The notes below the pieces were generated by a model, which worked only from the letters and a program-made list of their open reading frames with translations, was not told the DNA's origin and made no database searches. A stretch of 64,000 nucleotides of DNA from Stenotrophomonas sp. 169 (GTDB lineage Bacteria; Pseudomonadota; Gammaproteobacteria; Xanthomonadales; Xanthomonadaceae): contig NZ_CP061204.1 in NCBI RefSeq assembly GCF_014621775.1, positions 764,501 through 828,500 of the forward strand, read 5' to 3'. Below are positions 1 to 64,000 of the stretch, in pieces; position 1 is the first letter of the stretch, and each line of letters starts with the position of its first letter. Both the position numbers and the translations under genes were made by a program.

Positions 1-1
1 C

Positions 2-1357
2 ATTTCGGCCACCATGACGCCGCGCGAGATCGTGCAGGAACTGGACCGTCACATCGTTGGCCAGCATGACGCCAAGCGCGCGGTGGCCATCGCCCTGCGC
101 AACCGCTGGCGCCGCATGCAGCTGCCGGCGGAGCTGCGCGACGAAGTCATGCCCAAGAACATCCTGATGATCGGGCCGACCGGCGTGGGCAAGACCGAGA
201 TCGCGCGTCGCCTGGCCACCCTGGCCAACGCACCGTTCGTCAAAGTGGAGGCGACGCGCTTCACCGAGGTCGGCTACGTCGGCAAGGACGTCGAGCAGAT
301 CATCCGCGACCTCGCCGATACAGCGGTGAAGCTGTATCGGGAACAGGCCAAGACGCGCGTGCGCAACCAGGCCGAAGAGCGTGCCGAAGACCGCATCCTG
401 GATGCCTTGCTGCCCAAGCGCAGCGGCGGCATCGGCTTTGATCCGGAGGCCGCGCGCAACGAGCCATCCGCGCAGGACAATGAAACCCGCATCAAGTTCC
501 GCCGCATGCTGCGCAACGGTGAACTGGATGATCGCGAGATCGAGCTGGATATCGCTGCCAACGTCAGCATGGACATCATGACCCCACCGGGCATGGAGGA
601 AATGGGACAGCAGCTGAAGTCGATGTTCGCCAACCTGGGTGGCAGCAAATCGAACAAGCGTACGGTCACCATCAAGGCGGCGCGCCCGCTGCTGCAGGAA
701 GAGGAAGCCGGCAAGCTGGTGAACGAAGAAGATGTCCGCAGCGCCGCCATCGAAGCCTGCGAGCAGAACGGCATCGTCTTCATCGATGAGATCGACAAGG
801 TTGCCAAGCGGGGCGACGCCGGCTCGTCCGGTGGCGATGTATCGCGTGAGGGCGTACAGCGCGATCTGCTGCCGCTGGTGGAGGGCTCCAATGTGTCGAC
901 CAAATACGGCACGGTGAAGACCGACCACATCCTGTTCGTCGCTTCCGGTGCGTTCCACCTGGCCAAGCCCAGCGACCTGATCCCCGAGCTGCAGGGTCGT
1001 TTCCCGATCCGCGTGGAACTGAGTGCGCTGAGCAAGCAGGATTTCATCCGCATCCTCACCGAGCCCAAGGCGGCGTTGACCAAGCAGTACGAAGCACTGC
1101 TGTTGACCGAAGGGGTGACCATCACGTTCACCGAAGACGCCGTTGACCGCTTGGCCGAGATTGCTTTTCAGGTCAATGAGCGGCAGGAAAACATCGGTGC
1201 GCGTCGCCTGCATACGGTGCTGGAGCGGCTGCTGGATACGCTCAGCTACGAGGCGCCGGACCGCGGTGGCGAAGCGATTGAAATCGACAGTGCCTACGTG
1301 GACAAGTACCTGGGCGAGCTGGTCAAGGATCCAGACCTGAGCCGCTACATCCTTTAA
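2..1357 (+). CDS. hslU: HslU, ATPase subunit of the HslUV protease (5' end probably outside window)
   Basis: AAA+ unfoldase that feeds proteins to the HslV peptidase in the cytoplasm. Counting from the ATG at 14 there are 447 residues. The Walker A motif GPTGVGKT is at 54-61, the GYVG pore loop at 87-90, and Walker B is in IVFIDEIDK near 255. The C-terminus ends in DLSRYIL, as is usual for HslU, whose C-terminal tail docks into HslV. The reading frame stays open upstream of the ATG to the first base. Xanthomonad HslU proteins as I recall them carry a short extension before MTPREIV, so the true start probably lies outside the window; ATG 14 is the only start visible. hslV is expected immediately upstream. 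No terminator is visible between this gene and the fimbrial locus. Confidence 0.96.
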
Positions 1358-1486
1358 CGCCGCATAGGGGTGAACCACGGTGATTGGGCGGCGTCCTATG
1401 TGCGTGGGCGCCGCACAGACCTAGGCTGGGGGTATCCTCTCACCTGCCGTGCCAAGCTTGTTGCCGGTACGGTGCCACTGGACCCC

Positions 1487-2041
1487 ATGACCATGAATCT
1501 ACGCTTGGCCGCGCTGGTTTCCGCGCTGTTGCTGCCTCTTGCAGCCCACGCACAGGATGGCACCATCACCTTCAGCGGACGGCTGGTCAACACCACGTGC
1601 GTGGTGACCGCACAAGGCAACGGCGGCAACAGCGGCACCGACACCACGGTGGTCCTGCCGACGGTACCGGATACCGCGCTCGCGACCGCAGGCACGCGCA
1701 CGGGGCTGCGGATCTGGTACATCCAGGTGGGGAATGCCGCCGAACACTGTCTGGAACCCAACATCCGCGCCGAGTTCCAGAACGGTGGCAATGTCACGCC
1801 GGCAGGACGCCTGGCCAATACTGGCGGGGCGGGCAATGTGGAGATCGTGGTGTCCAACCGTGAGCCGATGAGCGGTAATCCGGACATCAACCTGGCCACC
1901 AATGTGAACTCACCGCTCAAGCAGATCGATCCGGCCACCGGCTGGGCGCGACTCAGCTTCGGTGCCGAGTACTACGCCACGGGTCGGGCGACCGGTGGCA
2001 GCGTTACCACGTCCGTGCAGTACATCATGACCTACCCCTGA
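1487..2041 (+). CDS. Fimbrial major-subunit-type pilin 1 (chaperone-usher family)
   Basis: A secreted pilin subunit of 184 residues. The ATG at 1487 gives a clean signal peptide ending LPLAAHAQ, then DGTITFSGRLVNTTCVV, the N-terminal donor-strand and first cysteine region of type 1-like pilins. The second conserved cysteine is in AEHCLEP, and the protein ends with the usual alternating hydrophobic beta strand and penultimate tyrosine (TSVQYIMTYP). A longer reading from 1370 would put 39 non-signal residues in front and is unlikely. It is the first of three pilin paralogues before the chaperone and has its own terminator, so it may be transcribed separately. It is more divergent from pilin 3 than pilin 2 is. 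Confidence 0.88.
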   Translation: MTMNLRLAALVSALLLPLAAHAQDGTITFSGRLVNTTCVVTAQGNGGNSGTDTTVVLPTVPDTALATAGTRTGLRIWYIQVGNAAEHCLEPNIRAEFQNGGNVTPAGRLANTGGAGNVEIVVSNREPMSGNPDINLATNVNSPLKQIDPATGWARLSFGAEYYATGRATGGSVTTSVQYIMTYP

Positions 2042-2071
2042 GTCACGCCAGTCATGCACCGCACGAAGCAG

Positions 2072-2095
2072 AACGCGCCCCATGGGCGCGTTTTT
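2072..2095 (+). terminator. Rho-independent terminator after pilin 1
   Basis: A perfect 9-bp stem (AACGCGCCC at 2072-2080, GGGCGCGTT at 2084-2092) around a 3-nt loop runs into five T residues. It lies 31 nt after the pilin 1 stop and would isolate this gene from the rest of the fimbrial locus. Confidence 0.85.
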
Positions 2096-2135
2096 CATTT
2101 GCCTGACCGGTGGAGCCGACCGGTAAAGCCGACCG

Positions 2136-2157
2136 GTAGAGCCGACTTCAGTCGGCT
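2136..2157 (+). repeat. SMAG (GTAG) REP element
   Basis: GTAG at 2136-2139 is followed by AGCCGAC / GTCGGCT arms around TTCA. Two degenerate half copies precede it at about 2111-2135. The rest of the 2096-2433 gap between pilins 1 and 2 shows no convincing gene. Confidence 0.85.
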
Positions 2158-2433
2158 GGCCAACCGCCAACCGTATCGTCATCGCCCTCCCGCCCCGATA
2201 TAGCCCCATAACCCAGGCACAGCAGCTCGCGTCATCGCGGGGGAGTGCCGACGTCAGCCGACCGAATGCGCACTGCAACGCGGGTCAGGAATGTGACCGG
2301 ATCCAGCAGAGCGCGCATCGCTTCGCAAGCTCAGCCTCGTCCGATGGGGGCGCCAAAAGGGGAGGGGGAAGGTAGTGCGGTCGCCGGTGGTGTACCTGAC
2401 CGGCGGCAACCCTGCACTCACTGGAGGAATGCA

Positions 2434-2973
2434 TTGGCTATCCATCAACCCGCGTGGTCCGTTCTGCTGATGGCCGCTATCGCCGCACCTGCCTGCGCGC
2501 AGAGTGGTGATATCACCTTCAACGGCGAAGTGACCGCCACCACCTGCGATGTATCGTTCAACGGAAAGGTCGGTGAAAACCCGGTCATCGTCCTGCCCAC
2601 GGTCGCCGACAGCAGCCTGCGGATGGGCAACAGTGCCGGGCGTACACCGGTCCACGTGCATATCGGCGGTACGGCCCCTGGCTGTGCCAGCGGAGGCGTG
2701 GCGATGCGGTTCGATCCGCGACGCCAGGCCAGTCTGCGCGACGGACGGCTGGTCAACATGGCAGCGACCGACGCCGCGGCGAACGTGTTGATCAGTCTGC
2801 GGGATGACCGTGACCAGCTGATCGATCTGGGCTCAGGCTGGATATCGCCGGTGGTCGGTCTGATCCCGGGCGGCACGGACATCCTGTTCCACGCCGAGTA
2901 CTACGCCGATGGAGGCGATGCCCAGCCCGGCGTGGTGCAGGCGCCCTTGCAGTACACGTTGAACTATCAGTAG
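2434..2973 (+). CDS. Fimbrial pilin 2 (TTG start)
   Basis: A second pilin paralogue of 179 residues. I place the start at TTG 2434 because an excellent Shine-Dalgarno sequence, GGAGGA at 2423-2428, sits 5 nt upstream and the resulting protein begins with a compact signal peptide ending AAPACAQ. The frame is open further upstream to an ATG at 2245, but that would add 63 arginine-rich residues ahead of the signal peptide. The mature part starts SGDITFNGEVTATTCDV and has the second cysteine in APGCASGG. It ends LQYTLNYQ, the typical donor-strand C-terminus. It lies between two other pilin genes. The weak start codon may keep its level low; that is inference. Confidence 0.85.
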   Translation: MAIHQPAWSVLLMAAIAAPACAQSGDITFNGEVTATTCDVSFNGKVGENPVIVLPTVADSSLRMGNSAGRTPVHVHIGGTAPGCASGGVAMRFDPRRQASLRDGRLVNMAATDAAANVLISLRDDRDQLIDLGSGWISPVVGLIPGGTDILFHAEYYADGGDAQPGVVQAPLQYTLNYQ

Positions 2974-2984
2974 CACCTCCCCCG

Positions 2985-3001
2985 CCGCCCTGTGGCGGTT
3001 T
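2985..3001 (+). terminator. Weak possible terminator after pilin 2
   Basis: CCGCC / GGCGG, a 5-bp stem with a 4-nt loop, followed by TTTA. It is short, so it is a weak candidate. The remaining sequence to 3145 has no gene. Confidence 0.3.
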
Positions 3002-3145
3002 AAGCCCGGTCCGATACGTTGGCCGAGCCCGGCTGGATACAGTTGATGTCGAGGGAAGCCAGTCGTCCTTCGCCGCAACGCTCCTCTTGCCGAGCCGGTC
3101 CGCGTTGGCCTGGCGCGAAACTTTCATCCTCAATCCGGAATACCC

Positions 3146-3694
3146 ATGAACAAGCTCGTCCTTTCGATTTCTTCTGTTCTTGCCCTCGGCGCTGCGACCT
3201 CGGCCCAGGCGCAGACCGGCCTCATCACCTTCAACGGTGAAGTGACTGCCGTCACCTGCGAAGTCACCTTCCCGAGTGCCACCGGCACCCCGGGCAACCC
3301 GACCATCACCCTGCCCAAGGTCGCTACGACCAGCCTGGCCACTGCAGGCCAGACCGCAGGCAAGACCCCCATCACTCTGCAGGTCGGCACCATCGGGACC
3401 CCGTGCACGGTCGCCTCGGTCGCACTGGAGCTGAACAACAACCGCAGTGCGCAGGTGAACGCGGCGGGTCGCTTGGAGAACACCCTCACCGTCGACGATG
3501 CGAAATTCGTTTCCATCGGCCTGCGTGATGGCGACGACAAGGCGATCAACCTGCGTACGCCCTGGAGCTCGGCCCGTTTCACCCCGGTCGGCGGCGTCGT
3601 GTCGATCCCGTTCGCCGCCGAGTACAACGCCGAAGGCATTGCGGGGGCCGGGAAGGTGAGCTCGAACGTGCAGTACACGATCGATTACAACTGA
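3146..3694 (+). CDS. Fimbrial pilin 3, probable major subunit
   Basis: A third pilin paralogue of 182 residues. MNKLVLSISSVLALGAATSAQAQ is a textbook signal peptide, followed by TGLITFNGEVTAVTCEV with the first cysteine. The second cysteine is in GTPCTVAS, and the end is SNVQYTIDYN. It is directly upstream of the chaperone and separated from it by a strong hairpin, the place where chaperone-usher operons usually keep the major subunit. That makes it the best candidate for the shaft protein. The order subunit, chaperone, usher, adhesin resembles the SMF-1 type fimbriae described for Stenotrophomonas maltophilia; identity with SMF-1 is not proven here. Confidence 0.9.
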   Translation: MNKLVLSISSVLALGAATSAQAQTGLITFNGEVTAVTCEVTFPSATGTPGNPTITLPKVATTSLATAGQTAGKTPITLQVGTIGTPCTVASVALELNNNRSAQVNAAGRLENTLTVDDAKFVSIGLRDGDDKAINLRTPWSSARFTPVGGVVSIPFAAEYNAEGIAGAGKVSSNVQYTIDYN

Positions 3695-3714
3695 TAGAAC
3701 CCGACGGTTCGTCC

Positions 3715-3739
3715 AGCCCGGAGCGTGCTGCTCCGGGCT
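3715..3739 (+). promoter_or_regulatory. Perfect hairpin between major pilin and chaperone genes
   Basis: A perfect 10-bp stem (AGCCCGGAGC at 3715-3724, GCTCCGGGCT at 3730-3739) has a 5-nt loop and no T-tract. A stem without a T-tract at this position fits a partial terminator or mRNA-stabilising element that keeps pilin mRNA more abundant than assembly-gene mRNA, a known arrangement in fimbrial operons. The function is inferred. Confidence 0.7.
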
Positions 3740-3773
3740 GTCTACAGGATTCAGAACTATCGAGGGAAAGAAC

Positions 3774-4529
3774 GTGCAGACGAACACGATGATCCGAACC
3801 GCTTTCGCGTGCCTTCTCAGTGCGTGTGCGCTGCTGGCGACGGCGCCAGCCCAGTCGCAGGTCATCGTCCATGGCACGCGTCAGATATTCCCGGGTGACC
3901 AGCGCGAGATCACCGTCCGCGTTGAAAACGTGGGCCAGCGCGCGTCATTGATCCAGGCATGGACCGATGACGGCGACAAGCAAGTGAGTCCTGAAGAGGC
4001 CAGCACCCCGTTCGTGCTGCGGCCGCCCGTGTTCCGTCTCGACCCCGGCAAGAGCCAGGCCATGCGGGTGATGTTCACCGGCGCAGACCTGCCGCAGGAT
4101 CGCGAGAGCATCTACTGGCTGAACGTGCTGGATATTCCGCCGACGCCAGAAGCCGATGCGAGCTCCACCGGCAATTTTCTGGAGTTCAGCCTGCGCACGC
4201 GGATCAAGCTGATCTACCGGCCCAAGGGCCTGAAAGATGTCGCGCAGGCAGCACGCGCCCTGACATGGTCGCTGCAGCACGACGCGCAGGGATGGTTCCT
4301 GCAGGCCACCAATCCCACACCGTACTACGTCCATATGTCCACTCTCGCGCTGCGCGTGCAGGGCAAGGACTTTCCTTCCGCAGAACCGCCGATGATCGCG
4401 CCGCTGTCAAGCCAGCGCTATCCCATCAGCGGGCTGACAGCGGCACCCACAGGCGGCAACGTTCAGTTCAGCAGCATCAATGACGCCGGCGGCGTGACGG
4501 CTCAATCGGTCAGCCTCCCCGTGCGCTGA
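3774..4529 (+). CDS. Periplasmic fimbrial chaperone 1 (PapD/FimC family)
   Basis: Folds and caps pilin subunits in the periplasm by donor-strand complementation. The start is GTG at 3774, chosen because GAGGG at 3762-3766 is correctly spaced; the first ATG (3789) would be too far from it. The signal peptide ends TAPAQSQ. Two Ig-like domains follow. The first holds FRLDPGKSQAMRVMF and the signature LPQDRESIYWLNVLDIPP, followed by RTRIKLIYRP, which contains the conserved lysine that anchors the subunit C-terminus. At 251 residues it has the usual family length. It sits between the pilin 3 hairpin and the usher. Confidence 0.93.
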   Translation: MQTNTMIRTAFACLLSACALLATAPAQSQVIVHGTRQIFPGDQREITVRVENVGQRASLIQAWTDDGDKQVSPEEASTPFVLRPPVFRLDPGKSQAMRVMFTGADLPQDRESIYWLNVLDIPPTPEADASSTGNFLEFSLRTRIKLIYRPKGLKDVAQAARALTWSLQHDAQGWFLQATNPTPYYVHMSTLALRVQGKDFPSAEPPMIAPLSSQRYPISGLTAAPTGGNVQFSSINDAGGVTAQSVSLPVR

Positions 4530-4567
4530 CCTGTCCGGCTGCGGTGCAGCCCGTCGGGTCTGCGCTT

Positions 4568-4584
4568 TCTCTCTCTCTCTCTCT
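4568..4584 (+). repeat. (TC)8 dinucleotide tract upstream of the usher gene
   Basis: Eight TC repeats plus T lie in the 121-nt gap between the chaperone stop (4529) and the usher start (4651). They are non-coding on the start chosen here. Such tracts can vary in length by slippage. Confidence 0.8.
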
Positions 4585-4650
4585 GTTTCAACGTGCTGTG
4601 CGGCTGCCTACCAGATGGCGGGCGCCGGCTGCCTGCTGGAGGCTCTCGTC

Positions 4651-7260
4651 ATGACCTGTGCTCGACGCCCGTCGCGATTCCCGCGCGCTTGTCGGCTGGC
4701 GTCGGCCATCGTCGCCGGTACGCTGCCGATGTCGGCGCTGGCCGCACCCAATGTGGAGTTCAATCCGCAGTTTCTGCAGGGCGGTGCGGGATCGAGCCTC
4801 GATCTGTCCCGCTTCGAGCGCGGTGACGATCTGCCAGGTACCTACAGTGCCGACATCAAGATCAACGGCGCGCTCGTGGCACGGCGCGATGTCGAACTGC
4901 GGGCCCTCGACAACGGCAGCGTGCAGTTGTGTCTGACACCGGACATCGTGTCCACGTTCGGCGTGGATCCGGCGCGGCTTCCGCGGCCCGGCGAGAAGGC
5001 CGATGACGGTGCGACCGATGGGCCGATCATCAAGGCACTGCCGGAAGGGCCGTTCTGTGAGGACATCGGGGAATTCATCCCGCAGGCGAGTGCACGTTTC
5101 GATGCGGGCGAGCAGGTGCTGGATGTCAGCATCCCGCAGGCGTACCTCGCCACAGATCCGCGCGGCTGGGTCAGCCGCGAGCTCTGGGATGAGGGCATCA
5201 ATGCGGCCCGCATCGGCTACAACGTCAGCCACCAGCGGCTGCAGGGCAATGGATTCAGCACCCGCAGCACCAGTGCAACGGTAAACGTGGGGGGCAACCT
5301 CGGCGCGTGGCGTTTCCGCCATGACGGGTACATGTCCCAGCGCGCCGGTGAGCCGGTGCGCTACAGCGCCTCACGCAGCTACGCACAACGCGATATCGGT
5401 GCCTGGGGCATGCAGCTGACGCTCGGCGAAGCGGCGACCCGCGGTGATCTGTTCGACAGCGTCAACTTCCGCGGCGTCGACATCAGCACCGACCCCCGCA
5501 TGCTGCCCGATTCACAGCGCGACTATGCCCCGGTCATCCGCGGCGTGGCCCAGACCAATGCGCGCGTCGTGGTGCGCCAGCACGGCCAGGTGGTTTACCA
5601 GGCCAGCGTTGCCCCGGGCCCGTTCGAAATCAGCGACCTCTATGGCACCTCATACGGTGGCGACCTGGAAGTGGAAGTGACCGAAGGCGATGGACGCGTG
5701 CAGCGCTTCGTCGTGCCGTTCGCTGCGGTGCCGCAGCTGCTGCGCGCCGGCCAGCAGCGGGTCAGTGCGACCTTGGGTACGCTCAACGATGCCTGGCTGG
5801 CGCAGCAACCGCGCTTCGCCGAAGCGACATGGCGTCGCGGCTTGAGCACCCGATTCACCGGTTATGCCGGCGGCACCGCCGCGCAGGGTTACCAGGCGGT
5901 GCTGGTCGGCAGTGCGGTCAACACGCGGGTGGGGGCGTTCTCTGGCGATATCACCTTTGCACGCACGAAGCTGCCGGCGGCTGTGGCGGGGTTCGGTGGC
6001 AGCATGCAGGGTCAGTCGATGCGGCTGACCTACAGCAAGGACATCAACCGTACCGGAACCACCGTGTCCGTTGCGGCCTACCGCTATTCCACCGATGGCT
6101 ATCTTCCGCTGGGCGACGCCGTGCGCCTGCGGCAGGATCTGTCGCGCGGGTTGGACGGACAGGGTGTGGCGCGTCAGCGCAGTCGCCTTGACCTCACCAT
6201 CAACCAGCGCCTGGCCGAGCGGTGGGGCACGCTGTACGCCAGTGGCAGCAGCACCGAATACTGGAACCTGCAGCAGCGGCGCACCAGTTTCGGCGTCGGC
6301 TACAGCAACAGCATCGGCGTCGCCGCCTATTCATTCTCGGCGCAGCGCAGCCTGGAAAGCGATCTGTTCGGAGGGACGGCACGCCAGACCAACAGTGTGA
6401 ACGCTACGCTGACCCTGCCACTCGGCCGCGCGCCGACTGCTCCTCGCTTCAACGGCGCCCTCACCCACGACAGCACCGGCCGCCAGGATCTGCGCGTGGG
6501 TGCCACCGGGGTGTTCGGTGAGCACAGCGAAGGCTCATACAGCGGCTCGGCCACGCGCTCGGCAGGTGAGCGCAGTGCCTACGATGCCAATGTCGGCTAT
6601 CAGGCCTCCCTGGCCTCGCTCAGCGCGGGCGTGGGCCATTCTGCGAGCGGCAACAATCTTTCGCTCGGTGCAAGTGGCGGCATTGTCCTGCATCGCGGTG
6701 GCGTGGCATTCTCCCAGCAACTGGGCGACACCATCGGTCTGGTGCATGTGCCCGGTGCGAAGGGTGCCTTCATCGACAGCAGCACTGGTTTGAAAACCGA
6801 TGCCCGCGGCTATGCGGTCGTTCCGTTTCTGACCCCGTATCGACGCAACGAGATCAGCGTCGATCCCAAGGGCCTGCCGATGGACATTGAGCTGAAATCG
6901 TCGTCGGCGACGACGGTGCCGACGGCGGGGGCGGTGGTGAAAATGGTGATCGAAACCAGCAGCGGCCGCAGCGCGTTGATCGATGCGCGGCGCGAGGATG
7001 GCAGTCCACTGCCCTTCGGCCTGGACGTACGCAACGAAGCGGGCGACATTGTTGGCGTGGTCGGCCAGGCCAGTCGGCTGTGGGTACGCGGTCTGGCCGA
7101 GCGTGGTCAGTTGCGGGTGTGGCTGGACGGAGCAGGCAGGCAGCAGTGTGTGATTGATTACGACCTGGCCAACGCAGATGCGAATCAGATGTTGAAGAGC
7201 ACCTGTCGTTCCACCATCGAGTCGGCTGAAGCCAGCGACGACGGAGCAGCGCAGAAATGA
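4651..7260 (+). CDS. Outer-membrane fimbrial usher (PapC/FimD family)
   Basis: Outer-membrane pore that recruits chaperone-subunit complexes and assembles the fibre. The ATG at 4651 has GGAGG 8 nt upstream; a possible ATG at 4615 lacks a ribosome site. This gives 869 residues, a normal usher length. A signal peptide is followed by the N-terminal chaperone-binding region (NVEFNPQFLQGG, then DLPGTYSADIKING). The long central part has the beta-barrel and plug character of the family (TLGEAATRGDLFDSVNFRGV, RVQRFVVPFA). The C-terminal domains contain a cysteine pair (QQCVIDYDL, KSTCRS). The stop overlaps the adhesin start by 4 nt, implying coupled translation. Confidence 0.95.
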   Translation: MTCARRPSRFPRACRLASAIVAGTLPMSALAAPNVEFNPQFLQGGAGSSLDLSRFERGDDLPGTYSADIKINGALVARRDVELRALDNGSVQLCLTPDIVSTFGVDPARLPRPGEKADDGATDGPIIKALPEGPFCEDIGEFIPQASARFDAGEQVLDVSIPQAYLATDPRGWVSRELWDEGINAARIGYNVSHQRLQGNGFSTRSTSATVNVGGNLGAWRFRHDGYMSQRAGEPVRYSASRSYAQRDIGAWGMQLTLGEAATRGDLFDSVNFRGVDISTDPRMLPDSQRDYAPVIRGVAQTNARVVVRQHGQVVYQASVAPGPFEISDLYGTSYGGDLEVEVTEGDGRVQRFVVPFAAVPQLLRAGQQRVSATLGTLNDAWLAQQPRFAEATWRRGLSTRFTGYAGGTAAQGYQAVLVGSAVNTRVGAFSGDITFARTKLPAAVAGFGGSMQGQSMRLTYSKDINRTGTTVSVAAYRYSTDGYLPLGDAVRLRQDLSRGLDGQGVARQRSRLDLTINQRLAERWGTLYASGSSTEYWNLQQRRTSFGVGYSNSIGVAAYSFSAQRSLESDLFGGTARQTNSVNATLTLPLGRAPTAPRFNGALTHDSTGRQDLRVGATGVFGEHSEGSYSGSATRSAGERSAYDANVGYQASLASLSAGVGHSASGNNLSLGASGGIVLHRGGVAFSQQLGDTIGLVHVPGAKGAFIDSSTGLKTDARGYAVVPFLTPYRRNEISVDPKGLPMDIELKSSSATTVPTAGAVVKMVIETSSGRSALIDARREDGSPLPFGLDVRNEAGDIVGVVGQASRLWVRGLAERGQLRVWLDGAGRQQCVIDYDLANADANQMLKSTCRSTIESAEASDDGAAQK

Positions 7261-8393
7261 GCAGGCACACGAAAAAGTTGATCCCTGTCCGTCGGTGGCT
7301 GGCAGCGTCCATAGGATCGGGCGCGCGCCGCGCCTGGCACTGGCAACGGATGTCCCTCCTTGTGCCCGCGCTGCTTGCCAGTGCGGCCGCATCGGCTGCC
7401 ATTACCTGCACCGGTGGAGGCGGCACGACCACGTTGGGCCTGCCCACATTGGTAGTGATTCCGCGCGACACCACCATGCCTGTGGGGACGTTGCTGACGC
7501 CGTGGGTCGCCGGGCCGGAACGTCCCTACACGTTCACGTGCAACGCGCCTGGCGGCTCGGGTTACGTGCGGGGTGTTTCCCGGAATGCGTCCGGCCTCGT
7601 CAGCGCGGGAATCCTCGTACCGGCACCGCCAGGCTATGCGCTGGATGTCACCGTCGCGCAGAGCGGTGTGCCGGGTGTGGGTATCGCGGTCTATTACCGG
7701 CCCTACCTGCGGGGCTGGCAGACCGGGTTTCGGTCGGGGCTGCCCGATTGGGGACGGACGAGCATCGATTACACCGGCACTGGTGCCGGCAACCAGCTGG
7801 GTGGGCAGATCTTTACCGCGCTGGTCAAGACAGCGGGGGTGGTCAGTGCTGGCAACATAGTGCCAATGGAAGTCGCCACGATTCTAGCTACCTCATCGGG
7901 CACGGCCGTGGGGGGCGGGGCAACACCTGATCGGTACCGTATTCCGGCAATCCGCATACAAGCAGGGGCGTGCGTGATCCCGTCCGATACCCGGGTAGCA
8001 CTGGGCGACCAGAAGCGTACGGCGTTCACGGCGCATGGCGCCACGGGCCCATGGGTGGATTTCCGCATTCCGGTGACCGGATGCCCAGCGGCGTTGACGT
8101 CCATCGAATACGGGCTGCGATCGGTCAATGGGTTTCCTCCCGATCCGGCGGATTCAGCGAAAGGCGTGATCGCGATCGCACCCGGCGGTGCGAAGGGAAT
8201 CGGTATCCAGTTGTGGGACAACGCCACGGGCGCGGCCGTGCCGCCGTATCCAACCCGTATGGGGCTGCGCGGTTTTGTGCCGGGCACGGCCGCCTACACC
8301 TTGGACCTGCGCGCACGCATGTACCAGACACTTCCTGCCACCGAGCCCGGACCGGTGGATGCGCAGGTCGAAATCACGATGATGTACCGCTGA
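7257..8393 (+). CDS. Fimbrial tip adhesin
   Basis: A 378-residue secreted protein whose start ATGA overlaps the usher stop. The long N-terminal leader is basic and then hydrophobic, ending ASAAASAA, followed by ITCTGGGGTTTLG. About residues 45-230 form a domain without recognisable motifs, the expected position of the receptor-binding part. The C-terminal part from roughly 240 resembles a pilin domain: two cysteines (GACVIPSD, VTGCPAA), RARMYQT, and a final strand DAQVEITMMYR. Two-domain proteins of this length at the end of usher operons are tip adhesins. The ligand cannot be predicted from sequence. Confidence 0.82.
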   Translation: MSRHTKKLIPVRRWLAASIGSGARRAWHWQRMSLLVPALLASAAASAAITCTGGGGTTTLGLPTLVVIPRDTTMPVGTLLTPWVAGPERPYTFTCNAPGGSGYVRGVSRNASGLVSAGILVPAPPGYALDVTVAQSGVPGVGIAVYYRPYLRGWQTGFRSGLPDWGRTSIDYTGTGAGNQLGGQIFTALVKTAGVVSAGNIVPMEVATILATSSGTAVGGGATPDRYRIPAIRIQAGACVIPSDTRVALGDQKRTAFTAHGATGPWVDFRIPVTGCPAALTSIEYGLRSVNGFPPDPADSAKGVIAIAPGGAKGIGIQLWDNATGAAVPPYPTRMGLRGFVPGTAAYTLDLRARMYQTLPATEPGPVDAQVEITMMYR

Positions 8394-9154
8394 TGCGCCG
8401 GGCCCGAACGCGCGGTGTGGTGGCAAGGCTGGGGCGTTCCGCAGCAGCCCTCGCGCTGCTGTGCGGCCCTGTTGCAGGTGCGTGGGCGGCGACGGCGCTG
8501 CAGGCGACACGGTTGGTCGTTGCCGCTGAGCACGGTGAAGCGAGCATTGTGGTGCGCAACGATGACCCGCGTCCGGCATTGATGCAGGTGTGGATCGACG
8601 ACGGACGCGCAGCGGCGGCCCTGGAGGAACTGGATGTGCCGCTACAGGTGCTGCAGCCGCTGCTGCGGATCGAGCCGCACACCGACCAGGCCATCCGTGT
8701 GCGTGCGCTGCGCGATGACAGGCTGCCCATTGATCGTGAGCGCCTGTACTGGTTGAACGTGATGGAAATCCCGCGACGTGCGCCCGCACAGGACACTGCC
8801 GCCACAGCGCAGGCCGATGCCATCGAAGTTGCCGTACGCAGCCGCATCAAGCTCATCTACCGCCCTGCCGGACTGAGGGGCACGCTGCAGGAAGCCGGCG
8901 CCGGACTGCGGTGGCAGGTACTGGCCGGCGATGCGGGCGTGCGCGTCCGCAACGATTCACCGCGGGTGGTGAATCTGGCCAGTGCGCGTAGTGGCGATGG
9001 TCGAATCGCGGCGCTGGAGGATGGCAGCGTGCCGCCGTTCGGCGAACGCACGTTCCAGTGGGAAGGAGCTGCTGCAGCGGTGGGGAAGGCTGGCATCACC
9101 TATGAATGGATCGATGACCTGGGGCAGGTGCATTCGCAGCAGACGCCGCCGTAA
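8393..9154 (+). CDS. Periplasmic fimbrial chaperone 2 (PapD/FimC family)
   Basis: A second chaperone of 253 residues. The TGATG junction shares one base with the adhesin stop, so ATG 8393 is the natural start; a longer open frame from 7970 runs through the adhesin in another frame and is not real. An arginine-rich leader ends with AGAWAATA. The family signature is clear: LPIDRERLYWLNVMEIPR and RSRIKLIYRPAGL, with the conserved lysine. It differs clearly from chaperone 1. Two chaperones in one locus suggest one dedicated to the adhesin or to one of the pilin paralogues (inference). It is the last gene of the fimbrial locus and converges with smeT. Confidence 0.92.
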   Translation: MRRARTRGVVARLGRSAAALALLCGPVAGAWAATALQATRLVVAAEHGEASIVVRNDDPRPALMQVWIDDGRAAAALEELDVPLQVLQPLLRIEPHTDQAIRVRALRDDRLPIDRERLYWLNVMEIPRRAPAQDTAATAQADAIEVAVRSRIKLIYRPAGLRGTLQEAGAGLRWQVLAGDAGVRVRNDSPRVVNLASARSGDGRIAALEDGSVPPFGERTFQWEGAAAAVGKAGITYEWIDDLGQVHSQQTPP

Positions 9155-9171
9155 CGGCGGCCGCTGACCGG

Positions 9172-9822
9172 CTACAGGCGGTCAGGATCGCTGCCCGGCA
9201 CGAACACGCCGTCCTTCACATAGGCGGCCAAGGTCATGTCCAGTGCCAGCATGCCGTCGCGGCGGATGTCCATGAGCTCGGGCTCGACCATCGCCCCATG
9301 CAGCACGCCCAGCACCGTAGCGTGCAGCATCCGCGCCACGACCTCTGCGTTGGCGCCGGGCTTGAGCTGTCCGAGCTGATCGGCACGCCGTAGGGCGCGC
9401 GCCATGCGTTCCAGACCGTCGCGGAAGCCGGCCTGCTGCAGGTCGGCCAGCACCTTGCTGTCGGCCGAGGTATCGCTGCGCAGCATGATTTCCATGGTGT
9501 TGCGCAGGCGCTCGTCCTGCGACAGATCGATCAACGAAGTCAGGATCACCGAGCGCAGGTCCAGCACCGGCGTGTCGCGGGACTCGGTGGCGGCACGATC
9601 CAGTTCCTGCATGAAGGGCAGGCGGACCCGTTCGATCACGGCTGCCAGCACGTCGATCTTGTTCTTGAAGTGCCAGTAGACCGCGCCGCGGGTATAGCCG
9701 GCGCGGGCGCCGATCATCTCCAGCGTGGTGCGTGCCACCCCGTGCTCATGAAAACAGGCTTCGGCGGCGTCGAGGATGCCTTCGCGGGTTGCCTGGGTTT
9801 CCTCTTTGGTCTTTCGGGCCAT
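9172..9822 (-). CDS. smeT: SmeT-like TetR-family repressor of smeDEF
   Basis: Transcriptional repressor of the adjacent efflux operon. It has 216 residues, with an N-terminal TetR helix-turn-helix (TTLEMIGARAGYTRGAVYWHFKNK at about 32-55) and a variable ligand-binding helical domain after it. The sequence MARKTKEETQATREGILDAA, the divergent position to smeDEF and the length all match SmeT of S. maltophilia as I remember it, with enough differences to suggest a related species. SmeT is known to bind the smeT-smeD intergenic region and to repress both directions; loss of its function raises efflux-mediated drug resistance. Confidence 0.93.
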   Translation of the reverse strand: MARKTKEETQATREGILDAAEACFHEHGVARTTLEMIGARAGYTRGAVYWHFKNKIDVLAAVIERVRLPFMQELDRAATESRDTPVLDLRSVILTSLIDLSQDERLRNTMEIMLRSDTSADSKVLADLQQAGFRDGLERMARALRRADQLGQLKPGANAEVVARMLHATVLGVLHGAMVEPELMDIRRDGMLALDMTLAAYVKDGVFVPGSDPDRL

Positions 9823-9858
9823 TGCTCAGAGTGGATGCAGAACGTCAAGCAAGTGTAG

Positions 9859-9892
9859 CCGTTTGCAAACAAACAGTCATGTATGTATATTT
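9859..9892. promoter_or_regulatory. Probable SmeT operator and overlapping smeT/smeD promoters
   Basis: An AT-rich block in an otherwise GC-rich gap starts with the perfect palindrome GTTTGCAAAC (9861-9870) and continues with AAACAGTCATGTATGTATAT. The known SmeT operator is an AT-rich pseudopalindrome of about 28 bp in the same gap with similar ACAAACA...TGTATGTAT content. Exact boundaries are inferred. Confidence 0.65.
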
Positions 9893-9949
9893 CCTGCCCA
9901 TGATCGCCGTCGCTTTTGGCTCGCTTTTGAGGGGGCCGGAGGGACGGCC

Positions 9950-9971
9950 GCCGAGCGTGGCTCGGCGCTAC
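9950..9971 (-). repeat. SMAG element in the smeD leader
   Basis: GCCGAG / CTCGGC arms around CGTGG, with GTAG reading on the minus strand (CTAC at 9968-9971). It ends 30 nt before the smeD start, so it would form a hairpin in the smeDEF 5' untranslated region. Confidence 0.85.
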
Positions 9972-10000
9972 AGAACCCATGACATCGAGACCCCTCCCCC

Positions 10001-11248
10001 ATGTTCTTGAACCGTGCCCGTCCTTTCGTTCTTTCGCTGGCCATCGCCGCGGCCGTAGCCGCCTGCGGTGGCGGTGATGACCAACCGCCGCAGCAAGGAC
10101 CCGGCCAAGTGACCGTGGTCACCCTGAAAGCCGAATCGGTATCGCTGACCCGGGAGTTGCCGGGACGCACCAATGCGTTCCTGGTTGCTGAAGTGCGGCC
10201 GCAGGTCAATGGCCTGGTCGGCAAGCGATTGTTCACCGAAGGCAGCATGGTGACCGAAGGCCAGCCGCTGTATCAGATCGACGATGCCAGCTACCGCGCG
10301 CAGGCCAACAATGCCCGCGCCCAGCTGGCACGTGCGGAGGCGACCGCCAACGCCTCGCGCTTGAGCGCCGCTCGCATCAGTGAGCTGGCCAAGGTGGATG
10401 CGGTCAGCAAGCAGGATCTGGAGAACGCGGTCGCCGCGCAGAAGCAGGCCGAGGCCGATGTCGGCGCGGCAAAAGCATCGCTGGATGCGGCCAACGTGAC
10501 ACTGGGCTATGCGCGGATCACCGCGCCGATCAGCGGCCGCATCGGCAAGTCCAGTGTCACCCAGGGTGCATTGGTGAGTGCCGCTCAGCCCGAGGCACTG
10601 GCGACGGTGCAGCAGCTGGATCCCATCTATGTCGATCTGACCCAGTCTGCCGCCGAGCTGCTGCAGTTGCGGCGCGAGCTGGCGGCCGGGCGCCTGCAGG
10701 ACAACCAGAGCCTGCCCGTCAGCATCCTGCTCGATGATGGCACGCCGTTCGAGCACAAGGGCACGCTGGAATTCTCCGAAGTCAGCGTAGACCCGACCAC
10801 CGGCAGCTACGGCCTGCGGGTAAAGGTGGAAAACCCGGATGGCGTACTGATGCCGGGCATGTACGTGCGCGCGGTGATCGGCGGCGGCGTGCGTAATGGC
10901 GCACTGCTGGTCCCGATGCAGGGTATCGCCCGCGACGCCAAGGGCGATACCAGTGCCATGGTGGTCAACAAGGACAACAAGGTGGAAGTGCGTCCGGTGA
11001 AGGTCAGCCGCGCGCTGGGTGACAAGTGGCTGGTCGAGGATGGCCTGCAGGCAGGCGACAAGGTCATCGTGGAGGGCTTGCAGAAGATCGGCCCGGACAT
11101 GCCGGTGCAGGCCACCGAAAAGGGCAGCGGGCCGGTGAAGCCGGCAGATGGCAAGCCCGCGGCTGCACCGGCCGCCGCAGATCCGGCCGCCGCGTCCACC
11201 GACGCCGCTGCACCCGCCCAGGCTCCGGCCGGCACCGACGCGCAGTAA
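10001..11248 (+). CDS. smeD: SmeD, RND efflux periplasmic adaptor
   Basis: Membrane-fusion lipoprotein linking the inner-membrane pump SmeE to the outer-membrane channel SmeF. It has 415 residues. The signal ends AAAVAAC, so the lipidated cysteine is residue 22. A lipoyl/barrel-sandwich half motif (EVRPQVNGLVGKRLFTEGSMVTEGQPLYQID) is followed by the alpha-hairpin (about 95-165), the second lipoyl half (ITAPISGRIGKSSVTQGALV) and the beta-barrel and membrane-proximal domains. The last 45 residues are a low-complexity Ala/Pro tail. It is first in the smeDEF operon; smeE follows after 12 nt. Confidence 0.95.
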   Translation: MFLNRARPFVLSLAIAAAVAACGGGDDQPPQQGPGQVTVVTLKAESVSLTRELPGRTNAFLVAEVRPQVNGLVGKRLFTEGSMVTEGQPLYQIDDASYRAQANNARAQLARAEATANASRLSAARISELAKVDAVSKQDLENAVAAQKQAEADVGAAKASLDAANVTLGYARITAPISGRIGKSSVTQGALVSAAQPEALATVQQLDPIYVDLTQSAAELLQLRRELAAGRLQDNQSLPVSILLDDGTPFEHKGTLEFSEVSVDPTTGSYGLRVKVENPDGVLMPGMYVRAVIGGGVRNGALLVPMQGIARDAKGDTSAMVVNKDNKVEVRPVKVSRALGDKWLVEDGLQAGDKVIVEGLQKIGPDMPVQATEKGSGPVKPADGKPAAAPAAADPAAASTDAAAPAQAPAGTDAQ

Positions 11249-11260
11249 GCGGAGAACTCC

Positions 11261-14200
11261 ATGGCACGTTTCTTCATTGATCGACCCATCTTCGCGTGGG
11301 TGATCGCGATCATCATCATGCTTGCCGGTGCGCTGGCGGTAACCACTTTGCCGGTGTCCATGTATCCGGAAGTGGCCCCGCCCGCCGTCGAGATCTCCGC
11401 CACGTATCCCGGTGCGTCGGCGAAGGTGGTGGAAGACTCGGTGACGCAGATCATCGAGCAGAACATGAAAGGCCTCGACGGGCTGATCTATTTCTCGTCC
11501 AACAGCTCGGCCAACGGCCAGGCCACCATCACCCTCACCTTCGAATCCGGGACCAATCCGGACATCGCCCAGGTGCAGGTGCAGAACAAGCTGCAGTTGG
11601 CGATGCCCTTGCTGCCGCAGGAAGTGCAGCGGCAGGGCATCAACGTGGCCAAGTCCAGCAGCGGCTTCCTGCAGGTGCTGGGCTTTGTGTCCAATGACAA
11701 CAGCATGGACGCCAACGACATCTCCGATTTCGTGGGCTCCAACGTGGTTGACCCGCTCAGCCGCGTGCCGGGCGTGGGCAACATCCAGGTGTTCGGCGGC
11801 AAGTACGCCATGCGCATCTGGCTGGATCCCAACAAGCTGCACACCTACAAGCTGTCGGTGGATGAAGTCACCGCAGCGATCACCGCTCAGAACGCCCAGG
11901 TGGCGATCGGCCAGCTCGGCGGTGCGCCGTCGGTGAAGGGCCAGCAGCTCAACGCCACCATCAACGCGCAGGATCGCCTGCAGACGCCGGAGCAGTTCCG
12001 CAACATCCTGGTGCGTGGCGGCACCGATGGCAGCGAGCTGCGCCTGGGCGACGTGGCCCGTGTCGAACTGGGCGCGGAAAGCTACGATTTCGTCACCCGG
12101 TACAACGGCAAGCCGTCCACCGGCATCGCCATCACCCTGGCCACCGGCGCCAACGCGCTGGATACCGCCAATGGCGTGCGCGCGGCACTGGAGGACATGA
12201 AGGCGACCTTCCCGGCCGGCCTGGAATCGGTGGTGCCGTATGACACCACCCCGTTCGTGCAGGTGTCGATCAAGGGCGTGATCAAGACGCTGATCGAAGC
12301 GATCGTGCTGGTGTTCGTGGTGATGTACCTGTTCCTGCAGAACTTCCGCGCCACGCTGATCCCGACCATCGCCGTACCGGTCGTGCTGCTCGGCACGTTC
12401 GGCGTGCTGTCGGTGTTGGGGTTCTCGGTCAACATGCTGACGATGTTCGCGATGGTGCTGGCGATCGGCCTGCTGGTCGATGATGCCATCGTGGTGGTGG
12501 AGAACGTCGAGCGCATCATGGCCGAAGAGGGCTTGTCGCCGCTGGAGGCCACGCGCAAATCAATGACCCAGATCACCGGCGCGCTGGTGGGTATCGGCCT
12601 GGTGCTGTCGGCGGTGTTCGTGCCGATGGCCTTCATGGGCGGTGCCACCGGTGTGATCTACCGGCAGTTCTCGGCCACGATTGTTTCGTCGATGGCGCTG
12701 TCGGTGCTGGTCGCGATCGTGCTCACGCCGGCGCTGTGCGCCACCATGCTCAAGCCGCTGAAAAAGGGCGAGCATCACGTCGCCCACAAGGGCTGGTCGG
12801 GTCGCTTCTTCGGTGGCTTCAACCGCGGTTTCGACAAATCCAGCGAAAAGTACCAGCGTGGCGTCAAGGGCATCATTTCCCGACCGTGGCGTTTCATGGG
12901 CGTGTTCGCGGCGCTGTCGCTGGTGATGGTGCTGTTGTTCATGCGCCTGCCCAGCTCGTTCCTGCCCAACGAAGACCAGGGCATCATGATGGCGCTGGTG
13001 CAGACGCCGGTGGGTTCCACCCAGGAGCGCACGCTGGAGGCGATGGCCAAGCTGGAAAACCACTTCCTGGAGAACGAAGGCGAAGCGATCGAATCGATCT
13101 TCGCCATCCAGGGCTTCAGCTTCGCCGGCATGGGCCAGAACGCGGGCATGGCCTTCGTCAAGCTGAAGGACTGGAAGGATCGCGATTCGGAGCAGAGCGT
13201 GGAAGCCGTTACCGGCCGCGCGATGGGCGCACTGAGCGGTATCAAGGACGCTTTCATCTTCGCGTTCCCGCCGCCGGCGATGCCGGAACTGGGTATCGGC
13301 TCGGGTTACACCTTCTTCCTGAAGGACAACAGTGGCCAGGGACATGAGGCCCTGCTCAACGCGCGCAACCAGCTGCTGGGTGCCGCCGGGCAGAGCAAGC
13401 TGCTGGCCAACGTGCGACCGAACGGCCAGGAAGACACCCCGCAGCTGCGCATCGACGTGGACGTGGAAAAGGCCAATGCGCTGGGCCTGAACATGACGTC
13501 CATCAACAACACGTTGGCCACCGCGTGGGGCAGCAGCTACATCGATGACTTCATCGATCGTGGCCGGGTCAAGCGCGTGTACGTGCAGTCCGATGCGGAC
13601 TTCCGCATGAATCCGGACGACTTCAACGTGTGGTCGGTGAAGAATGCGGCCGGCGAGATGGTGCCGTTCAGTGCCTTCGCCTCCAAGCGCTGGGACTTCG
13701 GTTCGCCGCGTCTGGAGCGCTACAACGGCGTGTCGGCCATGGAAATCCAGGGTGAACCGGCCACGGGCGTGGCATCGGGCGATGCCATGAACGAGATCGA
13801 GCGCATCGCCAAGGATCTGCCGCCGGGCTACGAGATCGAGTGGACCGCGCTGTCCTATCAGGAGCGTCAGGCCGGCTCGCAGACCCCGCTGCTGTACTCG
13901 CTGTCGCTGCTGATCGTGTTCCTGTGCCTCGCCGCGTTGTACGAAAGCTGGAGCGTGCCGACCTCGGTGCTGATGGTCGCGCCGCTGGGCATCCTCGGTG
14001 CCGTGCTGGCCAACACGCTGCTCGGGCTGGAGCGTGACATCTACTTCCAGGTGGCGATGCTGACCACGGTGGGCCTGACATCGAAGAACGCCATCCTGAT
14101 CGTGGAGTTCGCCAAGGACAACCTGGAGAAGGGCGCCGGACTGATCGAGGCCACCATGCACGCCGTGCGCGATCGCTTGCGCCCGATCATCATGACCTCG

Positions 14201-14407
14201 CTGGCATTCGGCCTGGGCGTGCTGCCGCTGGCCATCGCCTCCGGCGCCGGCTCGGGTGCGCAGCGCGCGATCGGCACCGGTGTGCTGGGCGGCATGCTCG
14301 CCGGCACATTGCTGGGCGTGTTCTTCATCCCGCTGTTCTTCGTCGTCGTGCAGCGCGTGTTCAACCGCAAGCTGCGCACCGCGCCGCAATCGAGTGAGAC
14401 CCCATGA
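11261..14407 (+). CDS. smeE: SmeE, RND multidrug efflux transporter
   Basis: Inner-membrane proton/drug antiporter of the AcrB/HAE1 type, 1048 residues, which is standard. [21 protein letters not shown] is the first membrane helix. The proton-relay aspartates fall exactly at 407-408 ([18 protein letters not shown]), and the partner lysine is Lys942 in [11 protein letters not shown]. Two large periplasmic loops contain the porter and docking domains. It is the pump of the SmeDEF tripartite complex, which in S. maltophilia exports quinolones, tetracyclines, chloramphenicol and others. It overlaps smeF by 4 nt. Confidence 0.96.
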
Positions 14408-15795
14408 AGCAGATCCCCTTGCTGCTGGCCCTGGTGGCCAGCCTCGGCCTGACCAGCTGTGCCACGTTGGTGCCTGAGCGCACCGACGTGGCGCCCGCCA
14501 TACCTGCGCAGTGGCCGATTGAAGCGGGCCAGGGCCGGGCCACCGACGTCGCCGCGCTGGGCTGGCGTGACTTCTTTACCGATGCGCGTCTGCAGGACGT
14601 CATCACCCAGGCGCTGGACAACAACCGCGATCTGCGTGTGGCCGTGCTGAATGTCGAACGTGCCCGCGGCCAGTACCGCATCCAGCGCGCCGACCGCGTC
14701 CCCGGGCTCGCGGTGCAGGGGCAGATGGAGCGCATCGGCGGTGACATGCCGGTCAGTGAGCAGTTCACGGCCGGGCTGGGCATCACCGAGTTCGAGCTCG
14801 ATCTGTTCGGACGTGTGCGCAACCTCAGCGAGGCGGCACTGCAGCAGTACTTTGCGGTGGCCGCCAACCGGCGCAATGCGCAGTTGAGCCTGGTCGCGGA
14901 AACCGCCACGGCCTGGCTGACCTTCGGTGCCGACAGCGAACAGCTGCGCATCTCCGAAGCCACGCTGGCCAGCCACGAAGATTCGCTGCGGCTGGCGCAG
15001 GCGCGTTTCGAGCGCGGCGGCAGCTCGGCGCTGGAGCTGGCCCAGACCCGTACGCTGGTGGAAACCGCCCGCACCGATGCCGCGCGCCTGCGCGGTCAGG
15101 TCGAGCAGGACCGCAATGCCTTGTCACTGCTGATCGGCGGGCCGGTGGACGCCGCGTTGCTGCCGTCCGGCAACAACGAACTGCAGCTCCTGGCCCTGGC
15201 GCCGCCGCCGGCGGACCTGCCCAGTGATGTGCTGCTGCGCCGGCCGGACATCATGGCGGCCGAGCACACCTTGCTGGCGGGTAACGCCAACATCGGTGCG
15301 GCACGTGCGGCGTTCTTTCCCAGCATCCGCCTGACCGGCACGCTGGGGAGCCGGTCCGACGAACTGTCGGGGTTGTTCGACAGCGGCACGCGGATGTGGA
15401 GCTTCCTGCCGACGATCAGCCTGCCGATCTTCCAGGGCGGCCGGCTGCGTGCCGGGCTGGCCGTGGCCGAAGCGGATCGTGACATCGCCTTGGCCGAGTA
15501 TGAGAAGGCGATCCAGGTCGGCTTCCGCGAAACCGCCGATGCCTTGGCGCTGAGCACCAGCCTGGATGCCCAGGCCGATTCGCAGCGTGGACTGGTGGAG
15601 GCCGCGACGCAGGCCGAACGCCTGTCGCAGGCGCGCTACGACGCCGGGCTGGACAGCTTCGTCACGCTGCTGGACGCGCGGCGTACCGCCTACAGCGCAC
15701 AGCAGAGCCAGCTGCAGACCGCGTTGGCACAGCAGGCAAACCGGATCACGTTGTACAAAGTGCTGGGTGGCGGCTGGCGCGAATCAGGAAGGTAG
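14404..15795 (+). CDS. smeF: SmeF, outer-membrane efflux channel lipoprotein
   Basis: TolC/OprM-type trimeric channel, 463 residues. The lipobox is LTSC with lipidated Cys19. Two OEP repeats are visible, each with the long coiled helices of the family ([28 protein letters not shown], then [36 protein letters not shown]). The ATGA start overlaps the smeE stop. The TAG stop is the last three bases of the GTAG of a SMAG element, so the present C-terminus (WRESGR) was probably set by that insertion. Confidence 0.95.
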
Positions 15796-15813
15796 AGCCG
15801 ACTTCAGTCGGCT
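15792..15813 (+). repeat. SMAG element forming the end of smeF
   Basis: GTAG at 15792-15795 supplies the smeF stop; AGCCGAC / GTCGGCT arms around TTCA follow. Confidence 0.85.
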
Positions 15814-15854
15814 GCCCCCTTAACCCGGCTACGCGCTGATCCCTCGTCCGGATG

Positions 15855-15883
15855 AACGGCCATCGCCCCCTCGGTGGCCGTTT
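15855..15883 (+). terminator. Probable terminator of smeDEF
   Basis: AACGGCCA (15855-15862) pairs with TGGCCGTT (15875-15882), and TT follows. It is located between the convergent smeF and the next minus-strand gene. Confidence 0.55.
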
Positions 15884-15917
15884 CAGATGACCGCCGGCCG
15901 CCGCGTGAGCCCGCTGA

Positions 15918-16358
15918 TCAGGCGATCAGGCGCGGACGATCGTCCGTGCGGACCATGCTGGCCACATAGACGTGGTCCCATACCTGTTCAATGAAGGCGC
16001 GGGCCTGGGCTTCGGTCAGCCGCGGCATGATCTGCAGGGCGTACTGGGTCTGGAACGCATCCTCGCGCTGCTCGTTGGTGGCGCGGGGGTGGGTGATCAG
16101 CGAGTCACAGGCAAACTTTATCCACGGGACAAAATGGCCGAAAGAGCCCGGGCCCATGGCGCCTTCGGCGTGTCGCTGGCGCCAGTGGTTCAGCTCTGCC
16201 TCCACGTCGATGACCGGAGGGACATTGGGTACATCTGCGCGCATGGCTGTTACTTCTTCTGATGATGTGGGGGTGGGGGAGACCCGATCATCGCTATCGG
16301 CCAGTGCACGCAGCGTCATTGCTGCGTGCAATCGGCGTTCCAAGGTCGTTGTTGCCAT
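15918..16358 (-). CDS. Conserved-looking protein of unknown function
   Basis: 146 residues from ATG 16358. No family recognised. The first 38 residues are Ser/Thr-rich and could be dispensable; an internal ATG at 16244 (MRADVPNVPP) would give a 108-residue protein. Neither start has a good ribosome site. The rest is a hydrophilic, probably helical domain with WRQRHAEGAMGPGSFGHFVPWIKFACDSLI and a conserved-looking segment FIEQVWDHVYVASMV. There is no signal peptide or membrane helix, so it is likely cytoplasmic. It lies 30 nt downstream of the deaminase gene in the same orientation and may be co-transcribed with it. Confidence 0.65.
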   Translation of the reverse strand: MATTTLERRLHAAMTLRALADSDDRVSPTPTSSEEVTAMRADVPNVPPVIDVEAELNHWRQRHAEGAMGPGSFGHFVPWIKFACDSLITHPRATNEQREDAFQTQYALQIMPRLTEAQARAFIEQVWDHVYVASMVRTDDRPRLIA

Positions 16359-16388
16359 ACCAAGGCTGAAATATTCAGCGAGTCCCGC

Positions 16389-16841
16389 TCACTCGCCGAT
16401 GTCTTCGTCCCAGATTTCCGGATGACGTTCAATGAATGCGCCCAGCAGATCGACACACTCCTGGCTGTCCAGGTCGATCACGTTGACGCCGCTCTCGCGC
16501 AGCCAGTCGATGCCGCCCTGGAAAGTGCGCGACTCGCCCACTACGACGGTGCCGATGTTGAACTGGCGGACCAGCCCGCTGCAGTACCAGCAGGGGGCCA
16601 GGGTGGTGACCATGATCGTGTTCTTGTAGCCGCGCTGGCGGCCGGCCTTGCGGAACGCATCGGTCTCGCCGTGCACGGAGGGGTCGCCTTCCTGCACCCG
16701 GCGGTTGTGGCCACAGCCCAGCAGCCGACCGTCGTTGTGATAAAGCGCCGCGCCGATCGGCACGCCACCTTCGGCCATGCCCTGGCGGGCTTCGGCGAGG
16801 GCGGTCTGCAGCAGGGCGTGGTAGTCGGGCGTGGTGATCAT
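16389..16841 (-). CDS. Nucleoside/cytosine deaminase family enzyme
   Basis: Zinc-dependent deaminase of the cytidine/deoxycytidylate superfamily, 150 residues. The zinc site is complete: His57-Gly-Glu59 (VHGETDAF, Glu being the proton shuttle) and Cys84-Trp-Tyr-Cys87 (APCWYC). The order and the small size resemble yeast-type cytosine deaminase rather than tRNA adenosine deaminase, which has a different substrate loop. The start has a short leader before GVPIGAALYHNDG. The likely role is pyrimidine base salvage; the substrate is inferred from resemblance only. It is divergent from ubiE. Confidence 0.82.
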   Translation of the reverse strand: MITTPDYHALLQTALAEARQGMAEGGVPIGAALYHNDGRLLGCGHNRRVQEGDPSVHGETDAFRKAGRQRGYKNTIMVTTLAPCWYCSGLVRQFNIGTVVVGESRTFQGGIDWLRESGVNVIDLDSQECVDLLGAFIERHPEIWDEDIGE

Positions 16842-16918
16842 GGGGGTCTCCGTGAATTCAGAGGGTCATGATACGGGCAGGGGGTGCCGCCGGCTCCGCG
16901 CGGTGCGATAATCCATCC

Positions 16919-17680
16919 ATGAGCGAATCCCCCTACAAGTCCGGAACCACCCATTTCGGCTTCCGCGATGTCGATGCAAAAGACAAGCAGAAGCTGGTCG
17001 GCCAGGTCTTCACCTCGGTCGCGCGCAACTACGACCTGATGAACGACCTGATGAGCCTGGGTGTGCATCGGGTCTGGAAGCGCTACTACGTGGCCACCGC
17101 GCAGGTGAAGCCGGGTGACCGCGTGCTGGATCTGGCCGGCGGTACCGGTGACATTGCCGCGCTGCTGAAGGAGCGGGTCGGCACCGACGGTGCGGTCGTG
17201 GTGGGCGACATCAATGCCGGCATGCTGTCGGTGGGCCGTGATCGCTTGACCAACCGCGGCCTGGTGGCCGGGTTGGACTACGTGCAGTGCAATGCAGAAG
17301 CGCTGCCGTTCCCGGATGCCAGCTTCGACCTGGTGACCATCGCGTTCGGGCTGCGCAACGTGACCGATAAAGATGCGGCGCTGCGCGAGATGCATCGCGT
17401 GCTGAAAGTGGGCGGGCAGGCACGCGTGCTGGAATTTTCCGAGGTCACACTGGACTGGTTCAAGCCGATCTACGACTTCCACTCGTTCAAGGTGCTGCCG
17501 AAGCTGGGCCGTCTGTTCGCGCGCGATTCGGACAGCTATCAGTACCTGGCCGAAAGTATCCGCAAGCACCCGCCGCAGGATGCGCTGAAGGCGATGATGA
17601 GTGAAGCCGGATTCGAGCGCTGCCACTACAAGAACCTGTCGGCGGGCATCGTCTCGATCCATTCCGGTTACAAGCTGTAA
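16919..17680 (+). CDS. ubiE: UbiE, ubiquinone/menaquinone C-methyltransferase
   Basis: SAM-dependent C-methyltransferase of quinone biosynthesis. ATG 16919 gives 253 residues, the family norm; an in-frame start at 16868 would add 17 residues unlike any UbiE. Family signatures are present: THFGFRDV, FTSVARNYDLMNDLMSLGVHRVWKR, the SAM-binding glycine loop VLDLAGGTGDIA, and LRNVTDKDAALREMHRVLK(V)GG. The end, LSAGIVSIHSGYKL, is also characteristic. It is a single gene, bounded downstream by an inverted SMAG pair. Confidence 0.97.
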   Translation: MSESPYKSGTTHFGFRDVDAKDKQKLVGQVFTSVARNYDLMNDLMSLGVHRVWKRYYVATAQVKPGDRVLDLAGGTGDIAALLKERVGTDGAVVVGDINAGMLSVGRDRLTNRGLVAGLDYVQCNAEALPFPDASFDLVTIAFGLRNVTDKDAALREMHRVLKVGGQARVLEFSEVTLDWFKPIYDFHSFKVLPKLGRLFARDSDSYQYLAESIRKHPPQDALKAMMSEAGFERCHYKNLSAGIVSIHSGYKL

Positions 17681-17684
17681 CCCG

Positions 17685-17742
17685 GTAGTGACGGCCGCTG
17701 GCCGTCAAACGGTGGACACTGACGGCCAGCGGCCGTCACTAC
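17685..17742. repeat. Inverted pair of SMAG elements (ACGGCC type)
   Basis: A plus copy (17685-17706, GTAG first) and a minus copy (17721-17742, CTAC last) face each other. Together they can form one long hairpin 4 nt after the ubiE stop and may serve as its 3' end. Confidence 0.85.
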
Positions 17743-17795
17743 CGCGGGTCCAACAGGGGTAAAATCAGCCTTTACCCCTGAAACGGTCTCGATGC

Positions 17796-19724
17796 ATGCG
17801 TACCCCGTTCCTGCTCCTTCCGCTGGCCGTGGCCCTCGCCGCCGGCTGCTCCCAGGAGACCGCCGCGCCGGTCGCCACTCCCCCCGCGCAGAGCGCGCCG
17901 GCTGCCCCCGTGAACGCTGAAAACCGCAGCCACGACGAAAGCTCCTATGCCGAGCCGGACAAGGTCGTCATCAAGGACATCGCCCTCGACCTGAAGCTGG
18001 ATTTCGACAGCAAGCAGATCGGTGGCACCGCGACCTACACGCTGGAGTGGAAGAACAAGGACGCCAAGCAGCTGGTGCTGGACACGCGTGAGCTGGCCGT
18101 CGCCAAGGTCGAGGCCATCGCGGCCGATGGCGCGCGCAGCCCGCTGCCGTTCGTGTTGGCGCCCGTGGACAAGGTGTTCGGCAGCAAGCTGACCATCGAA
18201 ACCCCCACGCAGCCGACCAAGGTCGAAATCAGCTACCACACCGCACCGACTGCTTCGGGCCTGCAGTGGCTGGCGCCGTCGATGACCGAAGGCAAGAAGC
18301 TGCCTTTCATGTTCAGCCAGTCGCAGGCGATCCACGCGCGTTCGTGGGTGCCGCTGCAGGACACGCCGAGCGTTCGCTTCACCTACAGCGCGCACGTGGT
18401 CTCGCGCCCGGACGTGATGGTGCTGATGAGCGCCGACAACGACCCCAAGGCCGCGCGTGACGGTGATTACACCTTCAAGATGCCGCAGCCGATTCCGTCC
18501 TACCTGCTGGCGATCGCTGCGGGTGACCTGGTGTTCGAGCCGATTTCCGGCCGCTCCGGCGTGTGGGCCGAACCGACCATGGTCGGCAAGGCAGCGAAGG
18601 AGTTCGAGGACACCGAGAAAATGATCGGCGCCGCCGAAAAGCTGTACGGCGAGTACCGCTGGGGCCGCTACGACATGCTGGTGCTGCCGCCGTCGTTCCC
18701 GTTCGGCGGCATGGAAAACCCGCGCCTGACCTTCGCTACCCCGACCGTGATCGTGGGCGACAAGTCGCTGGTCTCGCTGGTCGCCCACGAACTGGCACAC
18801 AGCTGGTCGGGCAACCTGGTGACCAACGCCAGCTGGAAGGACATCTGGCTCAACGAAGGCTTTACCACCTACGTGCAGGGTCGCATCACCGAAGCGCTGT
18901 ATGGCAAGGAAATGGCCGAGATGGAGCGGCAGATCGACCAGACCGACCTGTTGGCCGAGGTGAAGGACATGAGCCCGGCCGACCAGGCGCTGGCCCTGCC
19001 GCCGCTGAACGAACGTGACCCGGACGAGGCGCTGAGCCAGGTTGCCTATGTAAAGGGGTCCTGGTTCCTGGAGTTCCTGGAACAGCGCTTCGGCCGTGAG
19101 GTGTTCGATCCCTTCCTGCGTGGCTGGTTCAACGACCATGCCTTCCAGAGCGCGAACACCGATCAGTTCGTCGACTATCTGAAGAAGAACCTGCTCGACA
19201 AGAAGCCCGGCGCCGTGACGGATGCCGAACTGAAGGCATGGCTCGACGAGCCGGGCATCCCGGCATTCGCGGCCAAGGCGCAGTCGCGCAACTTCAGCAA
19301 TGTCGATACCGCGCGCATTGCGTGGGAAGGTACCGGCAAGCTGCCCACCAACCAGCTGACCGCTGAATGGAGCACGCAGGAGTGGGTGCGTTTCATCGAC
19401 GGGCTGGGCGCGAAGCAGCCGCTGGACAAGCTCACCGCGCTGGACCGTGCCTTCAAGTTCACCGGTACGCCGAACGGTGAAATCGCCATGCGCTGGTACC
19501 CGCTGGCGATCCGCAGTGGCTACGCCGAGGCGACCCCGGCCGCCGCCGAGTTCATCGAGCGGGTGGGCCGTCGCAAGCTGATCATGCCGATCTACGCCGA
19601 ACTGGTGAAGACGCCGGAAGGTCTGGAGATTGCCAAGGCTGCCTTTGAAAAGGCCAAGCCGGGCTACCACCCGATCACCACCGGCTCGGTGCAGGACATG
19701 CTGTCCAAGGCCGAGGCCCAGTAA
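17796..19724 (+). CDS. M1-family metallo-aminopeptidase lipoprotein
   Basis: Zinc aminopeptidase similar to leukotriene-A4-hydrolase-type M1 peptidases, 642 residues. The lipobox LAAGC (Cys18) and a Pro/Ala-rich linker suggest a membrane-anchored periplasmic protein. The exopeptidase motif is GGMENPRL, with zinc site HELAH at 331-335 and the third ligand Glu in WLNEGFTTY 18 residues later. A C-terminal helical domain is present, as in LTA4H. It probably trims peptides in the periplasm. It is monocistronic, with a strong terminator directly after. Confidence 0.92.
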   Translation: MRTPFLLLPLAVALAAGCSQETAAPVATPPAQSAPAAPVNAENRSHDESSYAEPDKVVIKDIALDLKLDFDSKQIGGTATYTLEWKNKDAKQLVLDTRELAVAKVEAIAADGARSPLPFVLAPVDKVFGSKLTIETPTQPTKVEISYHTAPTASGLQWLAPSMTEGKKLPFMFSQSQAIHARSWVPLQDTPSVRFTYSAHVVSRPDVMVLMSADNDPKAARDGDYTFKMPQPIPSYLLAIAAGDLVFEPISGRSGVWAEPTMVGKAAKEFEDTEKMIGAAEKLYGEYRWGRYDMLVLPPSFPFGGMENPRLTFATPTVIVGDKSLVSLVAHELAHSWSGNLVTNASWKDIWLNEGFTTYVQGRITEALYGKEMAEMERQIDQTDLLAEVKDMSPADQALALPPLNERDPDEALSQVAYVKGSWFLEFLEQRFGREVFDPFLRGWFNDHAFQSANTDQFVDYLKKNLLDKKPGAVTDAELKAWLDEPGIPAFAAKAQSRNFSNVDTARIAWEGTGKLPTNQLTAEWSTQEWVRFIDGLGAKQPLDKLTALDRAFKFTGTPNGEIAMRWYPLAIRSGYAEATPAAAEFIERVGRRKLIMPIYAELVKTPEGLEIAKAAFEKAKPGYHPITTGSVQDMLSKAEAQ

Positions 19725-19731
19725 CACCGAA

Positions 19732-19765
19732 AGCGGGTGCCGACGTCGGTCGGCACCCGCTCTTG
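19732..19765 (+). terminator. Terminator of the M1 peptidase gene
   Basis: A 13-bp perfect stem (19732-19744 with 19749-19761), GTCG loop, followed by CTTG. The T-tract is short but the stem is very stable. Confidence 0.75.
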
Positions 19766-19780
19766 CTGGGGCGGGCGCGG

Positions 19781-19874
19781 TTGATGTTGCCATCGCGGCT
19801 GCCGCTGCCTTCGCCTTCTTGATTGCCGTTGCGGTCGCTGCTGCCGTTGCTGTCGCTGTCGCTGTTGCTGCTTG
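19781..19874 (+). repeat. Low-complexity GCTGTC/GCTGCC tract
   Basis: Imperfect hexamer repeats dominated by GTTGC, GCTGCC and GTCGCT. In one frame they read as about 28 Ala/Val residues stopped by a SMAG TAG. No start with a ribosome site was seen, so I treat it as a repeat and not a gene. Confidence 0.5.
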
Positions 19875-19928
19875 GTAGAGCCGACTTCAGTCGGCTTCCC
19901 GCCGCCAGCCGACTGAAGTCGGCTCTAC
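19875..19928. repeat. Inverted pair of SMAG elements
   Basis: Copies at 19875-19896 (plus) and 19907-19928 (minus), AGCCGAC type, 10 nt apart. Confidence 0.88.
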
Positions 19929-19960
19929 CAATGCCAACCAACCTCCTGCGCCGCTCGGGG

Positions 19961-20605
19961 CTAGACCGGCGTATGTTCCCGTGCGTTCAGCGCCAGGAAC
20001 ATGTCCACGCACTCTTCCATCAATCGCTGCTGCGCTTCCGGTGCCAGCGGCGCCTGCCCCATTGCCACCTGCGGCCAGAACGCAAACGCCTTCAGCATGC
20101 CTTGCAGCTGATGCGCGGCTTCAGCCGGCGAGGGCAGTGTGCGCAGCCGACCATCTGCTTGTGCCGCCCGCATCCAGGCGGTCAGCCCTTCTTCCTTCTC
20201 CGCCAGCCGCTCCATCATCGCCCGCGCGCGCTCCGGCGCATGCACCAGTTCGGCGATCGCCACCCGCGACAGGTCGATGAAACTCTCATCGGCCATCAGC
20301 CGCATCTTCCTTGCGGCGAATCCCAGCAGTTGCGGACGAAGCGGCTGGGCCGGCGCGTAGTCCGGCGCATCCAGATCTTGGCTGGCCTCCCACAGCTGCA
20401 ACAGGATGGCCGTGAACAGCTCGTCCTTGCTGGCGAAGTGGTTGTAGACCGTTCGCTTGGACACCTCTGCCGTGGCAGCGATCCGGTCCATGCTGGTGGC
20501 CGCGAACCCGAAGCTGCGGAACTCTGTCACCGCTGCCGCGAGGATGGCGGCGCGCTTGCGGTCGGTCAGGCGGGTAGGGCGGGTAGGGCGGGTATCGGCA
20601 CTCAT
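19961..20605 (-). CDS. TetR/AcrR-family regulator
   Basis: A DNA-binding repressor type of 214 residues. The helix-turn-helix is at about 36-57 (SMDRIAATAEVSKRTVYNHF), followed by a C-terminal domain of the AefR-like TetR class (LQGMLKAFAFWPQVAMGQ). The first residues, MSADTRPTRPTRLT, are encoded by a 9-bp tandem repeat that carries a G-quadruplex motif on the opposite strand. It is divergent from a metallo-beta-lactamase-fold hydrolase, with a large dyad between them, so it probably controls that gene and itself. The ligand is unknown. Confidence 0.88.
   Translation of the reverse strand: MSADTRPTRPTRLTDRKRAAILAAAVTEFRSFGFAATSMDRIAATAEVSKRTVYNHFASKDELFTAILLQLWEASQDLDAPDYAPAQPLRPQLLGFAARKMRLMADESFIDLSRVAIAELVHAPERARAMMERLAEKEEGLTAWMRAAQADGRLRTLPSPAEAAHQLQGMLKAFAFWPQVAMGQAPLAPEAQQRLMEECVDMFLALNAREHTPV
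20572..20592 (+). promoter_or_regulatory. G-quadruplex motif in the 5' end of the TetR gene
   Basis: Five GGG runs (20572-74, 20577-79, 20581-83, 20586-88, 20590-92) are separated by TA or C. This is a minimal-loop G4 motif on the strand complementary to the tetR mRNA. It arises from 9-bp repeats of CGGGTAGGG. Confidence 0.65.
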
Positions 20606-20615
20606 ACCGATATTT

Positions 20616-20665
20616 TACACCGTTCAGTTTACTTCCAACGAAATAGAAGTAGACTCTTCGGTGTA
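20616..20665. promoter_or_regulatory. 50-bp dyad, probable operator for the divergent TetR regulator
   Basis: Two nested inverted repeats share one centre (20640.5). The outer arms are TACACCG / CGGTGTA (20616-20622, 20659-20665). The inner arms are GTTTACTTC / GAAGTAGAC (20627-20635, 20646-20654), with one mismatch. The region lies between the tetR start (20605) and the hydrolase start (20735). Confidence 0.7.
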
Positions 20666-20734
20666 CTTTTCAGGGCAAGCCCGAATGACCCGCGCCTGCC
20701 GCGCTTCCTCCTCCTTTCTACGGTACTGATCGCC

Positions 20735-21769
20735 ATGACACTTGGCCTGCTGACCTGCGGCGCGCGTCCTGCCGCTTCCTACGAAGAATCTCCCCAGTAC
20801 CAGGATGGACGCTTCCACAATCCTGCGGGCAAGTCGTCGCTGGGATTTGTCGGCACCTTGGGGGTGCTCTGGCGCTTCATGGTGGACAAGCCCAAGGATG
20901 CCACCCCGCCCGCGCCGATTCCGGTGCATGCGTTGACCCGCCAGGACCTGCTGGACGCGCCGGACGACAGTCTGTGGAGGCTGGGACACTCCACCGTGCT
21001 GATGAAGCTGGATGGTCATTTCTGGCTGACCGACCCGGTTTTTTCAGAGCGCGCCTCGCCGATGTCGTTCATGGGGCCCAAGCGCTTCCATGCGCCACCG
21101 CTTGATATTGAAGCGCTGCCGCCGCTGACCGGCGTGATCATTTCCCATGACCACTACGACCACCTGGACCACGATGCCATCCGTGCGCTGGCGCCGAAGG
21201 TCGACCACTTCATCACCGCGCTGGGTGTGGGGGATCGATTGCGGGCGTGGGGCGTGCCCGCCGACAAGATCCAGCAGCTGGACTGGTGGCAGGAGACGCA
21301 GGTGCACGGTCTGAAGATCGCTGCCACGCCGGCACAGCATTTCTCCGGTCGTGGCGTGTCCGATGGCAACCGCACGTTGTGGGCGTCGTGGGTGATCGAC
21401 AGTGGACGCAAGCGCATTTTCTTCAGTGGTGACAGCGGCTACTTCGACGGCTTCGCCCAGATCGGCGAGCGGTACGGTCCGTTCGACCTGACGCTCGTCG
21501 AGACCGGCGCTTACGACGCCGACTGGGCCGACGTGCACATGCAGCCCGAACAGAGCCTGCAGGCGCATCTGGATGTCCGCGGCAAGGTGATGATGCCGAT
21601 CCACAACGGCACCTTCGACCTGGCGCTGCATCCGTGGACGGAACCCTTCGAGCGCATCACCGCGTTGGCGCAGGAACAGGGCGTGGTGCTGACGGCACCG
21701 CAGATGGGCGAGCGGTTGGATATCGGTGCACCGGCGCCATCCACCCAGTGGTGGCGACAAGTGCGGTAA
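20735..21769 (+). CDS. Metallo-beta-lactamase-fold hydrolase (UlaG/NAPE-PLD-like)
   Basis: Metal-dependent hydrolase of 344 residues from ATG 20735. The start is uncertain: the frame is open far upstream, no good ribosome site is visible, and the ATG gives a very short hydrophobic leader, MTLGLLTCGA, which could be a minimal lipoprotein signal. The class motifs are clear: LGHSTVLMKLDGHFWLTDPVF, the metal site His138-Asp-His140-Tyr-Asp142-His143 (SHDHYDHLD), IDSGRKRIFFSGDSGYF, and a late histidine in MPIHNGTFDLALH. This pattern matches NAPE-hydrolysing phospholipase D and UlaG relatives; the substrate is unknown. It is divergent from a TetR regulator. Confidence 0.85.
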   Translation: MTLGLLTCGARPAASYEESPQYQDGRFHNPAGKSSLGFVGTLGVLWRFMVDKPKDATPPAPIPVHALTRQDLLDAPDDSLWRLGHSTVLMKLDGHFWLTDPVFSERASPMSFMGPKRFHAPPLDIEALPPLTGVIISHDHYDHLDHDAIRALAPKVDHFITALGVGDRLRAWGVPADKIQQLDWWQETQVHGLKIAATPAQHFSGRGVSDGNRTLWASWVIDSGRKRIFFSGDSGYFDGFAQIGERYGPFDLTLVETGAYDADWADVHMQPEQSLQAHLDVRGKVMMPIHNGTFDLALHPWTEPFERITALAQEQGVVLTAPQMGERLDIGAPAPSTQWWRQVR

Positions 21770-21799
21770 CGCGGCAGGGAACGGGTAGGTGGCCAGGGG

Positions 21800-21899
21800 G
21801 ATCGTTGGACCGGTGGATCGCTCGACGGGTGGATCGGCGGATCGCTCGACGGGTGGATCGGCGGATCGTTCGACGGTGGATCGGTGGATCGTTCGACCG
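21800..21899 (+). repeat. Tandem repeat with 23-24 bp period
   Basis: Units begin GATCG(C/T)TCGACGG. Two are exact 24-mers (21816-21839, 21840-21863) and one is a 23-bp variant (21864-21886), flanked by partial units. It directly abuts a SMAG cluster, 30 nt after the hydrolase stop. Confidence 0.8.
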
Positions 21900-21987
21900 G
21901 TAGAGCCGACTTCAGTCGGCTTGCCTGCAGCCGACTGAAGTCGGCTCTACCACGGCAGGAGATGCAGCCGACTGAAGTCGGCTCTAC
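21900..21987. repeat. Three SMAG elements
   Basis: Copies at 21900-21921 (plus), 21929-21950 (minus) and 21966-21987 (minus), all AGCCGAC type. They end 33 nt before the next gene. Confidence 0.88.
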
Positions 21988-22020
21988 AGTAGGGGTTCAA
22001 CGACCACACGCGGAGCCTGC

Positions 22021-22749
22021 ATGAAACACCTGATTCTCGTTGCCACCTGCGCGCTGGCGCTGGTCGCCTGTAGCGACCCGGAGGCCGAGCGCCAGGCGCA
22101 GCAGGCGGCGGCCGCCGCCGCCCAGGCGCAGAAGGAAACCAAGGCCGACGAGGTCGCCAAGCAGTACGACACCGCCGTGGCAGCGCAGGAATGGGAGCGG
22201 GCACGCATCCACGGCGGGTCATTGCTGGATGTCTACAAAGGAACGGCCGCGGCTGCTCGCATCGAAGCGGGATTCGCTGACGTGAAGGCCAAGGCCGACG
22301 AAGCGCGCGACCTGCGCCGGATGCAGGCGCTGTGGCAGTACAACCAGATTCCCGTTGGCACCAAGGGAACGCAGCGGTCCGCATCGATCTACGGCAAGGA
22401 GCGCGTCGACGTCGACGGAAGTGGCCCCAAGCCGGTGCAGTTGGTCTTCCGCGATCATCCGGAGTGGAAGCGGCACGCGTACCTGGTGCTGCAGGCCGGT
22501 GATTTCCGTTGCCCCGGCGGCTGCAAGGTGCAGGTCAGCGTGGACGGTGGAACCCCGCGCGCGATGGCCGCATGGCGTCCGGACACCGATGAGGCAATCG
22601 CCATGTTCATCACCGACAACGCCGCGCTGTGGAAGCTGGCGCGTCAGGCCAAGGCAATCAGCATCGAGTTCCCGGTGAAGGCCGGTGGTACGCGCACGGC
22701 CGTCTTTGAAACCGGCGGCCTGGATGCGAGCCAGATGCCGTGGAAATGA
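22021..22749 (+). CDS. Lipoprotein of unknown function
   Basis: 242 residues. Signal MKHLILVATCALALVAC with lipobox LVAC places the lipidated cysteine at residue 17. A charged Ala/Gln-rich helix (about 22-60) follows. The rest is a globular beta-rich domain with a cysteine pair in GDFRCPGGCKVQVSVDGG and the closing segment GGLDASQMPWK. I do not recognise the family. The stop overlaps the next gene, a HAD phosphatase, so the two are probably co-translated. Confidence 0.8.
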   Translation: MKHLILVATCALALVACSDPEAERQAQQAAAAAAQAQKETKADEVAKQYDTAVAAQEWERARIHGGSLLDVYKGTAAAARIEAGFADVKAKADEARDLRRMQALWQYNQIPVGTKGTQRSASIYGKERVDVDGSGPKPVQLVFRDHPEWKRHAYLVLQAGDFRCPGGCKVQVSVDGGTPRAMAAWRPDTDEAIAMFITDNAALWKLARQAKAISIEFPVKAGGTRTAVFETGGLDASQMPWK

Positions 22750-23366
22750 TGCAGCCGATGCCGCCGGCCAGCTATGCCGTTCTTTCGGGCGTGCGTCATT
22801 GGATATTCGACCTGGACGGCACGCTGACCGTGGCCGTGCACGATTTCGCCGCCATCAAGCGCGCGCTGGACATAGCCGCGCATGAAGACATCATCGAGCA
22901 TCTGGTTGCACTGCCCGACGAGGATGAGCGGGCCAAGCGCGCCTGGCTTTTCGATCATGAGCGTGAGCTGGCGCTGGGCGCGCAGGCGGCCATCGGCGCG
23001 GTGGCGTTACTGCGCGCGCTGCATGGGCGTGGCTGCGAGCTTGGCATCCTGACCCGGAATGATCATGCGGTGGCCAAGCTGACATTGGAAGCGATCGGGG
23101 TGGCCGATCTGTTCGCCGATGATCACATCATCGGTCGCGATGAGGCCGACCCCAAGCCGTCGCCGGCCGGCATCGTGTATCACCTGCAGCGCTGGGGTGT
23201 CGAAGCGGCACAGGTGGCGATGGTGGGGGATCACCGCATGGACCTGGCGGCGGGACGTGCTGCGGGCACGCAGACGGTGCTGGTCAATACACCGGGTGAC
23301 CCATGGCCTGGGATGGCAGACTGGCGTTTCGCGGACTGCGCGGCGCTGCAGTCGGCGTGGCGGTGA
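22746..23366 (+). CDS. HAD-superfamily hydrolase (phosphoglycolate phosphatase-like)
   Basis: Mg-dependent phosphatase with a Rossmann-like HAD fold, about 206 residues. Motif I is FDLDGTLT with nucleophile Asp22 and Asp24. Motif II is the Thr in ILTRNDH, motif III the Lys in DPKPSPAGIVYHL, and motif IV GDHRMDLAAGRAAGT. A small helical cap sits between motifs I and II, as in subclass IA. Two ATGs (22746, 22749) overlap the lipoprotein stop; another at 22740 is possible. The substrate is not predictable. Confidence 0.87.
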   Translation: MMQPMPPASYAVLSGVRHWIFDLDGTLTVAVHDFAAIKRALDIAAHEDIIEHLVALPDEDERAKRAWLFDHERELALGAQAAIGAVALLRALHGRGCELGILTRNDHAVAKLTLEAIGVADLFADDHIIGRDEADPKPSPAGIVYHLQRWGVEAAQVAMVGDHRMDLAAGRAAGTQTVLVNTPGDPWPGMADWRFADCAALQSAWR

Positions 23367-23367
23367 G

Positions 23368-23530
23368 GTAGAGCCGACTTCAGTCGGCTGCGGTTCGCGA
23401 TTGCTGTCAGCCGACTGAAGTCGGCTCTACCTTGGGGGTTCGTGATTGCTGGTAGCCGACTGAAGTCGGCTCTACCTGGGGAACGGTGGTGGGGCTGCCG
23501 CTGCGCTCGCCGAGCATGGCTCGGCGCTAC
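23368..23530. repeat. Cluster of four SMAG elements
   Basis: Copies at 23368-23389 (plus), 23409-23430, 23454-23475 and 23509-23530 (minus). The third begins GGTAG as well as ending CTACC, so it has the terminal tetramer on both sides. The cluster fills the gap between convergent HAD and kinase genes. Confidence 0.87.
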
Positions 23531-23560
23531 CCGGCGAATGCGGCGCAGCGCCCCTCGGCG

Positions 23561-24499
23561 TCAGACGTTCAGTGCGTAACCGAACTGCTGCTTGAACTGC
23601 TCGTTGAACTCGTCGAAGGTGAAACGCTGGTTCTGCGTGCCCGGGTGCTCCACCTTCAGCGCGCCCATCAGGTTGCCCATGCGGCCGATGGTCAGCCAGT
23701 CGAAACCCTTCTGGATGCCGTAGATCAGGCCGGCACGGAAGGCGTCGCCGCAACCGGTCGGGTCCACTACGCGGCGCTCGTGCGCAGGCGGGATGTCGTA
23801 GCTCTTTTCAGGGGTGTGGATGACCGCACCCTTGGGGCCGCGCGTGGTGATGTAGGCCTGTACGCGGCTGACGATTTCCTTCTCGTCCCAGCCGGTGCGT
23901 TCCTGCAGCAGGTTCGACTCGTAATCGTTGACCACCACGTAATCCGCCTGCTCGATGAACGTGCGCAGCTCCGGACCGTTGAACAGCGGCATGGCCTGGC
24001 CGGGATCGAAGATGAAGGGCACGCCGTCTTCGTGGAACTCCAGCGCGTTCTGGATCATGCCTTCGCGGCCATCCGGGCCGACCAGGCCCAGGCTGACGCC
24101 CGGCACGTCGCGCACATGGTTTTCATACGAACGCATCATCGCGCCGGGATGGAAGGCGGTGATCTGGTTGTTGTCGTGGTCGGTGGTGATGAAAGCCTGC
24201 GGGGTGAACAGCTCGTCGATCACGCGTACCCGGGACAGGTCGATGCCCAGTGCATCGAAATGTTCACGATAGGGGCCGAAATCGGTGCCCACCGTGCCCA
24301 TCGGGATCGGCTCGCCGCCCAGCAGGTGCAGGTTGTAGGCGATGTTGCCGGCGCAGCCGCCGAACTCGCGGCGCATGCGCGGCACCAGGAACGACACATT
24401 CAGGATGTGCACCTTGTCCGGCAGGATGTGATTCTTGAACTGGTCCGGGAACACCATGATGGTGTCGAAGGCAAGAGAACCACAGATCAAAGCGGACAT
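23561..24499 (-). CDS. PfkB-family kinase, adenosine-kinase-like
   Basis: Ribokinase-fold kinase of 312 residues from ATG 24499; an upstream in-frame ATG at 24583 would add 28 residues of no family character. PfkB signature 1 is REFGGCAGNIAYNLHLLG (about 44-61). Signature 2 is VVDPTGCGDAFRAGLIYG, with catalytic Asp252. The CAGNIAYNL variant and overall length resemble bacterial adenosine kinases and sugar kinases annotated in xanthomonads. It phosphorylates a nucleoside or sugar; purine salvage is the best guess. Confidence 0.87.
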   Translation of the reverse strand: MSALICGSLAFDTIMVFPDQFKNHILPDKVHILNVSFLVPRMRREFGGCAGNIAYNLHLLGGEPIPMGTVGTDFGPYREHFDALGIDLSRVRVIDELFTPQAFITTDHDNNQITAFHPGAMMRSYENHVRDVPGVSLGLVGPDGREGMIQNALEFHEDGVPFIFDPGQAMPLFNGPELRTFIEQADYVVVNDYESNLLQERTGWDEKEIVSRVQAYITTRGPKGAVIHTPEKSYDIPPAHERRVVDPTGCGDAFRAGLIYGIQKGFDWLTIGRMGNLMGALKVEHPGTQNQRFTFDEFNEQFKQQFGYALNV

Positions 24500-24718
24500 C
24501 GATGTAAGCCTATGCGGGAATGGGTGGAGTGCGTGCCGCAGGGCGGGCAGGCAAACGGCGCCCGTGGGCGCCCGACGGCGCAAAGGTTACCGGCTGGAGC
24601 GGCGTAAGGGTAGCGCCGGACGGTGCGGGGCGCGCTGTCGTCCGCTGTGGCACCACGCGGCGGCGGCGAGGAGTACGATGGTTGCCAAACCTGTACCAAT
24701 CCAGCCGAAAGCCTCTGA

Positions 24719-25894
<1,176 letters not shown>

Positions 25895-26015
25895 GCCCGG
25901 CCGGCTTGTCGTGAGCGCCGCGCCCTTCCGGCGTGCGGCCTGCCTGCATGGCAGACCGGCACCGGCGGGGCGCCGTCGTGTTTCCTTCCCGATTCTTTTC
26001 TGCTGAAGCTGCATC

Positions 26016-27035
26016 GTGCCGCCCTACGCCGGACCCCCCATTGCTTCCCGCTCCGGCGATGCCGCGAGCCCGCTGCGGCTGCTCACCTACCTCGTGCTGG
26101 CGATCACCCTGATCGTGCTGGACGACCAGGCGGGCTGGCTGGCGCGCCTGCGCGAGCAGGCCAATGTGCTGGTGCAGCCGGCGTGGAACCTGGCGGGCCT
26201 GCCCGGGCGGCTGGGCAACCAGGTGCGCGACAATGCGGCCAGCCATGGTCAGCTGGTGGCGGAGAACCGGCAGCTGCGCAACAGCCTGCTGGTGGCGAAT
26301 GCGCGGCTCACCCGGCTGCAGACCGCTGCCCTGGACAACGCGCAGTTGCGCGAACTGTTGAACGTCGCCGAGCGCAGCGGGCTGGATGTGCAGCTGGCGC
26401 CGATCCTGGATATCGACCTGGACCCGGTGAAACAGCGCCTGGTACTGGCGGCTGGCACCCGTGAGGGCGTGCACGTAGGTCAGGCGGTGATCGATGCCGG
26501 CGGCCTGATGGGGCAGGTGATCAGCGTGACCGGCAGCACCTCCACCGTGCTGCTGCTGACCGACCCGGACCACGCGGTGCCGGTGACGGTGGCGCGCAAC
26601 GGCGTGCGGCTGATCGTCTATGGCCGTGGCGACACGCTGGAGCTGCGTGACATTCCGCTGAGTGCCGGGGTGGAAGTGGGCGATGAGATCGTCACTTCTG
26701 GACTGGGCGGACGGTTCCCGGTGGGATTCCCGGTCGGCACCATCGCGGCGCTGCGCCCGGACGACACCCACGCCTTCCTGGTGGGTGAACTGAAGCCGGC
26801 CGCCGCGCTGGATCGCGGCCGCGACGTGCTGCTGCTGCGGCCCGGTTCGCCGATCCGCATCCCGCCAACGCCGACGCCGACGCCCCCGGTCAACGCGGAC
26901 GCGGCTTCGGTAGCGCCGAGCCATGCTCGGCGGGCACCCCCCGACGCAGCCACGACGGCTGACGGCCAGCGGCCGTCACTACCAGGCAACGCATCGCCAC
27001 CGCCGACCGCCCCCACGACGGAGACACGCCCGTGA
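26016..27035 (+). CDS. mreC: MreC, elongasome scaffold, with a SMAG-encoded C-terminal tail
   Basis: Bitopic inner-membrane protein that links MreB to PBP2. 339 residues from GTG 26016; no ATG fits. A membrane helix near 21-38 is followed by a coiled coil (about 60-115) and the beta-domain with GLMGQVISV, VLLLTDPDHAVPV and GLGGRFPVGFPVG. The folded part ends near DVLLLRP (about 273). The remaining Pro/Ala-rich tail of roughly 60 residues spans two SMAG elements read through in frame, giving VAPSHARR and DGQRPSLPG. The GTGA junction overlaps mreD. Confidence 0.95.
   Translation: MPPYAGPPIASRSGDAASPLRLLTYLVLAITLIVLDDQAGWLARLREQANVLVQPAWNLAGLPGRLGNQVRDNAASHGQLVAENRQLRNSLLVANARLTRLQTAALDNAQLRELLNVAERSGLDVQLAPILDIDLDPVKQRLVLAAGTREGVHVGQAVIDAGGLMGQVISVTGSTSTVLLLTDPDHAVPVTVARNGVRLIVYGRGDTLELRDIPLSAGVEVGDEIVTSGLGGRFPVGFPVGTIAALRPDDTHAFLVGELKPAAALDRGRDVLLLRPGSPIRIPPTPTPTPPVNADAASVAPSHARRAPPDAATTADGQRPSLPGNASPPPTAPTTETRP
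26910..26982. repeat. Two SMAG elements inside the mreC coding region
   Basis: A plus copy 26910-26931 (GCCGAG type) and a minus copy 26961-26982 (ACGGCC type). Both are translated as part of the MreC tail. Confidence 0.88.
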
Positions 27036-27517
27036 GCCGCCTGCGCGACAACCGCTGGGTGCTGCCGGTCAGCGTGATCGCCGCCCTGATGCTGGGGTTG
27101 CTGCCGTTGCCACCGTTCCTGCAGCCATTGCGCCCTTATTGGCTGGCCCTGGTGCTGGCTTACTGGGTCATTGAAGCCCCTGAACGGGTCGGGCTGGGCG
27201 TAGCCTTCGCCAGCGGCGTCGTCGCCGATTTCCTCTATGGCGGCGTGCTGGGCGAGCAGGCGCTGCGCCTGGTGATCCTGGCTTTCATCCTGCAACGCTT
27301 CCGTGCGCGCATCCGGTTCTTCCCGATGTCGCAGCAGATCCTCGCCATCGGCGGCCTGCTGTTCAACGACCGCATCGTCAGCGCCGTGGTGCACATCGTG
27401 GTCGGCGAGCCGACCCTGCCGTGGGCCTATTGGTGGGCCCCGTTGCTGGGCATGGCGTTGTGGCCGCTGGTGTTCGTGCTGCTGGACGCCGTGCGATTCG
27501 GACGGCGCGGGCGCTGA
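27032..27517 (+). CDS. mreD: MreD, rod-shape membrane protein
   Basis: Integral inner-membrane elongasome component of 161 residues with about five to six hydrophobic helices. Family features include PLPPFLQPLRPYWLALVLAYWVI, GVVADFLYGGVLGEQAL and the final basic RFGRRGR. Translation starts at GTG 27032, overlapping the mreC stop by 4 nt. mrdA follows 1 nt after its stop. Confidence 0.95.
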   Translation: MSRLRDNRWVLPVSVIAALMLGLLPLPPFLQPLRPYWLALVLAYWVIEAPERVGLGVAFASGVVADFLYGGVLGEQALRLVILAFILQRFRARIRFFPMSQQILAIGGLLFNDRIVSAVVHIVVGEPTLPWAYWWAPLLGMALWPLVFVLLDAVRFGRRGR

Positions 27518-27518
27518 C

Positions 27519-29609
27519 ATGAGCACCCGCCGCCCGGTCAAGAATCTGCACGCCGAGGCCGAGCAGTTCCGCCGTCGCGCGGTGCTCGGTTTCCTGGCCG
27601 TGGTGCTGTGCCTGGGCGGGCTGGGCGCGTGGTATTTCAAGCTGCAGGTGCTGGACCACGAGATCTACACCACGCGCTCGGATGCCAATCGCATCAAGCC
27701 CCGTCCGGTGGTGCCCGGTCGCGGCATGATCTACGACCGCAACGGCCGCCTGCTGGCCGAGAACGTGCCGGCCTTCCGTCTGGACGTCACCCCGGACAAG
27801 GTCAAGGACATGGACGCCACCCTGGCCGGGCTGGCGAAAATCTTCCCGCTGAGCGAGGAGGAAATCGAGGCCTTCAACCGTTCGCGCAGGGCGCGTCGCA
27901 GCTTCCTGCCGGTGACCCTGAAGCTGCGCGTCAGCGAAGAAGAAATGGCGCGCTTCGCGGTGGACCGCTGGCGCTTCCCCGGGGTCGAGCTGGAGCCCTA
28001 CCTGACCCGCCGCTATCCCTTTGGCGACCTGTTCGCGCATGTGATCGGCTATGTGGGGCGGGTGGATGACAAAGACCTGGAAATGCTCGGCGAGGGCAAT
28101 GCCGCGCTGACCCATATCGGCAAGTCCGGGCTGGAGCGTTATTACGAACAGCAGCTGCGCGGCAAGGTCGGCTACGAACAGGTGGAAACCAATGTGCAGG
28201 GGCGGGCGATCCGTACGGTCGGCCGCGTGGCCGCCCAGTCGGGCACCGACCTGCGGCTGTCCATCGATGCCGACCTGCAGCGGGCCATGGTGGCTGCCTT
28301 CGGCGTGCAGGAAGGCGCGGCGGTGGCGATGGACCCGCGTACCGGCGAAGTGCTGGCGATGGTCAGCCTGCCTTCGTATGACGCCAATCTGTTCGTCAAC
28401 GGGATATCGCACGCCGACTTCCGCGCGCTCAACGACAACCCCTCACGCCCGCAGTTCAACCGGCTGGTGCTGGGCGGTGTGGCACCGGGCTCCACGCTGA
28501 AGCCGTTGATCGCACTGGCCGGGCTGGATGCCGGCGTGCGCCGGCCGGAAGACAAAGTGCTGTCGACCGGCATGTTCTACCTGCCCGGCACCAGTCGCGG
28601 CTGGGGCGACGCCAACCGCGGTGGCCATGGCTGGACCGATCTGCGCAAGTCCATCGCACAGTCGGTCAACACGTACTACTACCGCTTGGCGCTGGACCTC
28701 GGTATCGAGCGCTTCGACCACTACATGGGCTATTACGGCTTCGGGGCACCGACCGGCATCGACCTGACCGGCGAGATCGGGGGCATCCTGCCGTCGCCGG
28801 CGTACAAGATGAAATCGCGCAAAGAGCGCTGGTACCCCGGCGACACGGTGAACGTCAGCATCGGCCAGGGCGACTGGAAGGTGACGCCGCTGCAACTGGC
28901 GCACGGGGTAAGCGGCATCGCCAGCGGCCAGCTGCGCACGCCGCACCTGGTGATGCAGCAGCGCGATGGATTCGATAGTGACTGGACCATCACGCCGCCC
29001 AGCGAAACCAAACCGATCAGCCCGAATCCGAACAACGTGCAGGCCGTGCGCGAAGGCATGATGGCCACCATGCAGCCGGGTGGCAGTGGCGCGCGCATGG
29101 CGGCCGGCGCGTCGTATGTGATGGCGGGCAAGACCGGCACCGCGCAGGTGATCAGCCGCAAGGGCACCGCCGCCGTGGATCCGCGCAGCCTGCCACTGCA
29201 CCTGCGCCACCGCTCCTTGTTCGTCGGCTTCGCGCCGGCCGACAATCCGGTGATCGCCATCGCCGTGGCGGTGGAGGGCGGCGGCTACGGCGGCTCGGCG
29301 GCGGCCCCGATCGCGCGCAAGGTCTTTGATGCGTGGCTGCTGGGCAAGATGCCGGAGGGCGTGCTGCCGCTGGATGTAGAGCGTGGCAGCGTGGCATTCG
29401 GCGGCACCGTGTTCGATAACGAAGACAACGCCGCGCGCGCGAACGGAGAAGCCGCAGCGCTGGCGGCCGGTGATTTGCCGGTGCAGGTCGGTCTGCCGTC
29501 CCCGCAGGCAGTGCCCGCCGAGCATGGCGCGGCGCTACCGACTGAACCCGCCACCCCGGTAGCGCCGAGCCATGCTCGGCGGATCCCCCCCTCGGAGCCC
29601 GCCCGATGA
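27519..29609 (+). CDS. mrdA: Penicillin-binding protein 2 (MrdA), elongasome transpeptidase
   Basis: Class B PBP that crosslinks lateral-wall peptidoglycan. ATG 27519 gives 696 residues; the frame is open to 27303, but that part overlaps mreD. A short cytoplasmic tail and one membrane helix (about 21-38) precede the dimerisation domain (GRGMIYDRNGRLLAENVPAF) and the transpeptidase domain. The active serine is Ser325 in STLK, then SVN in AQSVNTYYY and KTGTAQVIS. E. coli PBP2 has 633 residues. The surplus here is a C-terminal tail that ends in VAPSHARRIPPSEPAR, read from SMAG sequence. It overlaps rodA by 4 nt. Confidence 0.96.
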   Translation: MSTRRPVKNLHAEAEQFRRRAVLGFLAVVLCLGGLGAWYFKLQVLDHEIYTTRSDANRIKPRPVVPGRGMIYDRNGRLLAENVPAFRLDVTPDKVKDMDATLAGLAKIFPLSEEEIEAFNRSRRARRSFLPVTLKLRVSEEEMARFAVDRWRFPGVELEPYLTRRYPFGDLFAHVIGYVGRVDDKDLEMLGEGNAALTHIGKSGLERYYEQQLRGKVGYEQVETNVQGRAIRTVGRVAAQSGTDLRLSIDADLQRAMVAAFGVQEGAAVAMDPRTGEVLAMVSLPSYDANLFVNGISHADFRALNDNPSRPQFNRLVLGGVAPGSTLKPLIALAGLDAGVRRPEDKVLSTGMFYLPGTSRGWGDANRGGHGWTDLRKSIAQSVNTYYYRLALDLGIERFDHYMGYYGFGAPTGIDLTGEIGGILPSPAYKMKSRKERWYPGDTVNVSIGQGDWKVTPLQLAHGVSGIASGQLRTPHLVMQQRDGFDSDWTITPPSETKPISPNPNNVQAVREGMMATMQPGGSGARMAAGASYVMAGKTGTAQVISRKGTAAVDPRSLPLHLRHRSLFVGFAPADNPVIAIAVAVEGGGYGGSAAAPIARKVFDAWLLGKMPEGVLPLDVERGSVAFGGTVFDNEDNAARANGEAAALAAGDLPVQVGLPSPQAVPAEHGAALPTEPATPVAPSHARRIPPSEPAR
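29517..29580. repeat. Two SMAG elements inside the mrdA coding region
   Basis: A slightly degenerate minus copy 29517-29538 and a plus copy 29559-29580, both translated in the PBP2 tail. Confidence 0.85.
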
Positions 29610-30718
29610 AGGATTTCCTGCGCTGGGCCGGCGACATGCTGGTGCGCTTCTTCAGCACGCTGGACTGGATGCTGTGTGCCGCCTTGGGCGCCCTGATGCT
29701 GATCGGTCTCGCCACGCTGAAAAGCGCGGGTGGCGACGGGCTGGTCTTCGCCCAGGGCGCACGCTTCGCCGTTGGCCTGGCGGCCATGTGGGGCATATCA
29801 CGCGTGCCGATACTGCGCATCCGCTCGGTGACGCCGATGATCTACGCCATTTCGATGATCCCGCTGCTGGCGGTGTTCGCGATCGGTACCGGCAAGTACG
29901 GCCGGCAATGGCTGGACCTCAAGCTCTTCTACCTTCAGCCGGCCGAACTGCTGAAGGTCAGCCTGCCGATGATGGTGGCCTGGTACCTGCACCGCATGCC
30001 GTTGCCGCCCCGTTTCACGACGGTGCTGGTCAGCCTGCTGATCATCGGCGCCCCGACGGCGGCGGTGATGCTGCAGCCGGACTTCGGCACCGCCGTGCTG
30101 ATCGCCGCCAGCGGCGTGTTCGTGCTGCTGCTGGCCGGCCTGCCGTGGTGGTGGGTCGGGCTGGGCGTGGGCGGCATCGCCGCGGTCGCACCGGTCGCCT
30201 GGTTCTGGCTGCTGATGCCGTACCAGAAGGACCGCATCATGATGTTCCTCGACCCTGAGATGGATGCGCTGGGCGCGGGCTGGAACATCATCCAGTCGAA
30301 GATCGCCATTGGATCGGGCGGCCTGGAGGGCAAGGGCTGGGGCCAGGGCTCGCAGTCGCACCTGAACTTCATCCCGGAGCAGACGACGGACTTCGCATTT
30401 TCGGTGCTGAGCGAAGAGTTCGGCTGGATGGGCGTCGCGCTGGTGCTGGCGCTGTATCTGGTGGTGATCGGGCGTTGCCTGTGGATCGCCGGGCAGTCGC
30501 GGGATTCGTACTCGCGCCTGCTGGCCGGCGCCACCGGCCTGGCCTTCTTCGTCTACGTGCTGGTCAACGGCGGCATGATTTCCGGCCTGTTGCCCGTGGT
30601 GGGCGTCCCGATGCCCCTGATCAGCTACGGCGGCACCTCGGCGGTATCCCTGCTGGCAGGCTTCGGTCTGGTGATGGCCGTACGCAGCCACAACCCGGTC
30701 CACGGCGGCTACCGGTAG
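29606..30718 (+). CDS. rodA: RodA, SEDS peptidoglycan glycosyltransferase
   Basis: Polytopic inner-membrane glycan polymerase partnered with PBP2. 370 residues with about ten membrane helices. SEDS signatures: LQPAELLKVSLPM, QPDFGTAVLI, NFIPEQTTDFAFSVLSEEFGW with the catalytic-region aspartate, and GVPMPLISYGGTS. The ATGA start overlaps mrdA. The TAG stop belongs to the GTAG of a SMAG element. It is the last gene of the mre cluster. Confidence 0.97.
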   Translation: MKDFLRWAGDMLVRFFSTLDWMLCAALGALMLIGLATLKSAGGDGLVFAQGARFAVGLAAMWGISRVPILRIRSVTPMIYAISMIPLLAVFAIGTGKYGRQWLDLKLFYLQPAELLKVSLPMMVAWYLHRMPLPPRFTTVLVSLLIIGAPTAAVMLQPDFGTAVLIAASGVFVLLLAGLPWWWVGLGVGGIAAVAPVAWFWLLMPYQKDRIMMFLDPEMDALGAGWNIIQSKIAIGSGGLEGKGWGQGSQSHLNFIPEQTTDFAFSVLSEEFGWMGVALVLALYLVVIGRCLWIAGQSRDSYSRLLAGATGLAFFVYVLVNGGMISGLLPVVGVPMPLISYGGTSAVSLLAGFGLVMAVRSHNPVHGGYR

Positions 30719-30868
30719 AGCCGACTTCAGTCGGCTTGCCTCACCACGCGCGTGAAGCGCAGCCGACTGAAGTCGGCTCTACCAGGCCGGGCGCGTGAAG
30801 TGCAGCCGACTGAAGTCGGCTCTACCAGGCCGAGCGCCTTAAGCGCAGCCGACTGAAGTCGGCTCTAC
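30715..30868. repeat. Four SMAG elements after rodA
   Basis: Copies at 30715-30736 (plus, providing the rodA stop) and 30761-30782, 30804-30825 and 30847-30868 (all minus). The three minus copies are spaced every 43 bp with related linkers (GAAGCGCAG / GAAGTGCAG / TTAAGCGCAG), so they look like a local tandem amplification. Confidence 0.88.
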
Positions 30869-30900
30869 CCCAGAAAGACGTCGTGAAGATTTCACACATC

Positions 30901-30922
30901 AAATGTGCTCTAGATCACACTT
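30901..30922. promoter_or_regulatory. CRP/Clp-type binding site
   Basis: TGTGCTCTAGATCACA at 30904-30919, flanked by AAA and CTT. It differs at one base from the CRP consensus TGTGA-N6-TCACA. Xanthomonads use Clp, a CRP homologue that responds to cyclic di-GMP, with a very similar site. It stands about 60-70 bp ahead of the candidate small RNA. Confidence 0.75.
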
Positions 30923-30976
30923 CTTAACGATTTTTTGATTTTGATCAATGGTTTTGTCGCAAACCCGCTGCACAAT

Positions 30977-31142
30977 GGCGGCCTGTCATGCAGGGCGCGT
31001 TCATCTACCGCCGACCTGCGGACAGGAGCAGCAAGACCGCACGTTAGCCACCTGCTCTGGGGAGATGCAGGCGGCCCAATCGCATGGTCCGGCAGGCCGG
31101 TTGCGCCCGTAGGGGGATGGGGGCGCAACCGGTTTGTTGTCA
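30977..31142 (+). ncRNA. Candidate structured small RNA with its own terminator
   Basis: No plausible protein. Three successive hairpins can be drawn. The first is CCTGTC/GACAGG with inner GCAGG/CCTGC (30982-31026). The second is GCCACCTGC/GCAGGCGGC with one mismatch and loop TCTGGGGAGAT (31047-31075). The third is a perfect 12-bp stem CCGGTTGCGCCC/GGGCGCAACCGG (31097-31132) followed by TTTGTTGT, a good Rho-independent terminator. A possible -10, CACAAT, lies at 30971-30976. The 5' end is estimated. It could instead be a leader of mltB with premature termination. Confidence 0.6.
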
Positions 31143-31165
31143 CTGCTTTTTTCACGCAGGATTTA

Positions 31166-31200
31166 CAAAGGTTGACTCACTTAATCAATCCTTTGCTATT
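31166..31200 (+). promoter_or_regulatory. mltB promoter with an overlapping inverted repeat
   Basis: TTGACT (31172-31177) with GCTATT (31195-31200) at 17-nt spacing. CAAAGGTTGA (31166-31175) is nearly complementary to TCAATCCTTTG (31185-31195), one base longer, so an operator covers the spacer and -35. Confidence 0.5.
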
Positions 31201-31248
31201 CATGGTCTTAGGGGTTTTATTTCATCCATGACCTGCTAACCTGCGGCG

Positions 31249-32397
31249 ATGATCCGACGTACTCTGGCCTGCATGCTCACCCTCGGCCTGGTCGCTTGCG
31301 CGACTCAGCCGTCGAGTCCTCCATCGCCTTCGCAGGCCACCGTTGCGCCGCATAAACCGGCCAGCGGACACACCAAGGGACCGGCAGAAGCCGCGCCCGA
31401 GGCCGCTGCGGCTACCGCACCGCCGGTTGACCTGACGCCCGTCCCGTTCGACGTCGCGCGCGCCAATTTCATCCGCGATACCGCTGCCGCGCACAAACTT
31501 GATCCTGCCTATATCGCCAGCGTGCTCGACCAGGCGCAGGTGCGTCCGCCGATCATCGCGGCGATGTCGCGTCCGGCAGAACGGGTCAAGCCGTGGAACG
31601 AGTACCGGCCGATCTTCATCAGCCAGGCACGCATCGACGGCGGAAAAAAATTCCTGGCCGAACATCGGGATGAGCTGATGCGCGTGCAGCAGCGCACGGG
31701 CGTGCCGGCCGAGGTGATCGTGGCCATCATCGGCGTGGAAACCAGCTATGGCGGCAACGCCGGCAACCACCGGGTTCTGGATGCGCTCTACACACTGGCT
31801 TTCTATTACCCGCGCAGCGGCGATCCCGCCAAGCTCGAACGCGAGGTGCGGCGCGAACTGTTCTTCCGCGACGAATTGGCCAAGGCGTTCGTTCTCGCAC
31901 GTGATGAAAAGCTCGACATCACCACGCTGAAAGGCAGTTATGCCGGTGCCATGGGCATGGGCCAGTTCATGCCGTCCAGCTATCTGGATTACGCAGTGGA
32001 CGGCAACGGCGATGGTCGCCGTGACCTGTTCAACAGCTACGACGACGTGTTCTCGTCCATCGCCAATTACTTCGTCAAGAAGGGCGGCTGGGTGCGCGGC
32101 GGGCAGGTAGCGGTGCCGGCTACGCTGGCCACCGGCCGCGAAGAGTTCAATCCGACCGAGTGGAAGCCCACCTGGTCGCTGCAGGATCTGGCCGCGCGCG
32201 GTTATCAGCCGGTCGGCGCGGTGCAGCCGGGCGCGACCGCCACGCCGATCACGCTTGAAGGCAGCACCGGCAAGCAGTACTGGCTGGGCTTCCAGAACTA
32301 TTACGCCATCACCCGTTACAACATCTCCAAAATGTACGCGATGGCGGTATTCCAGCTGTCGCAGGCCATCGCAGGAAAGGAGTTGCCGCCGGCATGA
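31249..32397 (+). CDS. mltB: Membrane-bound lytic murein transglycosylase B
   Basis: Cleaves glycan strands to 1,6-anhydro ends in the periplasm. 382 residues. Lipobox GLVAC gives lipidated Cys17, then a Pro/Ala-rich linker to about 65. The GH103 catalytic domain has FIRDTAAAHKLDPAYIASVLDQAQVR, catalytic Glu164 in IIGVETSYGGNAGNHRVLDALYTLAF, and GAMGMGQFMPSSYLDYAVDGNGDG. It overlaps rlpA by 4 nt, forming a mltB-rlpA-dacC wall-remodelling group. Confidence 0.96.
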   Translation: MIRRTLACMLTLGLVACATQPSSPPSPSQATVAPHKPASGHTKGPAEAAPEAAAATAPPVDLTPVPFDVARANFIRDTAAAHKLDPAYIASVLDQAQVRPPIIAAMSRPAERVKPWNEYRPIFISQARIDGGKKFLAEHRDELMRVQQRTGVPAEVIVAIIGVETSYGGNAGNHRVLDALYTLAFYYPRSGDPAKLEREVRRELFFRDELAKAFVLARDEKLDITTLKGSYAGAMGMGQFMPSSYLDYAVDGNGDGRRDLFNSYDDVFSSIANYFVKKGGWVRGGQVAVPATLATGREEFNPTEWKPTWSLQDLAARGYQPVGAVQPGATATPITLEGSTGKQYWLGFQNYYAITRYNISKMYAMAVFQLSQAIAGKELPPA

Positions 32398-33749
32398 ACA
32401 TCAGATGGTGGGTCCCCGGAGCGTTGATCCTTGCGCTGGCCGCATGCAGCAGCGCGCCCAAGAAACCCGGCGGAACCGCCATTGGTCCGGGCAAGCCACC
32501 CGGCACCGTCGTGCAGGGCAAGGGCAGCACCCGACCGGCCCACTGCCCTGATGGCTCGCCATATGCAGCGGCAGCGGAAGACCTGGCCACGCGCGGAAAC
32601 TACACCGCCGGCGGTCTGTACAAGCCGGGGGTGAAAGACACCACCCCGACGTACATTCCCAACGTAGCCTGCATCCCTGAGCCGGAAGTGCAGGATCTGG
32701 CGCGCTCGCCGATCGGCAACAAGACGCCGTATGAAGTGCTGGGCAAGCAGTACAAGGTGATGGACAGCACCAAGGGCTATGCGGAAAAAGGCACGGCTTC
32801 TTACTACGGTGCCAAGTTCCATGGCCGCCTGACCTCCAACCGGGAGGTCTACGACATGTACCAGTTCACCGCTGCCCACAAGACGTTGCCGCTGCCCAGC
32901 TTCGCGCGCGTGACGAACCTGGACAACGGCGAGTCGGTGATCGTGCGGGTGAACGACCGCGGCCCGTTCCACGACGGCCGGGTCATCGACCTGAGCTATG
33001 CCGCAGCCGTGCGATTGGGCATCACCCAGCGCGGCACGGGCAATGTGGAGGTCAGTGCGCTGCAGCCGGGTGAGGGCAACCTGTTGGCCAGCGCCAAGCC
33101 CACCCGTGCCGAGCGTCGCGCCACCACGATGGTTGCTGCCGCTGATGCAGCACCGTCGGCCATCGACAGCCTGGTCAACCGTCTGCCACCGGCGTCGGCC
33201 CCTGTTGCCGCCGCCATCGCGGCGCCCGCACCGCGCACCGCGGCCGTCGCCGGCAAGCCGCCGACCGGCCCGGAGGCCTACCGCTACCGCGTTGCCGACA
33301 GTGCGAAACCCGGATCGGCCGACAATTTCGACCGCTGGATGCGCGACAACAACGTGCGCGTCGCTACCGGCAAACCGACTACCCCGGTCGCGACGGTCGC
33401 CAGCCGTCAACCCGACAGAGCCCCCTCAGCGGCAGTCACGGCCGCCGCCCGTCAACCTGACCCATCCGCCGGAACCAAGCCGACCAGCGCAACCGCCACG
33501 CTGTCCCAGCAGGTGCTGGGCAACGTTCTGCTGCAGGTCGCCAGTTTCGCCAGCCGTGACAACGCCACCCGCGCCCAGGGCCAGCTCACCGCCGCCGGCA
33601 TCGTCGGCGCGACCATCAGCGACATTGCCGCCGGGGGCCGCACGCTCTGGCGCCTGCGCGTACCCGCCAACGATCACGCCAATGCCACGGAACTCGCTGG
33701 CCGCATCGCCGGTCTGGGTTTCGGCGCACCGCAGATCGTCAAGGAATGA
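32394..33749 (+). CDS. rlpA: RlpA, septal-ring lytic transglycosylase lipoprotein
   Basis: 451 residues. Lipobox ALAAC gives lipidated Cys18. The double-psi beta-barrel RlpA domain is at about 130-210 (KGTASYYGAKFHGRLTSNREVYDM, VIVRVNDRGPFHDGRVIDLSYAAA). A long disordered Ala/Pro/Thr linker leads to a C-terminal SPOR domain at about 375-450 (LLQVASFASRDNATRAQGQLTAAGI) that binds denuded glycan at the septum. In Pseudomonas RlpA cleaves such naked glycans. The insert between residues 50 and 125 is longer than in E. coli. Confidence 0.95.
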   Translation: MNIRWWVPGALILALAACSSAPKKPGGTAIGPGKPPGTVVQGKGSTRPAHCPDGSPYAAAAEDLATRGNYTAGGLYKPGVKDTTPTYIPNVACIPEPEVQDLARSPIGNKTPYEVLGKQYKVMDSTKGYAEKGTASYYGAKFHGRLTSNREVYDMYQFTAAHKTLPLPSFARVTNLDNGESVIVRVNDRGPFHDGRVIDLSYAAAVRLGITQRGTGNVEVSALQPGEGNLLASAKPTRAERRATTMVAAADAAPSAIDSLVNRLPPASAPVAAAIAAPAPRTAAVAGKPPTGPEAYRYRVADSAKPGSADNFDRWMRDNNVRVATGKPTTPVATVASRQPDRAPSAAVTAAARQPDPSAGTKPTSATATLSQQVLGNVLLQVASFASRDNATRAQGQLTAAGIVGATISDIAAGGRTLWRLRVPANDHANATELAGRIAGLGFGAPQIVKE

Positions 33750-33756
33750 TCGGCAG

Positions 33757-33781
33757 CGGCAGGCGACCGCCGCCTGCCGCG
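33757..33781 (+). terminator. Strong hairpin after rlpA
   Basis: A perfect 10-bp stem GCGGCAGGCG / CGCCTGCCGC with a 5-nt loop, 8 nt after the stop. There is no T-tract, so it may attenuate or protect rather than terminate before dacC. Confidence 0.45.
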
Positions 33782-33869
33782 CCCATGCCGTGACCGCCTA
33801 CAATGGCGTTCGCGTTCACCATCTCGCCTATCCAGCCGTATTCCGGCCGCTCCAGGAGTCTGCAGTCCC

Positions 33870-35081
33870 ATGAAATTCCGTTTCGCTGCCACCGCGCTGG
33901 CCGCCACCCTGGTGGTCGGTCTGGCCCATGCCCAGACCGCGCTGCCGACGCCGGCTGCTCCGGCAGCGGCCACTGCGCCGACTACCGTCGCCACGCCGCC
34001 CGCACCGGTGCCCAGCGTGTCCAAGGCCTGGATCCTGATGGATTACGCCTCCGGCCAGATCCTCGCCGGTGAGAACGTCGACGCGCAGTTGGCGCCGGCC
34101 AGCATCACCAAGGTGATGACCAGCTATGTCGTCGCGGCCGAAGTGAAGAACGGCAAGGTCAAGCCGGACGATCAGGTGATGATGAGCGAGCGCGCCTGGC
34201 GCGAGGGCGGCGCGGGCACCGATGGCAGCTACAGCGGTTTCCCGGTCAACCAGACGGCGCGTCTGGAAGACATGGAAAAGGGCATGGCCATCCAGTCCGG
34301 CAACGATGCCGCGATCGCCCTGGCCGAACACGTGGCCGGCAGCGAAGAAGCCTTCGCCTCGCTGATGAACAGCTATGCCGCCAAGATCGGCATGAAGAAC
34401 TCGCACTTCGTCAATGCGCACGGTCTGACCGCCGAAGGTCATCACAGCACCGCTCACGATCTGGCCCTGCTGGGCCGCGCTTTCGTGCGCGACTACCCGG
34501 AAACGTATGCCTACAACAAGGTGAAGGAATTCACCGTGGGCAACATCAAGCAGCCCAACCGCAACCTGCTGCTGTGGCGCGACGGCACGGTGGATGGCAT
34601 CAAGACCGGCCACACCTCGGCGGCCGGTTACTGCTTGATGAGTTCAGCGCAGCGCGGTGACCAGCGCCTGATCGCGGTGGTGCTGGGCGGCGCGTCGGAA
34701 AAGCAGCGTGCCGATGACAGCCTGGCCCTGCTCAACTGGGGCTTCCGCTTCTTCGAGACCCACCGCCTGTATGAACCCGGCAAGGTCGTGGCCGAGCACA
34801 AGGTGTGGAAGGGCAAGGTCGACAACGTGCAGCTGGGTGTTGCGCAGCCGATGCTGGTGAGCCTGCCGCGTGGTCGCTACAACGACCTGAAGCCGAGCAT
34901 CGACGTGCCCAAGAGCCTGACGGCGCCGTTCACTGCCGGCCAGCAGATCGGCACGCTGAAGGTGACCCTGGATGGCAAGGTCGTCGCGCAGGCGCCGCTG
35001 GTGGCGATCGCTGCTGTTGAAGAAGCTGGCTTCTTCAAGCGCCTGTGGGACAGCTTCTGGATGTGGTGGGAATCCGAATAA
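33870..35081 (+). CDS. dacC: D-alanyl-D-alanine carboxypeptidase (PBP5/6 family)
   Basis: Removes the terminal D-Ala of stem peptides in the periplasm. 403 residues with a cleaved signal ending VGLAHAQ. Penicillin-binding triad: Ser78-Ile-Thr-Lys81, Ser143-Gly-Asn, Lys245-Thr-Gly. The C-terminal PBP5 beta domain (LKPSIDVPKSLTAPFTAGQQIGTLKV) is followed by an amphipathic, Trp-rich anchor ending LWDSFWMWWESE. In E. coli the same dacA, ybeD, lipB, lipA genes are adjacent; here adhesin and other genes are inserted between dacC and ybeD. Confidence 0.95.
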   Translation: MKFRFAATALAATLVVGLAHAQTALPTPAAPAAATAPTTVATPPAPVPSVSKAWILMDYASGQILAGENVDAQLAPASITKVMTSYVVAAEVKNGKVKPDDQVMMSERAWREGGAGTDGSYSGFPVNQTARLEDMEKGMAIQSGNDAAIALAEHVAGSEEAFASLMNSYAAKIGMKNSHFVNAHGLTAEGHHSTAHDLALLGRAFVRDYPETYAYNKVKEFTVGNIKQPNRNLLLWRDGTVDGIKTGHTSAAGYCLMSSAQRGDQRLIAVVLGGASEKQRADDSLALLNWGFRFFETHRLYEPGKVVAEHKVWKGKVDNVQLGVAQPMLVSLPRGRYNDLKPSIDVPKSLTAPFTAGQQIGTLKVTLDGKVVAQAPLVAIAAVEEAGFFKRLWDSFWMWWESE

Positions 35082-35085
35082 TTCG

Positions 35086-35292
35086 GTAGTGACGGCCGCT
35101 GGCCGTCAAGCCGCGGCGTCGACCATGGCGCTAACCCGGGGTAGAGCCGACTTCAGTCGGCTGCTTCCCCCCAGCCGACTGAAGTCGGCTCTACCAAGCC
35201 ACGGCGCCCGGTAACCGGTAGCGCCGACCCATGGTCGGCGAGCGCAGCGGGCCGTTGGCGGATGAATTCCGCCGAGCACGCCTCGGCGCTAC
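35086..35292. repeat. Cluster of five SMAG elements
   Basis: 35086-35107 (plus, ACGGCC type), 35141-35162 (plus) and 35173-35194 (minus) of AGCCGAC type, 35218-35239 (plus) with GCCGAC arms, and 35271-35292 (minus) with GCCGAG arms. All three stem types occur together here. Confidence 0.87.
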
Positions 35293-35350
35293 CGCACTCT
35301 TTACAGGTTGCCTGATAGACGCTTTCGTCCAAGCGCCCGCACGCTGTGCA

Positions 35351-35521
35351 GGCTGGTTGCAACCGCACCAGCCGGGATTGGCATCCCGATAGAGTCGTTT
35401 GATGTAAAGGGCCCAGTGCATGCAAAGCATTGGGGAAAATGCACTGACTTCCGCGTCTGCGGCGGGCGGTGCGTGGGGGATCCCGGGATCCCGCCGGTCT
35501 GTTCTTGCCTTTACATCAACG
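35351..35521. other. Strongly structured non-coding element (possible RNA or MITE-like repeat)
   Basis: Successive inverted repeats: GGCTGGT/ACCAGCC (35351-35373), GGGAT/ATCCC (35374-35387), then a 126-bp unit closed by CGTTTGATGTAAAGG (35396-35410) and CCTTTACATCAACG (35508-35521). Inside that unit are AGTGCAT/ATGCACT (35415-35445), CCGC/GCGG (35451-35462) and the perfect 16-bp palindrome centred on CCCGGG at 35477-35492. It is not a SMAG. It ends 79 nt before the next gene. No target-site duplication was seen. Confidence 0.55.
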
Positions 35522-35600
35522 CTCACCGGTATGCCAACCCGCACCGTCCGCCACCTTGCACTCCGGCAGGTGGCCCGCACGCACTGCGAGGTATCCCTGC

Positions 35601-36023
35601 ATGCTCGAGCGCCAGTCCGCCAATGCACGCCTGCACGCCCTGATCGGCGACGCCGCCAACACGTTATCGCCGGCCCACATCCAGCGCATCGCCGACAAGC
35701 TTGCCGAGGCCGCAGCACCAGCCGCCCAGCCGGCGCTGCTGGCCCATCTGCGGGAAATGAAGCCGGACCGCTGCGCCAATGGATCACCCTGGGGGGAGCG
35801 TCGGTTGAACGCGGGCCGTTGCGACGATCTGGCCAGCGTCAGCCGCTGCCTGTACGGCTTGACCAGCGTGCTGCGCCTGCTGCACGCCGCCCAGCTGACC
35901 GCCAGCGAAGCCGAGCGTGATCAGCAGCTGGGTGCGTGTGAGATCGATGGTCTGCTGCACGCTGCGCGCTGTTTGGCGGATTCGGCTGCCAGCGCGCTAC
36001 ACGCCCCCGCTATTGGCGTATGA
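35601..36023 (+). CDS. Small protein of unknown function
   Basis: 140 residues from ATG 35601; the frame is open upstream to 35469, but that part overlaps the structured element. It is Ala/Leu-rich and helical (ARLHALIGDAANTLSPAHIQRIADKLAEAAAPAAQPALLAHLREM), with four cysteines at about 57, 75, 84 and 115-125 and a motif GSPWGERRLNAGRCDDLASVSRCLYGL. No signal peptide. I do not recognise it. Codon use is like that of its neighbours. Confidence 0.55.
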   Translation: MLERQSANARLHALIGDAANTLSPAHIQRIADKLAEAAAPAAQPALLAHLREMKPDRCANGSPWGERRLNAGRCDDLASVSRCLYGLTSVLRLLHAAQLTASEAERDQQLGACEIDGLLHAARCLADSAASALHAPAIGV

Positions 36024-36127
36024 GTCCCAGCGCCCGCTGCTGCTGGCTGACAGGACGGCTGGACACGCCCTGATCATCTGTCTTAACGAAACCCATACGA
36101 ATCCGTAGGGAACGGGAGCGTGGCGGC

Positions 36128-36240
36128 GTTTTAGGACCGGACCGATGGGGTCAAAACCCCCGAAAGACAACGATAGCGTCATTCCGGAAACCCGGAACTG
36201 ATGTAACGCCATCGAAGTCACCAGCACGACGGTCCCCGTC
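36128..36240 (+). promoter_or_regulatory. Hairpin-rich leader of the first trimeric adhesin gene
   Basis: Several short stems lie in the 240-nt gap before 36264: GGGGT/ACCCC (36147-36160), TTCCGG/CCGGAA (36182-36197) and GACGG/CCGTC (36229-36241). CCGATGGGGTC (36142-36152) recurs exactly in front of the second adhesin gene. No confident promoter was seen. Confidence 0.4.
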
Positions 36241-36263
36241 GCGCACCCATCGGGAAAACCCTC

Positions 36264-39200
36264 ATGAATGCTGTTTACAAATTGATCTTCAATGTTTCTA
36301 CCGGGACGTGGGCCGTGGCCTCCGAGCTGACCGCATCGCGCGGCAAGAAGAGCCGCACCCGCCTTGCCGCCGCCATGGCCGTCGCCCTGGTGATGCCGGC
36401 CGGCGCCGCGCTGGCTGCTGACTCGCCGACTGCGCTGCAGTGCGCGGTGAACGAAGCGGTCTCGGCCGACGGCCTGCGTTGCGAAGCAGCGTCTTCGATG
36501 ACAACGATGTCAGGCGCTATCGGCGTCAAGGCGGCGCTTACCGATGACTTTGTCAAGGTGAATGGGGCCGCTGCTGGCGCTAATCCCGCAACTGCGGCTG
36601 GTGGTGGAGCCGTCGCTATTGGCGATAGTGCGAAAGGCAACACCAGCTCGTCGGTCGCGATCGGCTACGGTGCGGTCACCGGTGTGGCTGGGGATCCAAC
36701 CAACACCTCCCAAATCGCGATCGGCGCCACTGCTTCGGCACTGGGCCTGTCCTCGGTCGCTATCGGCAGCGGTGCCGCGACGAATGCGCAATACGCCACC
36801 GCCTTCGGCCGCTTGTCCAACGCAACTGGCGTCGGTGCAGTCGCTTTGGGTAACACATCAAAGGCGCTGGCAGTGAACGCTGCGGCGCTCGGCAACGGCG
36901 CGAGAGTTGACGCCACGGGCACCCATTCCACGGCGCTGGGTGCAAACTCGTCGGCCACGGCCGTTTCCTCTGTGGCGCTGGGCGCAAGCTCGGTTGCTGA
37001 CCAGGAAAACACCATCTCTGTCGGCAGGACCGGGGTAGGCCTCCAGCGCCGGGTCGTCAACATGGCTGCCGGCACCGCCGCCACCGATGCCGTCAACGTC
37101 AGCCAGCTGACCCCGGTCATCGCCGGTCTCGGCGGTGGTGCGAAGATCGACGCCGCCGGCGTTGTCACCGGCCCGACCTACAACTTCGGCACGAACGGCA
37201 GCTACAACGACGTCGGCAGTGCGCTGGGCAATCTGGATGGGCGCGTCGCAGGCAACACGACCAACCTGGGTGATCTGACCACCCGCGTGGACGGCATCGC
37301 CGCCGGCGCAGGCTTGGTTACCCGTGATACCCCCACCGGCGATATCCACGTGGGCAATGGTGTCCTCGGTGGCGCCGTCAGCCTGCGTGATAGCAACGGC
37401 GATTCGCGCTTCCTGACCGGTGTCAAGGCTGGCATCGGCAACAACGATGCAGTCAACGTGGGCCAACTGAAGCCTGTCGTGGAAAGCCTGGGCGGCGGCG
37501 CGAAGATCGACCCGGCCTCGGGCATTGTCACCGGCCCGACCTACACCGTTGGCGGCAACACGGTGCACACCGTCGGCGACGCCCTCACCGACATTGATGG
37601 CCGCACCACGACCAATACGACCAATATTGCCGGCAACACGACCGCCATCGAAAACCTCACCAACGGCACAACCGGTCTGGTGCAGCAGGCTTCGAGCACT
37701 GCCGATCTGACCGTCGGCAAGGACACCGGCGGCACGGCGGTGGACTTCGCCGGCACAAACGGTGATCGCACCCTGAGCGGCGTCAAGGCCGGCACGGTGA
37801 ATGCCGCCAGCAACGAAGCCATCAACGGTTCGCAGCTGCACGGCACCGCCAAGAGCGTCGCTGACAGCCTGGGTGGCAATTCTGTCGTCAACCCCGACGG
37901 CACCATCACCAGCCCGGTCTACAACATCGGTGGCACTGACTACACCGGCGTGGGTGACGGGTTCAAGGCCGTGGATGCGCGCATGGACGGCCTGATCGGC
38001 GGCACCGAAGGTCTGGTGACCTACAACGATTCCACCGGCACGGTGAGCGTCGCTGCAGGCAAGGCCGGCGACACGGTCGACTTCAGCAACAATGCGACCG
38101 ATGCCCGCACGCTGACCGGCGTTGCCGCCGGCACGGTGAATGCCGCCAGCAAGGAAGCGATCAATGGGTCGCAGCTGTACGGCACCGCCACGAGCGTGGC
38201 CAATGGCCTGGGCGGCGGTTCGGCCGTCAATCCGGACGGCACCATCCAGGCGCCGACCTACAAGATTGGCGCTGGGGCCACTGAGTACAACAACGTCGGC
38301 GATGCCCTTACCGACATCGACGGGCGCGTCATCACCAACACCGATGACATTTCCGGCCTGAAGGATGGCCTGGCAGCTGGCACGGTGGGTCTGGTGCAGC
38401 AGGCGGGTCCTGGTGCGAATCTGACCGTGGGCAAGGACACCGACGGCGATGCCGTTGACTTCACCAACAAAGCTAGGGCCAGCCGCAAGCTGATCGGCGT
38501 TGCCGCCGGCGAAGTGAGCGCAACCAGCAACGAAGCGATCAATGGTTCGCAGCTGTACGGCACCGCCAAGAGCGTCGCTGACAGCCTGGGTGGCAATTCT
38601 GTCGTCAACCCCGACGGCACCATCACCAGCCCGGTCTACAACATCGGTGGCACTGACTACACCGGCGTGGGTGACGGGTTCAAGGCCGTGGATGCGCGCA
38701 TGGACGGCCTGATCGGCGGCACCGAAGGTCTGGTGACCTACAACGATTCCACCGGCACGGTGAGCGTCGCTGCAGGCAAGGCCGGCGACACGGTCAACGT
38801 CGCTGGCATGGCTGGCGATCGCAAGCTGAGCGGCGTGGACCGCGGCATGGCCGAGAACGATGCGGCCAACATCGCCCAGCTGAAGGATGTGACCGCTGGC
38901 CTGGGTGGCGGTGCAACCGTCAACCCGGACGGCACCATCACCGGCCCGACCTACAAGATTGGCGCTGCTGGCACTGAGTACAACAACGTCGGTGACGCCC
39001 TCACCAACATCGATGGCCGCACCACGACCAACGAAGGCAACATCACCCACATCAACACCCGTCTGGACGGGCTGGCCGATGGCACCGTGGGTCTGGTGCA
39101 GCAGGCCGGTGCGGATGCAGACCTGACCGTGGGCAAGGCCACCGGTGGTGCTGCCGTCAACTTCGCCGGCAGCAGCGGTGACCGCAAGCTGACCGGCGTG

Positions 39201-40409
39201 GCCGCTGGCGACCTGACCGACACCAGCACCGATGCGGTGAACGGTTCGCAGCTGAAGGCGACCAATGACCGTGTGGCCATCAACGAGAACGACATCACCA
39301 ATCTGGATGGTCGCGTTACCCTCAACGAAGGCGACATCACCAACCTCAACACCGTCGTGCAGGACCTGTCCAACGGCACCGCGGGCCTGGTGAAGCAGGA
39401 TTCGCTCACCGGCGATGTCAGCATCGCAGCGGCCACCGGCGGCACGGTGGTCAACGTGGGTGGCAGTGCAGGTGCTCGCCGTCTGGCCGGTGTGGCCAAC
39501 GGTGTGGCCGATGATGAAGCGGCCACCATTGCGCAGCTGAAGGCCTCCGGCCTGGTCGATCCGAACGATGGCCGCGCCCTGGGTGCGGTGGTCTACGACG
39601 ACATCAGCCTGGGTCGTGCCACCTTGGGCGGCACCGGCGGTACGGTGCTGGGCAATGTCGGCAATGGTCTGATCGGCGCCGGCAGCATGGAAGCCATCAA
39701 CGGTGGCCAGCTGTTCCAGATGAATGCCGATTGGGAATCGAAGTGGTCGGCACTGGATGGCCGCGTGGGCAGCATCGAACGTGGCGTAGGCGACGGTTCG
39801 ATCGGTGGTCCGGGCCAGGGTGCGGGCCCGGATCCGGTCCCGGGTGAGGGCATGATCGGTGCCGGTGACGGTGCAGGTTCGATCGTGATCGGCGACGGTA
39901 CCGCGGGTGGTGCAGGTGCAGCGGGCGGCGACGGCGCAGTCGCCATCGGCGGCGGTTCCTCGGCGGCTGGCAAGGACTCGGTGGCCATCGGCAGCGGCTC
40001 CATCGCTGACCGTGACCGCGAAGTGTCTGTCGGTGCCCCGGGTGCTGAGCGCGTCATCGGTAACGTGGCCGCTGGTACGCGTCCGACCGATGCGGTCAAC
40101 CTGAAGCAGATGGATGACCGCTTCGCTGCCGAGCGTGACTGGAGCAACAGCCGCTTCCAGGCCGTTGACAAGCGTATCGACCGCATGGGCGCCATCAGCG
40201 CTGCATACGCCGGTATGGCCATCAACACCGCAGGCCTGAACGGTGACAACCGCGTCGGTGCCGGTATCGGCTCGCAGAATGGCCGCAGTGCACTGGCCGT
40301 GGGTTACCAGCGCATCCTGGGCGAGAAGAAGAACGTCTCGGTCTCGCTGGGTGGTGCCTTCAGTGGCAGCGACCAGAGCGTGTCGGCCGGTGCCGGTTTC
40401 AGCTGGTAA
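36264..40409 (+). CDS. Trimeric autotransporter adhesin 1 (YadA-like)
   Basis: A 1381-residue surface adhesin (type Vc secretion). The N-terminus MNAVYKLIFNVSTGTWAVASELTA is the extended signal peptide region typical of large autotransporters; the signal continues to about residue 51. Head region about 100-270 has repeated AVALGNTSKAL / [20 protein letters not shown] motifs. A long stalk follows with repeated modules LTGVAAGTVNAASKEAINGSQLYGTA, VNPDGTI and YNIGGTDYTGVGD. The C-terminal 80 residues form the YadA anchor (MDDRFAAERDWSNSRFQAVDKRIDRMGAISAAYAGMA ... VSAGAGFSW). It contains a perfect 238-bp internal duplication. A strong terminator follows. Confidence 0.95.
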   Translation: MNAVYKLIFNVSTGTWAVASELTASRGKKSRTRLAAAMAVALVMPAGAALAADSPTALQCAVNEAVSADGLRCEAASSMTTMSGAIGVKAALTDDFVKVNGAAAGANPATAAGGGAVAIGDSAKGNTSSSVAIGYGAVTGVAGDPTNTSQIAIGATASALGLSSVAIGSGAATNAQYATAFGRLSNATGVGAVALGNTSKALAVNAAALGNGARVDATGTHSTALGANSSATAVSSVALGASSVADQENTISVGRTGVGLQRRVVNMAAGTAATDAVNVSQLTPVIAGLGGGAKIDAAGVVTGPTYNFGTNGSYNDVGSALGNLDGRVAGNTTNLGDLTTRVDGIAAGAGLVTRDTPTGDIHVGNGVLGGAVSLRDSNGDSRFLTGVKAGIGNNDAVNVGQLKPVVESLGGGAKIDPASGIVTGPTYTVGGNTVHTVGDALTDIDGRTTTNTTNIAGNTTAIENLTNGTTGLVQQASSTADLTVGKDTGGTAVDFAGTNGDRTLSGVKAGTVNAASNEAINGSQLHGTAKSVADSLGGNSVVNPDGTITSPVYNIGGTDYTGVGDGFKAVDARMDGLIGGTEGLVTYNDSTGTVSVAAGKAGDTVDFSNNATDARTLTGVAAGTVNAASKEAINGSQLYGTATSVANGLGGGSAVNPDGTIQAPTYKIGAGATEYNNVGDALTDIDGRVITNTDDISGLKDGLAAGTVGLVQQAGPGANLTVGKDTDGDAVDFTNKARASRKLIGVAAGEVSATSNEAINGSQLYGTAKSVADSLGGNSVVNPDGTITSPVYNIGGTDYTGVGDGFKAVDARMDGLIGGTEGLVTYNDSTGTVSVAAGKAGDTVNVAGMAGDRKLSGVDRGMAENDAANIAQLKDVTAGLGGGATVNPDGTITGPTYKIGAAGTEYNNVGDALTNIDGRTTTNEGNITHINTRLDGLADGTVGLVQQAGADADLTVGKATGGAAVNFAGSSGDRKLTGVAAGDLTDTSTDAVNGSQLKATNDRVAINENDITNLDGRVTLNEGDITNLNTVVQDLSNGTAGLVKQDSLTGDVSIAAATGGTVVNVGGSAGARRLAGVANGVADDEAATIAQLKASGLVDPNDGRALGAVVYDDISLGRATLGGTGGTVLGNVGNGLIGAGSMEAINGGQLFQMNADWESKWSALDGRVGSIERGVGDGSIGGPGQGAGPDPVPGEGMIGAGDGAGSIVIGDGTAGGAGAAGGDGAVAIGGGSSAAGKDSVAIGSGSIADRDREVSVGAPGAERVIGNVAAGTRPTDAVNLKQMDDRFAAERDWSNSRFQAVDKRIDRMGAISAAYAGMAINTAGLNGDNRVGAGIGSQNGRSALAVGYQRILGEKKNVSVSLGGAFSGSDQSVSAGAGFSW
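37841..38078 (+). repeat. Perfect 238-bp direct repeat, copy 1, inside adhesin 1
   Basis: Identical base for base to 38558-38795. The copies are 717 bp apart, an exact multiple of three. Confidence 0.95.
38558..38795 (+). repeat. Perfect 238-bp direct repeat, copy 2, inside adhesin 1
   Basis: Encodes the same stalk module (SLGGNSVVNPDGTITSPVYN through GLVTYNDSTGTVSVAAGKAG) as copy 1. Confidence 0.95.
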
Positions 40410-40454
40410 GCAAGTGCGATGACCGCACGGCAGGCTTGATGCTGCCGTGACGTG

Positions 40455-40493
40455 ATGGCCCGCGATCCTTGGATCGCGGGCCATTTTTTTTTT
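40455..40493 (+). terminator. Strong terminator after adhesin 1
   Basis: A 14-bp perfect stem (40455-40468 with 40471-40484), followed by about ten T residues. Confidence 0.93.
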
Positions 40494-40506
40494 CTAGAAC
40501 AGTGTG

Positions 40507-40526
40507 GGACCCGTCCGATGGGGTCC
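40507..40526 (+). promoter_or_regulatory. Leader hairpin of the second adhesin gene
   Basis: GGACCC (40507-40512) pairs with GGGTCC (40521-40526). The loop and 3' arm contain the CCGATGGGGTC shared with the first adhesin leader. Confidence 0.4.
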
Positions 40527-40615
40527 GGAAAATCACCACCCGATACTCATTCCTCCCCATTTTTTCCTCAGCGCGCCGTCCATGGTCGGTGCGCTGGCGC
40601 CCAGAGGCTGCCCCC

Positions 40616-42841
40616 TTGATCGAACATTCCCCCTCCCGCGGCGCCCGTGTTGCATCGCGCGCACACCGACAGCTGTCCCGTGTCCAGCGTCGGCTGGCCA
40701 TCAGTGTGGTGTTGGCGCTGTCGCCATTGGCGGCTCTTGTTCCCGGTGCTGCATCGGCGCAGGTGGTCCCCACGGGTGGCACGCTGTCGATATGTCCCAA
40801 CGGCGCCCTGGGTGGCAGCGGCCGGCTATGGACGCATGCCGGCACCAACAGCGCCTCGGCCTGTGGTGGCTACTTTTCCTTCGCCCTGGCCAACGGCTCT
40901 GGTGCCATCGGGTCCAACGGCTCCTTCCAGTCCAGTTCTCTCGTACAGGGATTTACTGACGGGCGGTTGCTGCTGCGCGGCAACGCGGGCGTTGCTATCG
41001 AAGGGCCGGCCACGTTCAATTCAGCGGCCAATTTCACCAACCACCGGATCAGCGGACTGGCGGACGGCGCTGCCGCCACCGATGCGGTGAACCTGCGGCA
41101 GCTCAACGCCGCAGTGAGCACCGCAACCGGTTCTGAATACATTGCCTTCGGTGCGCCGATCAACGGCGTGGCGCCGGTGGGCGCACACACGGCGTTCGCC
41201 GCCGGCGGCGTGGCGATCGGCGACGGCGCCAACGCCGGTACCGCGTTCAACGCCAGAGGCGCGGTGGCCATCGGCGCCAACAGCCTGGTGACCTATGCCG
41301 GTGGCATCGCGATCGGCGAGGGCGCACGGGCCGGCTTCGGCAGGATTACCCCCAATGGCGCGGTCGCTATCGGTCGCGACAGCTATGTCACGGCGGATGG
41401 ATCGCTCGCACTGGGCACCGGCGCCACGGTGTCTATCCAGTTGGCCACCAACAGTGTGGCACTGGGCGCATCCAGCCTGGCCGATCAGGCCAACACCGTA
41501 TCGGTGGGCAACGCCGGGACCGGTCTTCAGCGCCGCATCGTCAACATGGCTGCCGGTGCGCTGTCATCGGGCAGCACCGATGCAGTGAATGGTTCGCAGC
41601 TGTTCGCCACCAACGAGCGGGTGGGCAAACTGGAGAACGGTGATTTCGGTCTGGTGTCCTTCGACGCCGCGCGCGGCAGCGTGGATGTGGCCACGGCCAA
41701 GGGCGGTGACCGGGTCAACATTGCCGGCACGGCAGGCAGGCGCCGGCTTGGCGGGCTGGCCAATGGACTGCAGGACGATGAGGCGGTCACCATCGCCCAG
41801 TTGAAGGCAGCCGGTGCGCTGGATCCCACCAGCGGCACCCTGCTGACTGTGCTCACCTACGATGACACCAGCCTGGCTACCGCCAAGCTGGCTGGCGTGC
41901 ACGGCACGGTGATCAGCAATCTCGCCGATGGCCAGGTGGCGTCCGGCAGCATGCAGGCGATCAACGGTGGGCAGTTGTTCCAGGCACTGACCAATACCGC
42001 CAGCCTGCTCGGCGGGGGTGCCAGCGTGGGCCTGCAGGGTGCGTTCGTCGCACCGACCTATTCGATCCAGAACAGCGCCTATCACAACGTGGGTGACGCA
42101 CTCGGTGCGCTGGACCGCAAGGTCAGCGAGATCGATCAGCGCGTGGCGGGTGCCGGATCGGCGCGTGTCGGTACGCTGGATGCGGGGTCGTCAGCGGGAT
42201 CATCAGCAGCACGCACACCCTCCGCGTCGGCAGCGGAAGTGGCAGCGTCTGCTTCTGCCTCTGCCACGCCGACGCCCTCTGCAGTGATCGGCACCGGGGC
42301 AGTGGCCAGTGGTGCGGGCGCGGTCGCGCTGGGCGATGGCGCCGCTGCCAGCGCGGACAACTCCGTGGCGCTGGGCAATGGCTCGGTGGCCGACCGGGCC
42401 AACTCCGTGTCGGTAGGCAGTGTTGGAAACGAACGTCAGATCACCAACGTGGCCGATGCGACGGCCGACACCGATGCGGTCAACAAGCGTCAGCTGGACC
42501 AGGGCGTGGCGTCGGCCAACAGCTACACCGATGGGAAAATGGGGGCGCTCAACGACAGCTTTGAAGGGCTGCGAGGTGAGGTGGATGGCCGTCTGCGCAA
42601 CATGGACCGTCGCATTGACCGTCAGGGTGCGATGAGTGCGGCCATGCTCAACATGGCCACCAGCGCCGCCGGCGTGCGCACCGACAATCGGGTCGGCGTG
42701 GGTGTGGGCTTCCAGGGCGGCGAATCGGCGCTGTCCGTGGGTTACCAGCGTGCGCTGAGTGATCGTGCGACGGTGACGCTGGGCGGTGCATTGAGCGGAG
42801 ACGATGCGTCGGTCGGCTTCGGTGCGGGTTTTGGCTGGTAA
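40616..42841 (+). CDS. Trimeric autotransporter adhesin 2 (YadA-like), TTG start
   Basis: 741 residues. I choose TTG 40616: AGAGG (40603-40607) is well spaced, and the ATG at 40469 lies inside the preceding terminator. A basic n-region and ordinary signal peptide ([23 protein letters not shown]) follow; there is no extended signal region as in adhesin 1. Head motifs [22 protein letters not shown] and [28 protein letters not shown] are nearly the same as in adhesin 1, as is the stalk neck [14 protein letters not shown] Ser/Ala-rich low-complexity linker is near 525-555. The YadA anchor ends [36 protein letters not shown]. It was probably derived from adhesin 1 by duplication. Confidence 0.9.
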
Positions 42842-42955
42842 GACCGCAGCATGCCGGCTCACCTGCGATCAAGAGATTGCAGGTGAGTGCGGCGCCGCCA
42901 AGCAAATACGACCGGTCTGATGGGCGCTTGCTAGGCTGATTGCGACGATCAGGGC

Positions 42956-43087
42956 ATGAACAGGATCACACCCCTCCTTCAGTTCGTCTGCCGCTTCACC
43001 TTGGTGTTTGCTGAGGAGTTCACGGCACGACATCGTCGTCGCTCGCTGCGGCGCAAGCTGTTGCGTCGGCTGTCACGCCGCGACTGA
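42956..43087 (+). CDS. Possible 43-residue basic membrane-associated peptide
   Basis: ATG 42956 with CAGGG just upstream. The peptide has a hydrophobic N-terminal half (ITPLLQFVCRFTLVFAEEF) and a strongly basic C-terminal half with about 12 Arg/Lys in 20 residues. Length and composition resemble small membrane peptides, but there is no homology I can name and chance cannot be excluded. Confidence 0.35.
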   Translation: MNRITPLLQFVCRFTLVFAEEFTARHRRRSLRRKLLRRLSRRD

Positions 43088-43109
43088 GTGCAACCGCGCT
43101 GCTGCGTTC

Positions 43110-43167
43110 GCCGAGCATGGCTCGGCGCTACCCATGCGGCGGCACGTAGCGCCGAGCCGTGGTCGGC
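43110..43167. repeat. Two SMAG elements
   Basis: A minus copy 43110-43131 and a plus copy 43146-43167, GCCGAG type, downstream of the lpxR-like gene. Confidence 0.85.
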
Positions 43168-43190
43168 GGATCGGCGTGGATCGGCGCAGG

Positions 43191-44252
43191 TTACAGACTG
43201 CGGCTGATGGTGAAGCTGCCGAAGATCGGCGACTGCCGCTGGCCGTCGAATTCCTTGGTGCTGTGGTAACGCGCCACGGCGAATTTCCAGCGGCCCCGCA
43301 TCACGGCCACGCCGTAGCCGCCCTGTGCGACCACGTGCTTCTTGTCCACGCTGTGGCTGTTGCGGAAGGTGTTGCCGTCCAAGGTGATATCGCGGATCAC
43401 CCACGCCGCGTCGGTGGTGGCGAACAGATGCCATGACCAGCCACTCGGCCGGCCGCCACGCGACGGTGAGGTGTTTTCACCGGCCGGGCGTAGCGGGGTG
43501 CTGCCGAAGTCATCGGGCAGCTTCCAGCCGAAGCGCACTTCGCCGCCCGCGTTCAGGTGGGTGGCCAGGTTGCCGACGGCGCCGCCGTAATGGCTGATCG
43601 CGTCCCAGCCCCAGCCGCTGGCATTGTCCGTGGCATCGCGCGGCCAGCGGTTCATCCGCTCGTGGGTGAGCATCAGCACGGGTTCGTTGTGCAGCTGGTT
43701 GTCCCAGCCCTGGAACTTGTCGTCGTCCAGCAGGTCATGCACGGCATCCTGTACTTCCTTGCCCTGCGCCCAGGGACCGACCACGCCGAAGGTCAACTGG
43801 GTGGTCTGCAGGTAGTTCCCGCTGCGGGCGTTGTAGCCGAAGCTGCCGACCAACACGCCGGCATACGGGCGGTCATCTTCGATCACGTCGCGGCGGGTGA
43901 AGTCGGTCGGGGTGAAAATGCCCTGGGCGACGCTGAAGATCATGTTCTGCTGTTCGAACTCGCCCGGGTGCAGGGCCTCCAGATGGCGGTTCACCCAGCG
44001 CGCCATGCGCGGCAGGCACGGGTCGTTGGTGAAGTCGACCAGGTTCGGCGAGACAAAGGTGATCTGCGCCCCGTTGGTATATCCCTGATCCTGGTCGGCG
44101 CCGCCGAGCAGGTCGTTGTCCACGCGGAAGTTGATCTGCGGGGGATGGTCAGCCAACGCGCTCTGGCTGCACTGTTCGGCGGCGTGGAGGGGGAGGGCCA
44201 CGGCCAGCAGGCCGGTCAGTCCGATAGCTGCTGCAATGCGCGTTGGGTGCAT
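43191..44252 (-). CDS. LpxR-like outer-membrane lipid A 3'-O-deacylase
   Basis: 353 residues with signal peptide ending LPLHA. The hallmark of the family is NFRVDNDLLGGADQDQGYTNGAQITF at 41-66, containing the Asn46-Asp47 pair expected in the active site. DDRPYAGVLVG, TLQLTFG-like strands (LQTTQLTFGVVGPWAQG) and ITLDGNTFRNSHSVDKK follow. It ends with a beta-barrel phenylalanine-type strand, GSFTISRSL. LpxR removes the 3'-acyloxyacyl chain of lipid A in a calcium-dependent reaction. It is monocistronic, between SMAGs and a divergent csgG-like gene. Confidence 0.88.
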   Translation of the reverse strand: MHPTRIAAAIGLTGLLAVALPLHAAEQCSQSALADHPPQINFRVDNDLLGGADQDQGYTNGAQITFVSPNLVDFTNDPCLPRMARWVNRHLEALHPGEFEQQNMIFSVAQGIFTPTDFTRRDVIEDDRPYAGVLVGSFGYNARSGNYLQTTQLTFGVVGPWAQGKEVQDAVHDLLDDDKFQGWDNQLHNEPVLMLTHERMNRWPRDATDNASGWGWDAISHYGGAVGNLATHLNAGGEVRFGWKLPDDFGSTPLRPAGENTSPSRGGRPSGWSWHLFATTDAAWVIRDITLDGNTFRNSHSVDKKHVVAQGGYGVAVMRGRWKFAVARYHSTKEFDGQRQSPIFGSFTISRSL

Positions 44253-44521
44253 GGGATTCCAAGATGGATTTTTGTCGTTTCTCGCGCATTCACGGTATCG
44301 CCTATGTGAAGGCAGGTCGATGACGTCACATGCATTGCTCTGTTCCGTGCCCTGAGCCCCTCGCGCCGGCGTTCAGCTGAGGTTGCCGTTGGGCAGGCGG
44401 TGGCTTATCCTCTGCGCCGGCGCCCCGGCGCTTTCAAGGATCCTGGCCTGCCGCCACCGGCCTCTCTCAACCCAATGGATTGCGCTTTGCCCGCAACGGG
44501 CCAGAGCGCTGGACAACAGAA

Positions 44522-45514
44522 ATGACCCAACAGAATTCGTTCGCCACCCTCGTGGTCACCGCCGTGCTGGGCGTCGGCCTGATGGCTGTCAGTGCCCCGG
44601 CGTCTGCCGGTCTGCGGGACAGCTTCGCGTCCAGCCGCACCTCCGCCCAGGAACAGGGCAAGCAGGGACAGGCGCAGATTCCGGTCTGCAGCAAGCCGCT
44701 CGGCTCGATCTCGGTGATTGAACCGGAGGACACGGTGAACTGGTGGACAGGCCAGCAGCTGCCGGCGCCGTCCAAGCTGATCAAAGTATTCGTCAACAAG
44801 TCCAAGTGCTTCACCCTGGTGGACCGCGGCGTGGGCATGGCCGCCGCACAGGCCGAACGCGCGCTGGCGTCGGAAGGCGAGCTGCGTGGCCGCTCGAACA
44901 TCGGCAAGGGCCAGATCCGCGCTGCCGATTATGTGCTGGTGCCGGACCTGATCTCGCAGAACAACAATGCCAGCGGCAACGCCATCGGCGGCCTGCTGGG
45001 TGGGCTGATCGGCGGCAAGGCGGGCGCCGTGGTGGGTGGGCTGAACTTCCGCAGCAAGACGGCCGACGTCACCCTGACCCTGACCGATGTGCGTTCTTCC
45101 GAGCAGGTCGCCATCGTCGAGGGCAATTCCAAGAAGACCGACCTCGGCTGGGGCGCCAGTGGCGGCCTGTTCGGCGGCGGCGGTATCGGCGCGATGGGCG
45201 TAGGCGGTTATGCCAACACGGAGCTCGGCCAGGTGATCACCTTGGCCTACCTGCAGGCGTACACCAACATGGTGGCCGAGCTGGGTGGCCTGCCGGAGAA
45301 CGCGTCCGCCGCCAACAGCAGCCAGGCGGTGACCATGCTGAAAGCCGGTCGCCTGCTGGCCAATGCGAAGGGCACCGGCGCGTCGGTACGCGACCTGGAG
45401 CCGGGCATGCTGCTGTACCCGACCGGCGTCAAGGAAGGCACCATGTGGGAAGTGGAAGATGAAATGGGCAACAAGGGCTGGGTCAATTCGACCTTGATGC
45501 AGTTGGCCAAGTAA
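44522..45514 (+). CDS. CsgG-family envelope protein
   Basis: 330 residues from ATG 44522; a start at 44480 would put 14 residues ahead of the signal peptide. Signal ends SAPASA, without a lipobox. The CsgG-like core holds GSISVIEPEDTVNWW, LIKVFVNKSKCFTLVDRGVGMAAAQAERALASEGELR, GQIRAADYVLVPDL and ADVTLTLTDVRSSEQVAIVEG. Glycine-rich loops (GGLLGGLIGGKAG, GGLFGGGGIGAMGVGG) sit where membrane-spanning segments occur in CsgG. A C-terminal SH3-like segment (YPTGVKEGTMWEVEDEMGNKGWVNSTLMQL) is an unusual addition. No curlin genes are nearby, so it is probably not a curli pore. Confidence 0.8.
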   Translation: MTQQNSFATLVVTAVLGVGLMAVSAPASAGLRDSFASSRTSAQEQGKQGQAQIPVCSKPLGSISVIEPEDTVNWWTGQQLPAPSKLIKVFVNKSKCFTLVDRGVGMAAAQAERALASEGELRGRSNIGKGQIRAADYVLVPDLISQNNNASGNAIGGLLGGLIGGKAGAVVGGLNFRSKTADVTLTLTDVRSSEQVAIVEGNSKKTDLGWGASGGLFGGGGIGAMGVGGYANTELGQVITLAYLQAYTNMVAELGGLPENASAANSSQAVTMLKAGRLLANAKGTGASVRDLEPGMLLYPTGVKEGTMWEVEDEMGNKGWVNSTLMQLAK

Positions 45515-45546
45515 GGGCAGTCACCTGCCGAACGCCCGCTGCGCTC

Positions 45547-45601
45547 GCCGACCATGGGTCGGCGCTACCCAGGATATCGGTAGCGCCGAGCCTCGCGCGG
45601 C
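45547..45601. repeat. Inverted pair of SMAG elements
   Basis: A minus copy 45547-45568 with GCCGAC arms and a plus copy 45580-45601 with mismatched arms. Confidence 0.82.
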
Positions 45602-45662
45602 GAGCGCAGCGGGGTTCATCGCCCCCCTTGGGTTTGATCTTCACCAGCCCGATAATGGGCGG

Positions 45663-45941
45663 ATGGAAATCAAATCCGACAATCCCGAACACGGCTTCCA
45701 GTTTCCCGGCACGTTCGAGCTCAGCGCCATGGGCCCGGCCAACTCCGGTCTGGAAGTGGAACTCCCCAGGCTGTTGCTTGCGGCCGGCATCGAGGTGCTG
45801 ACCGAACAGATCAGCTGGAAACACTCGTCCAACGGCAAGTACGTGTCCGTGCGCATGGCGTTCGCCGCCCGTGACCGCTCCCAGTACGACCTGGCCCACG
45901 AGGTGCTGCGCGAGCACCCGGAAGTAAAGTGGACGATCTAG
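45663..45941 (+). CDS. ybeD: YbeD family protein (DUF493)
   Basis: A small cytoplasmic protein of 92 residues with an ACT-like alpha/beta fold; exact role unknown, sometimes linked to lipoate metabolism by position. Family pattern: [55 protein letters not shown]. It overlaps lipB by 13 nt, the same ybeD-lipB-lipA order as in E. coli. Confidence 0.92.
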
Positions 45942-46627
45942 CGCCAACGGCGGTAGTGACGGCCGCTGGCCGTCAGCCGCAGCCTGCCATCGTCCGTGAT
46001 CTCGGCCGCCAAGCGTACGAGCCGGTCTGGCGCGCAATGCAGCGTTTCACCGACGAACGAAGCGACGACACCCTGGATGAATTGTGGGTGGTCGAGCACG
46101 ATCCGGTGTTCACCCTCGGCCAGGCCGGAAAACCCGAACATGTGCTGGCCCCCGGTGACATCCCGGTAGTGCAGGTGGACCGCGGCGGGCAGGTGACCTA
46201 TCACGGCCCCGGCCAGATCGTGGTCTACCCGCTGTTGCGACTGCCGCGGCTGGGCATCGGCGTGCGCGACTATGTGTGCCGGATCGAACAGGCCATCATC
46301 GATACGCTGGGCGAGTGGAACATCGGCGCCGAACGCCGGGATGGCGCCCCCGGTGTGTACGTTGGCGGGGCGAAGGTCGCTGCGCTGGGTATCCGCGTGC
46401 GGCGTGGCTGCACGTTCCATGGCCTGGCCTTCAATGTCGCCATGGATCTGGAGCCGTTCCACCGCATCAACCCCTGTGGCTACGAAGGGCTGCGGGTGAC
46501 CACGATGGTAGACTTGGGCGGTCCGTCCGGCCTCGCCGCCGTCACGCCGGTGCTGCTGGACCAGCTGGCTCGCCAGTTCGGCCTGCTGCTGCAGCCGACG
46601 CCGGACCTGCCCGATTTGTCCGCTTGA
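45929..46627 (+). CDS. lipB: LipB, octanoyltransferase
   Basis: Transfers octanoate from acyl carrier protein to lipoyl domains. 232 residues from GTG 45929. A second GTG at 45956 would give 223 residues and is equally plausible; it lies inside a SMAG element. Conserved motifs: [47 protein letters not shown] with catalytic Lys149, and [14 protein letters not shown] with catalytic Cys183. Recognisable LipB sequence begins at [15 protein letters not shown], so the first 19 residues are SMAG-influenced. Confidence 0.95.
45953..45974 (+). repeat. SMAG element inside the 5' end of lipB
   Basis: GTAG at 45953-45956 then ACGGCC/GGCCGT arms, translated as VVTAAGRQ. Confidence 0.85.
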
Positions 46628-46669
46628 CTTGAACTGACACCATGCGGCCGCGTTGCCGCCGGGAACATC

Positions 46670-47683
46670 ATGACCGAACAGACTGCCCGCTCCATTCCCC
46701 TGCAGATGCTGCAGGGCGAACCCGCTCCCGCCGCCGCGCCCCTGCAGGCAGGCGTCAAACAGCTGGGCGGCGACAAGATCAACCGATCGCCCGTGCAGTT
46801 CGCCGATGCCCCGGTGCTGCGCAAGCCATCGTGGATCCGTGTGCGCATTCCTTCGGGCAATGCCGTGCAGAACCTGAAGGCCAAGCTGCGTGAGAACCGT
46901 CTGGTGACGGTCTGCGAAGAAGCCAGCTGCCCGAACATCCACGAGTGCTTCAGCCATGGCACGGCCACGTTCATGATCCTGGGCGAGGTCTGCACCCGAC
47001 GCTGCTCGTTCTGCGACGTGGCGCATGGCCGGCCGAAGCCGCCCGATGCCAGTGAACCGGCGACCCTGGGCCAGACCGTGGCCGACATGGGGTTGAAGTA
47101 TGTGGTGGTTACCAGCGTCGATCGCGATGACCTGCGCGACGGTGGTGCCCAGCACTTTGTGGATTGCATCACCGCCATCCGTGCGAAATCGCCGGGCACC
47201 CGTATCGAAGTGCTGACCCCGGACTTCCGCGGCAAGGGCCGCATGGAGCGCGCGCTGGAGATCCTGGCGCAGAACCCGCCGGATGTGTTCAACCACAACA
47301 TCGAGACGGTGCCGGACCTGTACCGCAACGTGCGGCCGGGTGCGGACTACCAGTGGTCGCTGACCCTGCTGAAGAACTTCAAGGCGCAGCATCCGGGCGT
47401 GCCGACCAAGAGCGGCATCATGCTGGGGCTGGGCGAAGAGTTCGAGCAGATCAAGGCCACAATGCGCGACCTGCGTGCGCATGACGTGGACATGATCACC
47501 ATCGGCCAGTACCTGCAGCCGACCGCCCACCACCATCCGGTGCTGAAGTACTGGACGCCGGAAGACTACAAGGCGTTGGAAGACTACGGCTACGCGCTGG
47601 GGTTCAGCCACGTGGCGTCCGGCCCGATGGTGCGCTCGTCGTACCACGCCGACGTGCAGGCCAAAGGCGCCGGCGTCGCCTGA
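46670..47683 (+). CDS. lipA: LipA, lipoyl synthase
   Basis: Radical SAM enzyme that inserts two sulfurs into octanoyl-lysine. 337 residues. Radical SAM cluster cysteines are 108, 112 and 115 (CTRRCSFC). Auxiliary cluster cysteines are 82, 87 and 93 ([12 protein letters not shown]), with the essential C-terminal RSSYHAD serine. It follows lipB by 42 nt. SMAGs mark the 3' end. Confidence 0.98.
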
Positions 47684-47703
47684 CGCTCTTCGCCGCTGCG
47701 CTC

Positions 47704-47764
47704 GCCGACCATGGGTCGGCGCTACCAGGGATTGCTCGCCGACCATGGGTCGGCGTTACCGTAG
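47704..47764. repeat. SMAG elements after lipA
   Basis: Minus copies at 47704-47725 and 47738-47759 (the latter ends TTAC instead of CTAC), followed by a degraded GTAG copy from 47761. The gap to prc otherwise shows no gene. Confidence 0.8.
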
Positions 47765-47960
47765 CTCAGCGGCCCCTGGTCGGCGTGCGCAGCGGGCCGT
47801 TCGCGGAAAAGCCGCTCGTTCACAATTTGCTACAGGCGCCGGTCTACGCTGGAAATCCGCGTTGCATGAACGCGGGTGACAAAGCGCGCAACTTTCGGCA
47901 CTGTCGTGGTGTCTGAAATGCACGCAGTCTTCCTTTCGGCAAGGTGCCCTGAGCAACTCC

Positions 47961-50138
47961 ATGAAATTCAAAGCCCCCGTATTCCTGATTGCCCTGGCAC
48001 TGACTGCCCCGTTGTCGCTGGCCGCGCAGGCGGATGCCCCCGCGCTCCCGGCGGCGGCCACGGCCGATCAGGCGACCACCTCCAAGCTTGTCTATGGGCT
48101 GCTCTCCGACAGCCGGTACGCCTATCGGCCGCGTGCGCTCGACGAAGCCACGTCCAAGGACGTATTCAAGCGCTACCTGGAGTCGCTGGATGGCGGCAAG
48201 CAGTTCTTCACCCAGGCGGACGTGGCGAAATTCGCCCCGTTCGAGGCGGGCATCGCCACGGCCATCCGGGGCGGCGAGCTGGAGCCGGCCTTCCAGGTGT
48301 TCGCGGTGTACAAGCAGCGCGTTGCGCAGCGCGTGGGCTATGCCCGCAGCCTGCTCAAGCGCGAGCCTGATTTCAGCACCGACGAACGGTTCGAGTACGA
48401 CCGCAAGGACGTGCCGTGGGCGGCCAGTGACGCCGAGCTGGACCAGCTGTGGCGCAAGTCGGTCAAGAATGACTGGCTGCGACTGAAGCTGGCCGGCAAG
48501 AAGCCGGATGAGATCCGCACCACGCTGGACAAGCGTTACGCCACGCTGGAAAAGTCGGTGGGCGAGCTGAAGGGCGAGGACGTGTTCCAGTTCTTCCTCA
48601 ACGCCTACACCAGTGCCGTCGACCCGCATACCGATTACTTCACCCCGCGCACGGCCGAGAACTTCAACCAGGCGATGTCGCTGTCGCTGGAAGGCATCGG
48701 CGCGCAGCTGCAGCGCCAGGACGACATGGTGGTGATCCGCGAGATCATTGCCGGCGGCCCGGCTGCGGTGAATGGCAAGCTCAAGCCCGGTGACCGCATC
48801 GTCGGCGTCGGCCAGGGCACCTCGGGTCCGATCGAAGATGTGATCGGCTGGCGTATCGACGACGTGGTCGCCAAGATCCGCGGCAGCAAGGACACCCAGG
48901 TGCGGTTGGAGTTCATCCCGGCCGAAGAGGGCGTGGACGGCAAGCACCACACGCTGGTGCTGACGCGCCAGAAGGTGCGCCTGGCCGAACAGGCTGCCAA
49001 GGGCGAAACCCTGACGATCCCGGGCAAGGACGGCGAGCCCGCGCGCAAGGTCGGCGTCATCAAGCTGCCCACGTTCTATCAGGACTTCGAAGGACGCCGT
49101 CGCAACGCGACCGACTACGCCTCCGCCACCCGCGACGTCGCCAAGCTGCTGGCCGGCTTCAAGACCGACAAGCTGGACGGTGTGGTGCTGGACCTGCGCA
49201 ACAACGGCGGTGGTTCGCTGGACGAAGCGATCGAGCTCACCGGTCTGTTCATTGAACAGGGCCCGGTAGTGCAGGTGCGTGAGTCGGGTGGCCGCGTCAC
49301 CGTCAACAGCGACCGCAGTGAAGTGGTGGCGTGGGACGGCCCGCTGGCGGTGCTGATCAACCGCGGCTCGGCCTCGGCGTCGGAGATCTTCGCCGGCGCC
49401 ATCCAGGATTACGGCCGCGGGCTGGTGATCGGTGAAACAACCTTCGGCAAGGGCACGGTGCAGAACATCGTCGACCTGGATCGTTGGCCGAGTGGCGACA
49501 GCCAGCGCTTCGGCCAGGTGAAACTGACCATCGCCCAGTTCTTCCGCGTCAGCGGCAGCAGCACGCAGCACAAGGGTGTGGTGCCGGACCTGGCCTTCCC
49601 GGCCAGCGTGGATGCCAGCGAGTACGGCGAAAGCACCTACGACAACGCGTTGCCGTGGACCCGCATCGCCGCCGTGCCGCATACCCAATATGGCAATTTT
49701 GGTCCGTTGCTGCCGAAGCTGGAAACCCGCCATGACACGCGCATCGCGGCCGACAAGGAGTTCCAGTGGTGGAACGAAGATGTCGAGCAGTTCCGCGCGG
49801 AGAAGGCGAAGAAGTACATCTCGCTGAACGAAGCGGAGCGTCGCACCGAGCGTGAACGCCAGGACAAGCAGCGCACGGACCGCCAGGCGGTACGCAAGGA
49901 GCTCGGGCTGGATCTGGATCCGCTGGCCGATGACAGCAACGATGACGGCCTGACCGGCAACGAGCGCGACATCGTCAAGGATGCCGCACGCGAAAAGGCC
50001 GCCGAGAAGCGCCCGGACCCGCTGCTGCGCGAGTCTGCTTCGATCCTGGCCGATGCCGTGAATCTGCTGGAAGTGGACCGCCCGCTGTCGGCCCAGGTGC
50101 TGCCGCAGTCCACCGGTGCTGGCCGCTGGGCAGACTGA
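47961..50138 (+). CDS. prc: Prc/Tsp, carboxy-terminal processing protease
   Basis: Periplasmic S41 serine protease that trims or degrades proteins with non-polar C-termini, including wall hydrolases. 725 residues with signal ending LAAQA. An N-terminal helical domain, a PDZ domain (LEGIGAQLQRQDDMVVIREIIAGGPAAVNGKLKPGDRIVGVGQG) and the S41 domain follow. Catalytic serine lies in NRGSASASEIFAGAIQDYGR and lysine in GETTFGKGTVQN. The C-terminal DUF3340-like region is charged. It could control MltB- or PBP-type substrates encoded in this window (inference). Confidence 0.96.
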   Translation: MKFKAPVFLIALALTAPLSLAAQADAPALPAAATADQATTSKLVYGLLSDSRYAYRPRALDEATSKDVFKRYLESLDGGKQFFTQADVAKFAPFEAGIATAIRGGELEPAFQVFAVYKQRVAQRVGYARSLLKREPDFSTDERFEYDRKDVPWAASDAELDQLWRKSVKNDWLRLKLAGKKPDEIRTTLDKRYATLEKSVGELKGEDVFQFFLNAYTSAVDPHTDYFTPRTAENFNQAMSLSLEGIGAQLQRQDDMVVIREIIAGGPAAVNGKLKPGDRIVGVGQGTSGPIEDVIGWRIDDVVAKIRGSKDTQVRLEFIPAEEGVDGKHHTLVLTRQKVRLAEQAAKGETLTIPGKDGEPARKVGVIKLPTFYQDFEGRRRNATDYASATRDVAKLLAGFKTDKLDGVVLDLRNNGGGSLDEAIELTGLFIEQGPVVQVRESGGRVTVNSDRSEVVAWDGPLAVLINRGSASASEIFAGAIQDYGRGLVIGETTFGKGTVQNIVDLDRWPSGDSQRFGQVKLTIAQFFRVSGSSTQHKGVVPDLAFPASVDASEYGESTYDNALPWTRIAAVPHTQYGNFGPLLPKLETRHDTRIAADKEFQWWNEDVEQFRAEKAKKYISLNEAERRTERERQDKQRTDRQAVRKELGLDLDPLADDSNDDGLTGNERDIVKDAAREKAAEKRPDPLLRESASILADAVNLLEVDRPLSAQVLPQSTGAGRWAD

Positions 50139-50148
50139 GTAGTGAGCC

Positions 50149-50180
50149 AAGGCCCTTTCGCCACCGCGAAAGGGCCTTTC
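50149..50180 (+). terminator. Terminator of prc
   Basis: A perfect 13-bp stem (50149-50161 with 50166-50178), loop CACC, short T-tract. Confidence 0.85.
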
Positions 50181-50252
50181 CCCCGGCATCCCTGACCCCA
50201 CGCCTACAGGCACCCGGCTAACCTCATGCCGATGGATCTGCCCGGAGTTCCC

Positions 50253-50828
50253 ATGCGCCCCTGCCTTCCGTTCCTCGCCGCCCTCACTACGCTGACGCTC
50301 AGCGCCTGCGGTGGCGGTCGTGCGGCTGACAGCATGCTGCTGCGCGAGTCGTTCGATTCCGGCGACATGTATTCCCGTACCGTCGATGGATCCCCCGGTG
50401 AAGCCTGCGAAGCGGCGCGCCGCACGTTGCTCAGCCAGGGGTATGCGATCGCGCGTGCCGACAACACTGCCGTGGAAGGCAGCAAGAACTTCCAGCCGCG
50501 CGATGATGACCACGAGCAACTGGTGCTGCGGATATCCTGCGCGCCGCGTGCCGACCAGGCACTGGTCTTCGTCAGCGCGGTGCAGGATCGCTATGCACTC
50601 AAGAAAAGCCCGACCTCGGCCAGTGTGGGCGTGGGTGCCCTGGGCTCGGTGTCGCTGCCGTTCGGCAGCAATGATGATTCGCTGGTCAAAGTAGCCAGCA
50701 GCACGGTGCAGGATGGCGATTTCTACGGTCGCTTCTTCCAGCGCCTGCAGCAGTACCTGCCGGTGAGCGCACCTGCGGCCGCCACGCCGTCGCCGCCGGC
50801 CGACACGGTGGACGACGGACTGCGCTGA
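50253..50828 (+). CDS. DUF2242-type lipoprotein
   Basis: 191 residues from ATG 50253, preceded by CGGAG; an ATG at 50226 would extend it by 9 residues. Lipobox LSAC gives lipidated Cys19. The core SRTVDGSPGEACEAARRTLLSQGYAIARADNTAVEGSKNFQP followed by LVLRISCAPR resembles DUF2242 proteins. Function unknown. A variable Ala/Pro tail ends it. Only 2 nt separate it from the next gene. Confidence 0.82.
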   Translation: MRPCLPFLAALTTLTLSACGGGRAADSMLLRESFDSGDMYSRTVDGSPGEACEAARRTLLSQGYAIARADNTAVEGSKNFQPRDDDHEQLVLRISCAPRADQALVFVSAVQDRYALKKSPTSASVGVGALGSVSLPFGSNDDSLVKVASSTVQDGDFYGRFFQRLQQYLPVSAPAAATPSPPADTVDDGLR

Positions 50829-50830
50829 GC

Positions 50831-52123
50831 ATGCGCGCAGTAGCGAGCCTGCTGGGCGTGCTGCTGGCCATGCCGGCGATCGCTGCGCCCGTGCCTGCGG
50901 ACTGCATGCAGGGGCTGCTGGAGCGGCTGGGATGGCGCTTCACGGATGCGTCGATCAGCACCCCTGTGGTGCAGGGCGGGCCGGTCTGCACACGTGCTGA
51001 CCTGCAGGACGCACGCGCCCACGGTGACCTCCAGGTGGTCCTGCCCCTGCAGTTGGACCCGCCCTCGCGGATGGCCCTCATGCAACAGCTTCTGGAAGAT
51101 CCCGCCACGCTGTGCGCCTATGCGATGCGCGTGGGTGACGCCGCGCGGCAGGCGGCCCACGCGCTTGAAGGCAATGAAGGCTACCGGTTCTCTGGCCTGC
51201 AACTGGGCTGGATCGGCTTCGGTCTGCGGGGGGCGGCTGACCAGGGGTGGGAGCGCACGCGCAGCTTCGGCCGTGGCTACCAGCCTGTTGCCCGCAACAG
51301 CGCGGCAATGGACGCCTTCTACCACGGTGCGGTACGCAGCGAATGCGGGGTTGGCCGCCAGGTGGCCCAGCTGGCGACGCAGCGCGAACTGCATGGTGAT
51401 GCAGGCTTCGATCAGGCGTTCACTGCGGGCGAGGTGAGCATCGGCACCTTCGTTGGCCTGCACGACACCGACAGCATCCTGCTCGGCCGCCAGGCCACTG
51501 AACCGTTCGCGGATGGCAAAGCGGTGCGGACCTCGGCTATGGGGCGACAGGCGTTCATGGGCGCGCCCGGCTACATCACCCATGCCTTCGGCCGCGACAC
51601 GCTGGATGACCTCAACAACCAGGCCGAGAACTTCATCGTGGTGGACGTGGGTGCCGAGGCCGCCGAGGCGCTGCGTGTGCACGGCGGACTGGGCTGGTAT
51701 GACGAGCGCAACCAGGCGCTGTGGGCGCTGTCCCGGCAGATACCCCGACGCGGCGTGCGCTTCTTCGAGCGCCTGCTGGCGGAGCGCGATCCGTCGCTGC
51801 GCGCGTCGCTGACCGTGGACGAAGCCGCGCTGGTAGCGCGCATGGACGCCCTGCTGGACGATCCGTTCTACCGGCAGTTCCTGATCTTCGTTCACCCGCG
51901 CGGTATAAAGCCCATCGGCTTCCATATCGCGCGCCTGCTGGACCGTAATCCGCGGACGCCGTTCACCGTGGAGCTGACGATGCACACACTGCACACCTCG
52001 CTGTATCGGCGCTGGCAGCAGGCGCAGTTGCGCCACTGCGCGGTGACCGGCATGCCAGGCAGCCTGACTTCTGATTCCGGATCGCAGGGCGCACCCCGCC
52101 CCGGTCCCCCAACGCAAAGGTGA
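50831..52123 (+). CDS. Secreted protein of unknown function
   Basis: 430 residues with signal MRAVASLLGVLLAMPAIAA. No family recognised. Notable segments are GLQLGWIGFGLRGAADQGWERTRSFGRGYQP, VSIGTFVGLHDTDSILLGRQA, GAPGYITHAFGRDTLDDLNNQAENFIVVDVG and FLIFVHPRGIKPIGFHIARLL. It has three to four cysteines near the N-terminus. A mixed alpha/beta periplasmic enzyme or binding protein is possible. It sits between a DUF2242 lipoprotein and a dehydrogenase with minimal spacing, so the three genes are probably one operon. Confidence 0.75.
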   Translation: MRAVASLLGVLLAMPAIAAPVPADCMQGLLERLGWRFTDASISTPVVQGGPVCTRADLQDARAHGDLQVVLPLQLDPPSRMALMQQLLEDPATLCAYAMRVGDAARQAAHALEGNEGYRFSGLQLGWIGFGLRGAADQGWERTRSFGRGYQPVARNSAAMDAFYHGAVRSECGVGRQVAQLATQRELHGDAGFDQAFTAGEVSIGTFVGLHDTDSILLGRQATEPFADGKAVRTSAMGRQAFMGAPGYITHAFGRDTLDDLNNQAENFIVVDVGAEAAEALRVHGGLGWYDERNQALWALSRQIPRRGVRFFERLLAERDPSLRASLTVDEAALVARMDALLDDPFYRQFLIFVHPRGIKPIGFHIARLLDRNPRTPFTVELTMHTLHTSLYRRWQQAQLRHCAVTGMPGSLTSDSGSQGAPRPGPPTQR

Positions 52124-52128
52124 AACAG

Positions 52129-53034
52129 ATGGATATTGCAATGATCGGCCTGGGCCGGATGGGGGCGAACATGGCCCAGCGTCTGCAGCAGGGTGGCCAC
52201 CGCGTCGTCGGCCACGATCCGATGGAAGCGGCACGTGCGCGCGCAGCGGAAACGGGCATGGCGGTGTTCGATTCGCTGGCCGCGGCCGTGGCGGCGTTGC
52301 CGGTACCCCGCGTGGTGTGGCTGATGGTGCCGGCCGGCGATACCGTGGACCAGACGTTGGCGCAGTTGGTGCCGCACCTTGCCGAGGGCGACGTGGTGAT
52401 CGACGGGGGCAATTCCAACTATCAGGATTCCATCCGCCGTGCCCGTTCGTTGGCCGACGACGACATCTTCTATCTGGACTGCGGCACCAGCGGCGGCGTG
52501 TGGGGATTGCAGGAAGGCTACAGCCTGATGATCGGCGGCGATGCCGCAACAGCAGAAACGTTGGCGCCGATCTTCCAGACGTTGGCGCCCGCCGCCGACA
52601 AGGGCTGGGCACGCGTGGGGCCCAGCGGGGCGGGGCATTACACCAAGATGATCCACAACGGCATCGAGTACGGAATGATGCAGGCCTATGCGGAGGGCTT
52701 CGCCTTGATGGAGCGCAAGGAAGCGTTGGAGCTGGACCTGGCCCAGGTGGCCGAGGTGTGGCGCCATGGCAGCGTGGTGCGCTCGTGGCTGCTGGATCTG
52801 AGCGCGAAAGCCCTGCAGGCAAATCCGTCGTTGGACGGTATCGCTCCCTATGTCGAAGACTCCGGCGAAGGACGCTGGACGGTCGCCGAGGCCATCGCGC
52901 TGGACGTGCCCGCGCCGGTCATCACCCTGGCCCTGCTTGAGCGCCTGCGTTCGCGGCAGTCGAACAGTTTCAGTGACCGTCTGTTGTCGGCGATGCGCAA
53001 CGAGTTCGGCGGGCACGCCATCAAGAAAAGCTGA
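52129..53034 (+). CDS. gnd: 6-phosphogluconate dehydrogenase, short NAD-type
   Basis: Oxidative decarboxylation of 6-phosphogluconate to ribulose 5-phosphate. 301 residues from ATG 52129, which has AAAGG nicely spaced; GTG 52120, overlapping the upstream stop as GTGA, is an alternative. Rossmann loop IAMIGLGRMGANMA. Substrate motifs VIDGGNSNY, DCGTSGGVWGLQEGYSLMIGG and GAGHYTKMIHNGIEYGMMQ (catalytic Lys) follow. The about 300-residue form lacks the second helical repeat of the 470-residue NADP enzymes and is usually NAD-dependent. Confidence 0.93.
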   Translation: MDIAMIGLGRMGANMAQRLQQGGHRVVGHDPMEAARARAAETGMAVFDSLAAAVAALPVPRVVWLMVPAGDTVDQTLAQLVPHLAEGDVVIDGGNSNYQDSIRRARSLADDDIFYLDCGTSGGVWGLQEGYSLMIGGDAATAETLAPIFQTLAPAADKGWARVGPSGAGHYTKMIHNGIEYGMMQAYAEGFALMERKEALELDLAQVAEVWRHGSVVRSWLLDLSAKALQANPSLDGIAPYVEDSGEGRWTVAEAIALDVPAPVITLALLERLRSRQSNSFSDRLLSAMRNEFGGHAIKKS

Positions 53035-53042
53035 TCCGCGAG

Positions 53043-53112
53043 GTAGCGCCGCGCCCTGCGCGGCGGATCCTCGGCGCACCCCGAAACGCCGCCGAGCGTG
53101 GCTCGGCGCTAC
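53043..53112. repeat. Inverted SMAG pair between convergent genes
   Basis: A plus copy 53043-53064 and a minus copy 53091-53112. The minus copy's CTAC contains the reverse complement of the neighbouring oxidoreductase stop codon. Confidence 0.85.
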
Positions 53113-54158
53113 CCTGCAGGTTCCAGCCCGATGGTGCGGCCCTCGGCGGCGCTGCGCCTGCCCGCATCCAATAGTTGCATCAGTTGCAGCGCCTGCCGTG
53201 GGGTGACGTCGGCCGTTGCTTCGCCGCGGATCGCTGCCGCAAAGGCGGCGTAGATCCGGCGGTAGTCACCGGGCAGGTTGTCCACGGTGCGGTGCTGCAG
53301 CTTGCCTTCGCCATCCACCCAGCTGTGCTCGCCATGATGGGGGTCCAGCCCCCAGCCCGGCGCCCCGGGCGCCTTTCCCTCAGCCAATTGCGCTTCCTGC
53401 ACGTCCAGTCCGTGCTTGATCCAGCTACCCGCGCTGCCATGCACGGTGAAGCGCGGCGCGGGGACGCTGACCAGCGAACCGGCATGCACGATGGCGCGCA
53501 TGCGTGGGTAGTGCAGCACGGCATGCAGGTAGTCGATGCTGCCAGCCGCGCGCTGGCAGTCCAGGTCCGCGGTAATGGCCTGTGGCCAGCCGAAAAGCTG
53601 CACTATCTGATCCAACAGGTGTGGACCCAGGTCATACCATAGGCCGCCGCCAGGGAGATCGCGCTCGCGCCAGCGGTCACGTACCTGCGGCCGGAAGCGA
53701 TCGAAATGCGAATGACATTCGGCGATGTCGCCCAGCAGGCCACGGTCCAGCACCGCCTTAAGCGTCAGGAAGTCCGCGTCGAAGCGACGGTTCTGGAACA
53801 CCGTGACACAGCGCTCCGCCTCCTCTGCGGCGCGCAATACGGCCTCGGCCTGCGCCACATCCAGCGCGAAGGGCTTGTCCACCAGAACGTGCTTGCCCGC
53901 GCGCAGGGCGGCGATGGCCAGCGGGGCATGCTGGTCATTGGGCGTGGCGATCACCACCGCATCCACGGCGGGGTCGTCGAACACATCGGACGGTTGCGCA
54001 CGCACGTGGACGTCGGTGAAATGTCGCCGCAGCTCATCGCGTCGCGAGCTGACCACGCTGTGCAGCGCCAACCCCGGTGTGTGCTGGATCAACGGGGCAT
54101 GGAAAACCCGTCCGGCGAGGCCGTAGCCGATCAGAGCAAGCTGGAGGTCGATCGCCAT
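53109..54158 (-). CDS. Gfo/Idh/MocA-family oxidoreductase
   Basis: NAD(P)-dependent dehydrogenase of 349 residues from the codon ending at 54158, with AAGGAA upstream. An open extension to 54404 crosses the BON gene region and is not real. Rossmann loop LALIGYGLAGRVFHAPLI is typical of the IolW/YdgJ branch. EKP-equivalent HVLVDKPFALD and GGGLWYDLGPHLLDQIVQLFGWP give the C-terminal domain. It probably oxidises an inositol or sugar. Its TAG stop lies in a SMAG. Confidence 0.9.
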   Translation of the reverse strand: MAIDLQLALIGYGLAGRVFHAPLIQHTPGLALHSVVSSRRDELRRHFTDVHVRAQPSDVFDDPAVDAVVIATPNDQHAPLAIAALRAGKHVLVDKPFALDVAQAEAVLRAAEEAERCVTVFQNRRFDADFLTLKAVLDRGLLGDIAECHSHFDRFRPQVRDRWRERDLPGGGLWYDLGPHLLDQIVQLFGWPQAITADLDCQRAAGSIDYLHAVLHYPRMRAIVHAGSLVSVPAPRFTVHGSAGSWIKHGLDVQEAQLAEGKAPGAPGWGLDPHHGEHSWVDGEGKLQHRTVDNLPGDYRRIYAAFAAAIRGEATADVTPRQALQLMQLLDAGRRSAAEGRTIGLEPAG

Positions 54159-54327
54159 GGCGGTTCCTTCATGGGGGGGATGCCCAGCGTAACGGCCCCC
54201 GCGCCGAGGATGAAACATGAACGGTTGTCGCTGGCAGCGCGGTGGTTCACCCCGGCATGACGGCGCCCGCACACGGGCTGGACGCGCACTACGGGACACT
54301 TCACCCACCAACGAGGAGGACCGCACC

Positions 54328-54705
54328 ATGAAGACGAACTCGAAACTGCTCACCGCGACCATCGGCCTGGGCATGCTGCTGGCAGCGCCGCTGGCGATGG
54401 CCAATGATCAGGACAAGAAGGACATGCATGCCGGCCACGACAAGACCCATGCAGATCGCCATGACTCCAACGAGCCGGTAACCGATACCTGGATCACCAC
54501 CAAGGTGAAGGGTGACCTGGCGGTCAGCAGCAACGTCCCGGCTACCGATATCAGCGTCACCACCGTCAATGGTGTGGTGAGCCTGAGCGGCAACGTGGCC
54601 AACAAGGCCGAGCACGACAAGGCCGTGGCCACCGCCAAGAACATCAAGGGCGTGACCCGCGTGGATGCGGCGCAGCTGAAAGTTGCTGCAACCCCGATGA
54701 AGTAA
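54328..54705 (+). CDS. Periplasmic BON-domain protein
   Basis: 125 residues from ATG 54328, with a strong GAGGAGGA ribosome site. Signal ends PLAMA, followed by a His/Asp/Lys-rich hydrophilic stretch (KKDMHAGHDKTHADRHDSNE) that might bind metal. One BON domain (DTWITTKVKGDLAVSSNVPATDISVTTVNGVVSLSGNVANKAEHDKAV) follows, as in OsmY, a family tied to envelope stress. Osmotic or stress induction is expected but not shown. Confidence 0.88.
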   Translation: MKTNSKLLTATIGLGMLLAAPLAMANDQDKKDMHAGHDKTHADRHDSNEPVTDTWITTKVKGDLAVSSNVPATDISVTTVNGVVSLSGNVANKAEHDKAVATAKNIKGVTRVDAAQLKVAATPMK

Positions 54706-54739
54706 GCCGTCTCCCGAGTGGCTGAACATGCTTCATGAC

Positions 54740-54766
54740 AAAGGCGCCTTCAAGGCGCCTTTGTCG
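54740..54766 (+). terminator. Terminator of the BON-protein gene
   Basis: AAAGGCGCC / GGCGCCTTT, a 9-bp stem with a 5-nt loop, followed by GTCGTT. Confidence 0.75.
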
Positions 54767-54835
54767 TTGTTGACGCTGGCCGGGCCAGCAGACGCTTGGT
54801 CAAATGATCGGCTGTTTCGCTGATTGGACGTCGTG

Positions 54836-55195
54836 ATGAAGCTTTTCGTTTCCACAGGGTCGGCAGTTGGCTCGGCGGACATTGCGCCGCCGTCGGTGCC
54901 GCGCATTCAACCGACAGAGCATCGGCTGCTGCTGGTGGATGCCGGCAACGCGCCGCTGGCGATGCTCGGCCCCCCGGCCTCGGTGAACGGACCCAGCCGC
55001 GTCAACTGGCGACGGGCACTCGTCGCGGTGACCACGCTGGCCGCACTGGGTTCGATGGCCTATTGGACCTTCGGCCGGCCCATTTTCAACATGTCCGGAC
55101 CGCAGGCTGCAGGCAGCCCACAAGCCGCGCCCGCATCGCGCGCCGCACTGAGCTGGCAGCAAGCTGATCTGACCCTGCGCAAGTCGCACGGTTGA
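54836..55195 (+). CDS. Small single-pass membrane protein, unknown function
   Basis: 119 residues from ATG 54836 (TTG 54824 and GTG 54833 are alternatives). The N-terminal 65 residues are polar. One hydrophobic helix follows (ALVAVTTLAALGSMAYWTFG, about 62-81), then a Ser/Ala/Gln tail ending LTLRKSHG. No homologue recognised. Coding-like composition and absence of overlap support it moderately. Confidence 0.5.
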   Translation: MKLFVSTGSAVGSADIAPPSVPRIQPTEHRLLLVDAGNAPLAMLGPPASVNGPSRVNWRRALVAVTTLAALGSMAYWTFGRPIFNMSGPQAAGSPQAAPASRAALSWQQADLTLRKSHG

Positions 55196-55207
55196 CCCCG
55201 GCAGGTC

Positions 55208-55238
55208 TTGCACGGATGCCGTCACCCTGGACTATAGT
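55208..55238 (+). promoter_or_regulatory. Candidate promoter of the hybrid kinase gene
   Basis: TTGCAC (55208-55213) and TATAGT (55233-55238), both good matches but with a 19-nt spacer; about 95 nt upstream of the kinase start. Confidence 0.5.
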
Positions 55239-55333
55239 GGCTTCACGCGAACCGCCTTATGGGGCGGCGGGCACGCGAGGGGCGGCGACGTGGAGTGGGA
55301 CAGGGGATCGGCCTAGGGAGGCCAGGTGACACC

Positions 55334-56851
55334 ATGGCAGTAAAAGCGGCTGAAACAGGCGATCTGCGCATCCTGCTGGTCGAAGACATGCCTGAGGATG
55401 CGGAGCGCGTCATTGCACAGATCCTCGCCGCCGGCATGCGGGCCAGCTTCCAGCGGGTGGAGGAAGAAGCGCAGTTGCTGGGCGCGCTGCAGGACTTCCA
55501 GCCCGATGTCGTGCTCGCGGAGCTGACCATGGCCGGTTTTTCAGGCTTCCGTGCCTTGGACGTGGTGCGACAGGTCCAGCCCGCCTTGCCGTTCCTGTTC
55601 CTGACCAGCACCACCGGCGAAGAGGCGGCGGTGGCTGCACTGCAACGGGGTGCCAACGACTACATTCTCAAGCACCAGCCTGCGCGCTTGCCGGCGGCAG
55701 TGTCGCGCGCCGTGCGCGATGCGCGTACCGAAAGTGACCGGGTGCGGGTGGAAGGCGAGTTGATGCGCGCGCAGCGCCTGGAGAGTCTTTCGCTGCTGGC
55801 GGCAGGGCTCAGCCACGACCTGCGCAACATCCTGCAGCCCCTGCTGATCATGCCGGAGCTGCTGAAGGCCCGCACCGACGACCCGCAACTGCGACACATG
55901 GCCGATGTCATCGCCGAGTGCGGGCGCCGTGGCCACGAAATGGCCGAATCGATGCTGTCGTTCGTGCGGGGGTCACGCAAGCCCAGCGAGCGGATACCGG
56001 TGGGTCACTTGTTCGAGGCGGTGCAACTGCTGCTGCGAGGCAGCCTGCCTGCGGCCGTATCCCTGGAGGTGCGGCAGGACGACCTCGACCTGACCGTGGA
56101 GGGCAATTTCACCGAACTGCAGCAGGTGCTGCTCAACCTCACGTTGAATGCGCTGCAGGCCATGCCGCACGGGGGACGGCTGGGGCTTCGCGCCGAGCGC
56201 ACGGGGCGCCATGAGGGCCGCTTCTGGTTGTGCATTACGGTCACCGACGAAGGCATCGGCATGGATGCCGGGACGCTCGCCCAGTTGTTCAGTCCTTTCT
56301 TCACCACCAAGCCGGACGGTACCGGCCTCGGGCTAACGTCGTGCAAGCGGATCATCGAAAGCTGCGGAGGGCGTATCGAGGTCACCAGCGTGGCGGGGCA
56401 GGGCACTCGCTTTGACCTGCATTTGCCGGTCAGTGATTCTTCCGAAGCGGATCAGGTGCTACCTGCGCCCCCTGCGGGCGGGAGTGGCCCGGCCGTCCTG
56501 GTGGTGGATGGCGAAGCGACGCGCTTGTCCTTGTTGGGGAATGCGTTGTCCAGCCAAGGCTATCTGTTGCACCTCGCTTCCGATGGCGCCGCTGCGCTGC
56601 GGATGCTGCAGGCCAATGCGATGCCCGCGCTGGCCATCCTGGATGGGGGCGCTGCGTTGCTGCCTGCCCATGCACTGCTGGCCGAACTCGCCGCGCAGGG
56701 ATTCCAGGGCACAGCGCTGCTGATGCTTGATGAAAGCGATGACGCCGCATTGCCCGTTGCCGAGGGCGTCGACGTGCACGTGCTGCGCAAGCCGCTGGAC
56801 ATGCAGCAGGTCTTCCACTCCGTGGCGAGGGCATTGACGAAGCAGCGCTGA
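55334..56851 (+). CDS. REC-histidine kinase-REC hybrid signalling protein with altered first receiver
   Basis: A cytoplasmic two-component protein of 505 residues with no membrane helix or signal. Receiver 1 (about 11-130) has acidic Glu17/Asp18 and Lys113, but the phospho-acceptor position is Glu63 (VVLAEL) instead of Asp. The HisKA domain carries His161 (LSHDLRNIL). The HATPase domain has Asn272 (N box), DEGIGM and GTGLGL. Receiver 2 (about 387-500) keeps Asp437 (AILD), though its first acidic pair is VDGE. It is one transcription unit of its own; partners are not nearby. Confidence 0.9.
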   Translation: MAVKAAETGDLRILLVEDMPEDAERVIAQILAAGMRASFQRVEEEAQLLGALQDFQPDVVLAELTMAGFSGFRALDVVRQVQPALPFLFLTSTTGEEAAVAALQRGANDYILKHQPARLPAAVSRAVRDARTESDRVRVEGELMRAQRLESLSLLAAGLSHDLRNILQPLLIMPELLKARTDDPQLRHMADVIAECGRRGHEMAESMLSFVRGSRKPSERIPVGHLFEAVQLLLRGSLPAAVSLEVRQDDLDLTVEGNFTELQQVLLNLTLNALQAMPHGGRLGLRAERTGRHEGRFWLCITVTDEGIGMDAGTLAQLFSPFFTTKPDGTGLGLTSCKRIIESCGGRIEVTSVAGQGTRFDLHLPVSDSSEADQVLPAPPAGGSGPAVLVVDGEATRLSLLGNALSSQGYLLHLASDGAAALRMLQANAMPALAILDGGAALLPAHALLAELAAQGFQGTALLMLDESDDAALPVAEGVDVHVLRKPLDMQQVFHSVARALTKQR

Positions 56852-56878
56852 GTACGTTCAGCGCGCACCGCTGCGTCG

Positions 56879-57619
56879 CTACATCTGCTGTTCCCAGGGG
56901 AACCGCGGCAAGGCGGCGACCGCCTGCTCCAGTCGATGCGCCCAGTTGTGATGGATGTCCGCATACAGGGGCGAGTCCCCGCTCAGCCGCAGCTGCCCGC
57001 CGATGTGAAGTTCATCGCGGCGGATCAGTGCCAGGTCCAGGGGCAGGCCGACCGACAGATTGGAACGGATGGTCGAATCCAGGGAAACCACGGCTGTCCG
57101 CGCTGCGTCATCCAAGCGGGTATGAGGCCGGATGATGCGGTCCAGGATCGGTTTACCGTACTTGGATTCGCCGATCTGCAGGTAGGGCGTTTCAGGCGAG
57201 GCCGATATCGCATTTCCCAGGGGATACACCATGTACAGGCCTGGCCCCTCGCCGGCGATCTGCCCGCCAAGGATCAGCGTCGCCTGGGTATTGACCCCAT
57301 CGTGCCCATGTTCGACGTCGCGACACTTCACCTGGCTGTCCACCAGCAGGGAACCGACGTACTCGGCGACTTCGAACAGGTGGCGCAGGCTGCGCAGGTT
57401 GGGCTCGCGCTGTTCCTCCACATCCCGTTGCAGGCGCGACACCAGCAACTGCGTGGTGGCGAGGTTGCCGGCAGCCATCAGTACGAAAACCGCTTGGCCC
57501 GGATAGTCGAAGGCATGCAGCTTGCGATGTATGCGGACATCGTCAACCGATGCGTTGGTACGCGTGTCGGCGGCGAAGACCAGGCCTTCGTCCACCTCGA
57601 TTCCGACGCAATAAGTCAT
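56879..57619 (-). CDS. Anbu-type proteasome homologue (bacterial peptidase)
   Basis: An Ntn-hydrolase related to the 20S proteasome beta subunit. Two starts are possible. ATG at 57619 gives MTYCVGIEVDEGLVFAADTR, so Thr becomes residue 1 after methionine removal, as in described Anbu proteins, and GGGG is better spaced; ATG 57625 would bury the threonine behind MP. Conserved pieces include FAADTRTNASVDDV, FVLMAAGNLATTQ, LILGGQIAGEGPGLYMVYPLGN and SKYGKPILDR. 246 residues. The transglutaminase, ATP-grasp and alpha-E genes usually linked with Anbu are absent within this window. Confidence 0.9.
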   Translation of the reverse strand: MTYCVGIEVDEGLVFAADTRTNASVDDVRIHRKLHAFDYPGQAVFVLMAAGNLATTQLLVSRLQRDVEEQREPNLRSLRHLFEVAEYVGSLLVDSQVKCRDVEHGHDGVNTQATLILGGQIAGEGPGLYMVYPLGNAISASPETPYLQIGESKYGKPILDRIIRPHTRLDDAARTAVVSLDSTIRSNLSVGLPLDLALIRRDELHIGGQLRLSGDSPLYADIHHNWAHRLEQAVAALPRFPWEQQM

Positions 57620-57696
57620 TGGCATCGCCCCATCAAGTGCGGTCCAATGGTAAGGGTACTGCCGTTACGAAGGCATTATCTCCTCCCCTCCCTCTG

Positions 57697-58206
57697 ATGG
57701 ATCGCATGACCACCGTGCTACTGAGCCTGGGCAGCAACATCCAGCCCCGCCGCCACCTGCATGCCGCTGTCGCGGCCCTGGCCGCACGTTTCGGCAAGAT
57801 TACCGTGTCGCCCGCCTACCGGATGGCGGCCGTGGGCTTTGATGGGCCTGCTTTCATCAACAATGCGGTGGCGATCAATACCGACCTGGACCTGGATGCG
57901 CTGGATGCATGGGCCCATGCGCTGGAAGACGAACACGGGCGTGATCGCAGCGGACCGCGGTTTTCCGACCGGACGCTGGACATCGACGTGGTGTTCTACG
58001 GCGACCTGATCGTCGAGGGCCCGGGCCATCTGCGCATTCCGCGGCCCGAGCTCAAGCATGCCTTCGTGATGAAGCCGCTGGCCGATATCGCGCCGACCTT
58101 CGTTGACCCGGTCAGTGGCCTGACCCTGGCCGCCCTGTGGCGTGCCCACCGGCAATACGACGAAGCGTTTGATGTCGTGGAACTGGGTTCCGACGACGGA
58201 GCGTAA
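57697..58206 (+). CDS. folK: FolK, 6-hydroxymethyl-dihydropterin pyrophosphokinase
   Basis: Folate-pathway enzyme of 169 residues. ATG 57697 (MDRMTTVLLSLGSNIQPRRHL) or ATG 57706 could be used. HPPK signature: SDRTLDIDVVFYGD preceded by GRDRSGPRF, then LRIPRPELKHAFVMKPLADIAP. It precedes, with convergent orientation, a pteridine-reductase-like SDR, making a small folate cluster. Confidence 0.94.
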   Translation: MDRMTTVLLSLGSNIQPRRHLHAAVAALAARFGKITVSPAYRMAAVGFDGPAFINNAVAINTDLDLDALDAWAHALEDEHGRDRSGPRFSDRTLDIDVVFYGDLIVEGPGHLRIPRPELKHAFVMKPLADIAPTFVDPVSGLTLAALWRAHRQYDEAFDVVELGSDDGA

Positions 58207-58271
58207 TGCTGCGCTCGGCGGACTCCGTCCGTCACCGCGGGGGCGGACCCAGACCGCGCTGCGCGTGTGCT

Positions 58272-58566
58272 GTAGCGCCGAGCCACGCTCGGCGGATGCC
58301 GTCCGTCACCGCGATGCCTGACGCAGGCCGCGCTGCGCGCTCGCCGAGCACGGCTCGGCGCTACCGGGAACTGGGGGCTCGGCGGATGCCGTCCGCCAGC
58401 GCGATGCCTGGCCCAGGCCGCGCTGCGCGCTCGCCGAGCATGGCTCGGCGCTACCGACAGCGGTGCGTGTGCTGTAGCGCCGAGCCACGCTCGGCGGATG
58501 CCGTCCGCCAGCGCGATGCCTGACCCAGGCCGCGCTGTGCGCTCGCCGAGCACGGCTCGGCGCTAC
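58272..58566. repeat. Tandem array of SMAG dimers
   Basis: Full copies at 58272-58293 (plus), 58343-58364 (minus), 58433-58454 (minus), 58474-58495 (plus) and 58545-58566 (minus), plus a half copy at about 58376-58383. The linkers GATGCCGTCCGCCAGCGCGA... and GCCAGGCCGCGCTGCGCGC-like recur three times, so a dimer with its linker was amplified. Confidence 0.87.
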
Positions 58567-58579
58567 CGACAGCGGTGCC

Positions 58580-59317
58580 TCAGGACAGCGTGCGCCCACC
58601 ATCCAGCCGCAGCGTGTGCCCGGTAACGAAGCCCGCATCGGCGATCAGCCAGCGAACGGCCTCGGCGATTTCTTCAACGGTGCCGATCCGGGCCAGGGGC
58701 GTGCGCGCCAGCAGGGCTTCACGGGCAAAATCATCCTTGCCGCTCTCCGGCCACAGGATCGCGCCAGGCGCCACGGCATTGACCCGCACCTTCGGCGCCA
58801 GCTCCAGCGCCAGCGAGCGCGTGGCCATCTCCAGCGCGGCCTTGGCCATGCTGTAGGCCGGATGGTCGCGCATCGGATCGGTGGCGTGCAGGTCGGTCAA
58901 ATTGACGATGCAGCCCAGGCTGCGGCGCAGGTGTGGCGCAGCCGCCTGGCCGAGCAGCAGCGGTGCCCGTGCGTTCACTGCGTACAGTTCGTCGATGGCC
59001 TCCGCTGTGATCTGCCCCAGCGGGGTCGGGAAGAACGTGGAGGCATTGTTGACCAGCGCGTCGAGCCGTCCGAAATGGGCCACGGCCTGCTCCACCAGAT
59101 CCGGCAACGCCTCGGCATCGCGCAGGTCGGCCTGCAGCGCCAGCACGCTGCCCGGACGCGCCAGTTCGAACGCGAACGCCAGCTGCTGCAGTTCGTCACT
59201 GGAACGATGCGCATGCAGGACCACCCGATAACCCGACTGGTGCAGGTGACTGGCAATGGCCGCACCAATGCGGCGTGCGCTGCCGGTGATCAGGGCAACG
59301 GGGGCGGTGTCGGTCAT
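58580..59317 (-). CDS. Short-chain dehydrogenase, pteridine-reductase-like
   Basis: SDR of 245 residues. Start at 59317; the frame remains open upstream inside the antisense of the next gene. Cofactor loop TGSARRIG has the extra arginine seen in pteridine reductases (TGxxxRxG). NNASTFFPTPLG, the Asp/Tyr-x3-Lys centre (LTDLHATDP, YSMAKAAL) and VRVNAVAPGAILWP follow. With folK next door, dihydropteridine or dihydrofolate reduction (FolM-like) is likely. No folA is visible in the window. Confidence 0.85.
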   Translation of the reverse strand: MTDTAPVALITGSARRIGAAIASHLHQSGYRVVLHAHRSSDELQQLAFAFELARPGSVLALQADLRDAEALPDLVEQAVAHFGRLDALVNNASTFFPTPLGQITAEAIDELYAVNARAPLLLGQAAAPHLRRSLGCIVNLTDLHATDPMRDHPAYSMAKAALEMATRSLALELAPKVRVNAVAPGAILWPESGKDDFAREALLARTPLARIGTVEEIAEAVRWLIADAGFVTGHTLRLDGGRTLS

Positions 59318-59374
59318 CGGGTACTCCACGGCTCGGCTATCCTGTGCACCATTGTCACCGCAATTGAAGACGCC

Positions 59375-60559
59375 ATGCAGTCCACGATCCCCCTGCCCGA
59401 AGCCGATGCCCTGGCCCACAGCGAACAACTGGCCGCCGCGCTGCGCGAAGAGATCCGCGCGCAGGGCGGGGCGATGCCCTTCTCGCGTTTCATGGAGCTG
59501 TGCCTGTATGCACCGGGCTGGGGGTACTACAGCGCCGGTGCCAGCAAATTCGGCGCCAGTGGCGACTTCACCACGGCCGCCGAAATGGGCGGGCTGTTCG
59601 CCGCCACGGTCGCCAATGCGCTGGCCCCGGTGTTGGGTCAACTGGGCCCACAGGCACGCCTGCTCGAACTCGGCGGCGGCAGCGGCGTGTTTGCCGAAGC
59701 GGTGCTGCTGCGACTGGCGGAGCTGCAGGCATTACCGGCGCGCTACGCGATCCTGGAACCCAGTGCAGACCTGCGTCAGCGTCAGCGTGAGCGCCTGCAA
59801 CAGAATCTCCCAGCGGACATCGGTAGCCGGGTGGAATGGCTGGACCGCCCCTTCGATGACGACTGGGAAGGCGTGGTGTTCGCCAACGAAGTCATCGATG
59901 CGCTGCCCACACCGCGCTTCCTGATCCGCGATGGCGAGGTGCATGAGGAAACGGTGCAGCTGGATGCGGACGGGCAGTTCATACGCGGCGCACAACCGGC
60001 CGACATGCTGCTCAGCGGTGCCGTGCGGCACCTGGAACGCTACTTGGATGCCCCTTTCGCCGAGGGCTACCGGTCCGAACTGTTGCCGCAGCTGCCCTAC
60101 TGGTTGCAGGCGGTGGCCGGCGGTTTGCAACGCGGCGCGATGTTGTTCGTGGATTATGGTTACACCCGGCGCGAGTATTACCTGCCCGAGCGGGACGATG
60201 GAACGGTGCGCGCCTTCTACCGCCACCATGTGCACAACGATGTCTACCTGTGGCCCGGGCTGCAGGACATCACCGCGTCGGTGGACTTCACCGCCATGGC
60301 CGAGGCGGGCCTGCATGCGGGTTTCGATCTCGCCGGTTACTGCAGCCAGGCCAGTTTTCTGCTCGGCAATGGGTTGGATCAGGTGCTGACCCTGGCCGAC
60401 GAGCGTACCGACGAAGTGGGGCGTGTGCAGCTGCGCGAGGAAGTGAAAAAACTCACCTTGCCGAGCGGGATGGGCGAACGTTTCCAGGTCATCGGCCTGC
60501 AACGGGACATCGACTTCGAACCCGCCTTTGAACTGGGTGACCTGAGCTGGCGGCTGTGA
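59375..60559 (+). CDS. MidA/NDUFAF7-family SAM-dependent methyltransferase
   Basis: 394 residues from ATG 59375; the longer frame from 58616 lies over the SDR gene. Family traits: MPFSRFMELCLYAPGWGYYSAG, GDFTTAAEMGGLFAATVANAL, the SAM loop LLELGGGSGVFAEAVL, VVFANEVIDALPTPRFL and MLFVDYGYTRREYYLPERDDGT. The mitochondrial homologue methylates an arginine of a complex I subunit; a bacterial target is not established. The GTGA junction overlaps the VanZ gene. Confidence 0.92.
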   Translation: MQSTIPLPEADALAHSEQLAAALREEIRAQGGAMPFSRFMELCLYAPGWGYYSAGASKFGASGDFTTAAEMGGLFAATVANALAPVLGQLGPQARLLELGGGSGVFAEAVLLRLAELQALPARYAILEPSADLRQRQRERLQQNLPADIGSRVEWLDRPFDDDWEGVVFANEVIDALPTPRFLIRDGEVHEETVQLDADGQFIRGAQPADMLLSGAVRHLERYLDAPFAEGYRSELLPQLPYWLQAVAGGLQRGAMLFVDYGYTRREYYLPERDDGTVRAFYRHHVHNDVYLWPGLQDITASVDFTAMAEAGLHAGFDLAGYCSQASFLLGNGLDQVLTLADERTDEVGRVQLREEVKKLTLPSGMGERFQVIGLQRDIDFEPAFELGDLSWRL

Positions 60560-60942
60560 GCAAGACGTGGCTCAAGCCGCTGCGCCATCCTCGTTTCTGG
60601 CTGGCTGCCTGGTCGGTCGCCGTGCTGACGGTGATCGTGGTCTGCCTGATTCCGCCGCCCCCGCTGGCGCTGCCGCAGGGCAGTGACAAGGTGGAGCACT
60701 TCCTGGCGTACTTCCTGTTGGCAGCCAGTGCCGTGCAGCTGTTCAAGCGGGGACGTGCATTGACGTGGGTAGGCGCGGCCCTGGTGCTGATGGGCGTGGC
60801 GATCGAGATTGCCCAAGGCGCGCTGACCCAGACCCGTATGGCCGATCCGGCCGATGCGCTGGCCAACACGATCGGCGTACTGGCCGGCATGACCACGGTG
60901 TTGACGCCGTGGCGCGACCTGCTGCTGCGCCTGCGCGGCTGA
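60556..60942 (+). CDS. VanZ-family small membrane protein
   Basis: 128 residues from GTG 60556, overlapping the upstream stop. Four predicted membrane helices (for example FWLAAWSVAVLTVIVVCLIP and ALTWVGAALVLMGVAIEIAQGAL), with VanZ-like GSDKVEHFLAYFLLAASAVQLF and IEIAQGALTQTRMADPADALANTIGVLAG. It is co-translated with the methyltransferase. Role unknown; the VanZ fold is often found in envelope-stress or drug-tolerance contexts. Confidence 0.85.
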   Translation: MSKTWLKPLRHPRFWLAAWSVAVLTVIVVCLIPPPPLALPQGSDKVEHFLAYFLLAASAVQLFKRGRALTWVGAALVLMGVAIEIAQGALTQTRMADPADALANTIGVLAGMTTVLTPWRDLLLRLRG

Positions 60943-60999
60943 GGCGGACGCTGGCAGCGCGATCCTGCCTGGCAGCGTGCGCCCCCTCCAGTTGCTGGC

Positions 61000-61272
61000 T
61001 CAGATCACGCAGCCTTGGGAAATGGTGATGGTGACATTCTCGCCATCGCGGACGGCGTCTTCGATCGTGAAGAAGTCGGTCGTTGTGCCGGACAAGGAAT
61101 CGCATTCTGCCCAGGCCTGCAGCTTGGCCTGGTTGACGACGTCGTAGTAATGGAGATACGGACCGTAGGCGGTTCCGTACAGCATTCTGGTTTCTGCTGC
61201 CTCAGCGCTGCCCACCGCACTGAACGTGGATACACAGGCAAGCAGCAGCGTGCCGAGGATGGTCTTGTTCAT
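61000..61272 (-). CDS. Small secreted protein, unknown function
   Basis: 90 residues from ATG at 61272. Clear signal MNKTILGTLLLACVSTFSAVGSAEAA, then a 64-residue mature domain with two cysteines (AECDSLS and ISQGCVI), likely disulfide-linked, and an aromatic segment TRMLYGTAYGPYLHYYDVVNQAKLQAWAEC. No known homologue comes to mind. It is monocistronic and follows the hexosaminidase in the same orientation after 155 nt. Confidence 0.7.
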   Translation of the reverse strand: MNKTILGTLLLACVSTFSAVGSAEAAETRMLYGTAYGPYLHYYDVVNQAKLQAWAECDSLSGTTTDFFTIEDAVRDGENVTITISQGCVI

Positions 61273-61427
61273 TGTTTTTTCCAGCGTGTTGGAGCGGCGG
61301 AAATACCGCTCCAACAGCCTGGATGAAGGGGGCTGCCACATCTGTCAGCGCTTGCCGCGAATGCGCGGGCCGAAAGTGCCTTTCTGGCGTAGCGATCAAA
61401 CTACGCCGCAGCGCTACTGGCTTGCCG

Positions 61428-63770
61428 TCATTCGGCCAGAGTTACTTCGTCCAGCACCCACATCGCCGGACGGGTGTCGCCGGTGAAGTTGATGCACAGA
61501 TCGCCCTTGCCGGTGAGCCGCTTGGGCAACGTGGCGTCCAGGGTGACGAATCCATCGGCGCCCAGGCTGGCGGGCAACGGGACTTCGGCAAGCGCCGGCC
61601 CGCTGCAATCGCCGCGACGGATTTTCATCTCGCCGTGTGGGCGCGTGGCCGCCTCGAACTTTCGCTGTGGTTCGTCATGGGCCAGTTGGAAGTAGTACGG
61701 GATGCGGCCGGCGCGGACCTTCAGCGTGCGGATGCCGGTGAGGTCTGCATCGGCCCAGCGCCAGCATGGAGTGAAGATGTTGACGTTGAACACGGCGCGC
61801 GGGCCATCGGCCGGACCATCATCTTCCAGCCGCAGCAGCAGCTGTCCGGGGCCGGGGCAGGTCAGCAGTTCATCATCGCGGCGGGTCAGCAGCGATCGGG
61901 CGGTGTAGGCCGTTTGGGTCGGTGCAGCCGCGAGCGGCTGGCCGTTGAAGAAGGCAGCCGCCTGCACGGTGACCGGTACGGTGGCCTGCAGCGGCGATGT
62001 GTACAGCGTCGCGTCGGCATTGACCGGCTGGCCATCGGTGCGATAACGCACCTCGTAGCCCAGTGGATTTGCCAAGTGGACCTGCACGCTGCCGCTACGG
62101 CGGTCGTCCTGATGGTCCACCGTCACCTCGAAGGGCGTCTGCGCATAGGCCAGCCCCCACGCGCGGTAGCGTTCCAGCTGTGCGGGCAGACGGGCCAGGA
62201 AATCGCGGAAATCACGTTGCTGCACTGGGCTCCAGCCGGTTTCGGCAACGGCGGCCAGGCGCGGGAACAGGTTGTGCTGCAGGCGCGCAGGGGTGCGCGT
62301 GTGCTCGGTGAACATGTTGGCCTGCAGTCCCAGGATATGGTGCTGCTTGTCCGCCGCCAGCGTGGCCGGGACCGGTTCGAAAGCGTAAGTGCGTGCCAGC
62401 GTGGTCAGCAGGGGCCGACCCGGTGGTTCGTTGGGCGATGCCGTCTGCAGGTAGTCCATGTACATGTCGGTGACCGGCGACATCACCACATCGTGGCCTT
62501 CGCTGGCCGCCTTCAATCCCCCTTCGGTGCCACGCCAGGACATCACCGTGGCCTGCGGCGGCAGCCCGCCTTCGAGAATCTCATCCCAGCCGATCAATCG
62601 GCGGTCGTGCTGTTCCAGGAAGGTCTCCAGGCGCTTGATCAGATGGCTCTGCATCTGCATTTCATCGGTCGCCCCCAGTTCCTTCATGCGCTGCTGGACA
62701 CGTGCCGAAGCGATCCATTGGTCCTTTACGGCCTCATCGCCGCCGACGTGCACATAGGCCGCCGGGAAGAGGTCGATCACTTCCTCCAGCACGTTTTCCA
62801 GGAAGATGAAGGTGCTCTCCTCGGTGTTGAACAGATTCGGGAACACGCCCCATTCGCTCAACGGCTGCAGCGGGGTGTCCAGTACGCCCAGTCCCGGATA
62901 CGCGGCGATGGCGGCTGTCGCATGCCCCGGCACGTCGATCTCCGGGATCACCTGGATGTGCAGCGCCGCGGCGTAGGCGATGACCTCGCGGATCTGCTGC
63001 TGGGTATAGAAGCCGCAGTATGGACGGGGGGCGCCGGTGACCGCATCGTGTCCGCCGTCGCCGGCCGGGATCCGGCAGCTGCCGACTTCGGTCAGCTTCG
63101 GGTAGCGCTTGATCTCCATGCGCCAGCCCTGGTCATCGGTGAGATGCCAGTGGAAGGTGTTGAGCTTGTGCGCGGCCATTGCATCAAGCACCTGCTTGAT
63201 CTCGTCCAGGCTCTGGAAATGGCGTGCCGAATCGAGCATCAGTCCACGCCAGGTGAAACGGGGGGCATCCTCGATACGCACCGCGGGCACCAACCCGTTG
63301 CTGCCACCGGTGGCGAGCTGCGCGAGCGTAGTGGCGCCATAGAACAGGCCGGCTTCGCTGGTCGCCCGCACGGTGATGCCGCGGGCTGTGGATTCCAGTA
63401 CATAGCGCTCATCCGGTGTCGCCGGCAGACGCGTGGCCGGGGCGCTGCGGTCCAGCACAAAGCGCACGCCGCCTTGGGCGGTGACCTTGCCCGGCACCAG
63501 CGTGGGGCCACCACTGCGTGCAAGCAGATCAGCGAACTGCGCGGCCACGCGCCGTGCGGCGGTTCCCTCGGCCTGCAGGGACGTCGCGGCGGTGATCGTA
63601 AAGCCCTCGCCGGTGGTGCGATGCACCTGCGCCGGGGCGGGGATGACCATCACGCTGCCGCTGCGCAGTTGCGGGCCGGGTGCGTTGTCGATCGCGGGTG
63701 GGTCGTTGGCCAGTGCCATCGGCGCGAACGCCATGCTCAGCAGCAGCGGTGCCAGGGATACCAGACGCAT
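61428..63770 (-). CDS. GH20 beta-N-acetylhexosaminidase, secreted
   Basis: 780 residues from ATG at 63770, with AGGAG upstream. Signal ends APMALA. An N-terminal GH20b domain precedes the (beta/alpha)8 barrel (RFTWRGLMLDSARHFQSLDEIKQVLDAMAAHKLNTFHWHLTDDQGW). Catalytic Asp345-Glu346 are in HVGGDEAVKDQW, and MSWRGTEGG and GLQANMFTEH follow. The C-terminal 200 residues include FN3-like and carbohydrate-binding parts. It releases GlcNAc from chitin oligomers or other glycans. A TonB-dependent receptor follows upstream on the same strand, suggesting a glycan-uptake locus. Confidence 0.94.
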   Translation of the reverse strand: MRLVSLAPLLLSMAFAPMALANDPPAIDNAPGPQLRSGSVMVIPAPAQVHRTTGEGFTITAATSLQAEGTAARRVAAQFADLLARSGGPTLVPGKVTAQGGVRFVLDRSAPATRLPATPDERYVLESTARGITVRATSEAGLFYGATTLAQLATGGSNGLVPAVRIEDAPRFTWRGLMLDSARHFQSLDEIKQVLDAMAAHKLNTFHWHLTDDQGWRMEIKRYPKLTEVGSCRIPAGDGGHDAVTGAPRPYCGFYTQQQIREVIAYAAALHIQVIPEIDVPGHATAAIAAYPGLGVLDTPLQPLSEWGVFPNLFNTEESTFIFLENVLEEVIDLFPAAYVHVGGDEAVKDQWIASARVQQRMKELGATDEMQMQSHLIKRLETFLEQHDRRLIGWDEILEGGLPPQATVMSWRGTEGGLKAASEGHDVVMSPVTDMYMDYLQTASPNEPPGRPLLTTLARTYAFEPVPATLAADKQHHILGLQANMFTEHTRTPARLQHNLFPRLAAVAETGWSPVQQRDFRDFLARLPAQLERYRAWGLAYAQTPFEVTVDHQDDRRSGSVQVHLANPLGYEVRYRTDGQPVNADATLYTSPLQATVPVTVQAAAFFNGQPLAAAPTQTAYTARSLLTRRDDELLTCPGPGQLLLRLEDDGPADGPRAVFNVNIFTPCWRWADADLTGIRTLKVRAGRIPYYFQLAHDEPQRKFEAATRPHGEMKIRRGDCSGPALAEVPLPASLGADGFVTLDATLPKRLTGKGDLCINFTGDTRPAMWVLDEVTLAE

Positions 63771-63831
63771 CAGAACAGACTCCTGTGAAGGGCGACCTGC
63801 GGGGCGTCGCCGTTTTTCCAAACCCCCTCAT

Positions 63832-63861
63832 GCAACGGGCCCGGATGACCGGGCCCGTTGC
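63832..63861 (-). terminator. Hairpin between TonB receptor and hexosaminidase
   Basis: A perfect 13-bp stem (63832-63844 with 63849-63861), loop ATGA, just after the receptor stop. The downstream minus-strand sequence is G-rich with few T, so it may stabilise the upstream mRNA more than terminate. Confidence 0.6.
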
Positions 63862-63878
63862 GAGGGAACAACGTCAGC

Positions 63879-64000
63879 TTAGAACTTGAAGTGCACGGTC
63901 GCCATGTAGCGGCGGCCGCTCTTGTACTTGCCCGCCAGGTGCTCCTTGTCGCCGAGATACTGGAAGTAGGTCTCGTCCAGCAGGTTCTGCGCGTCCACGT
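63879..64000 (-). CDS. TonB-dependent receptor, C-terminal fragment (cut by the window edge)
   Basis: Only the last 39 residues are present. They read VDAQNLLDETYFQYLGDKEH, then a linker, then SGRRYMATVHFKF and a stop. NLLDETY and a terminal aromatic-ending strand after GRRYM are diagnostic of the last beta strands of TonB-dependent outer-membrane receptors. Placed upstream of a GH20 enzyme, it may import N-acetylglucosamine oligomers (inference). Confidence 0.85.
   Translation of the reverse strand, partial: VDAQNLLDETYFQYLGDKEHLAGKYKSGRRYMATVHFKF

Follow-up and report, generated by a model that had tools for sequence, protein, structure and literature searches.

What does the DNA between rodA and mltB encode in this Stenotrophomonas genome (a single contig of 4.16 Mb), what would switch it on, and on what would its product act? 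A sequence-only reading of the window (the whole stretch of 64,000 nt that was analyzed) had proposed a Clp-controlled small RNA. We examined the locus by folding, by searches against Rfam and by comparison with a genus sample of 91 genomes and with genomes outside the genus. The features to which we refer are as follows.

29606..30718, + strand: rodA, the upstream neighbor (TIGR02210, above cut-off)
30901..30922, + strand: CRP/Clp-like site AAATGTGCTCTAGATCACACTT, core 30904-30919, one mismatch to TGTGA-N6-TCACA; its center, 30911.5, would be at -71.5
30935..30948, + strand: perfect FNR/ANR-type box, TTGAT-TTTG-ATCAA; its center, 30941.5, would be at -41.5
30971..30976, + strand: -10-like hexamer CACAAT, exactly 22 nt past the FNR box
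30983..31140, + strand: predicted small RNA, with +1 placed at about 30983 from the -10 spacing and the 3' end at about 31134-31140
about 30982..31026, + strand: H1, the 5' hairpin, which begins at the predicted +1
about 31035..31089, + strand: H2, a long hairpin with apical loop TCTGGGGAGAT (GGGGAG at 31059-31064)
about 31095..31134, + strand: H3, the terminal hairpin, with loop GGGAUGGGG at 31114-31122 and a T-rich tail at 31133-31140
31249..32397, + strand: mltB, the downstream neighbor (TIGR02282, above cut-off)

We set +1 as the seventh base past the -10-like hexamer, and the positions -41.5 and -71.5 follow from that choice.

A predicted small RNA with three hairpins

The stretch 30901-31160 folds at -114.3 kcal/mol, compared with -92.5 kcal/mol in shuffles (z -4.20; 0 of 200 shuffles were as low). 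The three strong hairpins that had been proposed are present as H1, H2 and H3 over about 160 nt, and the proposal that no protein fits agrees with the many indels, not multiples of three, by which relatives differ. A match to a known RNA family was looked for in Rfam and did not occur: no family reached its gathering cut-off at the RNA locus. At E ≤10, the only overlaps with H3 were weak: mir-341 (+ strand) scored 17.6 bits against a cut-off of 90, and sX5 (- strand) scored 12.8 bits against a cut-off of 50. We rejected both as the identity of the RNA because their scores are far under the cut-offs. Matches nearby to STAXI (minus strand), to plant miRNAs and to other Rfam models were also set aside, as they fall on palindromic repeats at 30720-30870.

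The complete intrinsic terminator that had been claimed was recovered in part. The H3 stem is followed by the T-rich TTTGTTGT, but there is no clean T-run, and a simple terminator scan (loop limit 3-8) listed nothing at H3. At least five T in 8 nt occur 3' of the H3 loop in 23 of 81 genomes, cleanly in deeper-branching ones (for instance G018, G075, G001 and G002); the other 58, including the S. maltophilia-like genomes, lack such a run and their 3' end is uncertain. A stand-alone sRNA gene with a predicted product of about 130-190 nt is the best explanation of these sequences.

Conservation and covariation within the genus

BLAST with the locus gave matches in 68 of the 91 genomes, the best in G023 and G011. 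We read the locus in 82 genomes and found the RNA in 81 of them (83 loci; G012 and G085 were read at two loci each, and the second loci are left out of genome counts). The exception, G087, has no RNA upstream of mltB, with the rest of that genome covered by BLAST alone. Nine genomes lie outside the 82, namely seven with a BLAST match (G007, G035, G044, G067, G073, G084 and G086) and two in which no mltB was found (G028 and G055).

Two loops are near-invariant while their stems change. The H2 apical loop, the proposed interaction site, has borne out this suggestion insofar as GGGGAG is kept in 80 of 81 genomes (GGGGAAG in G071), and the H3 loop GGGAUGGGG is likewise kept in 80 of 81 (GGGGUGGGG in G089). 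In deeper-branching species the pair flanking the H2 loop is swapped from T-A to A-T (G085) or to G-C (G052, G056 and G076).

Compensatory changes, which the sequence-only reading had named as a check, are abundant. For H3, we picked 30 of 83 cores that were <93% alike: 99.4% of cells in its 12 pairs are paired, 8 of the 12 pairs have double changes, and double-change cells number 51, compared with 12.4 in shuffles. For the whole RNA, 51 of 83 loci (49 distinct rows; deeper-branching species and some near-duplicates omitted) were aligned to a covariance model, R1, which biases the alignment towards the structure; here 97.4% of cells are paired, and double changes are seen in 28 of 49 pairs and amount to 205 cells versus 52 in shuffles. 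This signal vanishes when the partner column is slid by 1-3. Double changes occur in 10 of 15 pairs of H1 (helices 1-2 of the alignment) and in 15 of 22 pairs of H2 (helices 3-7). Folding without any model recovered H2 and H3 in 81 of 81 RNAs and H1 in 65, with GGGG within a hairpin in all 81, and the mean unpaired probability is predicted to be 0.96 for the H2 loop and 0.86 for the H3 loop. Conservation in the genus together with covariation thus strongly supports the sRNA gene that had been predicted.

Distribution outside Stenotrophomonas

The first covariance model, R1, was too tight, matching 28 of 395 family genomes, all Stenotrophomonas. A second model, R2, built on the loops and H3, matched 34 of the 34 Stenotrophomonas of the sample and gave five weak matches among the other 361 family genomes, under strict filters that are able to lose weak matches. 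We rejected these five: each is a simple hairpin or a terminator, and none has an FNR box. In about 1 kb 5' of mltB from 20 genomes of 13 other genera, neither a perfect FNR box nor such an RNA was present; these 20 were taken from 114 genomes outside Stenotrophomonas that had given an mltB match, and in 10 of them rodA was not found in the stretch. One genome, G119, has a degenerate TTGAC-N4-GTCAA adjoining a conserved element upstream of mltB.

We also scanned 84,980 species for an FNR box, 22 nt, CACAAT and GGGGAG, and obtained 45 matches. Forty-one are titled Stenotrophomonas, three more (L217, L234 and L247) are assigned to the genus, and one comes from a Burkholderiales MAG (L231). The last, the only one of the 45 that was read, was rejected: the downstream gene is ccoN-like and the RNA is absent. 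Within the genomes searched, the predicted RNA is therefore confined to Stenotrophomonas. Some record titles fit poorly, as Bacillus subtilis SK7B5 (L247), Xanthomonas chitinilytica (L217) and [Pseudomonas] hibiscicola (L234) are apparently the genomes G072, G012 and G017 of the genus.

A predicted FNR-dependent promoter

The FNR box at 30935-30948 and the -10-like CACAAT had no place in the sequence-only reading. Perfect boxes are rare: there are five in the whole genome (4.16 Mb) and none in the reversed control. Besides the one at our locus, one lies between ompW and gapA (OmpW/GAPDH genes), one 5' of cydD and one between gene sets containing hemN and ccoG, where none of the directly adjoining frames that were tested matched a model; the fifth is inside what we read as a UvrD-like helicase gene. 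Genes such as ompW/gapA, cydD and hemN/ccoG are of the kind that FNR proteins control.

Across the genus, 77 of 81 RNA-bearing genomes have a perfect box; it is lost in G089 and has one mismatch in G060 and two each in G014 and G081. A hexamer stands exactly 22 nt past the box in all 80 genomes with a recognizable box (G089 and G087 left out), and over 82 loci it reads CACAAT in 75, GACAAT in three, CACACT in three and CAAAAT in one. The classical position of a class II activator is -41.5, which is where the perfect box of these 77 genomes would be centered.

The genome encodes an FNR-type protein with N-terminal cysteines and, in our reading of the motif, a recognition helix ETVSR; it scores with the FixK, FnrL and Fnr models, under their curated cut-offs. 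Its gene was found in 89 of 91 genomes and is missing from G014, which has a degenerate box, and from G087, which has no RNA upstream of mltB. This joint loss is suggestive of a link to FNR, but weak, because G081, whose sequence is close to that of G014, carries the FNR gene together with a box of similar degeneracy. FNR is also present in G089 and G060. We infer that FNR would bind the box and activate transcription, and an FNR-activated structured sRNA is a prediction in which we have high confidence. The Burkholderiales contig L231 has the same layout (FNR box, 22 nt, CACAAT) before its ccoN-like gene, as an independent example of the promoter layout.

Possible pairing with sX13

The G-rich loops suggest a partner. 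In Xanthomonas, sX13 is reported to repress mRNAs with GGGG motifs via C-rich loops, and its gene is reported to follow polA in Xanthomonas, Xylella, S. maltophilia and Pseudoxanthomonas (PMC3771888). In our genome sX13 (RF02232) is a separate gene elsewhere, and it was found in 89 of 91 genomes. It did not pass the cut-off in G016 even with lax filters (best 24.3 bits; an assembly of 100 contigs), where the RNA has both loops, and it was also not found in G028 (83% complete; RNA locus unread). The case of G016 speaks against sX13 as the sole partner. We aligned 63 copies of sX13, one of which (G079) is broken by N in the stretch cut out; loops 1 and 2 (CCCATCCCCT and CTCCCCA) occur in all 62 complete copies, whereas the length of loop 3 is variable. 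The Rfam consensus for the whole family conserves loops 1 and 2 as well, so they predate the Stenotrophomonas RNA.

Measured against the sX13 of the reference genome (G000) only, 80 of 81 RNAs show 8-9 nt of complementarity between the H3 loop and sX13 loop 1 (GGGAUGGG/CCCAUCCC); 69 of the 80 carry GGGGATGGG and 11 carry GGGATGGG. GGGGAG of H2 is complementary to CUCCCC of sX13 loop 2. The sX13 loops are predicted to be mostly unpaired, save the first two C of loop 1 CCCAUCCCC, which are in a stem. Both CCCATCCC and CTCCCC were present in only 0.7% of 20,000 dinucleotide shuffles of sX13, which had been picked as partner after the loops had been seen, and CTCCCC alone in 47%. When the RNA was shuffled instead, a complementary stretch of at least 9 nt appeared in 11% of 2,000 shuffles, which means that much of the complementarity is accounted for by composition. 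The loop complementarity is thus conserved and predicted to be exposed, and it lends moderate support to pairing. The near-constancy of the sX13 loops within the genus leaves no way to show that the two RNAs co-vary.

With GGGGAG and GGGAUGGGG as its best conserved single-stranded parts, such a transcript would be well suited to act as a decoy for sX13. At low oxygen, FNR would transcribe the sRNA from a class II promoter, and in one large clade Clp would add a second input. GGGGAG of H2 and GGGAUGGGG of H3 would make loop-loop contacts with CUCCCC of sX13 loop 2 and with CCCAUCCCC of loop 1. The sRNA would thereby titrate sX13, and we infer that the direction of the effect would be relief of the mRNAs with GGGG motifs. 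The sX13 part of this explanation is plausible, and we put the whole reading, an FNR-activated sRNA that titrates sX13 at low oxygen, at close to an even chance. A fuller version, in which a genus-specific anti-sRNA gated by both FNR and Clp evolved with two hairpin loops that mirror the ancient, family-wide ones of sX13, so that oxygen and c-di-GMP would set the level of this global riboregulator via RNA-RNA kissing, is offered tentatively, with the balance leaning somewhat against it.

In draft assemblies sX13 is often at contig ends (G021 and G087), and G021 has a second, cut-off copy; in some species sX13 may lie in or near a repeated stretch.

Alternative functions

The main rival is a decoy for RsmA, in which both loops present GGA to an RsmA dimer and low oxygen would release the RsmA targets. 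RNAs such as McaS and those of the RsmX/Y/Z type act as decoys of RsmA/CsrA via GGA loops. In 80 of 81 RNAs, each of the two conserved loops contains GGA, the core recognized by RsmA/CsrA; GGGAUG resembles RGGAUG, the core from CsrA SELEX, and the genome has an RsmA/CsrA gene. Csr/Rsm sponges carry multiple GGA, unlike our RNA, in which the total of 5.5 is only slightly above the 4.4 of shuffles (sd 1.9). Conservation also reaches well past GGA, over GGGGAG and GGGAUGGGG, and G089 has lost the GGA of H3 and kept the G-run. In Xanthomonas, a link between RsmA, c-di-GMP and Clp in biofilm control is reported (PMC3528676), and an RsmA-sequestering sRNA, RsmU, is known (PMC7694677). We consider a decoy for RsmA unlikely.

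An ordinary trans-acting sRNA, with G-rich loops that pair with C-rich stretches of mRNAs and without any role for sX13, is improbable. The G-rich loops are predicted to be exposed, and control by FNR would parallel FnrS, which is reported to pair with its own targets (PMC8139620); however, a GC-rich genome contains many short C-rich complements, which leaves the specificity of such pairing uncertain.

FNR could instead drive a longer mltB transcript with a structured 5' leader. In each of the 52 loci that were checked for mltB (30 + 22), the RNA lies 5' of this gene on the same strand, and 58 of 81 genomes have no T-run of five in eight after H3. Against this, deeper-branching species have a clean terminator after H3, and in the 22 loci where both genes are present, rodA and mltB are between 319 and 1323 nt apart. 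Directly 5' of mltB (about 31203-31231) there is also a conserved, promoter-like element, TTCATGG..TTA...TTCATC, with an AGGGG stretch in many Stenotrophomonas; this upstream element of mltB is kept in similar form in 11 of the 20 genomes from other genera, all of which lack the RNA at that place. We consider a leader very improbable.

Clp as a probable secondary input

The near-consensus CRP/Clp site proposed earlier is present, with 9 of 10 core positions of TGTGA-N6-TCACA, and Clp is encoded in the genome (NF008732, above cut-off). A Clp-like site with at most two mismatches lies 28-30 bp from the center of the FNR box in 61 of 80 genomes, compared with about 1.3 expected from shuffles (G087, which has no RNA, and G089, which has lost the box, are left out). 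At -69.5/-71.5, this predicted Clp-type operator, which is not universal, stands 5' of the promoter. The site is missing in 18 of 80 genomes, which are deeper-branching, and G037 is intermediate, with three mismatches.

The label of a Clp-controlled RNA therefore holds for a real, clade-wide site, but the input that is kept almost everywhere is the FNR box, perfect in 77 of 81 genomes, which makes Clp control at best half of the story. Because the Clp-like site is absent from the deeper branches, we take Clp as secondary, and binding by it looks like a clade-specific input beside FNR. That Clp is the main or sole regulator, as first suggested from the near-consensus site in the window and as its retention in 61 of 80 genomes might favor, is scarcely credible, since 18 of 80 RNA-bearing genomes lack the site and 16 of these have a perfect FNR box.

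Relation to known RNAs

We found no description of this RNA in Rfam 15 or in the open-access literature, a scope with subscription journals mostly outside it, and no sponge of sX13 is described in the open-access literature as far as we found. The closest parallel in regulation is FnrS of Escherichia coli and its relatives, an sRNA under FNR with a CRP-family regulator as a second input; the second inputs reported for FnrS are ArcA (positive) and CRP (negative) (PMC8139620). In contrast to FnrS, our RNA has no Rfam match at cut-off (the FnrS model is not among the Rfam matches at the locus even at E ≤10), lies in another genomic place, has three hairpins with G-rich loops and was found only in Stenotrophomonas among the genomes searched. 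PaiI, PcrZ and NarS, oxygen- or nitrate-linked sRNAs, share the tie to low-oxygen regulation according to the same source (PMC8139620), and a comparison via Rfam found no relation in sequence or context.

With sX13 of the Xanthomonadaceae, the proposed partner, the RNA shares the same logic of G-run and C-run loops in mirrored form, with our RNA on the G-rich side. RsmU/sRX061 of Xanthomonas campestris and other Csr/Rsm decoys resemble it in having GGA in hairpin loops, but RsmU is reported as mRNA-derived with three to four GGA (PMC7694677), whereas our RNA has two conserved loops and its own predicted FNR promoter.

If the preferred reading, titration of sX13, is true, low oxygen (and, in one clade, Clp and c-di-GMP) would be tied to a network of post-transcriptional control in a genus with an opportunistic pathogen among its members, and sX13 would gain a specific, testable antagonist.

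Other elements in the window

An array of palindromic repeats (GCCGACTTCAGTCGGC) lies 3' of rodA at 30719-30870. On the minus strand it bears a weak resemblance to STAXI RNA (31.5 bits, cut-off 40.5), and the repeats are probably of the REP/SMAG type.

Downstream, a C4 antisense RNA is found at 35455-35558 on the + strand (RF01695, 47.8 bits, cut-off 45), flanked by a dacC-like gene and a large gene of adhesin-like type, both read from sequence. C4 RNAs are known from phage immunity regions. At 36264-40409 on the + strand, a large repetitive open frame (1381 aa) resembles a trimeric autotransporter adhesin.
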